From: Muricea muricata
Taxonomy: Eukaryota > Cnidaria > Anthozoa > Malacalcyonacea > Plexauridae
Length of the DNA stretch: 64,000 nt
Reading direction: 5' to 3'
Assembly (NCBI GenBank): GCA_963855995.1
Contig: OY979718.1
Span: forward strand, 47,217,559-47,281,558
Under the pieces are notes generated by a model, which saw only the letters and a program-made list of their open reading frames with translations, was not told the origin of the DNA and made no database searches. The stretch's first letter is position 1; every line of letters begins with the position of its first letter. Below are positions 1 through 64,000 of this stretch, one piece after another. The position numbers and the translations under genes were made by a program.

Positions 1-1382
1 CTCCTCTGTTAATCAGATCGTCCACTTACAGGTTTCGCTTGATTTTCTCAACTTCGGCTGGAAATTTTTGTTGAAATTGTTCCAAATGTTGTTCAACCAC
101 TCCCCCAAGAAGAGAAGCGGATGGCGTAAGGCCGAACAGGGCTCGAGTGAATCTTAGTGTTTGCACTTTCTTACTCTCCAAATCTTCATACTAGTGGAAC
201 CGTATTGCATCTCGATCTTGTACTTGTATCCATACCTGTAAAAATGCTTGTTTGAGGTCACCCGCGATGGAATCACTGGATAGAATCGATTTCTCACTAA
301 CACACTCCAGAGCAGATTTTGCAGGGATGGTCCGGTCTCCAAACACTCGTTCAATGAGGGCGCCTTTCGTTTTCCCGAGCTGATGCATCGTATTCGATGC
401 GATGCTTGGTCGACCCTGCTAACTCACGCTTGGTCGGCTCTGCCGACTCTCCCGACTCTTGCTTTACCGACAATGCCTTGGAATAACTGGTCTTGCGTAA
501 CTACATCGTATTGCTTGAGCATATCGGGTCGCTTCTTTAACTTCGTCGCAAGGTTGTTGAATCTCTTTAGGCTGCCCATCTCGTTACTACGCAAGGGTGA
601 GTGACATCCTTTCCAGGGTAAGCCCGTCTCATATGAGCCATCTGGACGTCTGACCAGTTGCTCCTTAAACCCTTCATACGCACACGTTTCCAAAGTCCAT
701 ACTAGAGGTTTGGGTTAAGAACATATTGGTTAAGTCCACTTCTTTCCCCGGAGAAATTAGGGTACAGCCAAGGCGTGTAAGCTCTGCTACAGGTTGACCA
801 GGGTTTCCAATCCGGGGTCGGGTCTCGGTTTTGATTCTTGCATATTCGCTTGTGCCCAGAATAAGGTGGGCAGGTAATTCTGGCCTGTCATCTACATCTT
901 GGAGGTTAATTCTCTTGAGGTGGGGGTACTTTGCCATCATTTCTTTGCATCTAGGGTTGTTTAAATACAGGAGAACGTCACGGTCAACTTCCGTAACTTC
1001 GGTCTCGAGATTAAAGGTCTCCTCAACACTGTTAACCTTAATCTTGTGAACTTCTGTTATTTTAGTTCTGGATTGCACCATCATCTCAATTCTTCCATAC
1101 TCTTTAACGAACAGGTTGCTTGTTAAGACGGGCAAGAAGAGTTGCAGAACCAAACGAGCTTCCTGCTCCATTATCCAACAACACTCTGCATCGGATTCCA
1201 TCTACCTCCACAACAACTACGGGATACGTCAATGTTCCTTCCCCGGTGGCCACAAGCAGTGGGGACTGGCTTTCGCGAATTGAGGAATAATGCATCCGCT
1301 TGCAATTACGATATGCTGTTTGGCTTTGACATTCGGATGCTTTACTGAAATTTTTCCTCTTCAAATTACATTTCCTTTTCAA
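1..1382 (-). pseudogene. BEL/Pao retrotransposon pol fragment (protease to reverse transcriptase)
   Basis: Read on the minus strand, this is the protease-to-RT part of a BEL/Pao LTR retrotransposon, broken by several frameshifts and cut off by the window edge. The aspartic protease lies at about 1270-1150 (VLLDNGAGSS; the usual DTG is changed to DNG). A DUF1758-type stretch follows at 1100-720 (for example LPAHLILGTSEYA). The pre-RT linker is at 693-424 (YETGLPWKG, GSLKRFNNLATKLKKR). RT blocks follow in two frames at 388-154 (DLKQAFLQVWI) and at 150-1, where an L-stop-VDDLI remnant of the YVDD catalytic box is visible about 20 bases from the edge. Family assignment rests on the conserved order of these blocks. 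No LTR is visible in the window. It is not expected to encode a working protein. Confidence 0.85.
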
Positions 1383-1791
1383 ATTGTTTGTCTTTCATGA
1401 CTTGAATTAATTCTGCTTCGTCTTGTGTCGTTTGTTTTAGGACTTCTCGATTCAGTTTCTTGATCACACACTCGATTTTTGCAAGGTTTTCTTTAAAGAT
1501 TACCGCTTGGCTGTCGACACCTGCACTCCACATGCGAATTTCTTCTTCATTCTCGTTCTTTTCAATTTTAATTCTCGTATTTCTACTTTCAGATTGAAAA
1601 ATGTTTCCAACTTTGTTGTGATAACCTTTTGCTGCCTTTCTAGCAATGGCACATAAATACAGCATATTGACGTTGATATTTGTAGTCGATCTGTACCTAA
1701 GAATTAAATTTACTGTATATAAAGAAAATTTTAAAAAGATGAGGTTAAGTCGTTTACTCTGGCTACCGATTGGGCGTTGTTGCAAGGACAA
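1366..1791 (-). pseudogene. Possible 5' (gag-side) remnant of the BEL/Pao element
   Basis: This minus-strand open frame sits directly upstream of the protease fragment. Its C-terminal part is rich in charged coiled-coil residues (KIECVIKKLNREVL, DEAELIQVMKDKQFEKEM), as in the N-terminal gag-like region of BEL/Pao polyproteins. The usual gag core and zinc knuckles between this and the protease are missing, which suggests a deletion. The first 50 or so codons look like unrelated sequence. The assignment rests mainly on position. Confidence 0.35.
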
Positions 1792-1835
1792 TGACCAAGT
1801 ACAATCATATGATTTGTCTGTTGTCGTAGTTGGAA

Positions 1836-2098
1836 TATTGACCGTCTTTATACTGGAGACGCATTATGGGTCTGGACGAACTTAGGCAAGGTTTTATGGT
1901 TCGTCTGATTATGCGTCTGGATGAACTATGTTCGGTTCTTCGTATGAATAGACGCGCTATGTATGTACGCCACACAGACGGATAATCCGACTATTGTAAA
2001 ACCGTGATGCAAAAAGCCAGAAAAAATTATTAATCTGTTTGCCCTGTGGTGGTTTGCCTGACGCATTATGCGTTTCTAGTATAAAAACGGCCATTGTT
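1836..2098. repeat. Short inverted-repeat element (MITE-like)
   Basis: The segment at 1839-1872 reappears inverted and imperfect at 2062-2096. Both arms share a core like TTTATACT followed by ACGCAT. The spacer is about 190 bases with no coding signal. No convincing target-site duplication was found, so the exact ends are uncertain. Confidence 0.4.
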
Positions 2099-2229
2099 TC
2101 ACCAGTTTTTAGCGCCAAACGATTTGTTTCACGAGTCAATTTGCAACATTTGAAATTGTTTTCTTTGTTACGTAATCATTGTCGTTATGCAATTGCAGAC
2201 ATAGAAGTTCCTTCTTTAAATTCATTCTA

Positions 2230-3026
2230 TTAATTTATTATTGTATTTCGGATTTATATCGGTTCAGCTTGACTTTGAGGTTTTGTAGTCAATGTATAAA
2301 CGCCAAATCAGTTTTAATTCCCCGCCCACTTGACTATTCCCGAATGTAGTTCGGAACTCGAGTGTGTAAAGTTTGCAGAAACCGACGGTAACAGGGCGTT
2401 ATGAATCTTTTAAGGAACGTCTTCAAAATTTCGAGCAATTGATGAGAGGAAGAGGTAAAGCTGGGCAAATTAATTGGTCAAATATTTTCGGAACGCTTTT
2501 GTTGCCGCGACCTTATACCTCCATGGACCCGCTTACCAACTCCGCCCTCCCATTCGTTTTAAATTATAGAACCTAATGCTTAGGCTAGCCGTATATCAAC
2601 CAATCATTGTTCTAACACTCTAAAATTACTTTCTTTAGCCTGAATATTACTTTGTACTCTAATAACCAATTTTTAAAAATAATAATTTGCTATATTTTAC
2701 ATAATTATGCTACATTGGGTGGTTACTGGTAAAAACAATATACATATAACTTTAAAATTGGAACTTAATGGAAAATGTACAAAATATGAATCAGGTTAGT
2801 TTAAGCTTGCAAGTCTTCTGCTTATCTTGTTTCTTGATACATTTGGTCACACACTTGAGTGTGGTACAAAGTTGTTGGGTGTGGTCCATTACAGTAAAGC
2901 TAATCATGGCAAAAAGTTGTACCATGTACATAAAATGGCCCACACATTTTGGTTTATGGTCAACTTGGCCCACTAACCAAATCAGCCCGACCAACTCGGA
3001 CTACTTCACAAGTCAACCCTGCCCCG
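2230..3026. other. Intergenic, nothing recognised
   Basis: This is AT-rich flank between the BEL/Pao fragment and the Gypsy element. Short open frames at 2373-2576 and 2768-3082 show no recognisable domain and no splice context. Confidence 0.5.
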
Positions 3027-3178
3027 TGTTACATTGTGGTCAGTTTAATATCATGGTTCAGTTAATTATGTGTATAAATTAAGGTACATAAATTAGGACA
3101 CACATGTTTTGATAGCCATCATGGTGGATGAATAAAAACTGTGTCTCTTTGTAAAATCAATTATTAGAAGACTTAACA
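3027..3178 (+). repeat. 5' LTR of Gypsy element
   Basis: This 152-bp direct repeat starts TGTTACATTG and ends CTTAACA. It matches 7272-7422 almost base for base. It is followed at once by TGGTGTCAGG, whose first nine bases match the 3' end of tRNA-Leu, the usual primer site of many animal Gypsy elements. Its short length is notable but not unique for the group. Confidence 0.92.
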
Positions 3179-3189
3179 TGGTGTCAGGA
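3179..3189 (+). other. Primer-binding site, tRNA-Leu type
   Basis: TGGTGTCAG immediately after the LTR is complementary to the 3' end of tRNA-Leu, which ends CTGACACCA. The match decays after nine or ten bases. Confidence 0.6.
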
Positions 3190-3235
3190 TAAGCACTTTA
3201 TACCTCTATCAAACACTGTAAAGCTCCCGAAGGTT

Positions 3236-3649
3236 ATGGGTCGATTTACTCCGCCAGAACCTCTTCCTTTCGAAGGAAATATAGCAGAACAATGGCGAAA
3301 ATGGAAACAAGAACTAACCTTGTACATCACAACCGCCAAAAAGGACAAGAAAAGTGATCTGGTGAAATCAAGTATCCTCCTTACGTATATCGGCAAGAAA
3401 GGTCGTGAAATTTATAACACCTTCACCTTTGAAAACGATGATGACAACACGAAATTCAACATAATAATCGAAAAATTCGATGAATATTGTTCTCCCCGAA
3501 AGAACATCACTTTCCAGCGTTACAAGTTCTTCACATGCCGTCAAAAAGAAGGTCAGTCCTTTGATCAATTTGTTACCGAGTTGAAAAAACAGAACCAAGA
3601 ATGTGAATTTGGTGGGGTATGTAATTCCCTCATTAGAGATGTCATATAA
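3236..3649 (+). pseudogene. Gypsy gag (capsid part), interrupted by a stop
   Basis: This is the retrotransposon Gag N-terminal and capsid region. It begins MGRFTPPEPL, followed by W..WK.EL and the typical Gypsy capsid stretch (FTCRQKEGQSFDQFVTEL). The frame stops with TAA at 3647-3649, but the same frame continues as gag-like sequence (IMGLLDNKLRERLLREP), so the stop is an inactivating mutation rather than the natural end. The protein would package element RNA in the cytoplasm. Confidence 0.8.
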
Positions 3650-3990
3650 ATAATGGGACTCTTAGACAACAAACTTAGGGAGAGACTTCTCAGGGAACCT
3701 GATCTAAAATCCTCGAAAATGCAATAAAGCATGGGCAAGCTGCTGATGAAACAAAGCAGCATGCCCGAGAGTTACAACGCCAACTTGAAAATGAGCAAAA
3801 GTCAATTCATGCACTCAAGCGAAATGCCAAACCAAAATCTAAACTACCCAATCCTACCAAGTCAAATTTCTTTAAGAATTGCAAATTCTGTGGGGGGTCT
3901 CACAATAGAGGAAGCTGCCCTGCTTACTCAAGGAGATGTAGATCTTGCAATGAAAGTGGTCACTTTGCCAAATGCTGTCCTAGAAATTCT
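3650..3990 (+). pseudogene. Gypsy gag C-terminus with two CCHC zinc knuckles, frame broken
   Basis: After the in-frame stop, the gag frame continues to about 3725 and is then shifted. At 3880-3980 two consecutive zinc knuckles can be read (CKFCGGSHNRGSC, then CRSCNESGHFAKC), which bind nucleic acid in nucleocapsid. The long open frame that runs through 3731-4003 is a different frame and is not the real product. Confidence 0.75.
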
Positions 3991-4980
3991 GTGGACGGGG
4001 TAGAGCAACCTACCCAAGATGAAGAATATAACAGCGATAGTGACTTTGATGTGAGCACTATAACTGCAACAACTGCTGAAAATAAACCGCATCACCAGTC
4101 AGACAGTGATGAAGTTAATGTTATGTCAGTAAATGACCACTGTGCCCCTGGTGACTGGAACGTTATACTCTCCACAAATGGCACCAGTGTTACATATAAG
4201 ATAGACACTGGTGCACAAGTTAATGTCCTTCCAAAGAAACTGTTCTACTCTTTATCGAACAGGCCCAAGCTAAAACCGACAGCTATAAAACTCACAGCAT
4301 ACAGTGGGTCAAATATCCCCGTAATTGGAAAATGTATTGCCAACATGAAGCTCAAGAGTAGATCAATCCCTGTATTGTTCATAATAGCAGAAACCTCCTC
4401 CTCACCAATCCTCGGACTTAAAACGAGCGAGAATCTGAACCTAATCAAGCGGGTGTTGCATGTAAATTCCTCTGTAGCAAATTTCACTGAAGAGTACTCG
4501 GACTGCTTTGGAGAAATCGGATGCCTACCAGGTGCGCATCATATAACGATTGATGGAACTGCTACGCCAATCATCCACCCACCGAGACGTGTGCCTCACT
4601 CACTCAAGCCAAAACTCAAGGAAGGACTCCAACGCATGGTTGATCTGGAAGTCATTAAACCTGTCTCTGGTCCATCAGACTGGGTCAATTCGATGGTCAT
4701 AGTAGAGAAGAGCAATGGCAAACTCCGAGTCTGTCTAGATCCGAGAGATCTAAATCAAGTCATCAAGCGCCACGATCTTCAACTTCCCTCTGCGGAGGAG
4801 ATCACAGCTCGTATGGCTGGCGCCAGTCTCTTCACCAAGTTAGATGCCAGCAGTGGATACTGGCAGATTAAAGTCGACAAAGAAAGCTCCAAGCTACTCA
4901 CGTTCAACACTCCTTTTGGCCGATATCGGTTTCTCCGTATGGTGTACACAGTGCCTCCGAAGTATTCCAAGCAAGCGTAG
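3991..4980 (+). pseudogene. Gypsy pol: protease and N-terminal reverse transcriptase
   Basis: The aspartic protease has IDTGAQVNVLP at residues 72-82 of this frame, followed by a flap-like region. RT begins near residue 190. Recognisable blocks are VIKPVSGPSDWVNSMV, LRVCLDPRDLNQVIKRHDLQ and LFTKLDASSGYWQIKVD, where the first catalytic Asp is in TKLDA. The frame is lost near 4940, just after TPFGRYRFLRM, and ends at a stop. Pol continues downstream in other frames. Confidence 0.9.
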
Positions 4981-5797
4981 CCGAGATCATAGAAGGAATA
5001 GATGTATGTTGTAACTACCAAGATGATATTATCATTTGGGGAAAAGATCAGCAAGAACATGATGCACGAGTTCATCAAGTTGTGAACAAAATTCGCTCGT
5101 CTGGCCTCAAACTCAACCTCTCTAAATGTTTGTTTGGCGTTCGTGAATTAAAATTCCTTGGTGAACTCGTTTCTGAAGAAGGAATCAAACCTGATCCACA
5201 GAAAGTCTCCGCAATCAAAGAAATGCTTCCAAGCAAGATCTCAAAAGGTTCATGGGCGGTATGATAGCGTATTTGGGCAAATTCATCGTCAACCTCTCCG
5301 AGACTACAGCTCCACTACGTAAGCTGCTTGAAAAAGACACCCTATGGTCATTTGACAAACCCCAACAAGATGCCTTCGACACACTCAAGGATCTAGTGAC
5401 CAAAGCCCCAGTCCTCAAGTACTTCGACCCCCAAATTGCCCACAAGAATTTCGTCCGATGCGTCGAAGTCGGGTCTGGGAGCTACACTGGAACAATGTCA
5501 CGAAGGAACTTGGCATCCAGTTGCTTATGCCTCACGGTCACTCACGACAGCCGAGAAAACTACTGTCAACTAGAGAAAGAAACGCTGTCGATACTGTTCG
5601 CAAGCGATCGATTTCACGAGTATCTGTATGGTCGCAAGTTCCAGGTGATCAATGATCATCAACCACTTCGCTCCATATTCCGCAAACCACTAAACAAATC
5701 TCCACCGAGGATCCAGAGATTTGACTACGTCTGCAAAAGTATGATGTCGAGTTTCAGTACGTACCTGGTAAACAACTCCACTTCGCAGATGCTTTGA
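4981..5797 (+). pseudogene. Gypsy pol: reverse transcriptase C-terminus and RNase H, frameshifted
   Basis: At about 5019-5039 the catalytic box reads YQDDIIIWG instead of the usual YVDD or YIDD. RT connection and thumb follow (LNLSKCLFGVRELKFLGELVSEEGIKPDP) up to about 5250. A shift moves the RNase H part into the frame of 5252-5797 (TAPLRKLLEKDT, FQVINDHQPLRSIF). The segment at 5440-5530 is scrambled where the first RNase H Asp should lie. The end (GKQLHFADALSRAY) is shifted again into the next frame. Confidence 0.85.
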
Positions 5798-7086
5798 GCC
5801 GTGCCTATCTGAGCGAAGCTACTTCAGAAATTCCTGACCAAGATATGGTTCATCACGTGCACTCAGTAATATCAAGACTACCCATCAGCGCCGCAAGACT
5901 TGAACAATTTCAGAAAGAAACCGACAAAGACCAAACATTGCAAGTAGTGAAAGGCTACATCATGAATGGTTGGCCAAAATCAAGTAATGATATTGATCCC
6001 TGCATCAAATCATACTACAAGATCCGTGACGACTTATCCTACGCACATAATCTCATCCTAAAAAAACACCGAATCGTTGTTCCAACTGTACTGCGCCAAG
6101 AAATGAAAGAAACACTCCACACCGGTCACTTGGGCATTGAACGCTGTAAACGACGTGCGAGAGACACCCTATACTGGCCAGGGATAAATGCTCATCTAGA
6201 AGATTACGTCGAAAGCTGTACAACATGCATGGAATACCAAAATCAGCAGCAGAAAGAAAAGCTTATTCCTCATGACATTCCCTCAGAAGTGTGGTCGAAA
6301 GTTGGCACCGATTTGTTCACTCTACGCAGCAAAGACTATCTGATAATCGCCGACTGCAACACTAAATTCTTCGAAATTAGCGAATTATCAGACACTCTAG
6401 CAACAACAGTTGTTTCACACACCAAGAACGTTTTTGCTAGATTTGGCATTCCCAAGTCAGTCGTCAGCGACAACGGCCCTCAGTTCGCGTCTCAAGAATA
6501 CAAGTTGTTTTTTCAACAATGGGATTTCATTCATCACACGTCAAGCCCTGAATATCCTCAAAGCAACGGCTTCGTAGAAAGAACCATACAAACTGTCAAG
6601 CGTAGTCTAAAAAAGGCCATGGTCAACAAGGAAGATCCTGCTCTAGCACTCCTTGCCCTACGCACTACTCCTGGAAAAGACAACACCACTCCCGCTCAGA
6701 AACTCATGGGCCGTACACTTAGAACAAACTTACCATCAATCAAGCCTCCTCTCAAGACCTCAAGACCCACAACAATGTCGAAAGCAACCACTGCTCATTA
6801 CAATGCTAGCGCTCAGAACCTACCTGTACTTCACCCTGGTGACAACGTACGCCTCAGGGACGGCAGAAATTGGTCAAGGGAAGGGACAGTGGTAGTACCA
6901 GACCAGAATCCACGATCCTACCACGTAAGAACGGAGACAGGCAATGTTCTTCGACGAAACAGACGTCACCTGATAAAGATCAACAAGCACCACCTTCCAA
7001 ACCTTCCAAACCCTCTTTCGCAACTGCTGACCCTCCTCCCGTCAATTCACCGACAGCCCGTACCACTCGTTATGGTCGTAACATAA
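5794..7086 (+). pseudogene. Gypsy pol: integrase
   Basis: Long intact frame of 430 codons. The HHCC zinc domain is at residues 109-146 (HTGHLGIERCKRRARDTLYW, ESCTTC). The catalytic core shows D in KVGTDLFTL, D in VSDNGPQFAS and E in NGFVERTIQ, so the D,D-35-E triad is complete. A C-terminal chromo/GPY-like part follows (LHPGDNVRLRDG). It is downstream of and frameshifted from RNase H, so it would not be translated as part of a normal polyprotein. It is the best preserved part of the element. Confidence 0.9.
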
Positions 7087-7251
7087 GACCTCCACAATAC
7101 TGGTATTAGGACTGGTGAACATTATAAGAAAAAGCAAGTCAGCAACACAGCTAACTTTAACATATTTGTCGAACGTGGACCTGCTAGAAATTAATATTAG
7201 TCTAAGAATAATGCATTAGAGAAACATTCAATGACTAACATCGAACTACCA

Positions 7252-7422
7252 TTACCTTGGGAAAGGAGAGATGTTACATTGTGCTCAGTTTAATATTATG
7301 GTTCAGTTAATTTGTGTATAAATTAAGGTACATAAATTAGGACACACATGTTTTGATAGCCAACATGGCGGATGAATAAAAACTGTATCTCGTTGTAAAA
7401 TCAATTATTAGAAGACTTAACA
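7252..7422 (+). repeat. Polypurine tract and 3' LTR of Gypsy element
   Basis: The purine run GGGAAAGGAGAGA ends at 7271. The 151-bp 3' LTR is 7272-7422 and begins TGTTACATTG. It differs from the 5' LTR at only a few positions, so the insertion is fairly recent compared with its coding decay. Flanking 5-mers CCCCG (3022-3026) and TCCCG (7423-7427) agree at four of five bases, as for a decayed target-site duplication. Confidence 0.9.
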
Positions 7423-7675
7423 TCCCGCATCTAAGCCAAAGTCGACTCGTATCGAAGCATCGAAGTCAACTCGGCCAAGAGTTGAGATCTAGAGATAAAG
7501 GAGTTGAAAAGGTCAATTTTCTCAGTACGCTTTCCAGGGTCTACGTTAAAACATTTCTTGATTTTTAGAATTGCCGCAGCTTCATTTGGCTGAACAAAAC
7601 ATTTTCGTCACATGTAATTTTTACCTCTATGAAGTTTTTTTACGGACAAAATATCGAAAACAATTAAATCAATGA

Positions 7676-8520
7676 TATGCTCATTGCATCGGTGTTATAT
7701 TCAAATTTATCGATGTTATGTGCTAATAAGTTGATGTTATAACATAAACTTATGTTCTTACCTATGGTAAAACTAAAAGGTAAACATATACAACTAAAAG
7801 ATGAGGAAACGGAAATTGTTACAACTAAAAGATGAGGAAACGGAAATTATTACAACTAAAAGTGAGGAAACGGAAGTAAATTGCCAAAAAACGGAAACAA
7901 GTATATCAGTAATCATGCGATCCAAATGCCAGGCGGCAGAGACTGTGGTGTCTAAAATTCAACCTGCAAAAGTAAAATTGCTCGTTGTTTCTAGTGAAAG
8001 GGAAATGAGTTAGGCAGAAAGCTCTCCGTCTCCATTTCTGGAAGGCACAGAGATCCGTTCATATATTTCGCAAACTATTTATATAATCGTACACTTCAGT
8101 ATTCTCTTTTCTCAGTCCTATCGGATCAGTGAATTTTTCTTGTGAAAAGCCTGGCCAGTCGGAAGAACGGCTTTCTATCCGTACGGTATTAACTTGTTAT
8201 TAAATAAACCAAATTATTTAAGTTGGGAAGCAAAATTGACGCTCAAAGTGTTGAAATCTTGAAGACGGCTTCTGCTTAACATACTATACTTCATGTATCA
8301 TGTCTCTGGATCGTATTCAAATTATATACTTACTTCTGTTTTTTGGCAATTTACTTCCGTTTCCTCATCTTTTAGTTGTACTAATTTCCGTATCCTCATC
8401 TTTTAGTTGTATGCGTTTATCTTTCAGTTTTATCGTAGGTATGAACATAAATTTATGTTATAACATCAATTTATTAGTTGACCTGCATCTAAGGACATAT
8501 AGACTCATTATTGCCTCATT
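7676..8520. repeat. Foldback element nested in a dispersed repeat
   Basis: Arms at about 7730-7890 and 8343-8470 are inverted copies. Each contains two or three tandem units of about 30 bases with the core ACAACTAAAAGATGAGGAAA. Outside the arms, 7676-7728 and 8480-8510 match the two halves of one continuous sequence found inverted at 10600-10665. The foldback therefore landed inside a copy of that repeat. The open frame at 7801-8013 is only the translation of the arm repeats. Confidence 0.6.
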
Positions 8521-8595
8521 AATATACTATCGAGACATAGTATAAGCAAAATCACCAATTCTTACTGGTTGGCGCTATTACATTTGCATGCTTTA

Positions 8596-8765
8596 AGCCC
8601 GTTTTCCACTTGGCGAATTTGTTCGCGCGAACAGAAAAAAAGTAGGAACGGTTCCTACTTGTTCGCGGCGAATTTTTTCGCCAACCAATGTTAACCAATC
8701 ACGTTGCCGAATTCTTGTTTTCGCTTCGCGTCGCGCGAACAAATTCGCCAAGTGGAAAACGGGCT
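8596..8765. mobile_element. PIF/Harbinger-type MITE (copy 1)
   Basis: The 170-bp palindromic element begins AGCCCGTTTTCCACTTGGCG and ends with the inverse (CCAAGTGGAAAACGGGCT). It is flanked by TTA on both sides (8593-8595, 8766-8768). The 3-bp TWA duplication is the PIF/Harbinger signature. A related copy is at 40777-40997. There is no coding capacity, so it must be moved by a transposase from elsewhere. Confidence 0.82.
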
Positions 8766-8768
8766 TTA

Positions 8769-10360
8769 GGCAAAATACTTCGTTGCCATTGGTTTTCAAC
8801 AATGGCTCTGAATAAATTGAATGTAGATCAGTACATGGCTGTCTTCTGTGTGTATCGTGTAAAATAATGTTTTAAAATTATGCTTTACAAATCGATTGAC
8901 CCAGTGAAAGTTTGTTGTTGTACTCATATGTTGTACCCAATACTTTTCGTAGGTGCGGGCAAATTTAAAATACGAAGAGAAGAAGAATTCTCTACGTACA
9001 ATACATGATTGTTAAGTATTATAATCAGTATGAAGTGAGACTGGATACCCTCGCCAGTCCCTAGGCCTAGGCCTTATGTATAGTCTTTTAGTTCGTATTT
9101 TGCAAACTTCGGTTACTAACATGGCATGAAGGAATTAACACATGTCACAAATCTAAAGTTGTCTTTATTTTTCACGAATAGGGAAAGTACAAGAACTGAA
9201 GCATTTGATATTCTAAAACAAAAGACAAAATAAAAAAATGCAGTGAAGTATGCGTTATTAGCATCGACATAATCACGACCACAAGCATAAGACTGCGAGC
9301 ATAAACTACGAGAGAACAAAAGGAATTTCAAAAGAATATTCTTTCTGCTTTTTCTTCGCAATTTGAATGTCATTCGATGCATGAAAAATTCTACGTCTAT
9401 AACAGGCCTTATTGCGCCTGTAATAACACGCGAAGTGATCATGGAGAACGAAATTGTTGATTTAAATGTTTTATTTCTTAATTTAAATAATATATTTCAA
9501 GTTTTATTTACAATCTACATACCTACCATTAACGCCGCGTTTGTCCCAAAGTGCACTGTTCCTTCTGTACATGTCGTACAGTAGGTTTCTTTCTACGGCT
9601 TGAAAAGGCCTACGCAAGCGTGGCATTTTTTCTCGGATTTTGCAGGAGTGCAATTCAACAACAGATTAACTGTAACTCCCATTTAGCCTGGCCACTCTGC
9701 AGTATTGACGCATGCAAGCATAAGCAAGAAAACAAAGGCACAGCATTAATGTTATACTCTAAGGATTTTAAAGACAAAAAAGAAAGAATTTTCCTTTAAA
9801 TTTGCTTTTGTTGAAACATAATAACTTACACTTGGAGTCTTGTGCTTAAGCTCGTATTTAATTATGATTATAAAACCCTGGTCCTAATTACGGTAGCAAC
9901 ATAATTACGCACAAATACAAGTTCAAACAAAAGACAAAGCAAACAAATGCAGTGATGTGTGCGACGTAATAGTCTACAGGGTGTCCCAAAAAACCCCAAA
10001 AACTATTGAAAATGATCTACATATGGTAAACAAAAGCAAATTCAAAAGAAAAGTCTTTCTGCTTCTATTCGTAAACCTCCGAGGAAAAGTTATTTTTAAT
10101 GTAATTTATCGCTTGGTCAGTTCGGTTGCAAACCAAGTAATTATTTACTGGCTTATGCGCTGCGTCATTTTCGCTCATAGCACACATGGTGGCGGGCTAC
10201 AAACAGTTTCGATAATAAATAAAGTGGCTTTTGCCCAAGTAGGCTTTTACTTGGTTAAGAAATATTGGACTGTGTCAAAAAAACTTATAATAACACTACG
10301 CCTTTGCTTGTTGCTTTAAGTGCATCAGGTCGTAGCCAGCATACATTTACAAACTTGAAC
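8769..10360. other. Intergenic repeat debris
   Basis: No supported gene. Segments at about 9210-9360 and 9920-10080 are degenerate relatives (AAACAAAAGACAAA, ATGCAGTGA, TTCAAAAGAA, CTTTCTGCTT). At 9976 TACAGGGTGTCCCAAAAAAC resembles a mariner terminal repeat, but no partner terminus or transposase was found. Confidence 0.4.
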
Positions 10361-10636
10361 CAATCAGATCTTGGATTTTGACAAAAGACATTGCGTAATA
10401 AATTAATATAAGTCTGCATATGTCCTTAGATGCATATGGTCATAAACAAAACCAATCAGATCTTGGATTTTGACGAAAGACATTGCATAATAAATTAATA
10501 TAACTCTGCATATGTTCTTACATGCATATGGTCATAAACAAACCAATCAGATCTTGCATTTTGACGAAAGACATTGCATAAATGAATATAAGTCTGCATA
10601 TGTCCTTAGATGCAGGTCAACTATTAGCACATAACA
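10361..10636. repeat. Tandem repeat, about 92 bp, three units
   Basis: The marker CAATCAGATCTTG recurs at 10361, 10453 and 10544. Each unit also contains GACATTGC and TCTGCATATG. The third unit runs into the dispersed repeat shared with 7676-8520. Confidence 0.8.
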
Positions 10637-10667
10637 TTGGCGAATTTGAATATAACACCGATGCAAT

Positions 10668-11186
<519 letters not shown>

Positions 11187-11408
11187 TAACAAAATAAAAG
11201 GCACTTAAACAGAAAAAAATTAAAAGTAAAAATAAAAAAATTTAAAAAAAATTAAATAAATGGTAAAATCAATTTAAATTTTATGATATTAACGGAAAAT
11301 AAGTATGGTACTCCGGGGAGGGAGGGTACTGAGACTGAATTAATTAAAACATGTAGCAGATACGCTACAATGGCATAGAATAAGAATACATAGAAGGACC
11401 ACTCGCGT

Positions 11409-11471
11409 TAGCCTGCTCGCAGCCTGAAATTTTCCCTCCCACCTTGAAAATTTCAGGCTGCGAGCAGGCTA
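11409..11471. mobile_element. 63-bp palindromic MULE-like micro-MITE
   Basis: This is a near-perfect palindrome, TAGCCTGCTCGCAGCCTGAA to its complement, with a loop of about 10 bases. It is flanked by CACTCGCGT (11400-11408) and CACTTGCGT (11472-11480), eight of nine matching. The 9-bp duplication and TAGCCTGC terminus are shared with the larger element at 22772-23940. Confidence 0.72.
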
Positions 11472-11480
11472 CACTTGCGT

Positions 11481-12684
11481 CGGCATAGAGATTACAAAAG
11501 AATAGAGGGGGCATCGTAGGATAAATTCAGTCAAACGAAAGGGAGAAATTGAAGCTTGCTAATGGGGATTAAGACCCGGATGTATGGTTGTGCGCCTATT
11601 GGCTGGTTATCGACTTTTCACAACAAGAGATCGAGAAAGCGCGAGAAAAACTTTTTTTCGATTTTTACACCTCAAAGTTTTTTATGTAAAACAAAGACGA
11701 AGATTTTAAAGATTAGTGCGGGATTGCCTTGAACGTTTTGAATTTTGTGTTTTGAATACAGGATAAAGTTGGGTATGTTTAATATTGAGTATTTGTGAGC
11801 GAAAATGCAATTTTTGTATTCGAAAAATCAGATGAACACATTAGAAAAGTCCTTAAAGTTTAAATACATCGCAATATTGTGGTTGTACACCTTGTTTTAC
11901 CTCTAAAACAATTTTGATAACTGTTTGAAGGCAAATAAGTTCAATTTGTGTCCAGATGTGGGATAATTTAGCAGATATGTTGCAAAACCTCGCTGCAAAA
12001 AGCCGGTCAAAAACTGGATGCTATGCGTTGCTAAGGAGAACCTAAGGTTGAAAAACTCCAATATTTACACAAAAATCTGGCTGTCTGCACCTAAAATTAC
12101 AAAAACTGGAAAGCTACAACATATTTTCTCATTATAGCCAATATCTGCGTGCATCATGGTCATAAAAACAAGCAAAAATTGACAAAAACTGTGTGTTTTC
12201 AGTATTCCTCCGGGGCTTAAATTCCCGAGCCCCCAATAGATTTGTTCAATTTGTCCCGCGATTCGTCATCCGATGCCGCCCAGCCATAGAAATAATAGAT
12301 AATAGATGCATATTATTTCCATTGATGATTATTTCTATGCGCCTAGCCACAGGCCTAGCCTTTGAAGTTTTTGAAGCCGCGCATGTCGTTTCGCGCAGAC
12401 CGGAAATTGACCGCTCTAGTAACTCGCAGCCAGTAAAAGCCAGTCAATTTGTTAGAGATTTGTATTACAGAATGGTTATTTGGCTGAATAAATCGGGGCT
12501 TTTTCGTGAACGGACGATTCGAATCTCAAACTACGGCCGCTGGTTGTAAACTGAAGGTTGGTGAATAATTAAAAGATATTAAAGAAGTGCTAAACACGAA
12601 ATTTAAGCGTATTAATACGTGTTGTTTACTTTGTATGATACTACTAGTTTATTTATTGCAAAAATTCCATGTCTTCGAAGACTT
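11481..12684. other. Intergenic, nothing recognised
   Basis: No coding, RNA or repeat signal that can be supported. The 118-codon frame at 12193-12549 has no domain and no conserved-looking composition. Confidence 0.45.
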
Positions 12685-12685
12685 C

Positions 12686-13254
12686 ATGCCTCAGTCATTT
12701 GAAACCACGCCCCCCCCCCCCCACCCCACCCCTGGGACATAGCGGGGATGTTCAAAAATATAACGGGGACCGTAGTGCCGTGGAATTAACAACGAATTTT
12801 AACACCGGGGAATCAAACCAGGATTTAACAGCCGGTCTTAAAATGGCGTTCCACAAAACAACTTGTAGAAAGTATGATTTTTAATATGATTATGTATCCT
12901 TAGCAATTCATAAACTTACAGTAGGTATACATTAAATCAGGTTTTACTTTATTTATTTCAGCAATATTAAAAGATCTATTTGAAATTTGATATGCATGAT
13001 TGAACGCAATTTATAAACACGAGCGTTACTATTTTCTTGTTATATTGGTGTAATATTTTTAACACTTCATAAGGTTTTAAATTAATGTGTGATCTGGTTG
13101 ATTTGGATGTTTTGAGGCCCTGCCATACTGGGGGTTTAACAAGTAACTTTGCACCAGGGGCGGGGAAATTAACAGTTTTTAACACTTGGTTAGTGTTAAG
13201 TTCCCCGCTATGTCCTGGGGGTGGGGGGGGGCGTGGTTACAAATGACTGAGGCA
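12686..13254. mobile_element. Inverted-repeat element with C-rich termini
   Basis: The termini ATGCCTCAGTCATTTG and CAAATGACTGAGGCAT are inverted. They are followed inward by a homopolymer-rich C tract and CTGG(G)ACATAGCGGGG, for an arm of about 55 bases. The interior is AT-rich without a gene. No clear target-site duplication could be assigned. Confidence 0.6.
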
Positions 13255-14195
13255 TAACATTGTAGTAACAGGAACAAATGTGCGATCGTGTCCGTCAAGT
13301 TCTATAAATGCTTTTGTATTTTATACATGATTCATGAAAAACGTATTTGCACTTCAAATGAACTCGAGTTCAATCATTATGTCCAACTGGTTTAAGCAAA
13401 GATATAAAGGAACTAAACATTTTTAAATTATCAAATTACAGATGCGCAACTTTAAAAAAATATACTATTTGTGTTTTCTTTTCTAGGAGGAAAAATTGCA
13501 ATTGGCAAACTTCAAAGAGTAAAATAGCACAACCCACTCTTTTAATCTAAATAATTAGGAATTGTAAAGTTTTGTAAATAGCTGACATCTCAATAAATTG
13601 GACTTGTTGATCTACCTGTCCCTGTCTGATGGAAAACGGAAAGAACTCAGCTGTGGATGACTTTGTTAGCTGTTTGAACAGTTTATAGCAGAGCAAAATG
13701 TGTTGCTTCCACGTACCTTGCTGCTTTGAACTATTTGCAGCCATTTACCATTAAACAGAGAGAGAAATATAGACAAAATATTTTGAAAAGCAACCTTGAT
13801 AGTAGGGTAAATAGAAATAAAAGGTTTTGTAGTGAAGTGTAGACCTGTGCAGTACCAGACAATCTGTAGTATATAGTCATCAGACATGCGGCATGTCTTC
13901 CAAACAAGAGTCAGCCCAAAAATCCAAGTTCTTGTTACATTTTCCAGGTGTTTAAGTTATTGTCACCCTGGAAAAATATTGAAACCCTGGAAAAATGTTG
14001 CCCCTTGCCCAACAAAGTTTTGTGCCAACTGATCACCACTCCTATTGTATTCATCCCAAAATTACATAATGTATTTTTTCATCAGTCATAAACCATACAC
14101 CATTTTGTAATTGATCAAATGGTCTCATATTATTATTTTACAAGGTAAATGCTTTTATACACTACATATACTAGTCTATTAAGATATTGATTTAT

Positions 14196-14585
14196 TGGAA
14201 AATAATTTTAAATACACTACCCTTTTGATGCTACTGACACAAAAATTGGGCTATTGCATTTAATATCCGCACCCCCTGGTTGAGGACATCGGAATTCTTC
14301 CGGAGAAATTTTAAAGATGATACAAAGGCTTGTATGTATTGTATGAGTTGAGGACTCTGGATGTCTTTAGGGGTATTAAATGTTGGTAGCAGAATCCTTT
14401 AGGGTATATAAAAATTGGGTTTCTTCAGGGGAGTGGAAAATGCTAGGACCTCAACCCGGCGAATACAGATATAAAATGCAATGGCCCAGTAGTATGATCT
14501 AGCTATTACAGTAAAATAAATTATTTACTCATCATTCTCTTTACAGTAACATCAAAAGGGTAGTGTATTTAAAATTATTTTCAAA
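14196..14585. mobile_element. MITE with TACACTACCCTTTTGATG termini
   Basis: About 35 bases at 14196-14232 recur inverted near 14550-14585, from GAAAATAATTTTAAATACAC into CTACCCTTTTGATG. Either the whole arm is the terminus, or a TA-flanked core CACTACCC...GGGTAGTG is a Tc1/mariner-type MITE. It has no coding potential. Confidence 0.6.
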
Positions 14586-15136
14586 ACGTTTGACCATGTG
14601 TTAGAATTAGGTATCCATTGACATGTAGACTTGTTAGTTGATCACAAGCCCAAATTCTGCAGGTCAGATGTCTGCATCAGATACTTCAGGAGCGTTCTTT
14701 AAGATTATTTAATTCATAATCGTGATATTTTAATTACATAAAATAAATGACATTATTTTCCTGATAAGTTTTGAAATAAACTTCGAAAATCGAAATAAAC
14801 AACATAGTAATGATAGTATACGCGTCGCCTGTTAGCATTTCATTCAGATACTTCAGCTACACAATTCAGCTACACAAAATATCAAATTTTTCCCTAAATA
14901 TTCGTTGCTTTCCATGCTTGCCACAATAATAATTTAGGCTTACTTTGACTCCGCAGATAGTTGTAGTATTTTGATATTCCAATCTTTCATTTCCGAAAAA
15001 TAGTTGATTTTGTGATAACAAAGTACATTTCGTAATATAAATTCCTCCCTGTTGCACTGACAGGATTTTACTGGCTGCGCAGCTTGAGAGATCCCGCGCG
15101 TGCGTACTGAAAATTGGTTACGCGTTGTATTGATCG

Positions 15137-15368
15137 TTTGCAATCGACGCCATCTTGGTTGACGTTTGAAACACATGGCAACCACAAAGTATCTATTCAT
15201 TATATCTGATCCTATCGAGCCATACATCTTTAAAGTATCATTCTTAACACGCTAAAACTAACGATGAAATAGTAAATTGACACAAGTATTTCGCTGTAAA
15301 CAGCTGAAGTAATCTGCAGAGTCAACCAAGATGGCGCCCAATGACACGAAATGACGTCATGTGCAAAC
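15137..15368. repeat. Dispersed 230-bp repeat, copy A
   Basis: This segment is nearly identical to 59391-59617. Both run from TTTGCAATCGACGCCATCTT to GTGCAAAC. Internal inverted sequences CGCCATCTTGGTTGAC and GTCAACCAAGATGGCG lie near the ends, so it is probably a small DNA transposon with imperfect termini. Copy B interrupts a Penelope-like element, which shows it is mobile. Confidence 0.8.
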
Positions 15369-15393
15369 CAAGAATACGCGAGTGCGAGTGGCC

Positions 15394-17178
15394 CATAGAT
15401 ATAGTAGGTCTAGATTGCTGACTCATAGTATAATTACTATTGCGTAGGCGTGACCTGTATGATAAATCCAAGATGGCGCGGGAACCGGGCAAAAAACTAT
15501 AAGACTCTACAGGGAAATCCATGTTTTTCCCGATTTAAAACGTCTCGTTGCTTGGAATCGCTTCGAATCAACATTTTTTGAAAACAACTAATTATTGCGG
15601 AAGTTTTGAGCACAATTTGTATAATTTCTGCTGAATTCCTCATGAAAATCTCGCTCGTGAAATGTGTTGTGAATTGGTCACTTGGTCAGTTCGAGACATT
15701 TATTGTCCAAAATATGTATTTTTGACCGGCTTTGGCCTCTTGGGTGTTATTGTGACCTACAGCTATCCTAAATCAAACATTTACAAAACGATGGAGCAAA
15801 ATGTTCGCGTGCAAACCGATTATTCGCTTGATTTGTGTGGTGTGTGATTTTCATTTACAATGAATCATGTATACTGTAATGCAGTGTCACAGTGTGTCGA
15901 TGAATCTATGGAGCAAGATGATACATTTTTTGACGTTGCCAGTTTGAAAATTATTCTAACGGTATTTGTGTTCACTTCATACGATGTCTTTCACGCTTAA
16001 TTAGGCTTAATTAGGTTAAATTTGTGTTGAGTGTGTGCAAACTACCCAGACTGAAAAGTTTTATTTTGCGCATAAAGGATCCTTTTCACCCGAGAATTTT
16101 GCGCAGAAATGTAGAAAACTTCTAGAGTCTAATCAGGTGGTCTGGGTTCAGTTTGGTTGATGGCCCTCAGACTCAGTAAATAAATTTATCATCATCAATT
16201 TATCATTATCAATATTGAGCACAGTTGGTAGGTTAGCCTAGATTTTCTGATGATTTGTGCAGATTTCTTCATGAAGTTTTAATGATTTTACAATCACGAC
16301 TAATTGTTCATTGGAATATAGCAAATGGGCATTAGAATATTGCTTTACCATACTCGCATGTTTGCAGACTTTAATTTGCTCCAATGTTGCACAAGCTAGC
16401 AAGCAGGTGCATGTTGCATTCTATGTACAGTGTATGCAAAAGTATGCCAAAGTTTACCATCATGTTAATTTTAAAGTAAACATATAGTTCAAATTCAAAC
16501 AAAAAAATTTCGGTCATTAAACTGTGGATTGTTCCGTTAATTCTACCCACATTTCACACACGATTCACACGAACGAAACTGGCAGCTGTAGCACCAGTTT
16601 TCGATTATATTTTGGTAATGCATATTACATAATTCAGACAATATTTACTTGATAACCTATCCGTCTTTGAAGTTCGAAAACAGTACGCTGGCTTGAAGTC
16701 GTATCTGTGTAGTAAATATTTCTAACGTATCAGGTATCACACACCACACAAATCAAGCGAACAATCGATTTGTACGCGAAGATCTTGCTCCATCGTTTTG
16801 TAAATGTTTAATTTAGGATAGCTGTAGGTCATAATAACACCCAAGAGGCCAAAGCCGGTCAAAAATACATATTTTGGACAACAAATGTCTCGAACTGACC
16901 AAGTGACCAATTCACAACACATTTCACGGGCGAGATTTTCGCGAGGAATTCAGCAGAAATTACACAAATAGTGCTCAAAACTTCCGCAATAATTAGTTGT
17001 TTCCAAAAAATGTTGATTCGAAGCGATTCCAAGCAACGAGACGTTTTAAATCGCGAAAAACATGGATTTCCCTGTAGAGTCTTATAGTTTTTTGCCCGGT
17101 TCCCGCGCCATCTTGGATTTATCATACAGGTCACGCCTCCAATGGATGAGTCAGCAATCTAGACCTACTATGTCTATG
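15394..17178. mobile_element. Long-TIR foldback transposon with 8-bp target duplication
   Basis: Arms of about 455 bases (15394-15848 and about 16735-17178) are inverted copies at roughly 90 percent identity. They begin CATAGATATAGTAGGTCTAG and end with the complement. Flanks GAGTGGCC (15386-15393 and 17179-17186) are identical, as in hAT or P superfamilies. The 900-base centre carries no transposase. The two 61-codon frames in the arms (MCCELVTWSVRDI...) are the same sequence read from each arm and are not taken as genes. Confidence 0.85.
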
Positions 17179-17187
17179 GAGTGGCCC

Positions 17188-20100
17188 TTCTAGGTATTCT
17201 TATTCTATGACAATGGTAAAAGTTCAAAAATAATGAAAAATTAGCCTTTTCAGTGTAGCAAATATGCTATAATAGGCGACATGGGGCTGGATTGGGGTTG
17301 TAGACGTTTGTAATGAACTGCAAAGAAATAGATCGTAAATCTGGATTTTAATGTCGTGTAATGCTGCGGTAAATTAACTGACTTGCAAATAGTTGGCTCA
17401 ATACGTATTCGAGTTTAATCGGGCTAGTTATACTTCGATGCGGAGTCGCTTGAAGCAAGAAGGTGCTCCTTAACTTAAGCTTCATGCAGTATTTTTTTAT
17501 GTCTTAAAACATAAATAAGATAATTTCAAACAGTACAGATTCTGTGCGTGTAGATTCTGTTTCTATATTGTGGAGACGAGGGCTTATTTTTAAATTTGTA
17601 CATTTGATTTTCGTTTAATATACTGTATTTATCGCGTACAACTGCTGCTACTGCAGCGTGATTGCCACACGTGTCCTTAACACGTGAGCTTGTGTGAATA
17701 TAAAAACATGTGACAAACCATGTAAAGAAGAACAAAGGAAAACAGAAATGTTCATTCAATCTTGTCCACGCGAAGATACGATTTACTTCTCCCTTTACGA
17801 TTCACCTTTTCACGATGGAGAGTACGTCAGGGCACGATTTGTCCATATACAGAATGACCTAACGTAGCTGAATTTGTACTGCCCAATGTCGCTGGACACC
17901 AGAGTGCGTACATAAACGTGCGAGTATAAATATTATTAACTCCAGATCGTCGGGGACATTCATTATTTTAAAATCAATTGGAATTCTATGGAACGTCTAT
18001 GATATAGACAGGTAAAATTTTTTAAGCCATGTTTAGCCTCAATGTTTTCATTAATTAACACCTAGTAAAACGTGAGAGTGCATTAGAGATGTTTAGCATT
18101 GGAATACTAACATAATTCATACAATGGCTCCAATTACCTTAAGTCAGCGAAAAAAGGCTTACATGACTTTTTGACTTATGGGTAAAGACAATTTTATGCA
18201 AGCTTATCAACAAAGGATAGATATCTGAGATTGATTGAGTTAAATACACACTGAACTTGACTGGCGGCCTTGTGCGAACAGAAAAATACAGAACAAAAGT
18301 AGAAGTATTAAATGTAAGTGCTTGTATACACTCGTATAATCAACTTGTTATTTAAATCTGTAAACTAGTGAAGAGTACGTGGAAGTTGACAAGATATAAT
18401 TAAAAAGAAGCCCTCAGAATCAACGATAACATTGGCAGAAGCAATCTCAACTATACTTTGGTTATAAGATACTTTGGTTACTGCAAAACGTTTGGTTATG
18501 TAATGAAATATACATACCCCGAAATTTTCAAATATTGCCTGAATTCGGTTCAGAATTATTATGGAGCAGAAAAGTTGGTGCAACAAAATATAAAACAATT
18601 AAATGCCATTTTTGATCAAGAAGATAAATACAAAAGAAAATGACTTTACATAAAAGCTTGACAGTTACTTAACAGTGGCGGCGCGCTACTGCAGCATTAG
18701 CAACACCAATGAGTATATCGCCAATAATACAAAGTCATTCTCTAATCTTTCTGATGCCAAGCAGAACATTGCAGTAAAGTTGTGGCCAATAATAATCACC
18801 TAGGCTCTTCACGAAAGGAAAGAGATTTGCTCTTTCTTCGGGAAAGGAAGACCTTGTCGGAGCTGGTCGATGTGACGCTAAAAAAATTTATTGGCACAGG
18901 GGGAGTAGGCAAGGTGTCAAATTACGTCATGCTTCAGCGCCCGCACCACGCACTACCGTAGAACAGGCAAAGCGCCGAGGACGAGACTGTCATGCTTCTA
19001 CTTCTGCATATTTCACAATCACATGCTAGAAATTCGATGCAGGCTAGAGTGCATGTTCTGCAGAATCAAGTTTGAGAATAATATAGACGTCAAAATACTT
19101 GCTAAATTTGATTTTTGTTTGCGTTTAAATTATTATAGTATGTTAAACAGATTTGTATTGAAACAGACAAGCAATACAAATGTAAGATAGAATGCTTTGA
19201 ATTTTGAAATTGTTCTCGGGCTTTCGTGCACTTTCCTTTCAGCGTCTGCTCTGCACCGGTTCGCATATTCATAATTTATTCATCATCAGTATTAAATAGT
19301 TATTTGGTAGTAGTGTAAACTTTGTATTAGTTTACTTAGCTTGTACATGTTCATTCCATAAGAACATAAAAATGTCCCAACAGGTTTGAGGCAGCCTAGT
19401 TTCTCGGCCTTTTCGCTTTCGCGTTATTATTTTAGGGTGTTATTTTGACAAGATTTGCAGGTTGATGGATTTGATGCGGGCGTCGGTTAAAACCGATCCA
19501 GTCATCACGCGAGCGGGTCTGATACTAGGCTAGATTTGAGATCTTTCGGCAAACATTTTCACGGCACATCACATGTTATTTGGACACTAGCCAAGTAGAA
19601 AATGGCATGGAGTGTATAAAAAGCACAATCTAACTTTGATGTCTCATAACTCGAACAAAACAAACAAACAACTTCCACTCCTCTTTTTGGAATCAATGTT
19701 TAGCCTGATCTTTTATGACTTTTATCTGTTAATGAGGGGTCACTTGTTTATCTCAGGCAAATAACAACTTCAACAGAAGAAATTTACCAGAAATGGTCAT
19801 TTTGAGACGCCTCGAAATTGTTATAATTGTGTTAATTGTGCTTTTGTGAAGCACTTTGCTTGTGATTTTCCACTATTTCACTCAAATTTTTAACACAATG
19901 AAATACAGCTAGGAAGTTTATTTGGAAAATCAGATTAGAAATAAAAAGCATTGTTGAAATTTTCAATTAATGTAAGTTTTTTTCTTGCATCACAGTCTGC
20001 CAAAGTCAGTACCACTATCAGCTGTCCCGAGATACATTTCAGGGTTAGATTGCAACAAACATGTAGCAGCCAACTTGTAGCAGAACATTAGGAAAGCTTA

Positions 20101-20640
20101 TAAACAACAGTTCAAGTGAAGCTATTAACCTTTTAAACTTCATCCGTTTTACGTTTCCAATAAGAATCGACAGTCAACATCATCTGCTTGATCAGTCGGT
20201 TTGGAAAGAAATTACACTTAACTCTTAAGATTGTGTTTTTATAACGAAGCGAGCTTTTCTAGGTAACTCTTGTAGAGCACTGAAATCCGATCTAGCTTTC
20301 TCGCTTGAGTAGTCTAACATTCATTAATTCATTGTCACCGCAACAAATTATTTCACGATTTCTTGTTACAGGTTTAAAATTTATCTTCATAAATTATAAC
20401 ACAAAATTTCAATTCAAATCAAATAATAGAGCAATTATTGAATTCGTTTTTCGTAAGTTATGAGGAATTATTTGGGCCTCGGTTTTAGTTACCTGCCTCA
20501 GCCTAACGTAGTCGACCTTATTCAGTAATTGTTTAATAATATTAGGACTCTATATAGTAGAGACTTTAACAGAAATTGACTCTTTCTAATGGGAGGGAAC
20601 ATTTAATGGGAGGATCCCAGGGGACGAAACGCCTCTCTCC
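17188..20640. other. Long intergenic region upstream of the bZIP gene
   Basis: No supported gene or RNA. Short frames at 17526-17759 and 18365-18643 lack domains. GCCTAGT near 19394 and ACTAGGC near 19531 are inverted and may bound a decayed element of about 140 bases. The region may contain regulatory DNA for the bZIP gene, but nothing specific was identified. Confidence 0.4.
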
Positions 20641-20689
20641 TCCTCTGCTTAAATAGCGGTTGCTCTACACTGCTTGTATTTACCATCCA

Positions 20690-20702
20690 GCGCTATAAAG
20701 CC
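20690..20702 (+). promoter_or_regulatory. Possible TATA box of the bZIP gene
   Basis: GCTATAAAGCC lies about 190 bases upstream of the bZIP start codon in a locally less AT-rich stretch. A possible 3' splice site (TTTTCCCTTATAG) at about 20835-20847 would allow a 5' UTR intron. Both are guesses from sequence alone. Confidence 0.35.
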
Positions 20703-20882
20703 TTTGCGGCGGAGAGAGACAAGGGTAGCCTGGCAAGGGAAATAGGCTTTAGTTGATTGAGTCGTGATGTGTAGATTACTTCAAAATATAGGTTACTGTG
20801 TTTCTACATGATGTCCTGAAACGTTTCGCGTTTATTTTCCCTTATAGTTCGCTACGTCTCGGATCAATCTTCACTAAAGAAG

Positions 20883-21665
20883 ATGAAAGAGTTAGTTTGC
20901 CCATATAAAGATATTCTCCAGATTTTGAGAAATCCAGTTAGCGGACTGAAGGATTTTCTTCCCTCGCAATCTAACAAATTTTTTACTCGCCACATCCATA
21001 TGAGTGAAGAATTATTCAAGACAGGAAAAGACGGCGCAGTGGAGGAAGAACTGGAATATTTTGATACGATTTTAAAACAACGTGGTCAGCGTCAATCTAC
21101 TAACATGGATGAAAAACCAACCAATGAATGTTCTTGTTCCCAAACAGATAGTATTCCTTGTGTAATTGATCACTTGCAGCCAATTGCACCACCTGAAGCA
21201 CATTCGTTGTTAGATAGTTTGCAAGATAAGAAAGTAAACTTAGTACTTGTGGCAACATCACTTGATGAAAACGATGTTGTGAGGAAACTTGCAAATACGC
21301 TAGATCCCACGAAGTCAAAAATGATACCTCTGACATTTGAAGATAATACAAAAGGTATTTCGGACGAAGATGATGCGCATAGCAATCACCGATCGAAGAC
21401 TGAGACGTATAAGGGTAATAACGAATCTAGCGATGTAAAAAAATTAGGACCAGCAAGAAATAAATCTGGAAAAGAAAAAGAGAAAGGGTACTGGAAACGA
21501 CGAACCAGCAATAATGAAGCAGCCAAAAAATCACGTGATGCACGAAAAGCGCGTTTGGAATGGATTGAAAACAGAACAAAAGAACTGGAAGTAGAAAACG
21601 GCGCATTGAAAAAACAACTTGAAGATTTGACGCAGGAAGTCTTAGACAAAGAAAAAACGCTTTGA
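20883..21665 (+). CDS. PAR-type bZIP transcription factor
   Basis: Single-exon gene of 260 codons. The C-terminal third is a PAR/E4BP4-class bZIP. The proline-and-acidic-rich-like approach is replaced by a Lys/Glu stretch (KSGKEKEKGYWKRR), followed by the basic region NNEAAKKSRDARKARL at residues 209-224 and a leucine zipper with heptads through IENRTKELEVENGALKKQL. YW..R...N..AA..SRDAR is the PAR-family signature (HLF, TEF, DBP, NFIL3). The protein should act in the nucleus as a dimer. The N-terminal 190 residues are acidic and Ser-rich with no known domain. A poly(A) signal AATAAA follows at about 21697. Cnidarians carry several such genes, some light- or clock-regulated; whether this one is cannot be told here. 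Confidence 0.88.
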   Translation: MKELVCPYKDILQILRNPVSGLKDFLPSQSNKFFTRHIHMSEELFKTGKDGAVEEELEYFDTILKQRGQRQSTNMDEKPTNECSCSQTDSIPCVIDHLQPIAPPEAHSLLDSLQDKKVNLVLVATSLDENDVVRKLANTLDPTKSKMIPLTFEDNTKGISDEDDAHSNHRSKTETYKGNNESSDVKKLGPARNKSGKEKEKGYWKRRTSNNEAAKKSRDARKARLEWIENRTKELEVENGALKKQLEDLTQEVLDKEKTL

Positions 21666-21691
21666 AACATATCGAAGTTATTTTTAACAAA

Positions 21692-22449
21692 AATCAATAA
21701 ATATATTACATGTATTTTGTGTACAAAACTAGAGTTGTATTTTGATTTACTGTCTTCGGATTGACTGCATGGTCAGGCAAGCGGATTTAGTACGAGTGCC
21801 CCGTAGGGCGCTCGACATTTGATATGCAGAAATGCGGATTCTTTCACTGTGACTCAGTTTAAAAGACCAGGCACATAGCTTTTGAATGATGCCGTTATTG
21901 TAAAATTTGAAGAAAATTGAGCATCGAATGCGAAACAGATAAAATTGTTGGTCGAAATTTTTCATTCTGGTTGCAATATCATGCTGGACGCATTTTTGAC
22001 CTTCGGAAATTTATCGAAAGTCTGTTGGTAGTAAACTTAATGAAACTTATTAGCTACTAGATTCATATCAATCTGACACCGCAGAGAAAACAATTTTTTT
22101 CCAGCAGCAATCGGTTTATTATGGTCAACTTAAACTGATTGTTGCTGGAAATAGAATTTGCTTCCCATGACACAAACGATGACGATTTTTTCACATTTTG
22201 TTCGTTGACTACACGTAGGTCACGCGAAATTGATCGACTATTGCATCACAAGAGCTTGGAAATCATTAGAAGATTGGTTTATTATTAATGTAATATTTAA
22301 GGTAAAAACCATCGATTTCGGGGTCGAATATGATTATTTACGATGAATATAATGTTAGTCTTGCAGATAAGTGAAAACAATGTGCACTTGATGATACAAG
22401 CATAAAACTTGGCATACAGTTTTGACAAGTCGTGAGTGAGTGATTTAGT
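21692..22449. other. bZIP 3' flank with a hairpin
   Basis: The poly(A) signal and AT-rich tail follow the bZIP gene. A stem of about 19 bases at 22101-22153 (TCCAGCAGCAATCGGTTTA and its imperfect complement) is present. Otherwise nothing is supported. Confidence 0.5.
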
Positions 22450-22451
22450 TA

Positions 22452-24110
22452 TAGGGCCATTGCAGGTTTACATCTGCTTGTAAAAAATTAAAGTTTTTGT
22501 CACCTTTATCTATTAATTTACTATACGTTATGAAAAAGTGAAATTTCTACTTATAGTTTAATTTTAGTAAAAGCTACTAACATGAATAGAAAGCTCGCGA
22601 AAAAGTACATATAAGACATTTAAGCCATTTTTGCTATTTTGTCTGTAATGAGATATTTGCGCTCAAACAGGTGAAAAATGCCGCAAAATACTCCAAAGTG
22701 CTGTTTTTTAACGACTTCAACCTCCTGTAACTCGAAAACAGGCTCAAAACCCGTACTTTCCTCTTAAATGTTAGCCTGCGTAGCAGCCGGTCAATTTTTA
22801 GAGGGCGAAGGGAAAGACCGTCTGCCAGGTTTCCTTATGTTTTTTAATACCGCCCCTTTTTTGAAGTAATTGAGACAGCCAATTAGAAGAGAGATTATAA
22901 ATACTTTACTGAACAGCATGAAATTAAATTGACATCCGGTGTAGTGTAAACAAGTGAATCACACTTAATGCTGAATGTAAATTTTATTTTATGCTATATT
23001 AGCGCACCTGAAACTCTAAAGAAAGCTCAAAAAAGACGGCCCGCGATGAAAATTTGGTATTGGCAATTAGCGATTTAGTGTAGCCGTAGCGACGTTCTCT
23101 CGTGTGAAAAGCTTCCGTTGTACTTGTACACTAGTATACTACAAACGCAAATTGGTATAAGTATTTCTTGTTAATTTCCAGTATTCCTTTCTTGTATCAA
23201 TTTACAGTTCTTTTCAAAATGTGCAATTAATAGTATTGCGTTGAATAGAATTAATGAAGCTATTATACCTTGCATTACTTGTGTATTTTCATGTAATTTA
23301 CAATTACAACTGAATTTCGACTGATGATTTCCGGTGACAGCTAATTTGCTTTTTAGCCAATCACTAGCCTCGTTCCCAGGCGCTTTCTAATTTTCTAATC
23401 AGGAAAAGTGTATAGGATTGTATATATCGATTTAATATCGTGAATGCGCGCGGTAAACACGTGAGGAGAAAATAGGGGGGAAGGGAGCGAAAGCGCCTGG
23501 CAGAAAATGAATTCAAGATGGCGGAATGCGTGGAGCAGCCACTGTCAAGTTTAATAGAAACTCCCCTCGACGATATAAGCAAAGAAGAGCAGCTTCGAGA
23601 TTAGATTTCTTAAGGCTTTCGGTAATCTCTTCCATCTACCAAACACATGTATGGCCAACACACGCGACTGGAAAACGAAATTCTCAATAAAATACTATCT
23701 TATCACTTTTTCGTTGAATCATACACTTTTTTCTGCATTTTCTGCCAGGCCCGACCGCGCGTTTCCGACTGTGTTTTCCACGCAATACCCACGCAACGGT
23801 AACGGTTGGGCCTGGGGACGAGGCTGGCCAATCACGAATTTCCAGTCCACCAGTGGACTGGCAATTCAAAAACATAAGGAAACCAGGCAGACGGTCTTTC
23901 CCTTCGCCCTCTAAAAATTGACCGGCTGCTACGCAGGCTACTTAAATGTCTTGTATTTAGTTTTTGCCAAACTTTCTATAGATATAAGTGGTTTTCGCTC
24001 ATAATGCAACTGACTTAATTCCGTTTTTTTCGAAGGAATAGTAATTGAATATATCATTAGTAAGAAAACTCGATTTTGTTGCGTCTACGAAAAAACCTGT
24101 TATGGCCCTA
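22452..24110. mobile_element. TA-flanked MITE split by a later insertion
   Basis: The ends TATAGGGCCATTGCAGGTTT and AAACCTGTTATGGCCCTATA are inverted and flanked by TA, as for a Tc1/mariner-type MITE. Removing the MULE-like insertion at 22772-23949 leaves about 480 bases with no coding capacity. The order of events is clear: this element came first. Confidence 0.65.
22772..23940. mobile_element. MULE-like non-autonomous transposon
   Basis: 1169-bp element. The arms, about 70 bases each, start TAGCCTGCGTAGCAGCCGGT and end with the complement. The 9-bp duplication CTTAAATGT is perfect (22763-22771 and 23941-23949), the length typical of Mutator-like elements. The interior includes another inverted motif (CAGGCGCTTTC and GAAAGCGCCTGG) but no transposase. 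Its TAGCCTGC terminus is shared with the 63-bp palindrome at 11409. Confidence 0.88.
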
Positions 24111-25506
24111 TAGCAAAAATGCTTTTCTTAAATATGCTCTACAATCATGGCAAGTTGTGTGCTTGTTCGCGTTTGAACTACTTAATATTTGTATGCGCAA
24201 GTACAATGAAAACTTAATGTTTGTACACGTGTTACCTTCCGTCGGTCAACCTCGAAAAGGGTGGATTGCTTTATCACTTTACAAAAACACTTCACTTTAC
24301 ACCAATCGGCTGGACTATGTACGCCACACGTACCTTTTTTCATAAAGCGTTGCCGCGTTGCCATGGTTACTGTGTAAAACAAAGTGAACCACCTGAAACA
24401 ACCGAAGATTGACTGGTAAGTATGGAATTTTGCTGCAAAATCAGTTACAGGACTAAAATTGTGGGACGAACTGTTCATGGTTCGGTAATATAACGTTTTA
24501 ATATACATATTTTGCTAATCAGGTGTCCTTCGTAACTGTGTTTACTAAGAAATGGGGCAATTTTTATGCACTATTAAACCAAAGATTAAACGCACCAATG
24601 CAATATTGCAATGCAAATTTACCAAATTATCTAACAAAACGTTAGAATTAGAGGTAAAATTGCCAAAGCCGGTGTGTGTGGATGGGGGTTTGCAGGGGCA
24701 TGGATCTGAACTTTCCAGTTAGCCCCAACCAAATGCTTTTAATATTTACTGTAGAAAGTCGAGAAATATTAGCATGTAGTATGCTAACCCCTTGACAATG
24801 TGTACCAATTCTTGGGTTTCACTGGGGCATTTTGCAGTAAATCTGAGTGATGGTCAACCCTAAATGTATTGATGATTATAATGTACTGGAGTGAACAAAT
24901 CTCACAAAATTGCACATATTTGCTGCCAAACACAAGCTCAACACATTCAGTGGAAAATTGCTTCCCTCCAATGACTGTGTATCGATTAGGAGTTGACCCC
25001 CAGTGACGTCACATGAAACCCAAGAATTAACATGAAACGTACATTCTCTACATTTCTTTCATACAATAATTTGTCAAACTCAAAGCTTTCAACTTGCCTC
25101 TGATTTTTCCACCTGCCTCCTAATCGCCTGATTTAAGTTTTAGCCTCTCAATTTTGTGTCTAGAACACAGCCAGATATTAGGAATTAGCTTCAAATTAAT
25201 GTGTGTGGTCTTCTGAGTTTGTTCACAGTGAACAAACAAGAAAAACATCCATTATTTTGGAATCAATTAAATTTTGACATATATCACCAACATTGAAGGT
25301 CGATGATATCACTATCGTTATTTTCAGAGATACGAAGTTAGGATGTCTGCAAACTTGAAAAAAATATTTTAGCTGACCTGACTGTTTCCAACATTTGAGC
25401 ACATATTTTGTTTTCTATTTTTCTATAATTATACATAATCATCTAAGTATTGCCACTATGAATAATACAAAAGAGTGCTCAATGACATATAGACAGAGCG
25501 AAATGT
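24111..25506. other. Intergenic, nothing recognised
   Basis: No supported feature. Frames at 24076-24508 are short, overlap on both strands and carry no domain. Confidence 0.45.
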
Positions 25507-25812
<306 letters not shown>

Positions 25813-25912
25813 AGGAATAAAAATAAAACCATATATATGAAGAAAGTGCTCAATACCGAAGTAGAGCGGAATAGACAATGAAATAGACTTTGGTTACTTC
25901 ATAAAGTTTTAT

Positions 25913-25966
25913 TCACAACAAATCTGTTTCGTATGACAAGCAATGCTTGCCACACTCGTCAGGTGA
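25913..25966 (-). ncRNA. Hammerhead ribozyme, minus-strand twin
   Basis: Exact complement of the motif at 26123-26176, lying in the left arm of the inverted repeat. A plus-strand transcript of this arm gives an inactive antisense. A transcript crossing both arms would instead fold into one long hairpin that masks the ribozyme. Confidence 0.87.
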
Positions 25967-26122
25967 TGATCGCGTCTGATGTTATGATCTAGGGAAACTT
26001 GATATGTATGTTACAATTGACGTGTTAAAGCCAATTGCATGAGTGCTTTCATTAAAAGTTGGCGAGTAAGTTGAGTTAATTACATATCAAGTTTCCCTAG
26101 ATCATAACATCAGACGCGATCA

Positions 26123-26176
26123 TCACCTGACGAGTGTGGCAAGCATTGCTTGTCATACGAAACAGATTTGTTGTGA
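26123..26176 (+). ncRNA. Hammerhead ribozyme, type I, Penelope/retrozyme class
   Basis: The core CTGACGA is at 26127-26133. Stem II is 11 perfect base pairs (GTGTGGCAAGC with GCTTGTCATAC, G-U pairs included) with an ATT loop. The core closes with GAAA at 26159-26162. A short stem III (CA with TG, loop GATT) puts the predicted cut after T26172. Stem I pairs TCAC (26123-26126) with GTGA (26173-26176). All invariant hammerhead positions are present. The minimal stem III is typical of Penelope-like and retrozyme hammerheads. Confidence 0.88.
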
Positions 26177-26211
26177 ATAAAACTTTATGAAGTAACCAAA
26201 GTCTATTTCAT

Positions 26212-26385
<174 letters not shown>

Positions 26386-26719
26386 TAAACATAATTGAAT
26401 TTTAATTCACTACAAATTTGTTTTGTCTGCTTGTATAACTGCTTCAGAGTAGTAATGGCTACCGGTACCTAAGTTAATTATTCCAAACCACTAATAGGTT
26501 TCTAAGAAATATTAGCACAAACAGTAGCAGGCAGGACAGACCAATGCCTGACAGGATAGGTGCAAATTTTCTACGCATACTTTGTTTATATTATTTGTTA
26601 GGTTTTTATTTTAATTAGTTGTTTTACGCACCCTAACTGTATCTTGGATTTACAGTATCATTCTGAGCTAATATTTAATTATAACATATATACAGTAACG
26701 TTTGCATGCAATTTTTAAA

Positions 26720-26800
26720 TTCCTTCAGGGGGTGCAGCAAAATTTGGGGGTCAGCACCCCTTGCACATATGAAACCTGTTAATTTATGTAATTATGGTAT
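26720..26800. repeat. Dispersed repeat, also at 30718-30795
   Basis: Both sites share CCTTCAGGGGG, GGGGGTCAGCACCCCTTGCA and AAACCTGTTAATTT followed by ATCATGGT or ATTATGGT. The two copies differ by scattered changes. The family is not known to me. Confidence 0.7.
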
Positions 26801-26822
26801 ATTACGCAGTTAGAGACATTTA

Positions 26823-28187
26823 CAGGGGGAGGACCAAAAAAGTGGCCCTCTATGAAAATAGGGTTTTTAGACTATAATTTGTTAAAGCATCCGGAAAACG
26901 TAGAGAAATACTGAATCTACAAGTACCGAACATGACCGAAGGACTAACACTTTTCATCACACAAACAGATAAATAATAGTATTTTTTTATTGAATTGAAT
27001 ATTCCAAATGGTTGGGCTTATGATTCAGTTCAGACCATAAATTTTCAATCTGGTGACTGAGCTGGCCATCGCATGACATCTATCTTCTTATTTGCAAGAT
27101 ATTTGGAAACAACTCCACTTGTGTGTTTGGGATCGTTGACGTGTTGAAATACAAAACCACGAGGACATAACCGATTGGCAGAAGGGACAAGATGATGTAT
27201 CAAGATTTGTCTATGCATTTCTCTAGTCATCAAGCCTTTCACACGATGTAAATCTCCAAAGCCATTCCTGAAAAAGCACCCCCAGACGTTAATAAATTTT
27301 TATGTTTTACTGTTGCCTGCATTGATCGACTTGTCAGGTTGTCATCTTTTGTTCTCCACACATATTGAGGTGATTGGTTGAGAAGGAGAAACGGTGACTT
27401 GTCACTCCACACCACTCGCTTCCATTGATCCAAACTCCAACCAACATGTTCACGCGCAAAGGCTAAACGTGCCTTACGATTCTTCTCACTGACATAAGGC
27501 TTCTTACATTTCTTCTTTCAAATCAAGCCTTTTTCTTTAAGACGGCGGTGAATGGTTTTTGTCCATACCTTTACATTAGTTTGATTTTTGAGTTCATTAA
27601 CTGTCTCTGCTTTTGTGAGCGTACCTACTTTTGCATATTTAACGATAGGAGTGCGACCACAGCTTCCACTTAACTTCAACTTTGCGCAAAGTTTCTTTGC
27701 TCCAGAGTAACTCAAGTTGTATTCCCATGAAATTTGACGAGCACTGACTCCAGCCTTTAGCATTCCAAGTATTTCATGATTCCTCCCAGTCTTCGTGTGT
27801 GATCTTTCTCTTTTGACCTGTTCTGTTGTCTTTTTAGCCATATCCCGTTTTTACAAGTCGTTATTCCCTCCATATCATATTTGTATTAACATAAACAACG
27901 CAAACATTAGGGAACAAAATTTCTGATAGACTGACGCGCCTGCGCAAACGACATTCAACTTGAAAAGCCTGCTTTTTTGGGGGGGGGGGAGAGGCACTAT
28001 CCGATATTAATATAGGCAACCGTCTTTTTCCTTCATATGTAAGTATTTAGAAGTACTATGTTTTAATGAGGTCTACACCAAGATGTGCTAAAACAAAGCT
28101 GTTTCTATATTATCTGTCGTTTTAGATATGTTCTTCGATAAAAAAGCCCATTTTCATAAGGGGCCACATTTTTCTGTCCTCCCTCTG
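26823..28187 (-). mobile_element. Tc1-like DNA transposon
   Basis: 1365-bp element flanked by TA (26821-26822 and 28188-28189). The inverted ends are CAGGGGGAGGACCAAAAAAG and its imperfect complement, and similarity extends to about 50 bases (GTGGCCC, ATGAAAATAGG). It carries a degenerate transposase on the minus strand. Confidence 0.88.
27045..27841 (-). pseudogene. Tc1-like transposase, frameshifted
   Basis: The N-terminal 107 codons (27841-27518) begin MAKKTTEQVKRERSH and include the paired-type helix-turn-helix (ILGMLKAGVSARQISWEYNL) and WTKTIHRRLKEKG. After a break the DDE core follows in two frames: WKRVVWSDKSPFLL (first Asp) at 27433-27239, and FVFQHVNDPKHTS (second Asp) with WPAQSPD at 27242-27045. 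IENLW (the last catalytic E or D region) is still readable to about 27030. Stops and frame changes make it inactive. Confidence 0.88.
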
Positions 28188-28298
28188 TAAATATTGTCAA
28201 AAACACGTTATTCTATTTAGATATACTGAAAAGCCGCTAAGATACACCTGCCGCCCAAAAATGCAGGTGATGTGATATTTTAAATTCTCTATGTTTTA

Positions 28299-28943
28299 GG
28301 GGCCGATTACATGGACCGGGCTAGCCCGCTTTGCCGGGCTAGCCCGTTTTACTTAATAATCTTATATTAATTTCACATTACGATTACATGTCATCCGGGC
28401 TAGCCCGCTTTGGCGAGATCTCGCTTGTTGCAAGCGGGCTAGCCCGCTTTGCCGGGATGAAATTTCCCATGTAATCGTTTTCATCCCGTCAAGCCGGGCT
28501 GAAAAACTTTAACGCATGCGTAGTACCAACATGCGTGCAGTCAAACCATTGTCGGCAGACAAACCATTTACCATATTTTGCCACCAAGCGTCACTTCTCC
28601 CACTTTCCACCCACTTTGAACGCTTTTTCTTGCAAGCCTTCTCATTTTGATATATCGTGCTCGCCTTCGAGCAACGCTACGTTTCAACGCGTAGTAAGCC
28701 AATGGTTGATCATACTTAAACTTCCGGAATAGTAAAAGTACGAAAATAGCACCGTAAAACTGAAATAAAACTGCAATAAGTATTTTTACCCGCAGGCCAA
28801 GCATTTTACAGTCGCGAGAAGCAGCGAAATTTGTTTTCAATGATTTCCCGCCAAAACATACTACCGGGCTGAAAACCCTCATGTAATCGCTAAGTCATCT
28901 CAGCCCGGTAAAGCGGGCCAGCCCGGTCCATGTAATCGGCCCC
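28299..28943. mobile_element. PIF/Harbinger-type MITE with GGGCTAGCCCG repeats
   Basis: 645 bp. The ends GGGGCCGATTACATGGACCG and CATGTAATCGGCCCC are inverted, and TTA flanks both sides (28296-28298, 28944-28946). Subterminal palindromic units CGGGCTAGCCCGCTTTG are repeated about four times near the left end and partly at the right end. No transposase is present. The 104-codon minus frame across it is not supported as a gene. Confidence 0.82.
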
Positions 28944-28946
28944 TTA

Positions 28947-29588
28947 GACTTGGTTTAAAAGTATTAACGAGTAATATACTCATGCTATTAACAATATTTT
29001 TGTTTCCTTTGGGTAACGTAGTGGTCTTTTAATGCGCTTAGAAGCTGCATGTTAGCAAAGAATATCTCATCCCAGCTCCAAACGCCACAATTTACATGCT
29101 CCGAATTAAATAAAACAATTATATTGATGTCATGTATTCCATGCGACTAGTCAAATCTGAAACTCTACCTCAATCTAAACGCCGTGATATTTTACATGAG
29201 TGTGTCTCTCCTACTCGTCTCCCACGTAAATCGGCGTAATCGTCCGAACTTTTTAGGCCAATTCGCATCAATTTTTTCAAGATTCTATATGTAGCATCTA
29301 ATTAATTTATATTTACCACTTGCATATGCGTGAAAAGGGACGTTTTGCCAGATGCTACTTTGACACGTTCATGTTCTTAATGGACAGAGGACGTGCGCAA
29401 CCCAATATTAACAGTTTTTTATTAAATGGTTTCTAAAATAATTGTCTTCAGCGGCATAAAATAATTAGGTGAGAAATAATTAGGTGATTTTTAAGGAACT
29501 GCCCGCAGAGGTAAAAGCATAAAAGACGGCTATTTGGCCCAATTTTGGGACATAGCAAGAATCGCGCTCCATTGTGTAACTGTTCGAC
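28947..29588. other. Upstream flank of the GPCR gene
   Basis: AT-rich, no feature identified apart from AATAATTAGGTGA repeated twice at 29460-29490. Confidence 0.4.
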
Positions 29589-30503
29589 ATGAATTACAAC
29601 GATTCCCTCACAAGAAACTGCCCTGATAAAATTTGGAATGAACGATTCATAATTCTTTACACAATGGATATGCCAAACCGATTTTTTCTAATTACTGTCA
29701 ATGCTGTGCTCATATTTTCGACGATATTCCTCAACTTGATTTCCGTGATAACAATAAGAAAGTCGTCACAACTGAAGAACAAAATCTGCTACTTTGTTAT
29801 CCTAATTCAGTCGACGATCGATTGTGTGGCTGGTATTTCAAGTATACCACTTTTCATTATAACTCTAACTATGCCGTCCTTTGGATTAAGAAACTGCCTT
29901 GCCTTTCGATCGATGTTTGTATCCATGCTTGTAGTTCCTTCGTTGGCACCGGTGTCATTGTCTGCATTGACCGCGGAAAGGTACATTGGTGTACTACACC
30001 CATATTCCTATAAGACACTGGTGACAAAAAGAAGAATTTTAATCAGTGTTGCAGTCGTTGGTTTCCTATGCGCAGCTCATGCAATTTTCATGTTTGACGG
30101 TCCAAGAATAAGCACGATTATCATAATGCTCAGTTTTTTCCTTTTCATTGGATATGCTTATACCAGGATCTATCTTGTGGTGAGAAAGTTAGATCGGCCC
30201 GAGAATAAACCTGCTGGCTGTGTATCACAAGATCATCACAGCAGACGAAGACGTCTTTTGCGCGAAATAAAGCTTGCAAAATGCTGCTTTATTGTCGTTA
30301 TTTTGTATGGCGTCTTTATGTTACCTTCTTCTCTGAGCACTCTTTTTGTCAGATTAGGAGTAAGTCGCGGAGTCTACAACTGTTGGTTATTTACCCTGTA
30401 TATTATAAATTCAAGTATTAATTCAGTGACATTCTTCTGGACAAAGGCACTACTACGAGCTGAAGCCTGGAAAATCGTCAAGTCCATTTTTTCGCGAGAT
30501 TAA
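29589..30503 (+). CDS. Rhodopsin-class (class A) G-protein-coupled receptor
   Basis: Intronless, 304 codons. Seven hydrophobic segments can be picked out. TM1 begins near residue 33 (FFLITVNAVLIFSTIFLNLI, with the conserved Asn), TM2 near 66, and TM3 ends in ALTAERYIGVLHPYSY, an ERY form of the DRY motif. TM6 lies near 235-255 (CCFIVVILYGVFMLPSSL). TM7 ends NSSINSVTFFW in place of NPxxY. The second extracellular loop is unusually short. The N-terminal NDS is a possible glycosylation site. A basic third intracellular loop (SRRRRLLREIKLAK) is present. It resembles orphan receptors that are expanded in cnidarians; no ligand can be assigned. Confidence 0.88.
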   Translation: MNYNDSLTRNCPDKIWNERFIILYTMDMPNRFFLITVNAVLIFSTIFLNLISVITIRKSSQLKNKICYFVILIQSTIDCVAGISSIPLFIITLTMPSFGLRNCLAFRSMFVSMLVVPSLAPVSLSALTAERYIGVLHPYSYKTLVTKRRILISVAVVGFLCAAHAIFMFDGPRISTIIIMLSFFLFIGYAYTRIYLVVRKLDRPENKPAGCVSQDHHSRRRRLLREIKLAKCCFIVVILYGVFMLPSSLSTLFVRLGVSRGVYNCWLFTLYIINSSINSVTFFWTKALLRAEAWKIVKSIFSRD

Positions 30504-30819
30504 ACTTATTTACCGGATCAAAACAATAGGAAGGAAGTAAATGAAACAGATATAGAACAATAGGTTTAAAAAGAAGCTTTCTCTGAGCCTCGTTGTAATA
30601 TTGATTTCTACCATATACAATATTATATAGAGTAGAGTTAATAGGCTTTAAATTTTATTTTAAATAAAACGACGTTTAGGCGTTTACTCCATCTTCAGGT
30701 TTTTAGATTACAGTAATTCCTTCAGGGGGGTTCTACAAAACTTGGGGGTCAGCACCCCTTGCACTTATTAAACCTGTTAATTTTGCAATCATGGTATTTT
30801 TATATTTATTTGAGTATCA

Positions 30820-30889
30820 TGCAGGTTTGTAGATTACAGTAAATTTTAAATAATTAAATTATTCAAAATTTACTGTAATCTAAAAACCT
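30820..30889. repeat. Palindrome at the Kolobok insertion edge
   Basis: The sequence around TTACAGTAAATTTT at 30836 is inverted at about 30862-30885, giving a stem of roughly 20 bases that ends at the TTAA target. It may be a decayed MITE into which the larger transposon inserted. Confidence 0.5.
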
Positions 30890-31101
30890 TAAAGCTGGGT
30901 TAAAGTCGCATCTGCGCATGTGCGAGTTTTTTGTTTATGTGAGTCTCACGGAAGCGGAAGTGAAGATAGCGCAACTGCAAATCATCATCTTTTCTTCCGG
31001 TCTTGAGTCAGTCTGTCAACCGAGCGTAATAAACGCGAATCGAGTTACAAAGTGGACAGCTTGTGTTTGGGAGGCTTTTTATTACTATCTGACTTGAAAG
31101 C

Positions 31102-32959
31102 ATGGCAGAAGCGTTGGACGAAGCTTTAAATAGTACGCTTGAAGATCTAGAAATCGATCAAATGGAACAGCTTGCGTCGGATTCTTATTTTGACAACAAT
31201 ACAACTTGTTCTTGTCGTGGAAATTGTCTTCGTGAACGAGGGAGAAATTTTTGCCCGTGCCGGAGTCTAAGCAATTATTGTTCGAGTGTGTGCCACAATG
31301 GGAACTCTGACATGTGTTTAAATAATCGAAGAGTCCAAGAAAGCGATAGTGACGATTCATCAGTAAGTGTGTTCGTATATTAATGTATAATTCTACTCAA
31401 CATATTCACGCTTTTTCATGAAGTTAGCTCGTAGACAACTGAACCAACCACACAAAGGCATTGAATTTCTCACGTCTCCGTTTACAAACAACTGTAAAAC
31501 ATGGAAAAAATTTCAGTCGTTCTTTCGACGTTTATTTGACTTGAATACACTGCAATCGATCTGTTGAGATTTGCATAAAATTCGTATAATATTAGCATAT
31601 GGGTGATATTACATGAATACTGCATGAATATTCATTGTAAATCTACTACGGTATTAGGATATATGGCATAGATATGTGTATTAGGATATATGGCATATAT
31701 TATGGTTTTTATATATTATATTATGGTTCAAAGTGTCGCATTGCCAAGAAATGTCACAGGATTATTTTAGAACATAAAAATCCCACATCATACAGTATAT
31801 TCAAGACATAACTACCAGAATTTTTTTGATACAATGTGTATTGCCAACAGTGTGGTTCAACGTTTTTGTGTGATCTATAAAGTTAATGCATTTTTTCACT
31901 TCTCAGGATGATGAGTTCTTGCATGAGTCTGGACAAGATGAATCTGATGGGCCATATGAGGAGACAACTGTGGTCCAAGAAAGAGGACATACAAGAGGAC
32001 AACGAAGGGCTAGAGGTAGTGGTGAAGAAAGAGGGCATGAAAGTGATGAAGCAACAGAAGGTGGGAGTGGGCGTGGAAGAGGACGTGGGAGAGGACGTGG
32101 GAGAGGGCGTGGGAGAGGGCGTGGAAGAGGACGTGGAAGAGCAAGAAGCAGTAGTCGAGGAAAAGGGCATGGAAGTGATGAAGAAACAGAAGTTGGGGGA
32201 AGTGGAAGAGGTCGTGGAAGAGGTCGCGGAAGAGGTCGCGGAAGAGGTCACGGAAGAGGTAGCGGAAGAGGTGGCAGAAGAGGAGGATTACAAGCAGCAG
32301 AAGGTGCTGCACAAAATCAAGCAAACCATGAAAACCAAATAGTGGTATGCATAAATATATATATACTAGATTTTTATGTTACACTTACAGCCAATCTTAA
32401 ATGCTCTTTAGACATACTGATTACAGCATGTGTGTACATTTTTGTGTTTTAGGACTTGGTGAATGGTCTGGAAATAGATGCCCTCAGAAGGCTTGCAGTG
32501 GAACTTTTGAGGAGGCAACCTGCAGCATTTGCTGATATTGTTCAGGGGGAAATAATGGCAGGTGATGGGCAACCTCCTGACCCACCATTACCAAATGATG
32601 TTCCAGATTGGTGTAAGTGTGGGCATTGTATAGTAATGCCAACACAAGCAGAAAACAAGTGTTGTACAACAGCGGTGCGTCCTTGCATAACAACAAATGC
32701 TTTGTTTTTACAAATTATCTTGGACGCAAATGTCCTTGATATTGCTATGAGGTTTCGAGAAGATATGTTGGCATTGAATAATGTGAGAAACAATGAAAAC
32801 TTCAGGCATGCTGCATACCGACAATATATTTTGTGGCAATATGGGCACTTAGGAAAAGGCAACCGAAGGGTTGTTCCAAGTTGCTGTGTTAGAGAAATAC
32901 GTGCTCGTTACCCTTCTCCAAATGGAATTTATACAGGATATAGACCTGCAAGGCTTTAG
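31102..32959 (+). CDS. Transposon second gene: Cys-rich / Gly-Arg / P2X7 ballast-domain protein
   Basis: Three exons with clean GT-AG borders and phase-0 junctions: 31102-31362, 31907-32344 and 32453-32959, giving 401 codons. Residues 1-87 are acidic, then a Cys cluster (CSCRGNC, FCPCRSLSNYCSSVC) resembling CXC-type zinc motifs. Exon 2 is acidic, then a long (GR)n run, as in RNA-binding RGG proteins. Exon 3 matches the P2X7 receptor cytoplasmic ballast domain: DWCKCGHCIVMPT, CC, FRHAAYRQYILWQYGHLG, VVPSCCVREIRARYPSP and YTGYRP, with the zinc-binding Cys residues kept. There is no transmembrane segment, so it is not a receptor. Its role in the element is unknown; nucleic-acid binding next to the transposase is a reasonable guess. 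Confidence 0.85.
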
Positions 32960-33890
32960 GACAATTTTACATTAATTAATGCTGCAGAAATTTTGTTTTG
33001 TAATTTGTATACATTTTAGGTAAAAATATTTTACATTTTGACAATTTCTAGGTGGTTCTACCATATGTAATAAGTTATTGAGCTTGCATGTTTTTATGAC
33101 AACAGTATTAAACATGATAAGTCTTTGCTATTGTGCTTATAGGACTTGCACAATTTGCATTTTATTCAAAATTATGAAACTTAACCAGAAGTAGTTTTAA
33201 CATTTTGGTTTGAAGGGTTAAACATAGTTAAAAATATGCACACTCACATAACGTATTGCTAATGTATTAACGTTGACATTGACAATAGTCAAATGTGCAA
33301 TATGAGCGCCCAACGAATGATGAGTAAAATATAGTTTTAAATAAGATCAACACAGCAGCTTTGGAAGATTACAACTATAGCATTAGAGTGTATCTTTTAC
33401 ATTTGCATGTAAAACTGTGATTATTTCATCATTCTTTTGTCGCGCATATTGCACATTTGACAATTGCCAACCTTCAATACAGTTGGGTGGTTAATCAATT
33501 ATGTATTTTTTTGTAATATGGCTAGAATAAGGCTGTTTCGCTCAATGTCAGAGCTCATCAGCATGTCTAGGATAGCAGTCTTTACCCTTATTTCTCATCC
33601 ATATCTGAGATGAAGAAAAACTGTTTATGTTTTAAACTGTGTCATTGCTGAGCAGTTTAGGAAACTTTCTAAGAACTTTTTTCTGAAACATTTAGGACAT
33701 ATGATTTTAATTAATAGTTTTCAATGACATTTTTGAGAAATATAGTTGATAAAGAATAATCCGACATGGACAGCCTGGTCCTTTACAGGACCCGGGGGTT
33801 TGAAATCAGAGTTTTCCTTCTCCTAGATGGACTGCCTTCCATGGCTAATGAGCTCCATCTACCCAAAGTAATTTAAAATACATGTTCGAC
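32960..33890. other. Spacer between the two convergent transposon genes
   Basis: AT-rich, no open frame. It should hold both 3' UTRs. ATATTGCACATTTGACAATT at about 33449 is the imperfect complement of sequence near 33282-33305 (TTGACAATAGTCAAATGTGC), giving a possible stem. Confidence 0.5.
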
Positions 33891-36080
33891 AAGTTAAACA
33901 AATCTTGATGTGTGAGAGTCAACAAGCACTTGCACTGAAGGTGGAGGGACTGCTGAAATATTTGGAGCTATTTGCCTGGGATCATCACTCGACATACCAA
34001 CTCTGGCACTCACAGGTGTATTTGATCTTCCTTTCTGCATGAAAACCATTTTCATAAGTGCTGGTATGTAAGCATAATTTTTAGGTTCCAAAACCTTGAC
34101 TGGATACCAACGTTTTGTCCTCTTACTAAATTGCCGCTCAAATCTTAAAATATTAAGCAAATTTACGTGAGCTAACAGTACTTTTATTGAATTTTACATT
34201 AATACAGTCTATGGTAACATATGTCACTGTAATTGGTAATGCTGTAATTATTATATAATATGATAAAAAGTAAACAGTTAAATAATACACTACCTTGGGT
34301 GACCATCTGCTGTAAGAGCTGCTTTCCTTCCTCGATGATAATTAAAGTCAATCGCAGCAAGTTGGTTTCGCATTGTATAGGCTAGGAACCTGCAGATATG
34401 TAAAGGACAATGGCTTAGCTTCTTACTATTAGTAATTACTAATACTATTTACTAGTATTTTCTACTACTAAGCCTTTCAGTTTACTTCTACTAGTACCTT
34501 ACAACTTACGTGTAAGAGTGCCGCTTTGAGGCATACATCAAAATATGGTTATGAAAAGATTCCAGAAAACCAGTATGCCTAAAAAGTAAAAAAAAAACAA
34601 GGTTGTATTATTCACATGCATTACATACACGTTTGGTTTACTTTTACAAAATCAAACATTACACTGCATCCAAGAACTATATGCAAATGCATTTCAAAGC
34701 TGTGTTTCGTACAATTTTGAAACGAGTGTTATGAAATTTCATGTACATTATGTCAATACAGACAATACAATTGTGGATGATCGCAGCCCAAAACATAACT
34801 CCACCACTTCCTGATACACTGTGGACATAATGCTTTTTCATCACACCATCCTCTTGACCAGCCATGAGGTCCATCGAGAGTTGCTCGGCACTTATCCGTA
34901 AATAAGAACCTCAATTTCCACTCGTGCACATACAATAGTGTTTCCATAATATATCCAAAATTTCATAAACTTCGTTGAAAAAATGAATTCAATCCAACAA
35001 AAAAACTGATTTGCATATTCTTGGATGCAGTGTATAGCATTTTTTTTACAAAATTTAAGAATTGCAAAAATCATAATAAACAAAATGTACCTGAAATTAA
35101 CATAATATGGAATTGTGTTTAAGAATCTTTTATCCATCACAATTTTGGTCAACGCTTTATGTGCTGGTGACTCCTTCTTTAGCCAGGGCTTGTTGCGTTC
35201 ATCATCACCCAGGGGCTCGTGTGGACATTCACCACCATTTACACCCTCTTCCAACACCCATTCGTGTTCGTTTACCACATGGTGAAGTAAACCAATCCAC
35301 ATATCCTAAAAGTTCAAAGATATAATTATGATAGCCTACCGGTAGTTTACAGTCTGTCTGATTTAGTAACAGATTTATTTCGGCAACCTTACAAAAACAG
35401 ATGTAGCCCTGTTTATTGAACTATGGAAAAGTATAAAATCTGAATTGCCTGTGAAGATAAGAAAAGTAAATATAGGTAATTTAAATTGTATTTTTACCTT
35501 AAATTGTTTAGCATCAGCATTACAATTTTTTGAACAGTACCAGAAGTGATTTCTCACTGATGGTGCCCAGAACACGAGATCATCATTGGATTTGGACTTT
35601 GCAGCCTACAGCAGATACAAAATTAGGTGCAGAACAGATACAAAATTAGGTGCAGAAAATGAGAACATAAATTGTATGGCATTCCTTTCATTTGAAAATC
35701 TCACTACAATCTATAAATTATGCAAACATACTGCATTAATTTTCTTGGCTAGATTCTTTCCCCCATGCCAAACATCATGCTGGTGTGTTATGTCCTTGAA
35801 TTTGTCAGCCTGTTCTACAATCAATATGAAATAAATTTTACAAATGATGAAATAAAGCCTGCAAGTTCCACAAATGGCTTCCCTATAAAGTCGAGTGATA
35901 GTGCAACATGTAGCATTGAAAATTTCATGACTTACAGCTATAACTCTCAAATAATATAAGCCATATAATTTCCAACATGCAAGATCATGTAAATTCTGAC
36001 TTGTATCAATAGCACTTGACTTCAAAGGGTAGCTTTTTTGGGGAAAGGCTTTACTGTACTACAAGAAAACAACATGTGAA

Positions 36081-36854
36081 CTAACTCATTAATGCCCCAA
36101 TTTCAAGATGGCCATCTGTCACAACTTCCTTTATCTCCATTGTCGATGTAAGCAACTTGTCCATGCCCTTTTCAAAACCAATCCTTTCCATGTTGTTGCT
36201 CTTTCCAGCTGCCTGTCTTACATCAACAATGGTCATTTCGAGGATTGCTTTGTCCTTCATATCTGCCAAACTATAGGTGCAGTACTGCGCGGAGTGACCA
36301 GGTGAGTCATTTCTGCCATCTCCACTCAGTATGATGTCTTTACCCGATCTTTCATCACATAGCTTCTTCTTTTGCTGCTCCCAGAAATCCTTAACTGCAG
36401 GAGCAATGAACAAATTCTGATACTGGTAAAACAGTGTATGACTGAAATACTGTATGTTACAGAATTTGAACATCATTCCTATTTTCTGGTATGAATTCCC
36501 TGAGAACAGCAAAGAAGAAGCCAAGATAAGATTACCAGCTCTGACCCCTTCACATGTTGGTTGAGCTGCCCATCTCCCTCCAGCATGACCAGCATTGCAC
36601 CCCCAAGACACCACAAGACAAGTACCCACATATTTTTTTTTGTACTCAAGGGCACGGTCACATCCTTGTCTTTTACACGCAGTCCCATACATGGATGTTA
36701 TTAATGACATCAGCACATCAGTGAAGACAATGCATTTTTCACTTTTAATAGCATCATCTGATGTCATATACTGTACTGGTGTTTCTACGGATTCCTGGAT
36801 AGTCTCCCCATCATCGTCATGGCCACCAACAACAAAATTATATTCTTCATTCAT
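36081..36854 (-). CDS. Kolobok-type transposase core exon (DDE region)
   Basis: Largest exon, about 255 codons, bounded by an acceptor (TTGTTGGCAG) and a donor near GA|GTTAGT at the low end. It contains a Cys/His zinc site (ACKRQGC, WGCNAGHAGGRW) and the first catalytic Asp region (LSGDGRNDSPGHSAQY). The next Asp region reads EVVTDGHLEIGAL, followed in the next exon by HDVWHGGKN. This is the pattern of TTAA-specific Kolobok-like transposases seen in cnidarian, echinoderm and fish genomes. The remaining acidic residue of the triad lies in a later exon and was not pinned down. Confidence 0.85.
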   Translation of the reverse strand: MNEEYNFVVGGHDDDGETIQESVETPVQYMTSDDAIKSEKCIVFTDVLMSLITSMYGTACKRQGCDRALEYKKKYVGTCLVVSWGCNAGHAGGRWAAQPTCEGVRAGNLILASSLLFSGNSYQKIGMMFKFCNIQYFSHTLFYQYQNLFIAPAVKDFWEQQKKKLCDERSGKDIILSGDGRNDSPGHSAQYCTYSLADMKDKAILEMTIVDVRQAAGKSNNMERIGFEKGMDKLLTSTMEIKEVVTDGHLEIGALMS

Positions 36855-38414
36855 GCTGCCAACAAAAATATATGACTGTTAGCACTATAGTATATTTCAA
36901 TAACACTCTTTACCATATAATACATACATACATCTAAGGTTTTTATACGCAATTGAATGTCATTTCTAAGTTAACATTATCTTACAACAAGACCCCAAAG
37001 AATTGATCGGGTATGCTGAGATATATACTATCAGTCTATCATCTACAGTAGTGGTATATTTACTGAGACTTTATAACAGCAAGTACCGAGGAAGTTTTAA
37101 AATTAATTATACTTTATGCAAATTGCCTAACATTTTTTTACCAGAAAAATAACTTACACGGTAGTTTCATCAATGGGAACATTAGTTGGACTAGGCTGTG
37201 GGATAATTGTAACATCATCATCATCTGATTCACTCTGAGAATCTTGTTCACTCGCGGTCAACGTTGTGAAGGACTCTTCGAACGGATCGCGAGCTCGAGC
37301 CGATCTAAAGTAAATATATTTATACATGAAAGAGACACTAAAGAAATTTATTCGTACGCAAATTTTCAAGCAGCAAGCAGTTTATGCAAATTATTAGAGC
37401 AGTATATTGACAACAGGATACAAACCTGCGGGATATCGTAGACAATGGCGAACTTTTGTCAGCAGGAATCAATGCCCTTCTGCTAGATGGGGTATGTTTT
37501 GGAGTTGACGCTTGCGTAAACTCTAAAATACAAATCGAACAAACTGTAACTCAAATAAAAGATATAGAAGATCACAATTTATTTTATCTGCTGTACCTGA
37601 CAGTCCTGACGAGGCCTCTTGGCTAATGGCTGTTGCCCAGTGACCACCAACGAATTACGGTCGTTTCGCTACATAGTCGTTTCGCTACAAGTCGTTTCGC
37701 TACACGCATAAAGTCGTTTCGCTACACGCATAAAGTCGTTTCGCTACACGCATGAAGTCGTTTCGCTACACGCGCAAAGCTATGAATGTGTATTGTGTAA
37801 TGCTATATATAAGTGTCAACTTGCTGTAGGGTGTTTAAAAAGTCTATCTTGGGCTAGAAAAGTCTACAGGGTGCCCTCCAAAAATGTCCCTCCATTAGAA
37901 ATGGCCCATGCAAATTCAACATGCTCCCGTTATGCTCCCACAAGTATTGCTCTATGAGTGGTGGACCATTCTTACTCGAACTGATGGTATCACGAATTTA
38001 TTATTTTTCACATAATAATGATAATAATTTATTAGTTTTTCCAAAAAAATTGGTTTTTAAAAAACTATTTACATTTAGAAACAACTGTAATAGTCAGGGC
38101 GCTGAACGGACAAAAGTACATGTTTACTTACCATATCGAGGGGCAATTTCGTTTTATGTTTATATTGTGCCTTTAAGCCTAATAAGTATATTTCTGTATG
38201 TTGGACGCGTTCAGATTTCTTGTGGGCTCCTGCCAACACGTATTGGTTTAAATTTTCCTATAAAACTATTATTGTCAAAAAAGGTGAAATTTCAGATTCA
38301 TTTTTAGCAAAAACCACTTGTGTCATTGGAAAGGTAATAAAAAACTACATTTTCGAGGTTTTTGTTGAGTTATGAGTGTTTGAAAACGTATTATCAGACT
38401 AGTGCCCAGGAAAT

Positions 38415-38972
38415 TTGCGCCATTTTAGGACTTTTTCCCATTTTGAAGGAGCAATAACTCATAAAAGAAGACACACTGGAGAGAAACCTTATGAATGTGA
38501 TGTTTGTAAGAGAACATTTACAGACGCAAGCACCTTGGTTAAGCATAAAAGAAGACACACGGGAGAGAAACCTTTTGAATGTGATGTTTGTGAGAAAAGA
38601 TTTACACAAGCAAGCACCTTGGTAAGACATAAAAGAAGACACACTGGAGAGAAACCTTATGAATGTGATGTTTGTAAGAGAACATTTACAGACGCAAGCG
38701 CCTTGGTTAAGCATAAAAGAAGACACACGGGAGAGAAACCTTATGAATGTGATGTTTGTAAGAAAAGATTTACATGTGCAGACACATTGGTACAACATAA
38801 AAGAGGACATACTGGAGAGAAACCTTATGAATGTGATGTTTGTAAGAAAAGATTTACACATGCAGGCACATTGGTACAACATAAAAGAAGACATGCTGGA
38901 GAGAAACCTTATGAATGTGATGTTTGTAACTTTACAGACAGACTCCGTGTTTTCCACTTTATGCTCCCATAA
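38415..38972 (+). CDS. C2H2 zinc-finger array inside a mobile element
   Basis: Five complete and one broken C2H2 fingers in near-identical 84-base units, linked by HTGEKPYECDVC. Helix residues vary: FTDASTLVKH, FTQASTLVRH, FTDASALVKH, FTCADTLVQH, FTHAGTLVQH. The array runs straight into the palindromic tandem repeat, which supplies the last 15 or so codons and the stop, so the natural C-terminus is lost or never existed. The start Met is inferred; an upstream exon is possible because ATTTTAG precedes the frame. It could be a captured host fragment or a DNA-binding protein of the element. Confidence 0.6.
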   Translation: MRHFRTFSHFEGAITHKRRHTGEKPYECDVCKRTFTDASTLVKHKRRHTGEKPFECDVCEKRFTQASTLVRHKRRHTGEKPYECDVCKRTFTDASALVKHKRRHTGEKPYECDVCKKRFTCADTLVQHKRGHTGEKPYECDVCKKRFTHAGTLVQHKRRHAGEKPYECDVCNFTDRLRVFHFMLP

Positions 38973-39262
38973 AGTGGAAAAGACGGAGTCTGTTTAAAAG
39001 TCACCGCCAAGTCTAGGGAAACACTTTACAGGCAGACTCCGTGTTTTCCACTTTATGCCCCCATAAAGTGGAAAAGACGGAGTCTGTTTAAAAGTCACCG
39101 CCAAGTCTAGGGAAATACTTTACAGGCAGACTCCGTGTTTTCCACTTTATGCCCCCATAAAGTGGAAAAGACGGAGTCTGTTTAAAAATCACCGCCAAGT
39201 CTAGAAACACACTTTACAGAGAGACTCCGTACTCCGTACTCCGCACTCCGTACTCCGTCTTT
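38935..39262. repeat. 94-bp tandem repeat of palindromes
   Basis: GACTCCGT recurs at 38941, 39035, 39129 and 39223, a constant 94-base period. Each of the first three units holds a hairpin with an arm of about 25 bases (CAGACTCCGTGTTTTCCACT to AGTGGAAAAGACGGAGTCTG; one-base difference), then AAGTCACCGCCAAGTCTAG. The fourth unit breaks down into short CTCCGTACTC repeats. Confidence 0.9.
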
Positions 39263-40776
39263 TCCACCATGCCATTTTCGGCTGGTTGCTGACGGTTGCA
39301 AACGTTCACGCCCCCTAATTAGAAGTTTGAAATATAAAACGTAAAGTTGTATAATGATAACACGCGTTGGAAAACTCGAAACAACTTTCATTTCGCGGCG
39401 CGGTGTAACGATTGAATGCAAATGGTAGTAGGGCAAACAACATGCAGTCACGCAAGGTGGGGATTGCTGCGGCTTGCGGGTATTAAAAGCCAACAAGTGT
39501 AGAATATAAGGCACATGACAACATGATCCGCAAAATTGCATATAATGTCCTTTGAATGTTGCTGTTTCCTTTGGCACAAGTGACCAATCATAAAGAGGCA
39601 GGAAGTAATCACTCATTTCTAATTTAAATTACTCATGTATTCATCAACTATTGCAAATGAAATTGGGTTCCCGCATGTGAGGATCGTGATCAATTGAATT
39701 AATACAATATTTTAGGTTTGTAACTTTTAATATTTTAGGTTCATGCTTGTAGCGAACTGACTCAAAAGTTGTAGCGAAACGACTTCATGCGTGTAGCGAA
39801 ACGACTTTAGATTGTAGCGAAATGACCTTAGATTGTAGCGAAACGACCTGTAGCGAAACGACTTTGTAGCGAAACGACCGGATACCCCACCAACTGGTGT
39901 TGAAGAAGAAATAGCTAATAAAACGATGAAAAATGTTTCAAATACATAAAATTCATGCAGTAGAAGTATAAAATATCTAGTTACTAAGCTTGCTAATACA
40001 ATAGATGAAATAATACCTGGCGAATTGAAAGGAGCAATGTCGTCGCTGTGTATACTTTGTTCACCAGATAATGACTCCATTGTATTCACTGTCTGAGTCT
40101 CTACCTCTCTAAAAGCAGCGCAAAATCATTTGGAATCAAATAAAACGTCGAATTATCCGATATATAGTTTAGATCCGATAATAATAGGCTTACCGCGTGT
40201 CACTTTTCTTGGCATAACTCTCCAGGAGAAATGATGCCATTTCTCCGTCTGATTTAAAATTGTTGTCGCTCTTGAAGGCTCTCCATTGAGCAAAAGCGCC
40301 AAGTAGATACACCTTGGTCGCATCCCTTTTCTTAGTTTGCGCTTTTCTCGAATCGCTGGCATCAGTCGAAGCAGTAGAAGATTCAGCCATCACTAGTACA
40401 GACTAGCAGGTATTTGGTCTCGTGGTTGCTTGACTGAGTGAGTGACTGACTCAAGACCGGAAGAGAAGATGATGATTTGCAGTTGCGCTATCTTCACTTC
40501 CGCTTCCGTGAGACTCACATAAACAAAAAACTCGCACATGCGCAGATGCGACTTTAACCCAGCTTTAAAATTATGACTATATATACAGTAAACTCCGAAA
40601 CGTCGTTATAAAATTATACCCAAAAGGAAGAATGCAAAACGGGACAGGAAAGCCCATGCGAGGCACCCCCCTTAAAACTCCAAAATTAATTATATTAGAA
40701 TATTAAAGTAAGCTCAATTTGCGTTAACATTCAAAGGATGTTTAAAAACAAATTAGAGGTAATTTAGAGAAGGTAA

Positions 40777-40997
40777 AGCCTGTTTTCCACTTGGCGTTTT
40801 TTTCGCCTGCAAAACTTGATTGGTCAATTTTTCTGTCGCCCCTTTTATCGCGCGAATGAGTTGAACATGATCCTACTTGTCTTGGTGGTCGCGGTACGAT
40901 TTTTTTCGCCGTGAAAAATTGTCATTGAGTGCACTGCGCATGCTCCGAGCGAAAAATTTGCGTCGTGCGAAAATATTCGCCTAGTGGAAAACGGGCT
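40777..40997. mobile_element. PIF/Harbinger-type MITE (copy 2)
   Basis: 221 bp. Ends AGCCTGTTTTCCACTTGGCG and GCCTAGTGGAAAACGGGCT. TAA flanks both sides (40774-40776, 40998-41000). Same family as 8596-8765, with a different interior. Confidence 0.8.
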
Positions 40998-41429
40998 TAA
41001 GTTGGACTAGAAAAACTAAATGTGTGAAACTTGGGCGCACACAGAGCGAGCTTTACTCCAATTAGTTTTTACAAGATTTTTATTTCTGTGACACGGGCAA
41101 TCACGTATGAGAGACCACGTGCACGATAGACCACATCACTATCATTTACAACCTACCACTTATAGTGCTGTGTCACTTGTCCCTAAGTATTTATTTTAGT
41201 TTTGCTGAATTTTAGTCTCGTTGTTATTCTAGATCGTTTGATGATCGTTTATATTCTCACGACAGCAACTTCTAGAGTATATAATAAACGGAAACTATAT
41301 TATAAGTTTCATTGATGCTTCGCTTTTATAAATATACAAGCTGCATTGATGGTTTAAATTATGTATTGTTGACTGTGTAGTATTGTCTCACATTTACCGT
41401 AATGTGTATTCTATTTTAAATAGTTATTA

Positions 41430-44400
41430 ATGAAACCAACCATGTATGGCGGTGAAATGGAAGGTGGTGACCAGCCCTCTTTGAAAGAAAATAAAGAACT
41501 GGGTGTATTACGGACAATGATAGATGACGTTAGCTGCGATGTTAGCACTCAAACCATCAATTTCGTTTCCGAGGGCCACTTTGAGGGACTCACTTCACTC
41601 GACGATAAACCTTATGACGAAATAAATAAACGTACCCACAGACCTTACAGTAAAAGTAAGAAGTCGTCTTTTAAATTGTTACTTGTACCAGATGATCCTG
41701 ACAGCGATGCGTTAAACGACTCAGGTTTACGATTATCCTTTGACGAAGAACACGATGGGAGTGGTAATCAGTCACTTCGTGTTCTGGTACAGGGGTGGAT
41801 CTAGAAGTTTTTGTGACTAGTTTCCAATCATACACGACCCTCTACCCCCAACCAGTGTCATGCTGAACTAGATGTATTAACATTGGAATACCATTTGCCG
41901 CAATAAACATGGATTTATGTCATAAAATGTACCATTTGTCAGAATACATTTTTGACAAAAAGTAACAGAGGACACATTTAGCTAGCACATAATTACACTC
42001 CCTAGTAAATAAAACATCAGAGAAAGTGACCTCACTTGCTCATCTTAATTACAATCAGATGCAAATTATGATGTCCACTTATGTAATATAATTATATTCA
42101 GTGGTTATCAGGGAGAGTATGAGTATCAAATGACATGGGATAACATTCATATCTCAGAAGCACTCAAAGTAATATTATTTCATTGGATTGCTGGCATATA
42201 TCAATATTGTATTTATAGTTATGCGGTTGAATCATAATAGTTTTTGCTCAAAGTTGCTACTAAGCAGATCTCATCACAATGTTTATAGTGTAATCAGGTG
42301 AAAGGTCATATTTTACAAATATATACTCATTATGCACGTGCGAGTATATCATACGAGTTTATCGTCAGTAGCGACACAGCTCCTTGGTAAATTTGCATAA
42401 AAATTAGCATATACACTACAAATTTAAAGTTATAGAGATCCTTAAACACTTACCCATGGCATACAGAAAGCGCGATTGAGAAGCGTCGAGTACACAAACC
42501 ATGGGAATCGAAGTAGCTATTTACAACTGATTGTTAGCCAACTATGTAAGGTATATAAAAGTATAGAACTGCGGTCTTGTGTCTACAATTTCGTAGCTTT
42601 CCTGCGGCTGCGACAAAAGAAGGCCATCGTTCAAAGAAAGCTTCCAATTTTCAAGTATTGTTGACTCGCGAAGTACAAAGACACCATGGTATTAGCATTC
42701 ACGCAAACATTACAAATCTCCACGAATCGGTTGCATTTATAACTTTTGACTAGTGCCTGACTAGTTTCCGTGGATTAATTAACGGCCTTTACCCAATGAC
42801 AGCGGGTTTTGACTAGTGCACAAATATTTTCGTTTGGTCTTAGCCAATGATATGCGACTTTGACTAGTTTCCGTGGAAAATTCCACGCAAAGTGAACTAG
42901 TGCATTCACGCGAGGGCAGCAGCTTCCACGCATTTGATTTGCGGCACTGATCTCAATAAATCAGTGAGTTGCACGCAACGTTTTAAGCTCAATTCACATT
43001 GCCAAAGTTAAAAGTACCGTAGATAAACAAAAAATGTTGGATTTTACTGAATTATCATATACAAATATGGCGAAAAATGACTGACAACTTTATCACTGGT
43101 TTGGTCATTAGGAAATTACTGAAAGAAAAAACCCCCCAGAGAATATCCAGTTTGGCAAAATTTGACTAGTTTCCGGAAACTAGTGGCACTAGTCTGAATC
43201 CACCCCTGTTCTGGTAGCATCAAATGAATGTAATAAAAAAAATGAAGCTGCAGAACCTTGTTACGATTGTAAAAATATGGAGAAAAACAGAAGTAGAAAT
43301 ACATTTAAGCAAAAGAAATATTTTAGCGAAAGCAGAGGTACGCCTTCACTTGTTAGCTTAGGAAAATGTAACGATGATCCAAGGGTCGATCATCAGCTCA
43401 TGAATTCTAGAAATACTAGTGTGCTTGCTTGGTTAAGGTTGAAGAATTTTGAAGAGCGCGAAAAGCGAAGGCGTAAAAAGCAGGAAAAGAAAGAGCTAAA
43501 GCAACATGCGCATGAAGAAGCTGAAAAAAGACAGAAGCGCATTCAGGAAAGTGAAAAGCGGTTTGCGCAGTGGTTGACTGCCAAAAAGAAAGAAGCAAGG
43601 CGGGCATTGAAAGAAAAATATGCAAGAAAAAGAGTGGACGCAGCAGAAAAACAAGACACCACAAGTATGCGAGATAATGATCCTCCTCTTAACTATACCG
43701 TTGTTCCAACTTTTAAAGGTGTCCAAGCATGGGCTGAAGCCGATGAGGTTTCACTTAACATTGCAACCACACGTGAAAATAAGAATAGGAAGAATGCAGT
43801 AAATGAACGGACTGTAAAAAGATATGCAACAGGTGACTTAAATCCTCAAGACGACATTACAAAGTCAAATCAATTGTTGAAGACACTACTAGAAACAGGT
43901 AATAAGGAACACACTAATCAAGGTAATATTGCTGCTACAGCTGAGGAAAATCTATCAGAGCAAGCTGGGTTTGATAAAGACAATGGTAAAAACAGATCAT
44001 CAGCAACAGCTGGTAGCAGGCTACTCTCGGTTCGAAGTAGGAATGGAAGTAAACGGTCAAAGATAAATACCCAAGGCAAATCACAAGAAATGGAAGACAA
44101 TCATAAAAGTTCCAGCACATTGGGCAAAAGAATGACAAGTAACACAGATACTGTGGTTGATAAACAAACAGGAATAACTCACGAATTGTGGAAGGTGCAT
44201 AAGGGAAAAGAACAGAAATTTAAAAGGCCAAAAAGTGCGGATGCATCACACCTCGGGTTAAAAAATGATGATAGAAAATCAATCACGTTTGATGCATGGA
44301 TGACACAAAAGAAGCAAGAAAGCAAGGAGCGGGCGAAACAGAAGAAACGAGAAGTTGTTGATGACTCTCTTACGGAAGCAATAATGAAAAGAGCGACAAG

Positions 44401-44533
44401 GAGAATAGAAAATTCGTACAAACAGAAAAGAGAATTAGATACTGGAATGCCTAGATGGCGAGCTAGAAACAGGGCAAAAAGTGCTGGTGGAGAAAGAAAT
44501 GCTCGTGTTGCAGATACGTCTTGCAGTAGCTAA
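41430..44533 (+). pseudogene. Coiled-coil protein gene (CCDC181-like), split by a hAT insertion
   Basis: The frame runs from ATG at 41430 to 41789 (120 codons). After removing the hAT element and one copy of its 8-bp duplication it continues in phase from 43217 to 44533, about 559 codons in all. The N-terminus is acidic. The middle is a Lys/Glu/Arg-rich coiled coil (EEREKRRRKKQEKKELKQHA) with repeated F..WL..K motifs (FAQWLTAKKKEARRALKEKY, FDAWMTQKKQESKERAKQKK). This resembles CCDC181 and related microtubule or axonemal proteins. That identity is tentative. With the insert in place the frame ends within 15 codons, so this allele looks disrupted unless the insert is removed from RNA. Confidence 0.68.
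41790..43208. mobile_element. hAT-type non-autonomous transposon in a coding exon
   Basis: 1419 bp. Ends CAGGGGTGGATC and GATTCCACCCCTG-like (ATCCACCCCTG), with a perfect 8-bp duplication TTCTGGTA (41782-41789 and 43209-43216). Subterminal GACTAGT and TTTCCGTGG motifs are scattered near the right end, as is usual for hAT elements. No transposase was found. Confidence 0.88.
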
Positions 44534-44693
44534 GTACGTAGTTATTCGATCGCTATGGATCCTTATGGTGTTCATGAAACTTGGGGAGAAGGTATCAAAG
44601 CAAAAGATACAAAAATCCTATGAAAGCTGCAGGAAATTGCAATAAGATGCATTTTGAGTGTTTTTCGTATCTTAGCGTCTTACTAAATTATTA

Positions 44694-44842
44694 GCGAGGT
44701 TTAGCAAACACGACGCGACGTCAAAGACGACGTGAGAATGGCGTCAAAATGGCGTGATATGACCATGTAAGGATATTGCAACGCCATTTTGACGCCATTC
44801 TCACGTCGTCTTTGACGTCGCGTCGTGTTTGCTAAACCTCGC
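44694..44842. mobile_element. 149-bp near-perfect hairpin MITE
   Basis: Arms of about 62 bases starting GCGAGGTTTAGCAAACACGA are inverted almost perfectly around a loop of about 25 bases. TA (44692-44693, 44843-44844) or ATT flanks it. Confidence 0.8.
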
Positions 44843-44887
44843 TATTCTTACAGTAGTGCGTCATAAACTATAACTATATACCCAGGA

Positions 44888-45258
44888 CAAAGAGTAGAGA
44901 CTACAAAGAGGGACCACTTCAGTCAAAAAAGCGTAAGGTGTTGTCGTGATGATTCGTCATGGGCGCCATGTTCCTAGCCAGTGCCCTAAACAGAAGCATT
45001 TCCCCCCGGTATTAGTATCCATTTTGAATATTTCAGGGGGTGACAAGCATTCAATATTCGTCATGGGCGCCATGTTCCTAGCCAGTGCCCTAAACAGAAG
45101 CATTTCCCCCCTGAAATATAAAAAATGGGTGCTAATACCGGGGGAAATGCTTCTGTTTAGGGCACTGGCTAGGAACATGGCGCCCATGACGAATCATCAC
45201 GACAGCACCTTACGCTTTTTTGACTGAAGTGGTCCCTCTTTGTAGTCTCTACTCTTTG
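44888..45258. mobile_element. 371-bp foldback element
   Basis: Ends CAAAGAGTAGAGACTAC and its complement, flanked by CCCAGGA (44881-44887, 45259-45265). Arms of about 135 bases are nearly identical. The block GTCATGGGCGCCATGTTCCT occurs twice in the left half, so part of the arm was duplicated. The open frames MGAMFLASALNRS... on either strand are products of the arms. Confidence 0.8.
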
Positions 45259-45640
45259 CCCAGGAAATGCAGCATCTTGGAAAAAAAGAACTTAGTCCTG
45301 TCGTAAAGTTTGGCATTGTTAATCGGTTTCTTACAAGCTCACTTCAATACCAAAGGATTTCACCTCGCATACATTCGCTTTGGCTAAGAAATCAACTGAA
45401 ATATTTATAATAGCCATAGTCAACTAAGTTTTACGCTGTAAATTTTGCAAGCTTTTTTATTTAATAATAGATAGATGACATCATAAATGTCGATAAAATT
45501 ATCTTGATCCCTAAAAATTGTCTGCCCTCCAAATTTCTTAAAAAACGATGTATCGATGAAACTGTAGCTATATAGGCAAATTACATTTTACATATTACAT
45601 TTTACATTCCATCTTTATAGTTTTTGTCACAAGGGCGTCG
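45259..45640. other. Intergenic, nothing recognised
   Basis: AT-rich sequence between the foldback and the LTR region of the second Gypsy element. No feature supported. Confidence 0.4.
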
Positions 45641-45782
45641 TTATCCTTCTTTAATTATTTTGTGAGCTATTTTTGGCATCTCACGGATGCAGCTGCATCC
45701 GCGGCTAGTTATCTATTTACACTTTAGATTCCGTCCATTTTCACTTCGGATTCAGTTCAGTCATTATTAAATATCCGTTACA
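45640..45782 (-). repeat. Probable 3' LTR start of the second Gypsy element
   Basis: On the minus strand a purine-rich run (AGAGGAGGAAGATAG) is followed by TGTAACGG, the normal polypurine-tract/LTR junction. The far end of the LTR was not identified, so 45640 is approximate. Confidence 0.5.
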
Positions 45783-48320
45783 CTATCTTCCTCCTCTATG
45801 TTCTCGTCCCGAGGACATTGATCTAATCATATCCGTATCTGTTTGGTGGATTAATACGCTGTCCGTAAGTCTTGCAGGCCGAGCACGAGGAAAACCGTCA
45901 ATACCGCGTTGTGGGGGTGTAACATCAACCACCTGGAACTCTCCTACTTCCCTACTTGGGCAGGCATGTGCTAAAACCTGGACTGGACTGTGGACTATAG
46001 ACTATGGACTGTTTTTGTGTGAACAGTTGTCCTTTCGACAAAAGTGTTAGGTGCAAGCGACTTGTGAAACGAAATTCGATCTTTTTTGAATAAATTTAGA
46101 TGCGCGTGCTCAGCTGTTTTGTGGACAATGTTTTAATATAAGTGATTTAGTAACGGTGACGTGGCTGATAAGTTGCCATTAGTTCTGTGTTAAAAAACAA
46201 CATAAAAAAAACAACATCATATCCTTTTATTCAAAGTTTGTCTAAATCCCACCCGGTTCACCCAAGAAGCAGTCCATAGTCTCTACAGTCCAAAGTCCAG
46301 TCCAGGTTTTAGCACATGCCACTTGGGCAAACCGGTTCGCCCACTTGAAAAGGGATATGGCTATGTTTTAGCTGGTCATGATGAACGACCATGACCTTCC
46401 CTCCCTTAGAAATAATTCTATAGTTCACCCCAGACCGTTTTAGAATTCTGAAAGGCCCGACCCACTTATTACCAAATTTCCAGCCTTTAGGTCGCTTCAA
46501 CATGACTGTTTCACCCGATTCGAATGGTCGCCAAGGGTTCGATCGTCGGTTGATTGAGCCGTGCCCGTTTTTCTGATGCTTTTGACAAATGTTTCTCTGC
46601 TATGCGTCGTACATCGTGAAAGGCCGACCTAATTGAAACTAAGTATTCGTTCTGTGTGGACGGGTTTTTCAAAGGCATTCCTAATTCCAATTCAATCGGC
46701 AGTCTGGGTGACTGACCAAAAACTACTTCATAGGGTGAACCGCTGAAATGCCTAATGCATCATGTTTACTTGTATTGTAAGCAAATGCCTGAGTCTAGCC
46801 ACAAGTCGCAATCATCTCTTCTATTAGAGGCAAAAGCTGAAAGTATAGCCTGAATAGTTCGATTTTGCCGCTATGTTTGTCCGTCACGCTGGCGATGATA
46901 GCTGGTGGTACGTGTTTTTGTGATACCCATAAAATTACATATTTCGTGCAACTGTGCTTTCAAAGTTACGGCCCTGGTGTGAGTGCAGGACTGCGGGAGG
47001 TCCAAAACGTGAGAAACTGCGTCTTACTAAAAGTGGAGCAACTGTGCTAGCTTTTTGGTCAGGGGTTGCAAATGCTTCACACCACTTAGTGAAGTGATCC
47101 ACAACGACAAGAATGTGTTTGTTTCCACGACTTGTTTCTGGCAATGGTCCCATGTAGTCCAGTGCCCAGAAAGTGAATGGTTGACTAACTGAAATATGAC
47201 CGAGCGGGGCTGTGTTTCTATTAATTGGTGAGTTCTTGTGATTGCAAACATTGCACAACTGAATATGTTTGGTTACTATTTTTCGAATACCAGGCCAATG
47301 AAATCGTTTTCTGACTCGTTCCTCCGGAAGAGTAATACCCAGATGACCACCTAGAGGCCCATCATGCACTGATTTGAGAACCTGGTCTTGTAGACCGGAG
47401 GGAACTAATAGGCCATGCCGGTGGATGCGAACTGCTACGCTGCCCAAGAGCTCGGTATATGATTTGATCATGTAGGAAATATTGGTCATACATACGTGCA
47501 GGGTCCTGAATTTGTGTTAAATTTAGCGTAGGTAAGTTGCGTGTTTTCAGGTCAATAATGTACGCAAGATGTGGGTCCGCTCGTTGACTGTCCCTGAGGT
47601 TCATAGTTGCGTTTAATGTGATTGCGTCTATCTGATTGACCTTCTGAGGTAAAGTGCAAGTAGCACGAGTATGATCATGAATATCGACCAGATTGCCGTC
47701 TGGATCGACGATAAGTGGCTTACTGCTTTCTAACTTAACGATCGCTGTGCGCCCACTTGACAATTTAACACGTATTGTTGAGACAAATATTGGGTGTTGT
47801 TCGTGCAGTGTGCTTGTGGTGCCATCTGGCATTTTCGGTTGTACTAGGCGCGAGAGCGCGTCTGCATTATTACAAACTCCTGTAAATCAATAATCCAACG
47901 CGCTAAACGACCTTTAGCTTCCATCGTGTGCAGCCATCGTAAGCCATTGTGGTCGGTAATTAGTTTGAAATGGCGACCCAAAAGGTGTACACGGAAGTGA
48001 GCTGTACCGAAGACAACCGCAAGCGCTTCTTTCTCCGTTGTGGAGCATTTTTGCTCGCGAGGCGTAAGAGCTTTTGATGCATATGCAAAAACTTTCTCAT
48101 GTCCTGAATCATCAAGTTGCGGCAATACCGCACCGACGCCATAATCAGACGCGTCGGTTTTCAAAACAAAGTCTTTGCCAAAATCAGGGTACGCCAAAAC
48201 CAACATAAAATCGACATATCCAACCACCACCGTAAAATTTCCTCTGTTTACTAAATACACCATTGCACGTTTGGTTGGTGAGGCTTTCGACCGCTGGTGC
48301 GAAGGAAGAGGGGAAATCAT
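45783..48320 (-). pseudogene. Gypsy retrotransposon remnant (RNase H and integrase)
   Basis: Minus-strand pol remnant lacking gag, protease and RT. RNase H is at 48320-47844 (FVLKTDASDYGVGAVLPQ, STTEKEALAVVF, FKLITDHNGLRWL). The linker is at 47832-47362. Integrase is at 47489-46935, with HHCC (GGHLGITLPEERVRKRFHWP, CNVC) and the core ALDYMGPLP. The second Asp region is damaged (LHSHQGRNFES). The C-terminal part continues to 46320 (VVFGQSPRLPIELELG, WVGPFRILKRSGVNYRI), is split by a MITE, and ends near 45785. Several frameshifts. It is a different lineage from the element at 3027-7422. Confidence 0.87.
45969..46314. mobile_element. 346-bp MITE inserted in Gypsy pol
   Basis: Ends TGCTAAAACCTGGACTGGAC and its complement, flanked by CATG at 45965-45968 and 46315-46318. 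The Gypsy frame reads continuously on either side when the element and one CATG are removed. Confidence 0.75.
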
Positions 48321-48876
48321 TACTGGAAATTGTGTAATAAATCTACAGCAATTTCAACCACCATTGGATTAGATTAGATACAAACCGAATGAATAGTAAC
48401 AGAATGTACATGTAGCTAGATTTTTATAACCAACATTTAACTCTCCCTTAATTATTCCAAATACCCTCCATACACTAGTTACAGTTATTCATAATCAAAG
48501 TTTGTTTCATGAGTTAGGGAGTACGAGATGACACTACATTGACCACTGTTATATAAATATTCTTGTGTTATGCATTATAACTTTAATATATTTCCGATAA
48601 ATTTCTGGGGAGGATCCACTGAAAATAGTATAGGTCAGTGGAAAGATCTTTCGTAGCTCCTGTATGCGTACATGCATAGTCACTAACTCTGCAGGTACCA
48701 ATTAATTTGCTGCTGGTCGCTCCTGCATCGCTCTAAAGTCAGCAATAAATTTCTCTCGTAAATTCTTGAACGTAATTCTGGCATTCAAAATTGTCCTAAA
48801 AAATTTCATTTTTATCCCATGGATTAAATTTATTTATGATGCACCAATTCTTTAGAATACTAAAACTGAGCGTCAG
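48321..48876. other. Intergenic, nothing recognised
   Basis: AT-rich sequence following the 5'-truncated Gypsy remnant. No coding or repeat structure supported. Confidence 0.4.
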
Positions 48877-48880
48877 TTAA

Positions 48881-49389
48881 AGGGAAATGGCAACCAAAAA
48901 TTTTATTTTCTTATTTGAAAGAAACTCTAAAAATAATATATAGAAGTCTTTTACAAAATTTTTATATCTGTTTTACTTTGGGAGATATTGTCACCTGAAT
49001 AATCGAACTGTCCGCTATCTTGGATTAATTTTAAACCTCATTAACAATGTTTTGGTGACGTCACACCAGGGATAAGGCATTCAAAGCTTCTCCTAAATAT
49101 ATTATTAATATTTGTGAAACCTTTTCAGTCCGTGCTGAAATTCGAAACACTTACCATGTGTGTGGTTAATCGAGAAGATTAATCATTGTGTCGTAAGAAA
49201 AAAAATTGCGTGACCCCAGTTGTGACTTCATGCATATCTACACATATCCAAGATGGCGGACAACTAAAGATTTGAAGTCAAAATATCTCACCAAATAAGG
49301 CAGATATAAAAATTGTGTAATAGACTTCTATATATTGTTTTGGAGTCTCTTTCAAATAAGACGATAAAAATTTTTGTTGCCATTTCCCT
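48881..49389. mobile_element. TTAA-flanked MITE with long inverted arms
   Basis: Perfect TTAA at 48877-48880 and 49390-49393. Ends AGGGAAATGGCAACCAAAAA and complement. Arms of about 150 bases pair imperfectly. TTAA duplication fits piggyBac or Kolobok; the AG-start terminus resembles the large Kolobok element here, but the sequences are not otherwise alike. Confidence 0.8.
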
Positions 49390-49393
49390 TTAA

Positions 49394-50264
49394 TTAAAAA
49401 GGGGGCTGATTGTATACGACGGTAATAAGATTATATAACTTAATTTAGCAATTCTTCCCAAGTTAACGAAAAACTTTCATTTAATTAGCTGGATAAAGTG
49501 TCATCCTTAAAACGATTTTTTTAAATTTTAACGATTCTCTAAAGTTATACAACCGGCCCCAGTATATAGTCTACGAGCACTAAATCTAACTTCACGGTCC
49601 TATAATTAGCGACGATACGGCGAACAGTAAGAAAACGATACCACCTATAAGGGTCACTAAAAAAGAGAACAAAAGAGGTGTTCAAACATTGTTAAAACGC
49701 GTCATTCAAATTAATGTTATCGTCTTTAGCTTACTCAGCCGATAAACTCGTCTCGCTCCTACGTGTGTCGATTTTGGAGGAAAACTAGAGTACTTGGAAA
49801 AGCCTCGAAGAACAAAGCGCTAATCGCACATTTTTGTATCGTAATTATTCAGGGACTTCGAAGCCGGGTTACTCACTAAGATTTAGCCTCGCGCAAATGT
49901 TTGAATATTTTATAGCATCGGTTCTCGTGCAAAGGAGAGAAAAGTAAGAGCACGAGTTAACTCGTGCAAGCAGTAGTTATATAAATTCAAAGTTTTGTTC
50001 ACTATAAAACAACTTAGAAACAAAAAAGTATCCTACTATTAATTTTCTTAAATTTAGAAGCATCTGCGGCAAATCCTGAGGCTTATGTGCATTTAAACAT
50101 TTTCCGAAATGCTTATTCAAAAGTAGTTTATACTGTCTTTACGTCAGGGGACTCCGCCGGGAGCTGACATCATCAACTTCATTGTGGTCACTGGGTGAAA
50201 ACCATGTGAAAACAAAAGCGAAGAAATCGCTTCGCGCGAAAAAATCTTCCTCAGAAAAGCTTAC
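49394..50264. other. Intergenic or intronic, final TMEM165 exon not located
   Basis: A homologous gene would need one more small minus-strand exon after 50265 encoding the last membrane segment. I could not find it here by eye. No other feature is supported. Confidence 0.35.
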
Positions 50265-52175
50265 CAGTTTTAACAGAAATTTTCTGCGCTATAAGTCTAC
50301 CACCGATAACTGCTAACCCGGTGCACAAAGCATGGCCTAACGTGCCACCCAAAGTTACACCAAGCACGTCCTAAAACAAATATGAAATAAAGATTTTGAA
50401 GCAAATTCTTAGGTGGAGCACCAAATCGCATACATGCAGATTTGGTTCTCAACGAAGCCGGCCCACCAGTACAGCAGTGACGTGAAATAGTGACCAGTGG
50501 CGGATCTAGCGTAGGTCAAAATAAATTATAGCAGCCAAATTTTAAATTCAAAATAACTTTATAACAATGTCATTGGTTATGAATTTCCAAAGAATAAAAT
50601 CTTGCCAATGAAATTGCTTTGAAGGTGTTTTAAAATGTAAATATATCCAAGAATGAGCTGTAGTAATTTATTTTGACCTACGCTAGATCCGCCACTGATA
50701 GTGACGTATATTACTTTTGTGCGCTAGCCGTTAAAAATATCGTCTTTCAGTATATCATACTCGCAGTTCTAAATTTAAAATACGTTCCTGCGTACGGCTA
50801 GCGATGCACAAAACTGTCACTTCAGTAGTCGGGAACAATAGTTCAAATATTTAAAAATATTTATTATAAATATTTTATTATAATTATAAATATTTGCTTG
50901 AAAATAAGATCCGGGATACATTGGATACAAAAATATGAAAAACATGCTCGTAAGAGTACTTTGTTTGGCTGGATTTGACCAATAAACGCGAATACAAATA
51001 GTTACAAATCTATGTTCATGTTACACACCCCACAGAACAGATTTATGCTATTTAACATAAATTTCGGGGGGGGGGATAAACAAAATGATAACTTGAAACA
51101 GTGAACTGGTATCGACTTTAACTTACAGAAGGCATAAAACATATCTATCTTTTGTGGTTTTAGAAACCACATTGAAGTTGACTCATTTTTTAGCAAAAAC
51201 ACATATGCAAACTGAGGACTCTTATACCTCTCTCGTAGCTAGAATAATGGTCGCCAGTTGAGATCTATCACCCCATTCCGCTAAGAATGTTAGTGTGAAT
51301 GATTGCAGGAAAATTGGAGAGACTAAACCAAAGCAACGCCTGGGTGGTTTTGTAACTTTGATTATACCAGATTCGGGATCTTCAACCATAGATGTTCTTG
51401 ACATTTCTTGTAACTAGAACCAAAAATATTTTGATTGTGACATTCAGAACCTCTTGGATCTGGGCGTTGAAAAAATAAAGATGGTATGCATTCAGAGGTA
51501 TTTCACATAGTTACATGATCTCTTTTTGTAGGAATGCATAAAAGAGCCAGCTGAGGATAATTCCACGAAATTGCACTCATTTTCAGATTTAGGATTACAG
51601 AATAATTGCGAGAAAGTAGTCATACGATTTAGCTAGAACACACGTCGCAAGGACTTGCTGAAATCCACGTTTATGAATTATATATATAAAGTATTTAAGC
51701 GAGTCCCTAAACACGCAATTATCTCGCCTTGAATCTTGTAGCATCCGATATTAACGACAGGTCTGATGTATTACACCACAATTTTTACCTCCTCTTCCTT
51801 TTTCTTCAGTTCTGCTTGGACTTCTTCATATTCCTCTTGTCCTTCATTAGGATCCATTCTGTAACCCTCGTGTAACATTTTCAAACCAAAATACACAAAC
51901 AATGCCGTTGACACATAAAACGTGAATTTTCTTGGTATTACTGTAGTTGCATAGCCTAGTGCTGCAGAAAGAACAGTCATAAGCCCTAATGCACCTAATG
52001 CTCCAGCAAATACCGTCATTCGCGGGTATTTCATCGCCATAATAGCGGCAATAAAGAATGTTTTATCACCAAGTTCAGACACTATGATAACAGAAACGGA
52101 CGCAACAAAACCATGGATAAAGCCATAAAAATGTCCTAGTGGATGGCTGGCTTCTGATTTCACTTCATCAGTTTT
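50265..52175 (-). CDS. TMEM165: TMEM165/GDT1-family cation transporter (partial, three exons)
   Basis: Minus-strand exons with GT-AG borders: 52175-51789, 51413-51228 and 50370-50265. The first carries SELGDKTFFIAAIMAMKYP and YATTVIPRKFTFYVSTALFV, then an acidic EEYEEVQAELKKKEEE loop. The second carries FLAEWGDRSQLATIILA. The third reads GVTLGGTLGHALCTGLAVIG and ends IAQKISVKT. The two ExGD(K/R)(T/S) motifs define the family, Golgi membrane Ca/Mn-proton antiporters needed for glycosylation. The 5' exon with the signal region and the last exon are not identified. The 1.2-kb intron before exon 3 carries a hAT MITE. Order and motifs match vertebrate TMEM165 closely. Confidence 0.9.
50495..50697. 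mobile_element. hAT-type MITE in a TMEM165 intron
   Basis: 203 bp. Ends CAGTGGCGGATCTAGCGTAG and its complement, with perfect 8-bp duplication ATAGTGAC (50487-50494, 50698-50705). Arms of about 35 bases. Confidence 0.9.
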
Positions 52176-53450
52176 CTGCAACAAAATGATGATTTATGCA
52201 AATTTAACAAAATTCCAAACATGCCTTAATCTGACTGGAAGTTATCCACAAGTCGAAATTCAAGCTGTGAACAGTTGAGAGATATTCATCTTATTAGCTT
52301 AACAGGTAGAGCAGTTAGAGAAGTTTCACAGGCATTACTTCAGTGCTACAAACGTGGTGGATATGATGCCATTATTATGGGGTCCCATATTTAACTATAC
52401 ACACAGGGTCTATGTACAAGAAATATTTTGAAAGCGTTTCAACAGATTGTTCATTCATTTAAACTAATTTTACAGATAAGTTTACATTTTAAGCATTGCA
52501 ACTGATTTATCATTCTATTTATTAATTATTATTGTAGTAATTAATGTTATGTTTTAAAATTACCTGCACATCACTTGTGTTTTGAAACTGACACAGCATT
52601 CTTCTTGCCTATTACAGCAAATTTATCCATGATTATATATTTAATTTAACTGTCAGAATAGAACTCATCTGTTTAATATGTTTGTGGCCATAAGTAAATT
52701 TTCTTCCAATCATTCAATTCTATAAGTTTTAAATACCTGTAATCAATTATGGCTTTTATATTTGCATATTCATTTTTATACATATTTAATTGATCTATTT
52801 ACTTGTTGCGAGTTCAATTGGAGCACAGACCTTTTTTCCTCAAAAGGTTGCATTATTCCTTTAAGCTATTGATACCGTACACTTTAATGTCAATTTTTTA
52901 TATTATTTCTTACAGCACATAAATTAATATGATACTGGAGCACTGAAATCTTATTTTTTTGGTGTCTTGCTGTATATTTTTTATGATATGTTATATTTTT
53001 TTAATTTATGACATTAATTAAACAAATCCTACAATCTTGGAAATATTCTGCATTTTCTTCCCATATTAACATTGTTTATGTTGCCCCAAGAATAAAACAT
53101 TTCCAACCAAAATTAATACAATCATTAAGTTTCTTATGGCTAACTATATGCTTTAACAGCCAATACAGCTAGTTGCTGATTAAAAGTTGGTGTTGATAAT
53201 CAAAATGAACGTATATTGATCGCTGATTACATCTGGGGCATGACATGACCGTTATATTTAAGTCCGTATGGTTTACTAAAGACTTTATCAACTCTCACTT
53301 TCCAATAGACATACTGACAAGTAATATGTTTTTACATAAGATTTTTGCAAGTGGGAGATATCACACCCTCTGCTTGGTACACTCCCTTGGTAACATTTTT
53401 GGTATGCTGAATGACATATAGTCTGTGACTATATCGCAACCAGGTATATA
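52176..53450. other. Probable TMEM165 intron or upstream DNA
   Basis: Very AT-rich with no open frame or repeat boundary recognised. Confidence 0.4.
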
Positions 53451-53610
53451 ATCCGACATAATAAGTGCTACTCTGGTTTTGTTAAATTAATGAAATCACC
53501 GAACAAAGATTACATTCACGACCCTAGTGAAGGGTCGTGAATGTAATCTTTGTTCGGTGATTTCATTCATTAAACAAAACCAGAGTAGCACTTATTATGT
53601 CGGACATATA
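53451..53610. repeat. Near-perfect hairpin, 75-base arms
   Basis: Begins TCCGACATAATAAGTGCTAC and folds back through a five-base loop (AGTGA) at about 53524-53530. Only a few bases differ near the middle of the stem. No clear target-site duplication. Confidence 0.85.
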
Positions 53611-53649
53611 GTCTTTTTTGTAGCTTTATGTTGTCTGTCAACTTCGTAT

Positions 53650-54353
53650 ATAGTAGCCTGTTCACAGACCTAACTCTAAAAGAGTAAGGTCTGTTAAGGC
53701 TTGAAGGATTACTTGTCCTGGCCTGAAAGAAGAATGCTAACTATATTCTAGGTTTACATTGCAAATGTTTGCTTCTAGTGTGATTTATCGTAGAGATATT
53801 TTGCAGGAAAACAGGGGCGTAGCCAAGGGGGGGCAAGGGGGGGCGGTCGCCCCCCCCAATCATCCGAGAAACCATTTTTTCAAAACGTTGAAATCCGGGT
53901 AGAAAATTGTTGGGGGGATTATCTGATAGTGAAAGAAGACCAGTTTACCAAAAAAAGAGGAAAAAACATCTGATTTAATTTATATACTTTGAATTACTAA
54001 AAAAGTCATTTCCATTTTCTGTCAACTTGATGGTCTCGTAAATTCTTCTTGCCCAAACTTCCAGAATGGGGAACCGTTATTTTTCTGAATTTCAGAAACC
54101 CTATATAGAATGTTAAATTTCCTCGGTGGGGATGTCGCCCGACACCCCTTAAATGAGCTCGCCCCCCCAAAGTCAGGGCCCTGGCTACGCCCCTGCAGGA
54201 AAATATGGAAATTGAAAATTTTCTTGATGCATTATACTATAATGTTGCATAAATTAATTCTTGAAAACTTGAGATTTAATTTATGCATGGACAAGAAATC
54301 TTTCAAGTATTCACAGACCTTAATCATTCTGATTTAGGTCTGTGCACAGGCTA
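53650..54353. mobile_element. MITE with TAGCCTGTTCACAGACCT ends
   Basis: TAGCCTGTTCACAGACCTAA at the left and TTAGGTCTGTGCACAGGCTA at the right are inverted. The hAT MITE at 53812-54195 is nested inside. Removing it leaves about 310 bases. Target duplication not resolved. Confidence 0.6.
53812..54195. mobile_element. hAT MITE with CAGGGGCGTAGCC ends
   Basis: 384 bp, ends CAGGGGCGTAGCCAAGGG and CCCTGGCTACGCCCCTG, perfect 8-bp duplication CAGGAAAA (53804-53811, 54196-54203). This terminus is common among hAT MITEs in many animals. Interior has G and C homopolymer runs. Confidence 0.9.
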
Positions 54354-55390
54354 TGTATATAGATGTCTTCCATGAATGTTCTAACTTGAATATATACCAA
54401 ACTGGAAAGGTTGGAAATTGCCAGAAATTTATGGAATTTGCACAATTATAGAATACCATCAATGACAAATAAAGATGTATTAAGACATAGCTATGTCACT
54501 ACCAAGGTAGCCAAAGTACCTATAAGCGCAATACAAAGTATATCTTTTACTTGGCAGGGTAATATATACAGTAATTGCTCCATGGAATTTAGTAGGACAT
54601 ATATAGACTGGTAAACTTTGTTTGCATTTTACGTCATGTTCTTGAGAATATGTCATATTGTGCTTTGCATTGGTCTGTATTGTTCTAAGTGACACATCCT
54701 TGTTTGCTTGCAAAAACATGACGTAAAACATAAACAAAATTTACCTATCTATAGCAGGCATCAAAATTGCATGAAGGACATCTCTGCCTTGCCATACTGG
54801 TACAAACTTTCCAATCTGGGTTTATATACATGCAGTGGACACCCCAAACATTTCATAGTTGAACAATTCTTTCGTGTTTAAAATAGTATAATAATAATTT
54901 TGTCGCTCATAATGGTGTCTATAAGTTTATTTGAGACATGCAGTCGGTGGGGGGGGGAGGGGGCGGCTTAATACCCAACTATTCCTAAATATTCATGTAC
55001 ACAAGGTCAATATGGGTCTCCGTTCCTATCATAATAAAATGTTTCATTCTGTTTCACGTTTTTATATTATTTATTACACAGTGACAACAGTGCTCCTTAC
55101 CTGCACAGTCCTAAAATCTGTAGTTCGATGGCTTTTGTCTTGAGTTTTAATATCTTGGCTATATACGATATTTATTTCGTATATTACGATGAATAAAATT
55201 ACACAAAGAAAAGTGTTAACTTTAGAACAGGTAAAAATCATCTCGTTTGGGAAAGTCTACTTTTTAACGGTATAAACCGTGCTAGAACATAACACATTTA
55301 TCAAAGTCCTTTATCGTCTTCGAGATTGAGATGTTCACTGATGACACAGCAGTGGATATTTTGAGCCTGCACTCACCTTTGTCCATTGAA
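54354..55390. other. Intergenic, nothing recognised
   Basis: No supported gene. A G-rich run (GGTGGGGGGGGGAGGGGGCG) lies at about 54947-54966. Confidence 0.4.
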
Positions 55391-55399
55391 CTATAATAG

Positions 55400-55660
55400 A
55401 TCGGTCATGGCTTTATAGGATACCCTAAAGGTCGAAAGGGCACTGGGTTTTTCACTCACTGGGACTGTATCTACTTCACCAAATTTAGCTAAACAAGGGG
55501 AGCGCGTAGCGCGACAATCATTACTCGCCCTTCGGGCTTGCGCTTTAGCTAAATTTGGTGAAGTAGATACAGTTCCAGTGACTGAGAAACCCAGTGCTCT
55601 CTCGACATTTCGACCTTTAGGGTATCCTATAAAGCCATGAATCTTTGATCTTAATAGATC
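55400..55660. mobile_element. Foldback MITE with 9-bp flanking repeat
   Basis: CATGGCTTTATAGGATACCC (55408) reads inverted at about 55620-55640, and arms of about 95 bases surround a GC-rich centre (GCGCGTAGCGCGAC). TAATAGATC occurs at both borders. The undisturbed sequence CCATTGAACTATAATAGATC also occurs inverted at 60884-60903, supporting the left boundary. Confidence 0.65.
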
Positions 55661-56148
55661 TGGAACGATAGGTCGGGGGGGGGGGGGGGAATTGAAGCCG
55701 ACTTTGTGTTCACTTTGCAGGTAAACCCAGTCTTTTTAAGCAAAATTCTTTATTTAAATCTATTAACAGATCTCTAACATTCATAAATGTTTAAGCAATG
55801 GCAGTTGAATTTATATAATATGTTATAAAATTTGACGAAAATCGTACTATCACGGAAAAATATTGAAGCAAGCACAAAAATTACGAAAATCCGCCAGATT
55901 TTGGCTACTTTTCCTGAGTTTTTGAAAGTTCAAGTAAGAACTAAGACGTAAAACTACAGGAATTATTTAACTCCATGCAAAATACATCCGTATCAGTATG
56001 CGAAGTTTCAAGAAGATTGAACGTCTTAGGATCGAAAAAAATGCATCTAAAAAATATTGTTTATACTACACTCGGTTGGTCTATTGAACTAATAAACAAA
56101 TTGCGAAGCCGAAAATAACACCACTTAAAAACGACGAAATGGGGGGAA

Positions 56149-56398
56149 AACGCTGAAATAGAGATAAAACACTGAAATGGGGGTAAAACGCTAAAATGGG
56201 TATAAAACGCTGAAATGGGGATAAAACGCTGAAACGAGGATAGAACGCTGAAGTGAGGATAAAACGCTGAAATGGGGATAAAACGCTGATATGAGGATAA
56301 AACGCTGAAATGGGGATAAAACGCTGAAATAGAGATAAAACGCTGAAATGGGGGTAAAACGCTGAAATGGGGATAAAACGCTGAAATGGGGATAAAAA
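56149..56398. repeat. 19-bp minisatellite
   Basis: About 13 units of ACGCTGAAATGGGGATAAA with small variants. The same motif returns inverted at 56957-57040 (CAGCATTTTATCCCC, CAGCGTTTTATCCC) beside a CTTTCAGTTTCCG repeat, so the two may be opposite ends of one element. The repetitive translation (FQRFIPISAFYPH) is not a protein. Confidence 0.92.
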
Positions 56399-56539
56399 TG
56401 GCATGTACGAAAGAGTTTTGCGCTGTTTAAAAAACGAGTTTGTTGTTCGATCCAGACTAAGCAGAATTAAATTCGACTATAGGCAATATTGTTCAAGCCA
56501 AAAATATTTGTAAAATTTACACTTTACTTTTTATCTATT

Positions 56540-56755
56540 AAATAACTAGTTTTGCGGTTTTGATGATTTTGTCTTGCATAGCATGCTGTAAAATATTTGT
56601 TGACCCTGTATCGGATAAAAGCAAATGTGCAAGAGTAACGGATATAAGAGCACACGCATTGACAGCGTTATTGCTAAAACTTTCTTCGTAATCAACCGGA
56701 ATTCCACCGGCAAAATTTTTGCCAAGGCGTCCAAGTGCTGTGTTTTGACTTACGG
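56540..56755 (-). other. Unassigned minus-strand open frame (possible exon)
   Basis: A minus-strand frame with normal codon-like composition (ALGRLGKNFAGGIPVDYEES, then NACALISVTLAHLLL) lies between the two minisatellite tracts and ends at a stop near 56540. It has no Met and would need an upstream exon. I do not recognise a family. It could be a transposase or host exon, or chance. Confidence 0.25.
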
Positions 56756-57080
56756 AGATAGGACATGCTTTGAATTTTTTTCTTGAACGACATCTGAAAA
56801 GAAACTCTTCACAGTCTTTTTCCTGACAACTCCAGACTCCGTGTCAACGAAAACAATAAGAAACATGCGTAAAAACTTACAAAACACGTGCAATGATTTC
56901 GGACGTGCGGAATCCGTATGGATATTGTTAAATTATTCCACATGTGTTTCATTTCAGCATTTTATCCCCCTTTCAGTTTCCGCTTTCAGTTTCCGCTTTC
57001 AGTTTCAGTTTCCGCCATTCAGTTTCAGCGTTTTATCCCGACCCCTCAAGAGCAAAGTTTTCTTTGACACGTACAAACAT

Positions 57081-57353
57081 TTATAATTTTTTCAAAATAT
57101 TAAAGTCAAAATGCTCACCTTTTGCTGCAGATAGGTGCAAGACAATTGGAAGTAAACAGGAAACATGGTCTGAATCCTGAACAAAGATGTCTTCCGACAA
57201 AAACTGCGTATTTCTTGCCAAATTTTGCTCGAAAACAAACTTGTGAAAACTTCTCACTCCTCGAAAACCAAATCCAACTTCTCCCCAGTCTTTTTGAATG
57301 TTGATTTTCCAGCGCGCCGACTTCAGCCAACTCAAAGCACTGAATAGTGGCAA
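57081..57353 (-). other. Unassigned open frames next to the Penelope insertion
   Basis: Two overlapping minus-strand frames of about 80-100 codons end near a possible splice donor (AAAG|GTGAGC) at about 57113. No domain recognised and no way to choose between them. Confidence 0.2.
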
Positions 57354-57449
57354 TTGAAATTCCAGGCGGAAAACGTAATCTGAATATGAATATTAATGCC
57401 CAGCAAGTAATTCTAAATGCATACATATCAAACAATTCAAGTTTATATT

Positions 57450-57500
57450 AAATTTAATTTGCTAATGTTTCGTCGCTACATCGCAACATCGTCAGAGCTA
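57450..57500 (-). ncRNA. Candidate degenerate hammerhead in Penelope 3' end (minus copy)
   Basis: On the minus strand CTGACGA, a five-pair stem II (GTTGC with GCGAC) and GAAAC are in hammerhead order. Stems I and III are weak. The plus copy has the same layout at 60746-60800. Confidence 0.4.
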
Positions 57501-57995
57501 TATATAATGAATAAACATAAGTTGTATCTATATATACATGATAACTAAGTATTATATCACAAACGGTAAAAATTTAAAAAGAAGAGACGAATAGCAAAAG
57601 GGTTAGAAAAACAATATGTCAAAGTAAGAATTGAGTGATCAGATATTACCGGTATATCAAAATATCAGGTCAAGTTCGAGTGGGATTAGTGATCAAAATA
57701 AATTAAGATCAAACTTAAAGTTGCCTGACGTTAGTATAGTATAGTAAAGTCAGAGTCAGAAAAGTTATGTCCAGAGAGGTGATGGTGAGTCAGAACAGCC
57801 GACATTTGCGAGACTGAAAGCTTATTTCCAGTTTTGGACGAAACTCCCATGTTCCGAGCTTCGCGTGTGTATATGTCGGCGTGTTTCACCAACATACAAA
57901 GCGCCACAGCATTGGCACTTATATCTATACCGGCACAACATGCGATCTCATTGCAAAAGGAATTCGGTCAACCTCGATCCCAGGGCCTTTCCTAA
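57480..57995 (-). pseudogene. Penelope-like GIY-YIG endonuclease remnant (minus copy)
   Basis: Read on the minus strand at about 57925-57771: ALYVGETRRHIHTR, then EH, MGVSSKTGNK, SQMSAVLTHHHLSGH. This is the GIY-YIG nuclease of Penelope-like polyproteins (ALYVGET for the YIG half). A frameshift and an upstream MITE insertion disrupt it. The plus-strand copy has lost this region. Confidence 0.75.
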
Positions 57996-58291
57996 AAATG
58001 GAGGAAGGGAAAAGGCCCTGGCACCGGCTGCTATCTTCTGCAATTTCATTGGTCTATAACCTCACCCAGTTAATTTATTCAAAACCGTATATCTGCGTAA
58101 AATTTAACGCCTTATTACTAAGGCGCTGCATTACGTGTTTTTCTAAACACTTCGATGTAGCGGTCATTTTGGAAAGAAATTCGCATATACAGTTATCGCG
58201 TTAATTTATTCAAAAACCACGATTCGTGGTTTTGAAAGCCAGTCGGTGCCAGGGCCTTTCCCTCACTCTAAAAGGCCCTGGAAATGAGGTT
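57969..58291. mobile_element. MULE-like MITE inserted in the minus Penelope copy
   Basis: 323 bp. Ends CAACCTCGATCCCAGGGCCT and AAAGGCCCTGGAAATGAGGTTG-type complement. The 10-mer GGAATTCGGT is duplicated at 57959-57968 and 58292-58301. The plus Penelope copy preserves the empty site, with a single ACCGAATTCC at about 60540. Confidence 0.87.
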
Positions 58292-58642
58292 GGAATTCGG
58301 TCTTTGAATGGAAAAAGTCAGACAGTCTGCACGTAGGACGGAAGACAAAGCGAATATAGATATATCACTGATATATGTGGGTAAGCAAATGAGAATAATC
58401 TGTAGAGTTGTGTGCGTATTTGTAAACCATGCATTGACCAGTGTATGGAATGCAACAGAAAAGAATCTTTTTAGAGCAGGAATGAACAGGTGGCTTAGGC
58501 GAAAATATTTTGTCGAGAAAACTAAATTGGATAACCGTTACGAGAAAATACTTGTTTTAGGTTCTGAAGTTCACAGTGAAAAGACTGATTAGACAAACAG
58601 ATGTTAAAGTAGCGTGAGATCAAAGAAAGGAGTAGACCTTTC

Positions 58643-59050
58643 TTATATTAATTGGGATGGAGCTGTTAAAGTTGGTAAAGAGTCCTGTTGAGGTTGGTTT
58701 GTGAAATACAGAGGTGGAAAATGACCGTTTGTTCGTGTGATATTAATGTCAAGGAATGGTAGAGAACCATTATTTTCTAACTCGTGTGTAAACTGGATAT
58801 TAGGATGTTTGGAGTTGAGATAGTCAAGGAAAGGAGTGACTTGTTCTTTAGATTGAAAGATAAGGAAACAATCATCAATTAACATAACGCCCATAGAACA
58901 TCGGTTTAAAGATATGAGGACAGTCTGCTAACCAAGTGCGTTCATGAAATGACAAGAATATGTTGGCGAATAAAGGTCCAAGATGAAAGTCCATAGTAAC
59001 ACCATCCTTTTGATGATAAAGCTTACCGTCGAAAAGAAAGTGGCAGTTTT
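58643..59050 (-). pseudogene. Penelope-like reverse transcriptase, minus copy
   Basis: Minus-strand RT core: LGPLFANIF at about 58970, YVDDCFLIF near 58860-58885 (an in-frame variant gives LIDDCFLIF), then FLDYLNSKHPNIQFTHELEN and PFLDINITR. It overlaps nothing else and is truncated at 59050 by the junction with the plus copy. Confidence 0.82.
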
Positions 59051-59390
59051 TAATTATACAGCACTGAAAGAGACTTTATCTAAAGAAACTAAAATCACTA
59101 ACTTACTGAAGGAACTTAAACAAGATGAAGTTATTTCCGAACAGCAGTTTGATGAACTTAAACCCATTGGCTCTCGTCCTGGCATTCTATATCGGCTTCC
59201 TAAAGTACCGGCGTAAACTCAGTTTTCCTCTCAGACCAATAATCTCCTCTATAGCGACTCACTGTTTTAAAGTCGCTAAGTTCTTTCAGTTCCTCTTCTC
59301 CGCCCTTTTTCCACTAACTCTTTAACCATGACTGATACATTTTCTTTTGCTAAAGAAATACTAAATTTACCCTTTAACACTAATTGATAG
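58983..59390 (+). pseudogene. Penelope-like RT N-terminal part, plus copy
   Basis: From about 59050: LKETLSKETKITNLLKEL, ISEQQFDELKPIGSRPGILY, then LPKVPA and a stop, with the frame resuming in another phase (FPLRPIISSIATHCFKVAKF). This is the RT1/RT2 region of Penelope-like elements. The first 65 bases belong to the minus copy. Confidence 0.8.
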
Positions 59391-59617
59391 TTTGCAATCG
59401 ACGCCATCTTGATTGACGTTTGAAACACATGGCAACCACAAAGTATTTATTCATTATTTCTGATCCTATCGAGCCATACATCTTTAAAGTATCATTCATG
59501 ATACACTAAAACTAACGATGAAATAGTAAATTGACACAAGTACTTCGCTGTAAACAGCTGAGGTAATCTGCAGAGTCAACCAAGATGGCGCCCAGTGAAA
59601 TGACGTCATGTGCAAAC
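59391..59617. repeat. Dispersed 230-bp repeat, copy B, inside the Penelope copy
   Basis: Near-identical to 15137-15368. It splits the plus-strand RT between the 59050-59390 part and the RT core beginning at about 59630. Confidence 0.85.
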
Positions 59618-60383
59618 CAAGAATAATGTTGTTATGGCTAGCTTTGACATTAAGTCCTTATTTACTAACATTCCACTTGACGAGACGATTGACATTTTTG
59701 TTATTAAGTGCTTTTATAACACTTCCAGATCTCATGGCTTCACGGTACAACAATTCACTAACCTACTGACTATGACTGCCAAAAACTGCCACTTTCTTTT
59801 CGACGGTAAGCTTTATCATCAAAAGGATGGTGTTGCTATGGGCTCTCCTCTTGGACCTTTATTCGCCAACATATTCTTCTCATTTCATGAACTTACTTGG
59901 TTAGAAGACTGTCCTCATACCTTTAAACCGATGTTCTATAGGCGTTATGTTGATGATTGCTTCCTTATCTTTCAATCTAAAGAGCAAGTCACTCCGTTCC
60001 TTGACTATCTCAACTCTAAACATCCTAATATCCAGTTTACACATGAGTTAGAAAATAATGGTTCTCCACCATTCCTTGACATCAACATCACACGAGCAAA
60101 CGGTCATTTTTCCACTTCTGTATTTCACAAACCAACCTCAACAGGACTCTTTACCAACTTTAACAGCTTCTTCTCAATTACATATAAGAAAGGTCTACTC
60201 CTTTTTTTGATCTCACGCTACTTTAATATCTGTTCGTCTTATCAGTCTTTTCACTGTGAACTTCAGAACCTAAAACAAGTATTTTCTCGTAACGGTTATC
60301 CAATCTCTCTTATTGATGACTGCATTAGTACTTTTCTCGACAAAATATTTTCGCCCAAAACCATCTGTTCATTCCTGCTCTAA
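59610..60383 (+). pseudogene. Penelope-like reverse transcriptase core, plus copy
   Basis: 257-codon frame whose first codons come from the inserted repeat. RT blocks: VVMASFDIKSLFTNIPLDET (first catalytic Asp in SFDIKSLF), GVAMGSPLGPLFANIFF, YRRYVDDCFLIF (catalytic YVDD), PPFLDINITR and the connector HKPTSTGLF. Downstream, 60384-60560 continues out of frame, and the GIY-YIG region is deleted: CCTTTTGCAA joins directly to TCCCACTCG at about 60560, where the minus copy has about 300 bases more. Confidence 0.9.
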
Positions 60384-60745
60384 AAAGATTCTTTTCTTTT
60401 GCATTCCATGCACTGGTCAACATGGTTTACAAATATGCTGCACACTACTCTACAGATTACTCTCATTTGCTTACCCGCATATATCTATTCGCTTTGTCTT
60501 CCGTCCTACGTGCAGACTGTCTGACTTTTTCCATTCAAGGACCGAATTCCTTTTGCAATTCCCACTCGAACTTGACCTGGTATTTTGCTATACCGGTAAT
60601 ATCTAATCACTCAATTCTTACTTTGACATATTGTTTTTCTAACTCTTTTACTATTCGTCCCCTCTTTTTAAATTTTTACCGTTTGTAATATAATACTTAG
60701 TTATCATGTATATATAGATACAACTTATGTTTATTCATTTTATAT

Positions 60746-60800
60746 AGCTCTGATGATGTTGCGATGTAGCGACGAAACGTTAGCAAATTAAATTTAACAT
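60746..60800 (+). ncRNA. Candidate degenerate hammerhead in Penelope 3' end (plus copy)
   Basis: CTGATGA at 60750-60756, stem II GTTGC/GCGAC with a six-base loop, and GAAAC at 60774-60778. GTTA and TAAC could pair as stem III with one mismatch. Stem I is poor. Probably an inactive or divergent ribozyme. Confidence 0.4.
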
Positions 60801-60958
60801 AAACTTGAATTATTTGATATGTATGCATTTAGAATTGCTTGCTGGGCATTGATATTCATATTCAAAGCACTGAAGTTATCCTTCCAGATCTATTATAGTT
60901 CAATGGTGAGTACTCTCTGTCTCTCTGGTACTCACTGAGTTACAGGCTGAGCTGTATT

Positions 60959-61087
60959 AAGGAGTGTTCTCTCTCCTCCGCAGAGCTTTTTCGGCTTTTT
61001 AACAGTGCGAAGACATAGTTTATAGATCGACGCTTCGCACTGTTAAAAAGTCGAGAAAGCTCTGCGGAGGAGAGAGGGGAGTGTTTA
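60959..61087. repeat. Hairpin-forming inverted repeat
   Basis: Arms of about 45 bases (TCTCTCCTCCGCAGAGCTTT and complement; TTTTTAACAGTGCGAAG and complement) enclose a loop of about 25 bases. GTGTT-like sequence lies at both ends. Confidence 0.8.
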
Positions 61088-61089
61088 CA

Positions 61090-61600
61090 TGATGAATCCG
61101 ATTAATTGAGTACATACGTTTCAATTGAGTTCAAACTCATTCCGTTTTTGTTTAACTTGTTTAAATGAATCCGGATTGACTCAGAACTTGGTTCATTCCA
61201 TTTTTTATTCCGCATCAAACACTCGAACCAGTTCGAGATTTCACTCTGGAAAGAAACTCGGAATGAAATTGACTTTTATTTTTGCCAAAATTAAAATTGT
61301 CTACAAAATAGGAAGTTTCATTCACGTACTAGATGTATAAGTTTTAAAATCGTCGAAAAAATAAAACGGTCAGTGGATGAATGTGAAACGAATTTCAATC
61401 GGGAAGGAGATTTTTTTATTTACCACAATCTTTTTACCTCAACTTAATCTCATGTAAGCACAAATTGTAATATTGAATTGAAGTTAGCCTTCTCCGCAAG
61501 CTGCCTCTAATCATATGCTCTAATTGAAGTGTCATTTGCGATTAAAATTCGATCCAGATTCATATAGACTACCCCCACAGCTTGAGTATAAACAGTAGGG
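61090..61600. other. Intergenic, nothing recognised
   Basis: AT-rich sequence between the hairpin and the third Gypsy remnant. GAATCCGA and related 8-mers recur weakly near 61095 and 61170. No gene. Confidence 0.4.
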
Positions 61601-61604
61601 CCAC

Positions 61605-63585
61605 TCAGCGGTGCAACATGCTATGCCCCCCGATTTTGATGCAATTGACTGGCCAGAGTAATGGCGGAATAGACAGTTCAGCGTTTCGATTCGTCAGAAA
61701 AGCCGAACTTACATCGTCTCGTGTTTTCTCTTGAATCTCCTGCAAGCGTTCTGAGCTAATGGACAGGTGCTTAATCATTTTCACGTTCTCAGCCATATCT
61801 CAACCAATAGGAACGCAGGCTCTGGGTACAAGATTGGTTCTCAACAGCCCTAATAAACTCTTGCTCGTCTAGATCTTCGCTAACTTGTGGGGCTCTCAGA
61901 TAAGCTCTGCTTAAGGTATCGGCGATGTATATTTCAGACCCTCGTTTGTAGACGACTCTCAAGTTGTATTTTTGTAGTTGCATCATCATCCTTTGTAGTC
62001 GTTTGGGTGCTGCAAGAAAAAGCTTTTTAAAAATCACCTCCAGTGGGATGTAAATGCTACTGGATGTCCTTCTTGTAGAAGTGCTGCTACAACTCCTGAC
62101 TGCGGTGCGTCGCATTGGAGGGTAACTTGCATGTGACGTGACGTGTATGTGATCAGTATTTTTACCTCATCAAATGCTTTCCACTGATTATCGTCCCAGT
62201 GCCACTCAACACCTTTCGCTTCCAGCTGGCGTAGTGGTTCAGTTATCGTTGAAATGTTGGGAAGGATTTTGGAAAGATAGCTCACCATTCCGAGGAATCT
62301 CTTCACCGAGGGCACATCCGCTGGCTGTGGCATTTTCTGTACAGCTTCGACTTTTTTCCGGTCGGGTTTGATTCCTTCGGACGTCAGCAGATGTCCAATG
62401 TATGGAACTTCAGTCAACCTTAATTTGATGTCTCTTTGTATATAGCTCAAGGTTTCTTTCCCGAGCTCTTTGTAAAGCGTTTTTGCCGGCTTGTCGTGAT
62501 CTTTTGCATAGCGGACTCGATATCATTACCTCCCCCGAATACCAGCAGATCGTCAGCTATTATTGCAGTCCCTTTCAAGTTTTGAAGGTGTTATTCATTC
62601 TTCTCTGAAACTATTCAGGGACTGAGCAGATGCCAAAGGGCATTCGGAGCCAGCTAAAGCGCCCAAATGGTGTGGTGAAAGTTGCAAGCATGCTGAATTC
62701 TTCGTTAAGCTTTTTTTGCCAGAATCCACTTTTCGCATCAAGAAATGTGAACACACATTACTTAGTAGTCACCTCTTCAATTGTAGGCATTGGGTAGTGG
62801 GGTCTCTTGATAGCTCGATTGAGACCTTTAGGATCGATGAAGATTCTTAATTTGTTGGGTTTTACCACTGTAACCTTCCTTCTTCAACCATTCGGTCTAG
62901 ATCTTTTTTCAAAGGATCTTTTAGAGTGACTGGTAGTCTGCGAGGAGGAAATATTACTAGTTTCACACCGTAGGATCAATTTCAATGTGATAGCTTTCGT
63001 CCAGACATCCAATACCTTCAAACACATCAGCATATTCTTGGAAATGTCAGAAGTCGTATTTACTGACATCTTATCATCTTATGACATATTTATCATTCTT
63101 ACCATTTACAAGAACCTGTAAAAACTTTAGCTTTTGCCTTCTGGCATGTCTCAGCACTTTCAATTGGCTTTACCTCAAAATCGACCACTTGAAATTCAAG
63201 TAAATGCTTTGAACTGCCTTGGGCACATGTAAGTTTACATTGGCCTACTGGGTGCATGACTGTTCCATGGCATGGTGGCATTGCTCTTATGTAAGTAGAT
63301 GTCCTCAGGGTTTCCCATCGCTTGAACATGCTGTTTTAAAGGAAGAATATTACATGTTGCACCACAGTCTAGCTGGAACTTGATGTTTGCCTTGTCATTT
63401 ACTTTCATACTTGGAAAGAGTTGCTTTGGGATCTTACTTTTCCTGCTTGTTTTTGTATTTAGCGCCCCAGAGTGGTGTGTTACAGTGTTAATAATATACA
63501 AGGAAATGTTTCTGGGCTGTGATTGGTTGATTCGAGTGCAGTTAATCCCAAACATCACCCAGAACAGTGCAAAAATCTGTAACAC
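61605..63585 (-). pseudogene. Third Gypsy remnant (protease, RT, RNase H start)
   Basis: Minus strand. Protease at 63585-63235 (KANIKFQLDCGATCNILPL; DCG replaces the catalytic DTG). RT from about 62900 to 62450 in broken frames, including PKGLNRAIKR and TPFGRF-like pieces. RT thumb and RNase H start at 62450-62034 (IGHLLTSEGIKPDRKKVEAV, FLGMVSYLSKILPN). The connector at 62115-61789 contains QLQKYNLRVVYKRGSEIYIA and DTLSRAY. The remainder to 61605 precedes the integrase, which is missing. Many frameshifts; no LTRs seen. Confidence 0.87.
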
Positions 63586-63642
63586 AGTGCAAAAATCTGT
63601 AACAACAGTGCAAAAATCTGTAACAACAGTGCAAAAATCTGT
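63567..63642. repeat. 22-bp tandem repeat
   Basis: CAGTGCAAAAATCTGTAA(CA) occurs four times, spaced 20-22 bases. Confidence 0.9.
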
Positions 63643-63644
63643 AA

Positions 63645-64000
63645 TAAGCTCTTTGAGCGATGTGATTTACTCGCTGAAAAACCAAAAATATGGCGGCCGA
63701 ATTTTCACGTTTGCTTAAAGATTTCGTCGAAATTTCAACACAATTTGGGATTCTTCTCTGACAATTATGATCACAAAACAAACTCTAAAGTATGCTGGAA
63801 CTTTGTACATAAAACTTTTAGCCATGGCTTTTGTAAACATGATTTTTTTAAGCGAAGAAATTCGAGAATGAGTGCACTTGCATAATGCGAAGTTGTAAGT
63901 ACAAAATGCTTGTTTGAACATTTCCTTTTTATATTATTAATAAGTAATAGTATAATTTCTCGTGCAATTACGGAAAACAAGCACTCGTCAGGTTTTAAAA
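63645..64000. other. Right edge, nothing recognised
   Basis: AT-rich sequence to the window end, no supported feature. Confidence 0.4.

Follow-up and report, generated by a model that had tools for sequence, protein, structure and literature searches.

Background

The DNA transposons of the Kolobok superfamily have been described as carrying 5'-RR..YY-3' termini, and in one of their lineages, Kol0, the second protein, KolX, has the fold of the cytoplasmic ballast domain of P2X7 together with seven cysteines (Kojima & Bao 2022, PMC9587614, here and below cited from its main text). Kol0 elements are known from vertebrates, annelids, cnidarians and sponges, and the same authors concluded that the P2X7 receptor arose when a P2X4-like gene fused with KolX (PMC9587614). 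Zebrafish Nanor, which aligns with KolX over its whole length, is likely a domesticated KolX (PMC9587614); unlike the transposon-borne KolX it is a host gene, and it is likened to KolX here by its published description. KolobokP elements also belong to this superfamily and have two genes, and their termini bear long direct repeats (about 450 or 660 bp) (PMC9587614). Rump et al. (PMC7016195) have reported ballast proteins across animals as well as an ancestral synteny of ballast genes, and have named five residues of P2X7 involved with GDP; their article makes no mention of transposons.

In this paper, we describe a KolX-bearing Kolobok element in a 64,000-nt stretch of the genome of the octocoral Muricea muricata (hereafter the window), which an earlier note on this DNA had singled out as a TTAA transposon with a P2X7 ballast protein as its second gene. 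As the link between KolX and P2X7 was published in 2022, no new question is opened here; the element type and this link are already known, and what is new is an octocoral member of the KolX-bearing Kolobok elements.

Results

Structure of the element

Positions 30893-40564 of the window form a transposon flanked by TTAA at both sides. The inverted ends, which had been put at about 120 bp, measure 130 nt each when the TTAA is included, and inside the TTAA the termini read AG..CT, i.e. the RR..YY form. The features of the element are as follows (borders of all transposase exons are predicted).

30889..31018, plus strand: left inverted end, TTAA target site at 30889-30892, 127/130 nt identical to the other end
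31102..31362, plus strand: KolX exon 1, cysteine-rich motif CxCx3Cx8CPCx6Cx3C..CxN with eight cysteines
31907..32344, plus strand: KolX exon 2, RG-repeat linker
32453..32959, plus strand: KolX exon 3, P2X7 ballast domain
33894..37522, minus strand: Kolobok-type transposase, nine exons, 610 codons open
37522-37426, 37304-37158, 36855-36086, minus strand: transposase exons
35814-35732, 35605-35498, 35305-35091, minus strand: transposase exons
34578-34510, 34389-34294, 34143-33894, minus strand: transposase exons
40390-40194, 40108-40017, minus strand: 5' transposase exons, stop-free in copies L009, L010 and L011
37652..39886, no strand assigned: nested element of 2,235 bp, with an 8-bp target duplication at 37644-37651 and 39887-39894
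40439..40568, minus strand: right inverted end, TTAA target site at 40565-40568

The sequence just left of the transposon contains a rhodopsin-family receptor frame (29580-30503; 7tm_1, E 9.7e-11). A 33-nt inverted repeat (30823-30889, 94% complementary) that resembles a small hairpin element adjoins the left TTAA, and a stretch of 21-23 nt at 30694-30716 is related to it.

The KolX gene and its ballast domain

The second gene lies on the plus strand, convergent to the transposase, and its three exons are open over 401 codons. Its splice sites are good by eye (TCA|GTAAGT..TTCTCAG and GTG|GTATGC..TTTTAG); the combination adopted has the best sites by eye and accords with the 401 codons given in the earlier note, and the exon borders are only predicted because many further splice combinations stay open. 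The last exon matches the Pfam family P2RX7_C (PF20478) with E 6.3e-36 and rat P2X7 with E 2.3e-23, which bears out its earlier reading as a P2X7 ballast domain. An AlphaFold2 model of exon 3, built from 45 rows, reached a pLDDT of 85, and all of the 14 PDB chains that it matched at E<=0.001 were P2X7, with moderate query TM-scores of 0.56-0.59. A chance match of the ballast motif is ruled out by the Pfam, rat P2X7 and predicted-fold matches. The zinc cysteines of rat P2X7, which we take to be residues 477, 479, 482, 498, 499, 506 and 572, all align with cysteines of KolX (C287, C289, C292, C303, C304, C311 and C377). Of the GDP residues named for rat P2X7, five in all, three (R546, H547 and R578) are kept in the alignment, as is Y550; R574 and K583 are replaced by V and S, respectively. 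KolX is thus like the P2X7 ballast in its fold and zinc cysteines, and differs from the receptor in these two replacements and in the P2X channel domain, which is absent from the 401-aa protein, P2RX7_C being the sole Pfam domain found in it.

The N-terminal motif of exon 1 recurs with the same spacing in 8 of 24 relatives: octocorals contribute three of these and acorn worms four, and P0015 is the eighth. It carries nine cysteines in the acorn-worm relatives and in P0015. The other 16 relatives, seven mollusc and crinoid proteins among them, lack the motif; some of the 16 are single-exon predictions, in which the first exon may have been missed. The pattern recalls, to our eye, CXC zinc clusters, which bind DNA. 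When four N-terminal pieces were compared with Pfam, three had no match and one had an irrelevant match below threshold; a PDB profile search of the N-terminus returned six caspase-2 entries only (E 0.4 or worse), and the AlphaFold2 model of the motif was unusable (pLDDT 48). We therefore rejected the assignment of a CXC DNA-binding domain, for which there is a resemblance only, with no usable match in Pfam or PDB and the motif in 8 of 24 relatives.

The transposase and the nested element

The Kolobok-like transposase that had been noticed opposite and convergent to the ballast gene was recovered as minus-strand exons running from 40390 to 33894; for the last two of them one alternative splice choice is also open. 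On reading, the frame contains DGRNDSPG, TDGH, DVWH and FLESF in this order, i.e. a DDD/E arrangement with the C/DxxH motif between the second D and the E, the catalytic residues being putative. The only Pfam lead was Mutator-like and under the cut-off (23.6 vs 26.5 bits), and there was no Pfam lead to piggyBac. A total of 135 proteins match the transposase at E<=0.001, and among the 120 of them listed, the best named relatives come from the octocorals Paramuricea and Dendronephthya, the others being from molluscs, echinoderms, acorn worms, lancelets and fish. The octocoral relatives P0020, P0021 and P0023 are 65, 62 and 68% identical over 56-69% of the query, and the nearest named relatives overall are from octocorals, with 62-70% protein identity, in keeping with an octocoral host. 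Furthermore, Paramuricea clavata fragments of KolX (P0019) and of a transposase (P0020) are each located on a 17,921-base contig; they probably share the same contig, in which case the linkage of KolX and transposase would recur in a second species.

The nested element is flanked by the 8-bp target duplication GTTGGTGG, and its site is empty in the copies L009, L010 and L011. Since it is inserted in an apparent 5' transposase exon, the transposase of the window copy is probably broken, and this copy, judged from its sequence, is probably no longer autonomous. The ends of the nested element are made of tandem units of 21-22 bp (AAGTCGTTTCGCTACACGCAT), and it contains a C2H2 zinc-finger frame (38403-38972) and three hairpin repeats of 94 bp (38929-39230).

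Copies of the family in the genome

We searched the genome (453 Mb, 74 contigs) with the first 208 bases of the element and found 14 matches. Seven of these are left ends and six are partner ends; the last is a 35-base fragment on contig C9. A partner end was found for five of the six left-end loci other than the window, with one pair 36 kb apart, and these six other copies were examined as seven stretches. TTAA is present at both ends, with differing flanks, in the window copy, L009, L010 and L015; the exact end motif with TTAA was found at the left end only in L011 and at the right end only in L014, and was unmatched in L012 and L013. L013 and L014 are one copy whose ends, about 36 kb apart, have presumably been stretched by further insertions.

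The earlier note had proposed that copies with these termini be collected and inspected for the ballast gene. Ballast sequence was found at all seven loci that share the left end, and in six of the seven it lies between paired ends, the right end of L012 being the one that was not found; a ballast gene outside the element ends was seen at none of the seven. Of the two outcomes that, by the earlier note, would have spoken against its reading, neither occurred in this family. The ballast exon is whole and stop-free in the window copy, L010, L011 and L015; L009 misses about 33 residues in frame, L012 has one stop, and in L013 the ballast is broken into two parts, both containing a stop, with the first 35 residues missing. 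In L010 the stop test, which covered 14 exons but neither the start nor the splice junctions nor the exon that the nested element interrupts in the window, found no stop.

Contig C1, which makes up 27% of the assembly, holds six of the seven family copies, as well as 39 of the 50 best ballast loci; this excess may be genuine or may stem from the way in which candidates were picked.

Pairing of ballast and transposase across the genome

The ballast exon has at least 170 matches in the genome (150 listed), and the largest transposase exon has at least 148 (148 of 746 first candidates scored). After merging, 87 of 148 ballast loci have a transposase match no more than 10 kb away, whatever its orientation, and at 84 of the 87 the two are convergent like those of the window; shuffled placement on the same contigs averaged 2.1 and never exceeded 6 in 200 trials, versus the 87 observed. 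The convergent pairs span ballasts that are from 77% down to 40% identical to that of the window. The remaining 61 of the 148 loci have no transposase match within 10 kb, and a more distant transposase query (P0133) found a match within 15 kb at one of these 61. On closer reading, convergent transposase exons missing from the list of the single-exon search were present at two unpaired loci, L059 and L061, so the 84 convergent pairs are probably a lower bound; at a third, L060, the ballast and N-terminal exons occur with no transposase in the stretch examined, and solo or decayed copies therefore exist. The P0133 query also matched Kolobok-like transposases of a second group, whose open frames are long and reach about 700 codons.

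Selection on the ballast exon

Exon 3 of the window was compared with that of 16 loci, and 10 of the 16 comparisons were saturated. Exon 3 of L010 is identical to that of the window, and L011 has three changes (dN/dS 0.14), whereas L015 has 13 replacement and 6 silent changes (dN/dS 0.61). For L050, L051 and L052, of which L050 and L052 are near copies of each other, dN/dS versus the window is 0.08, 0.07 and 0.08, at a dS of about 2. A further 12 loci, from which L052 was excluded, gave 66 pairs, and the 9 usable ones have a median dN/dS of 0.11 and a range of 0.04-0.20. As silent sites are near saturation, these values are rough. We read them as a sign that the ballast protein was maintained while the families diverged, selection between loci being purifying, at a dN/dS of about 0.1, wherever it is measurable.

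Discussion

Identity of the element

We are highly confident that the window contains a Kolobok-superfamily DNA transposon with a transposase and KolX as its two genes; its lineage is most likely Kol0. Compared with Kol0 by the published description of that lineage, the element resembles Kol0 Kolobok of the Kolobok-1_XT type in its TTAA target, RR..YY ends, DDD/E transposase, and ballast-fold second protein with seven cysteines. It differs in its octocoral host, and the main text of PMC9587614, in which neither CXC nor N-terminal is mentioned, does not describe the cysteine-rich N-terminal motif of the window's KolX. In contrast to KolobokP, the element has inverted ends only, with no direct repeat joining both ends, and its second gene codes for a ballast protein instead of a His-Me nuclease.

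That the element is a piggyBac transposon, a TTAA user of which a few families have a KolX-like protein, would agree with the target site; however, the AG..CT termini are of the Kolobok form (PMC9587614), the sole Pfam transposase lead is Mutator-like, and the KolX-like proteins of piggyBac lack most of the seven cysteines (PMC9587614), all of which are present here, so that we give this reading practically no credence. The ballast could also be a host gene acquired by chance as cargo of one transposon family only. Free-standing ballast proteins occur in many animals, transposons going unmentioned in that account (PMC7016195), and the 61 unpaired loci might be taken in the same sense; yet convergent pairs also occur at loci of widely divergent ballasts, none of the seven family loci is without its ballast, and KolX is an established gene of Kol0 (PMC9587614), which makes chance cargo very unlikely. 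The preferred reading, a Kolobok element with KolX as its own gene, agrees with both the pairing and the purifying selection, which together argue that the ballast gene is a putative working gene of the transposon.

Possible role of KolX

By analogy with the superfamily, the DDD/E transposase would cut the element out at its inverted ends and paste it into TTAA. KolX combines the cysteine-rich N-terminal motif, the RG-rich linker and a zinc-binding ballast domain, and might bind the DNA of the element or the transposase. Its frequent partnership with the transposase and its maintenance by selection across diverging families suggest that KolX most likely helps transposition as an accessory factor. 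A more specific scheme, in which KolX is a two-part zinc protein whose ballast senses guanine nucleotides and thereby gates transposition, and whose cysteine-rich head, joined to it by the RG linker, may bind DNA, is speculative and in our view improbable. If it were true, the pocket for GDP in P2X7 would be left over from the control of transposons.

Relation to P2X7

The earlier note had suggested that the source of the P2X7 ballast travelled on DNA transposons. The presence of the ballast on such transposons is confirmed; a transposon source of P2X7 agrees with the published conclusion (PMC9587614), and our own tree is silent on the direction. In this midpoint-rooted tree, which sampled 35 of the well over 100 KolX ballasts found together with three mammalian P2X7 ballasts, the P2X7 rows form one branch of 2.43 changes per site, and with a single long P2X7 branch and a midpoint root only, the tree gives no direction. 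For the origin of P2X7 only, it could be that the ballast was a host gene first and that P2X7 captured this host gene, not a transposon gene. The ancestral synteny of ballast genes (PMC7016195) speaks for such a course, and the undirected tree leaves room for it; against it, Kojima & Bao concluded that KolX was the source (PMC9587614), and no ballast locus, among the 150 listed of at least 170 matches, is on contig C14, where all 17 of 17 matches to P2X exons are located. We regard host-gene capture as unlikely. The capture of a KolX-type gene by P2X7 is the published conclusion (PMC9587614), which our data fit but do not prove.

Copy by copy, one genome confirms the ballast domain as a gene that transposons have conserved. 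With L010 among its copies, this young family makes it possible to test both how the P2X7 tail originated and what role KolX plays.
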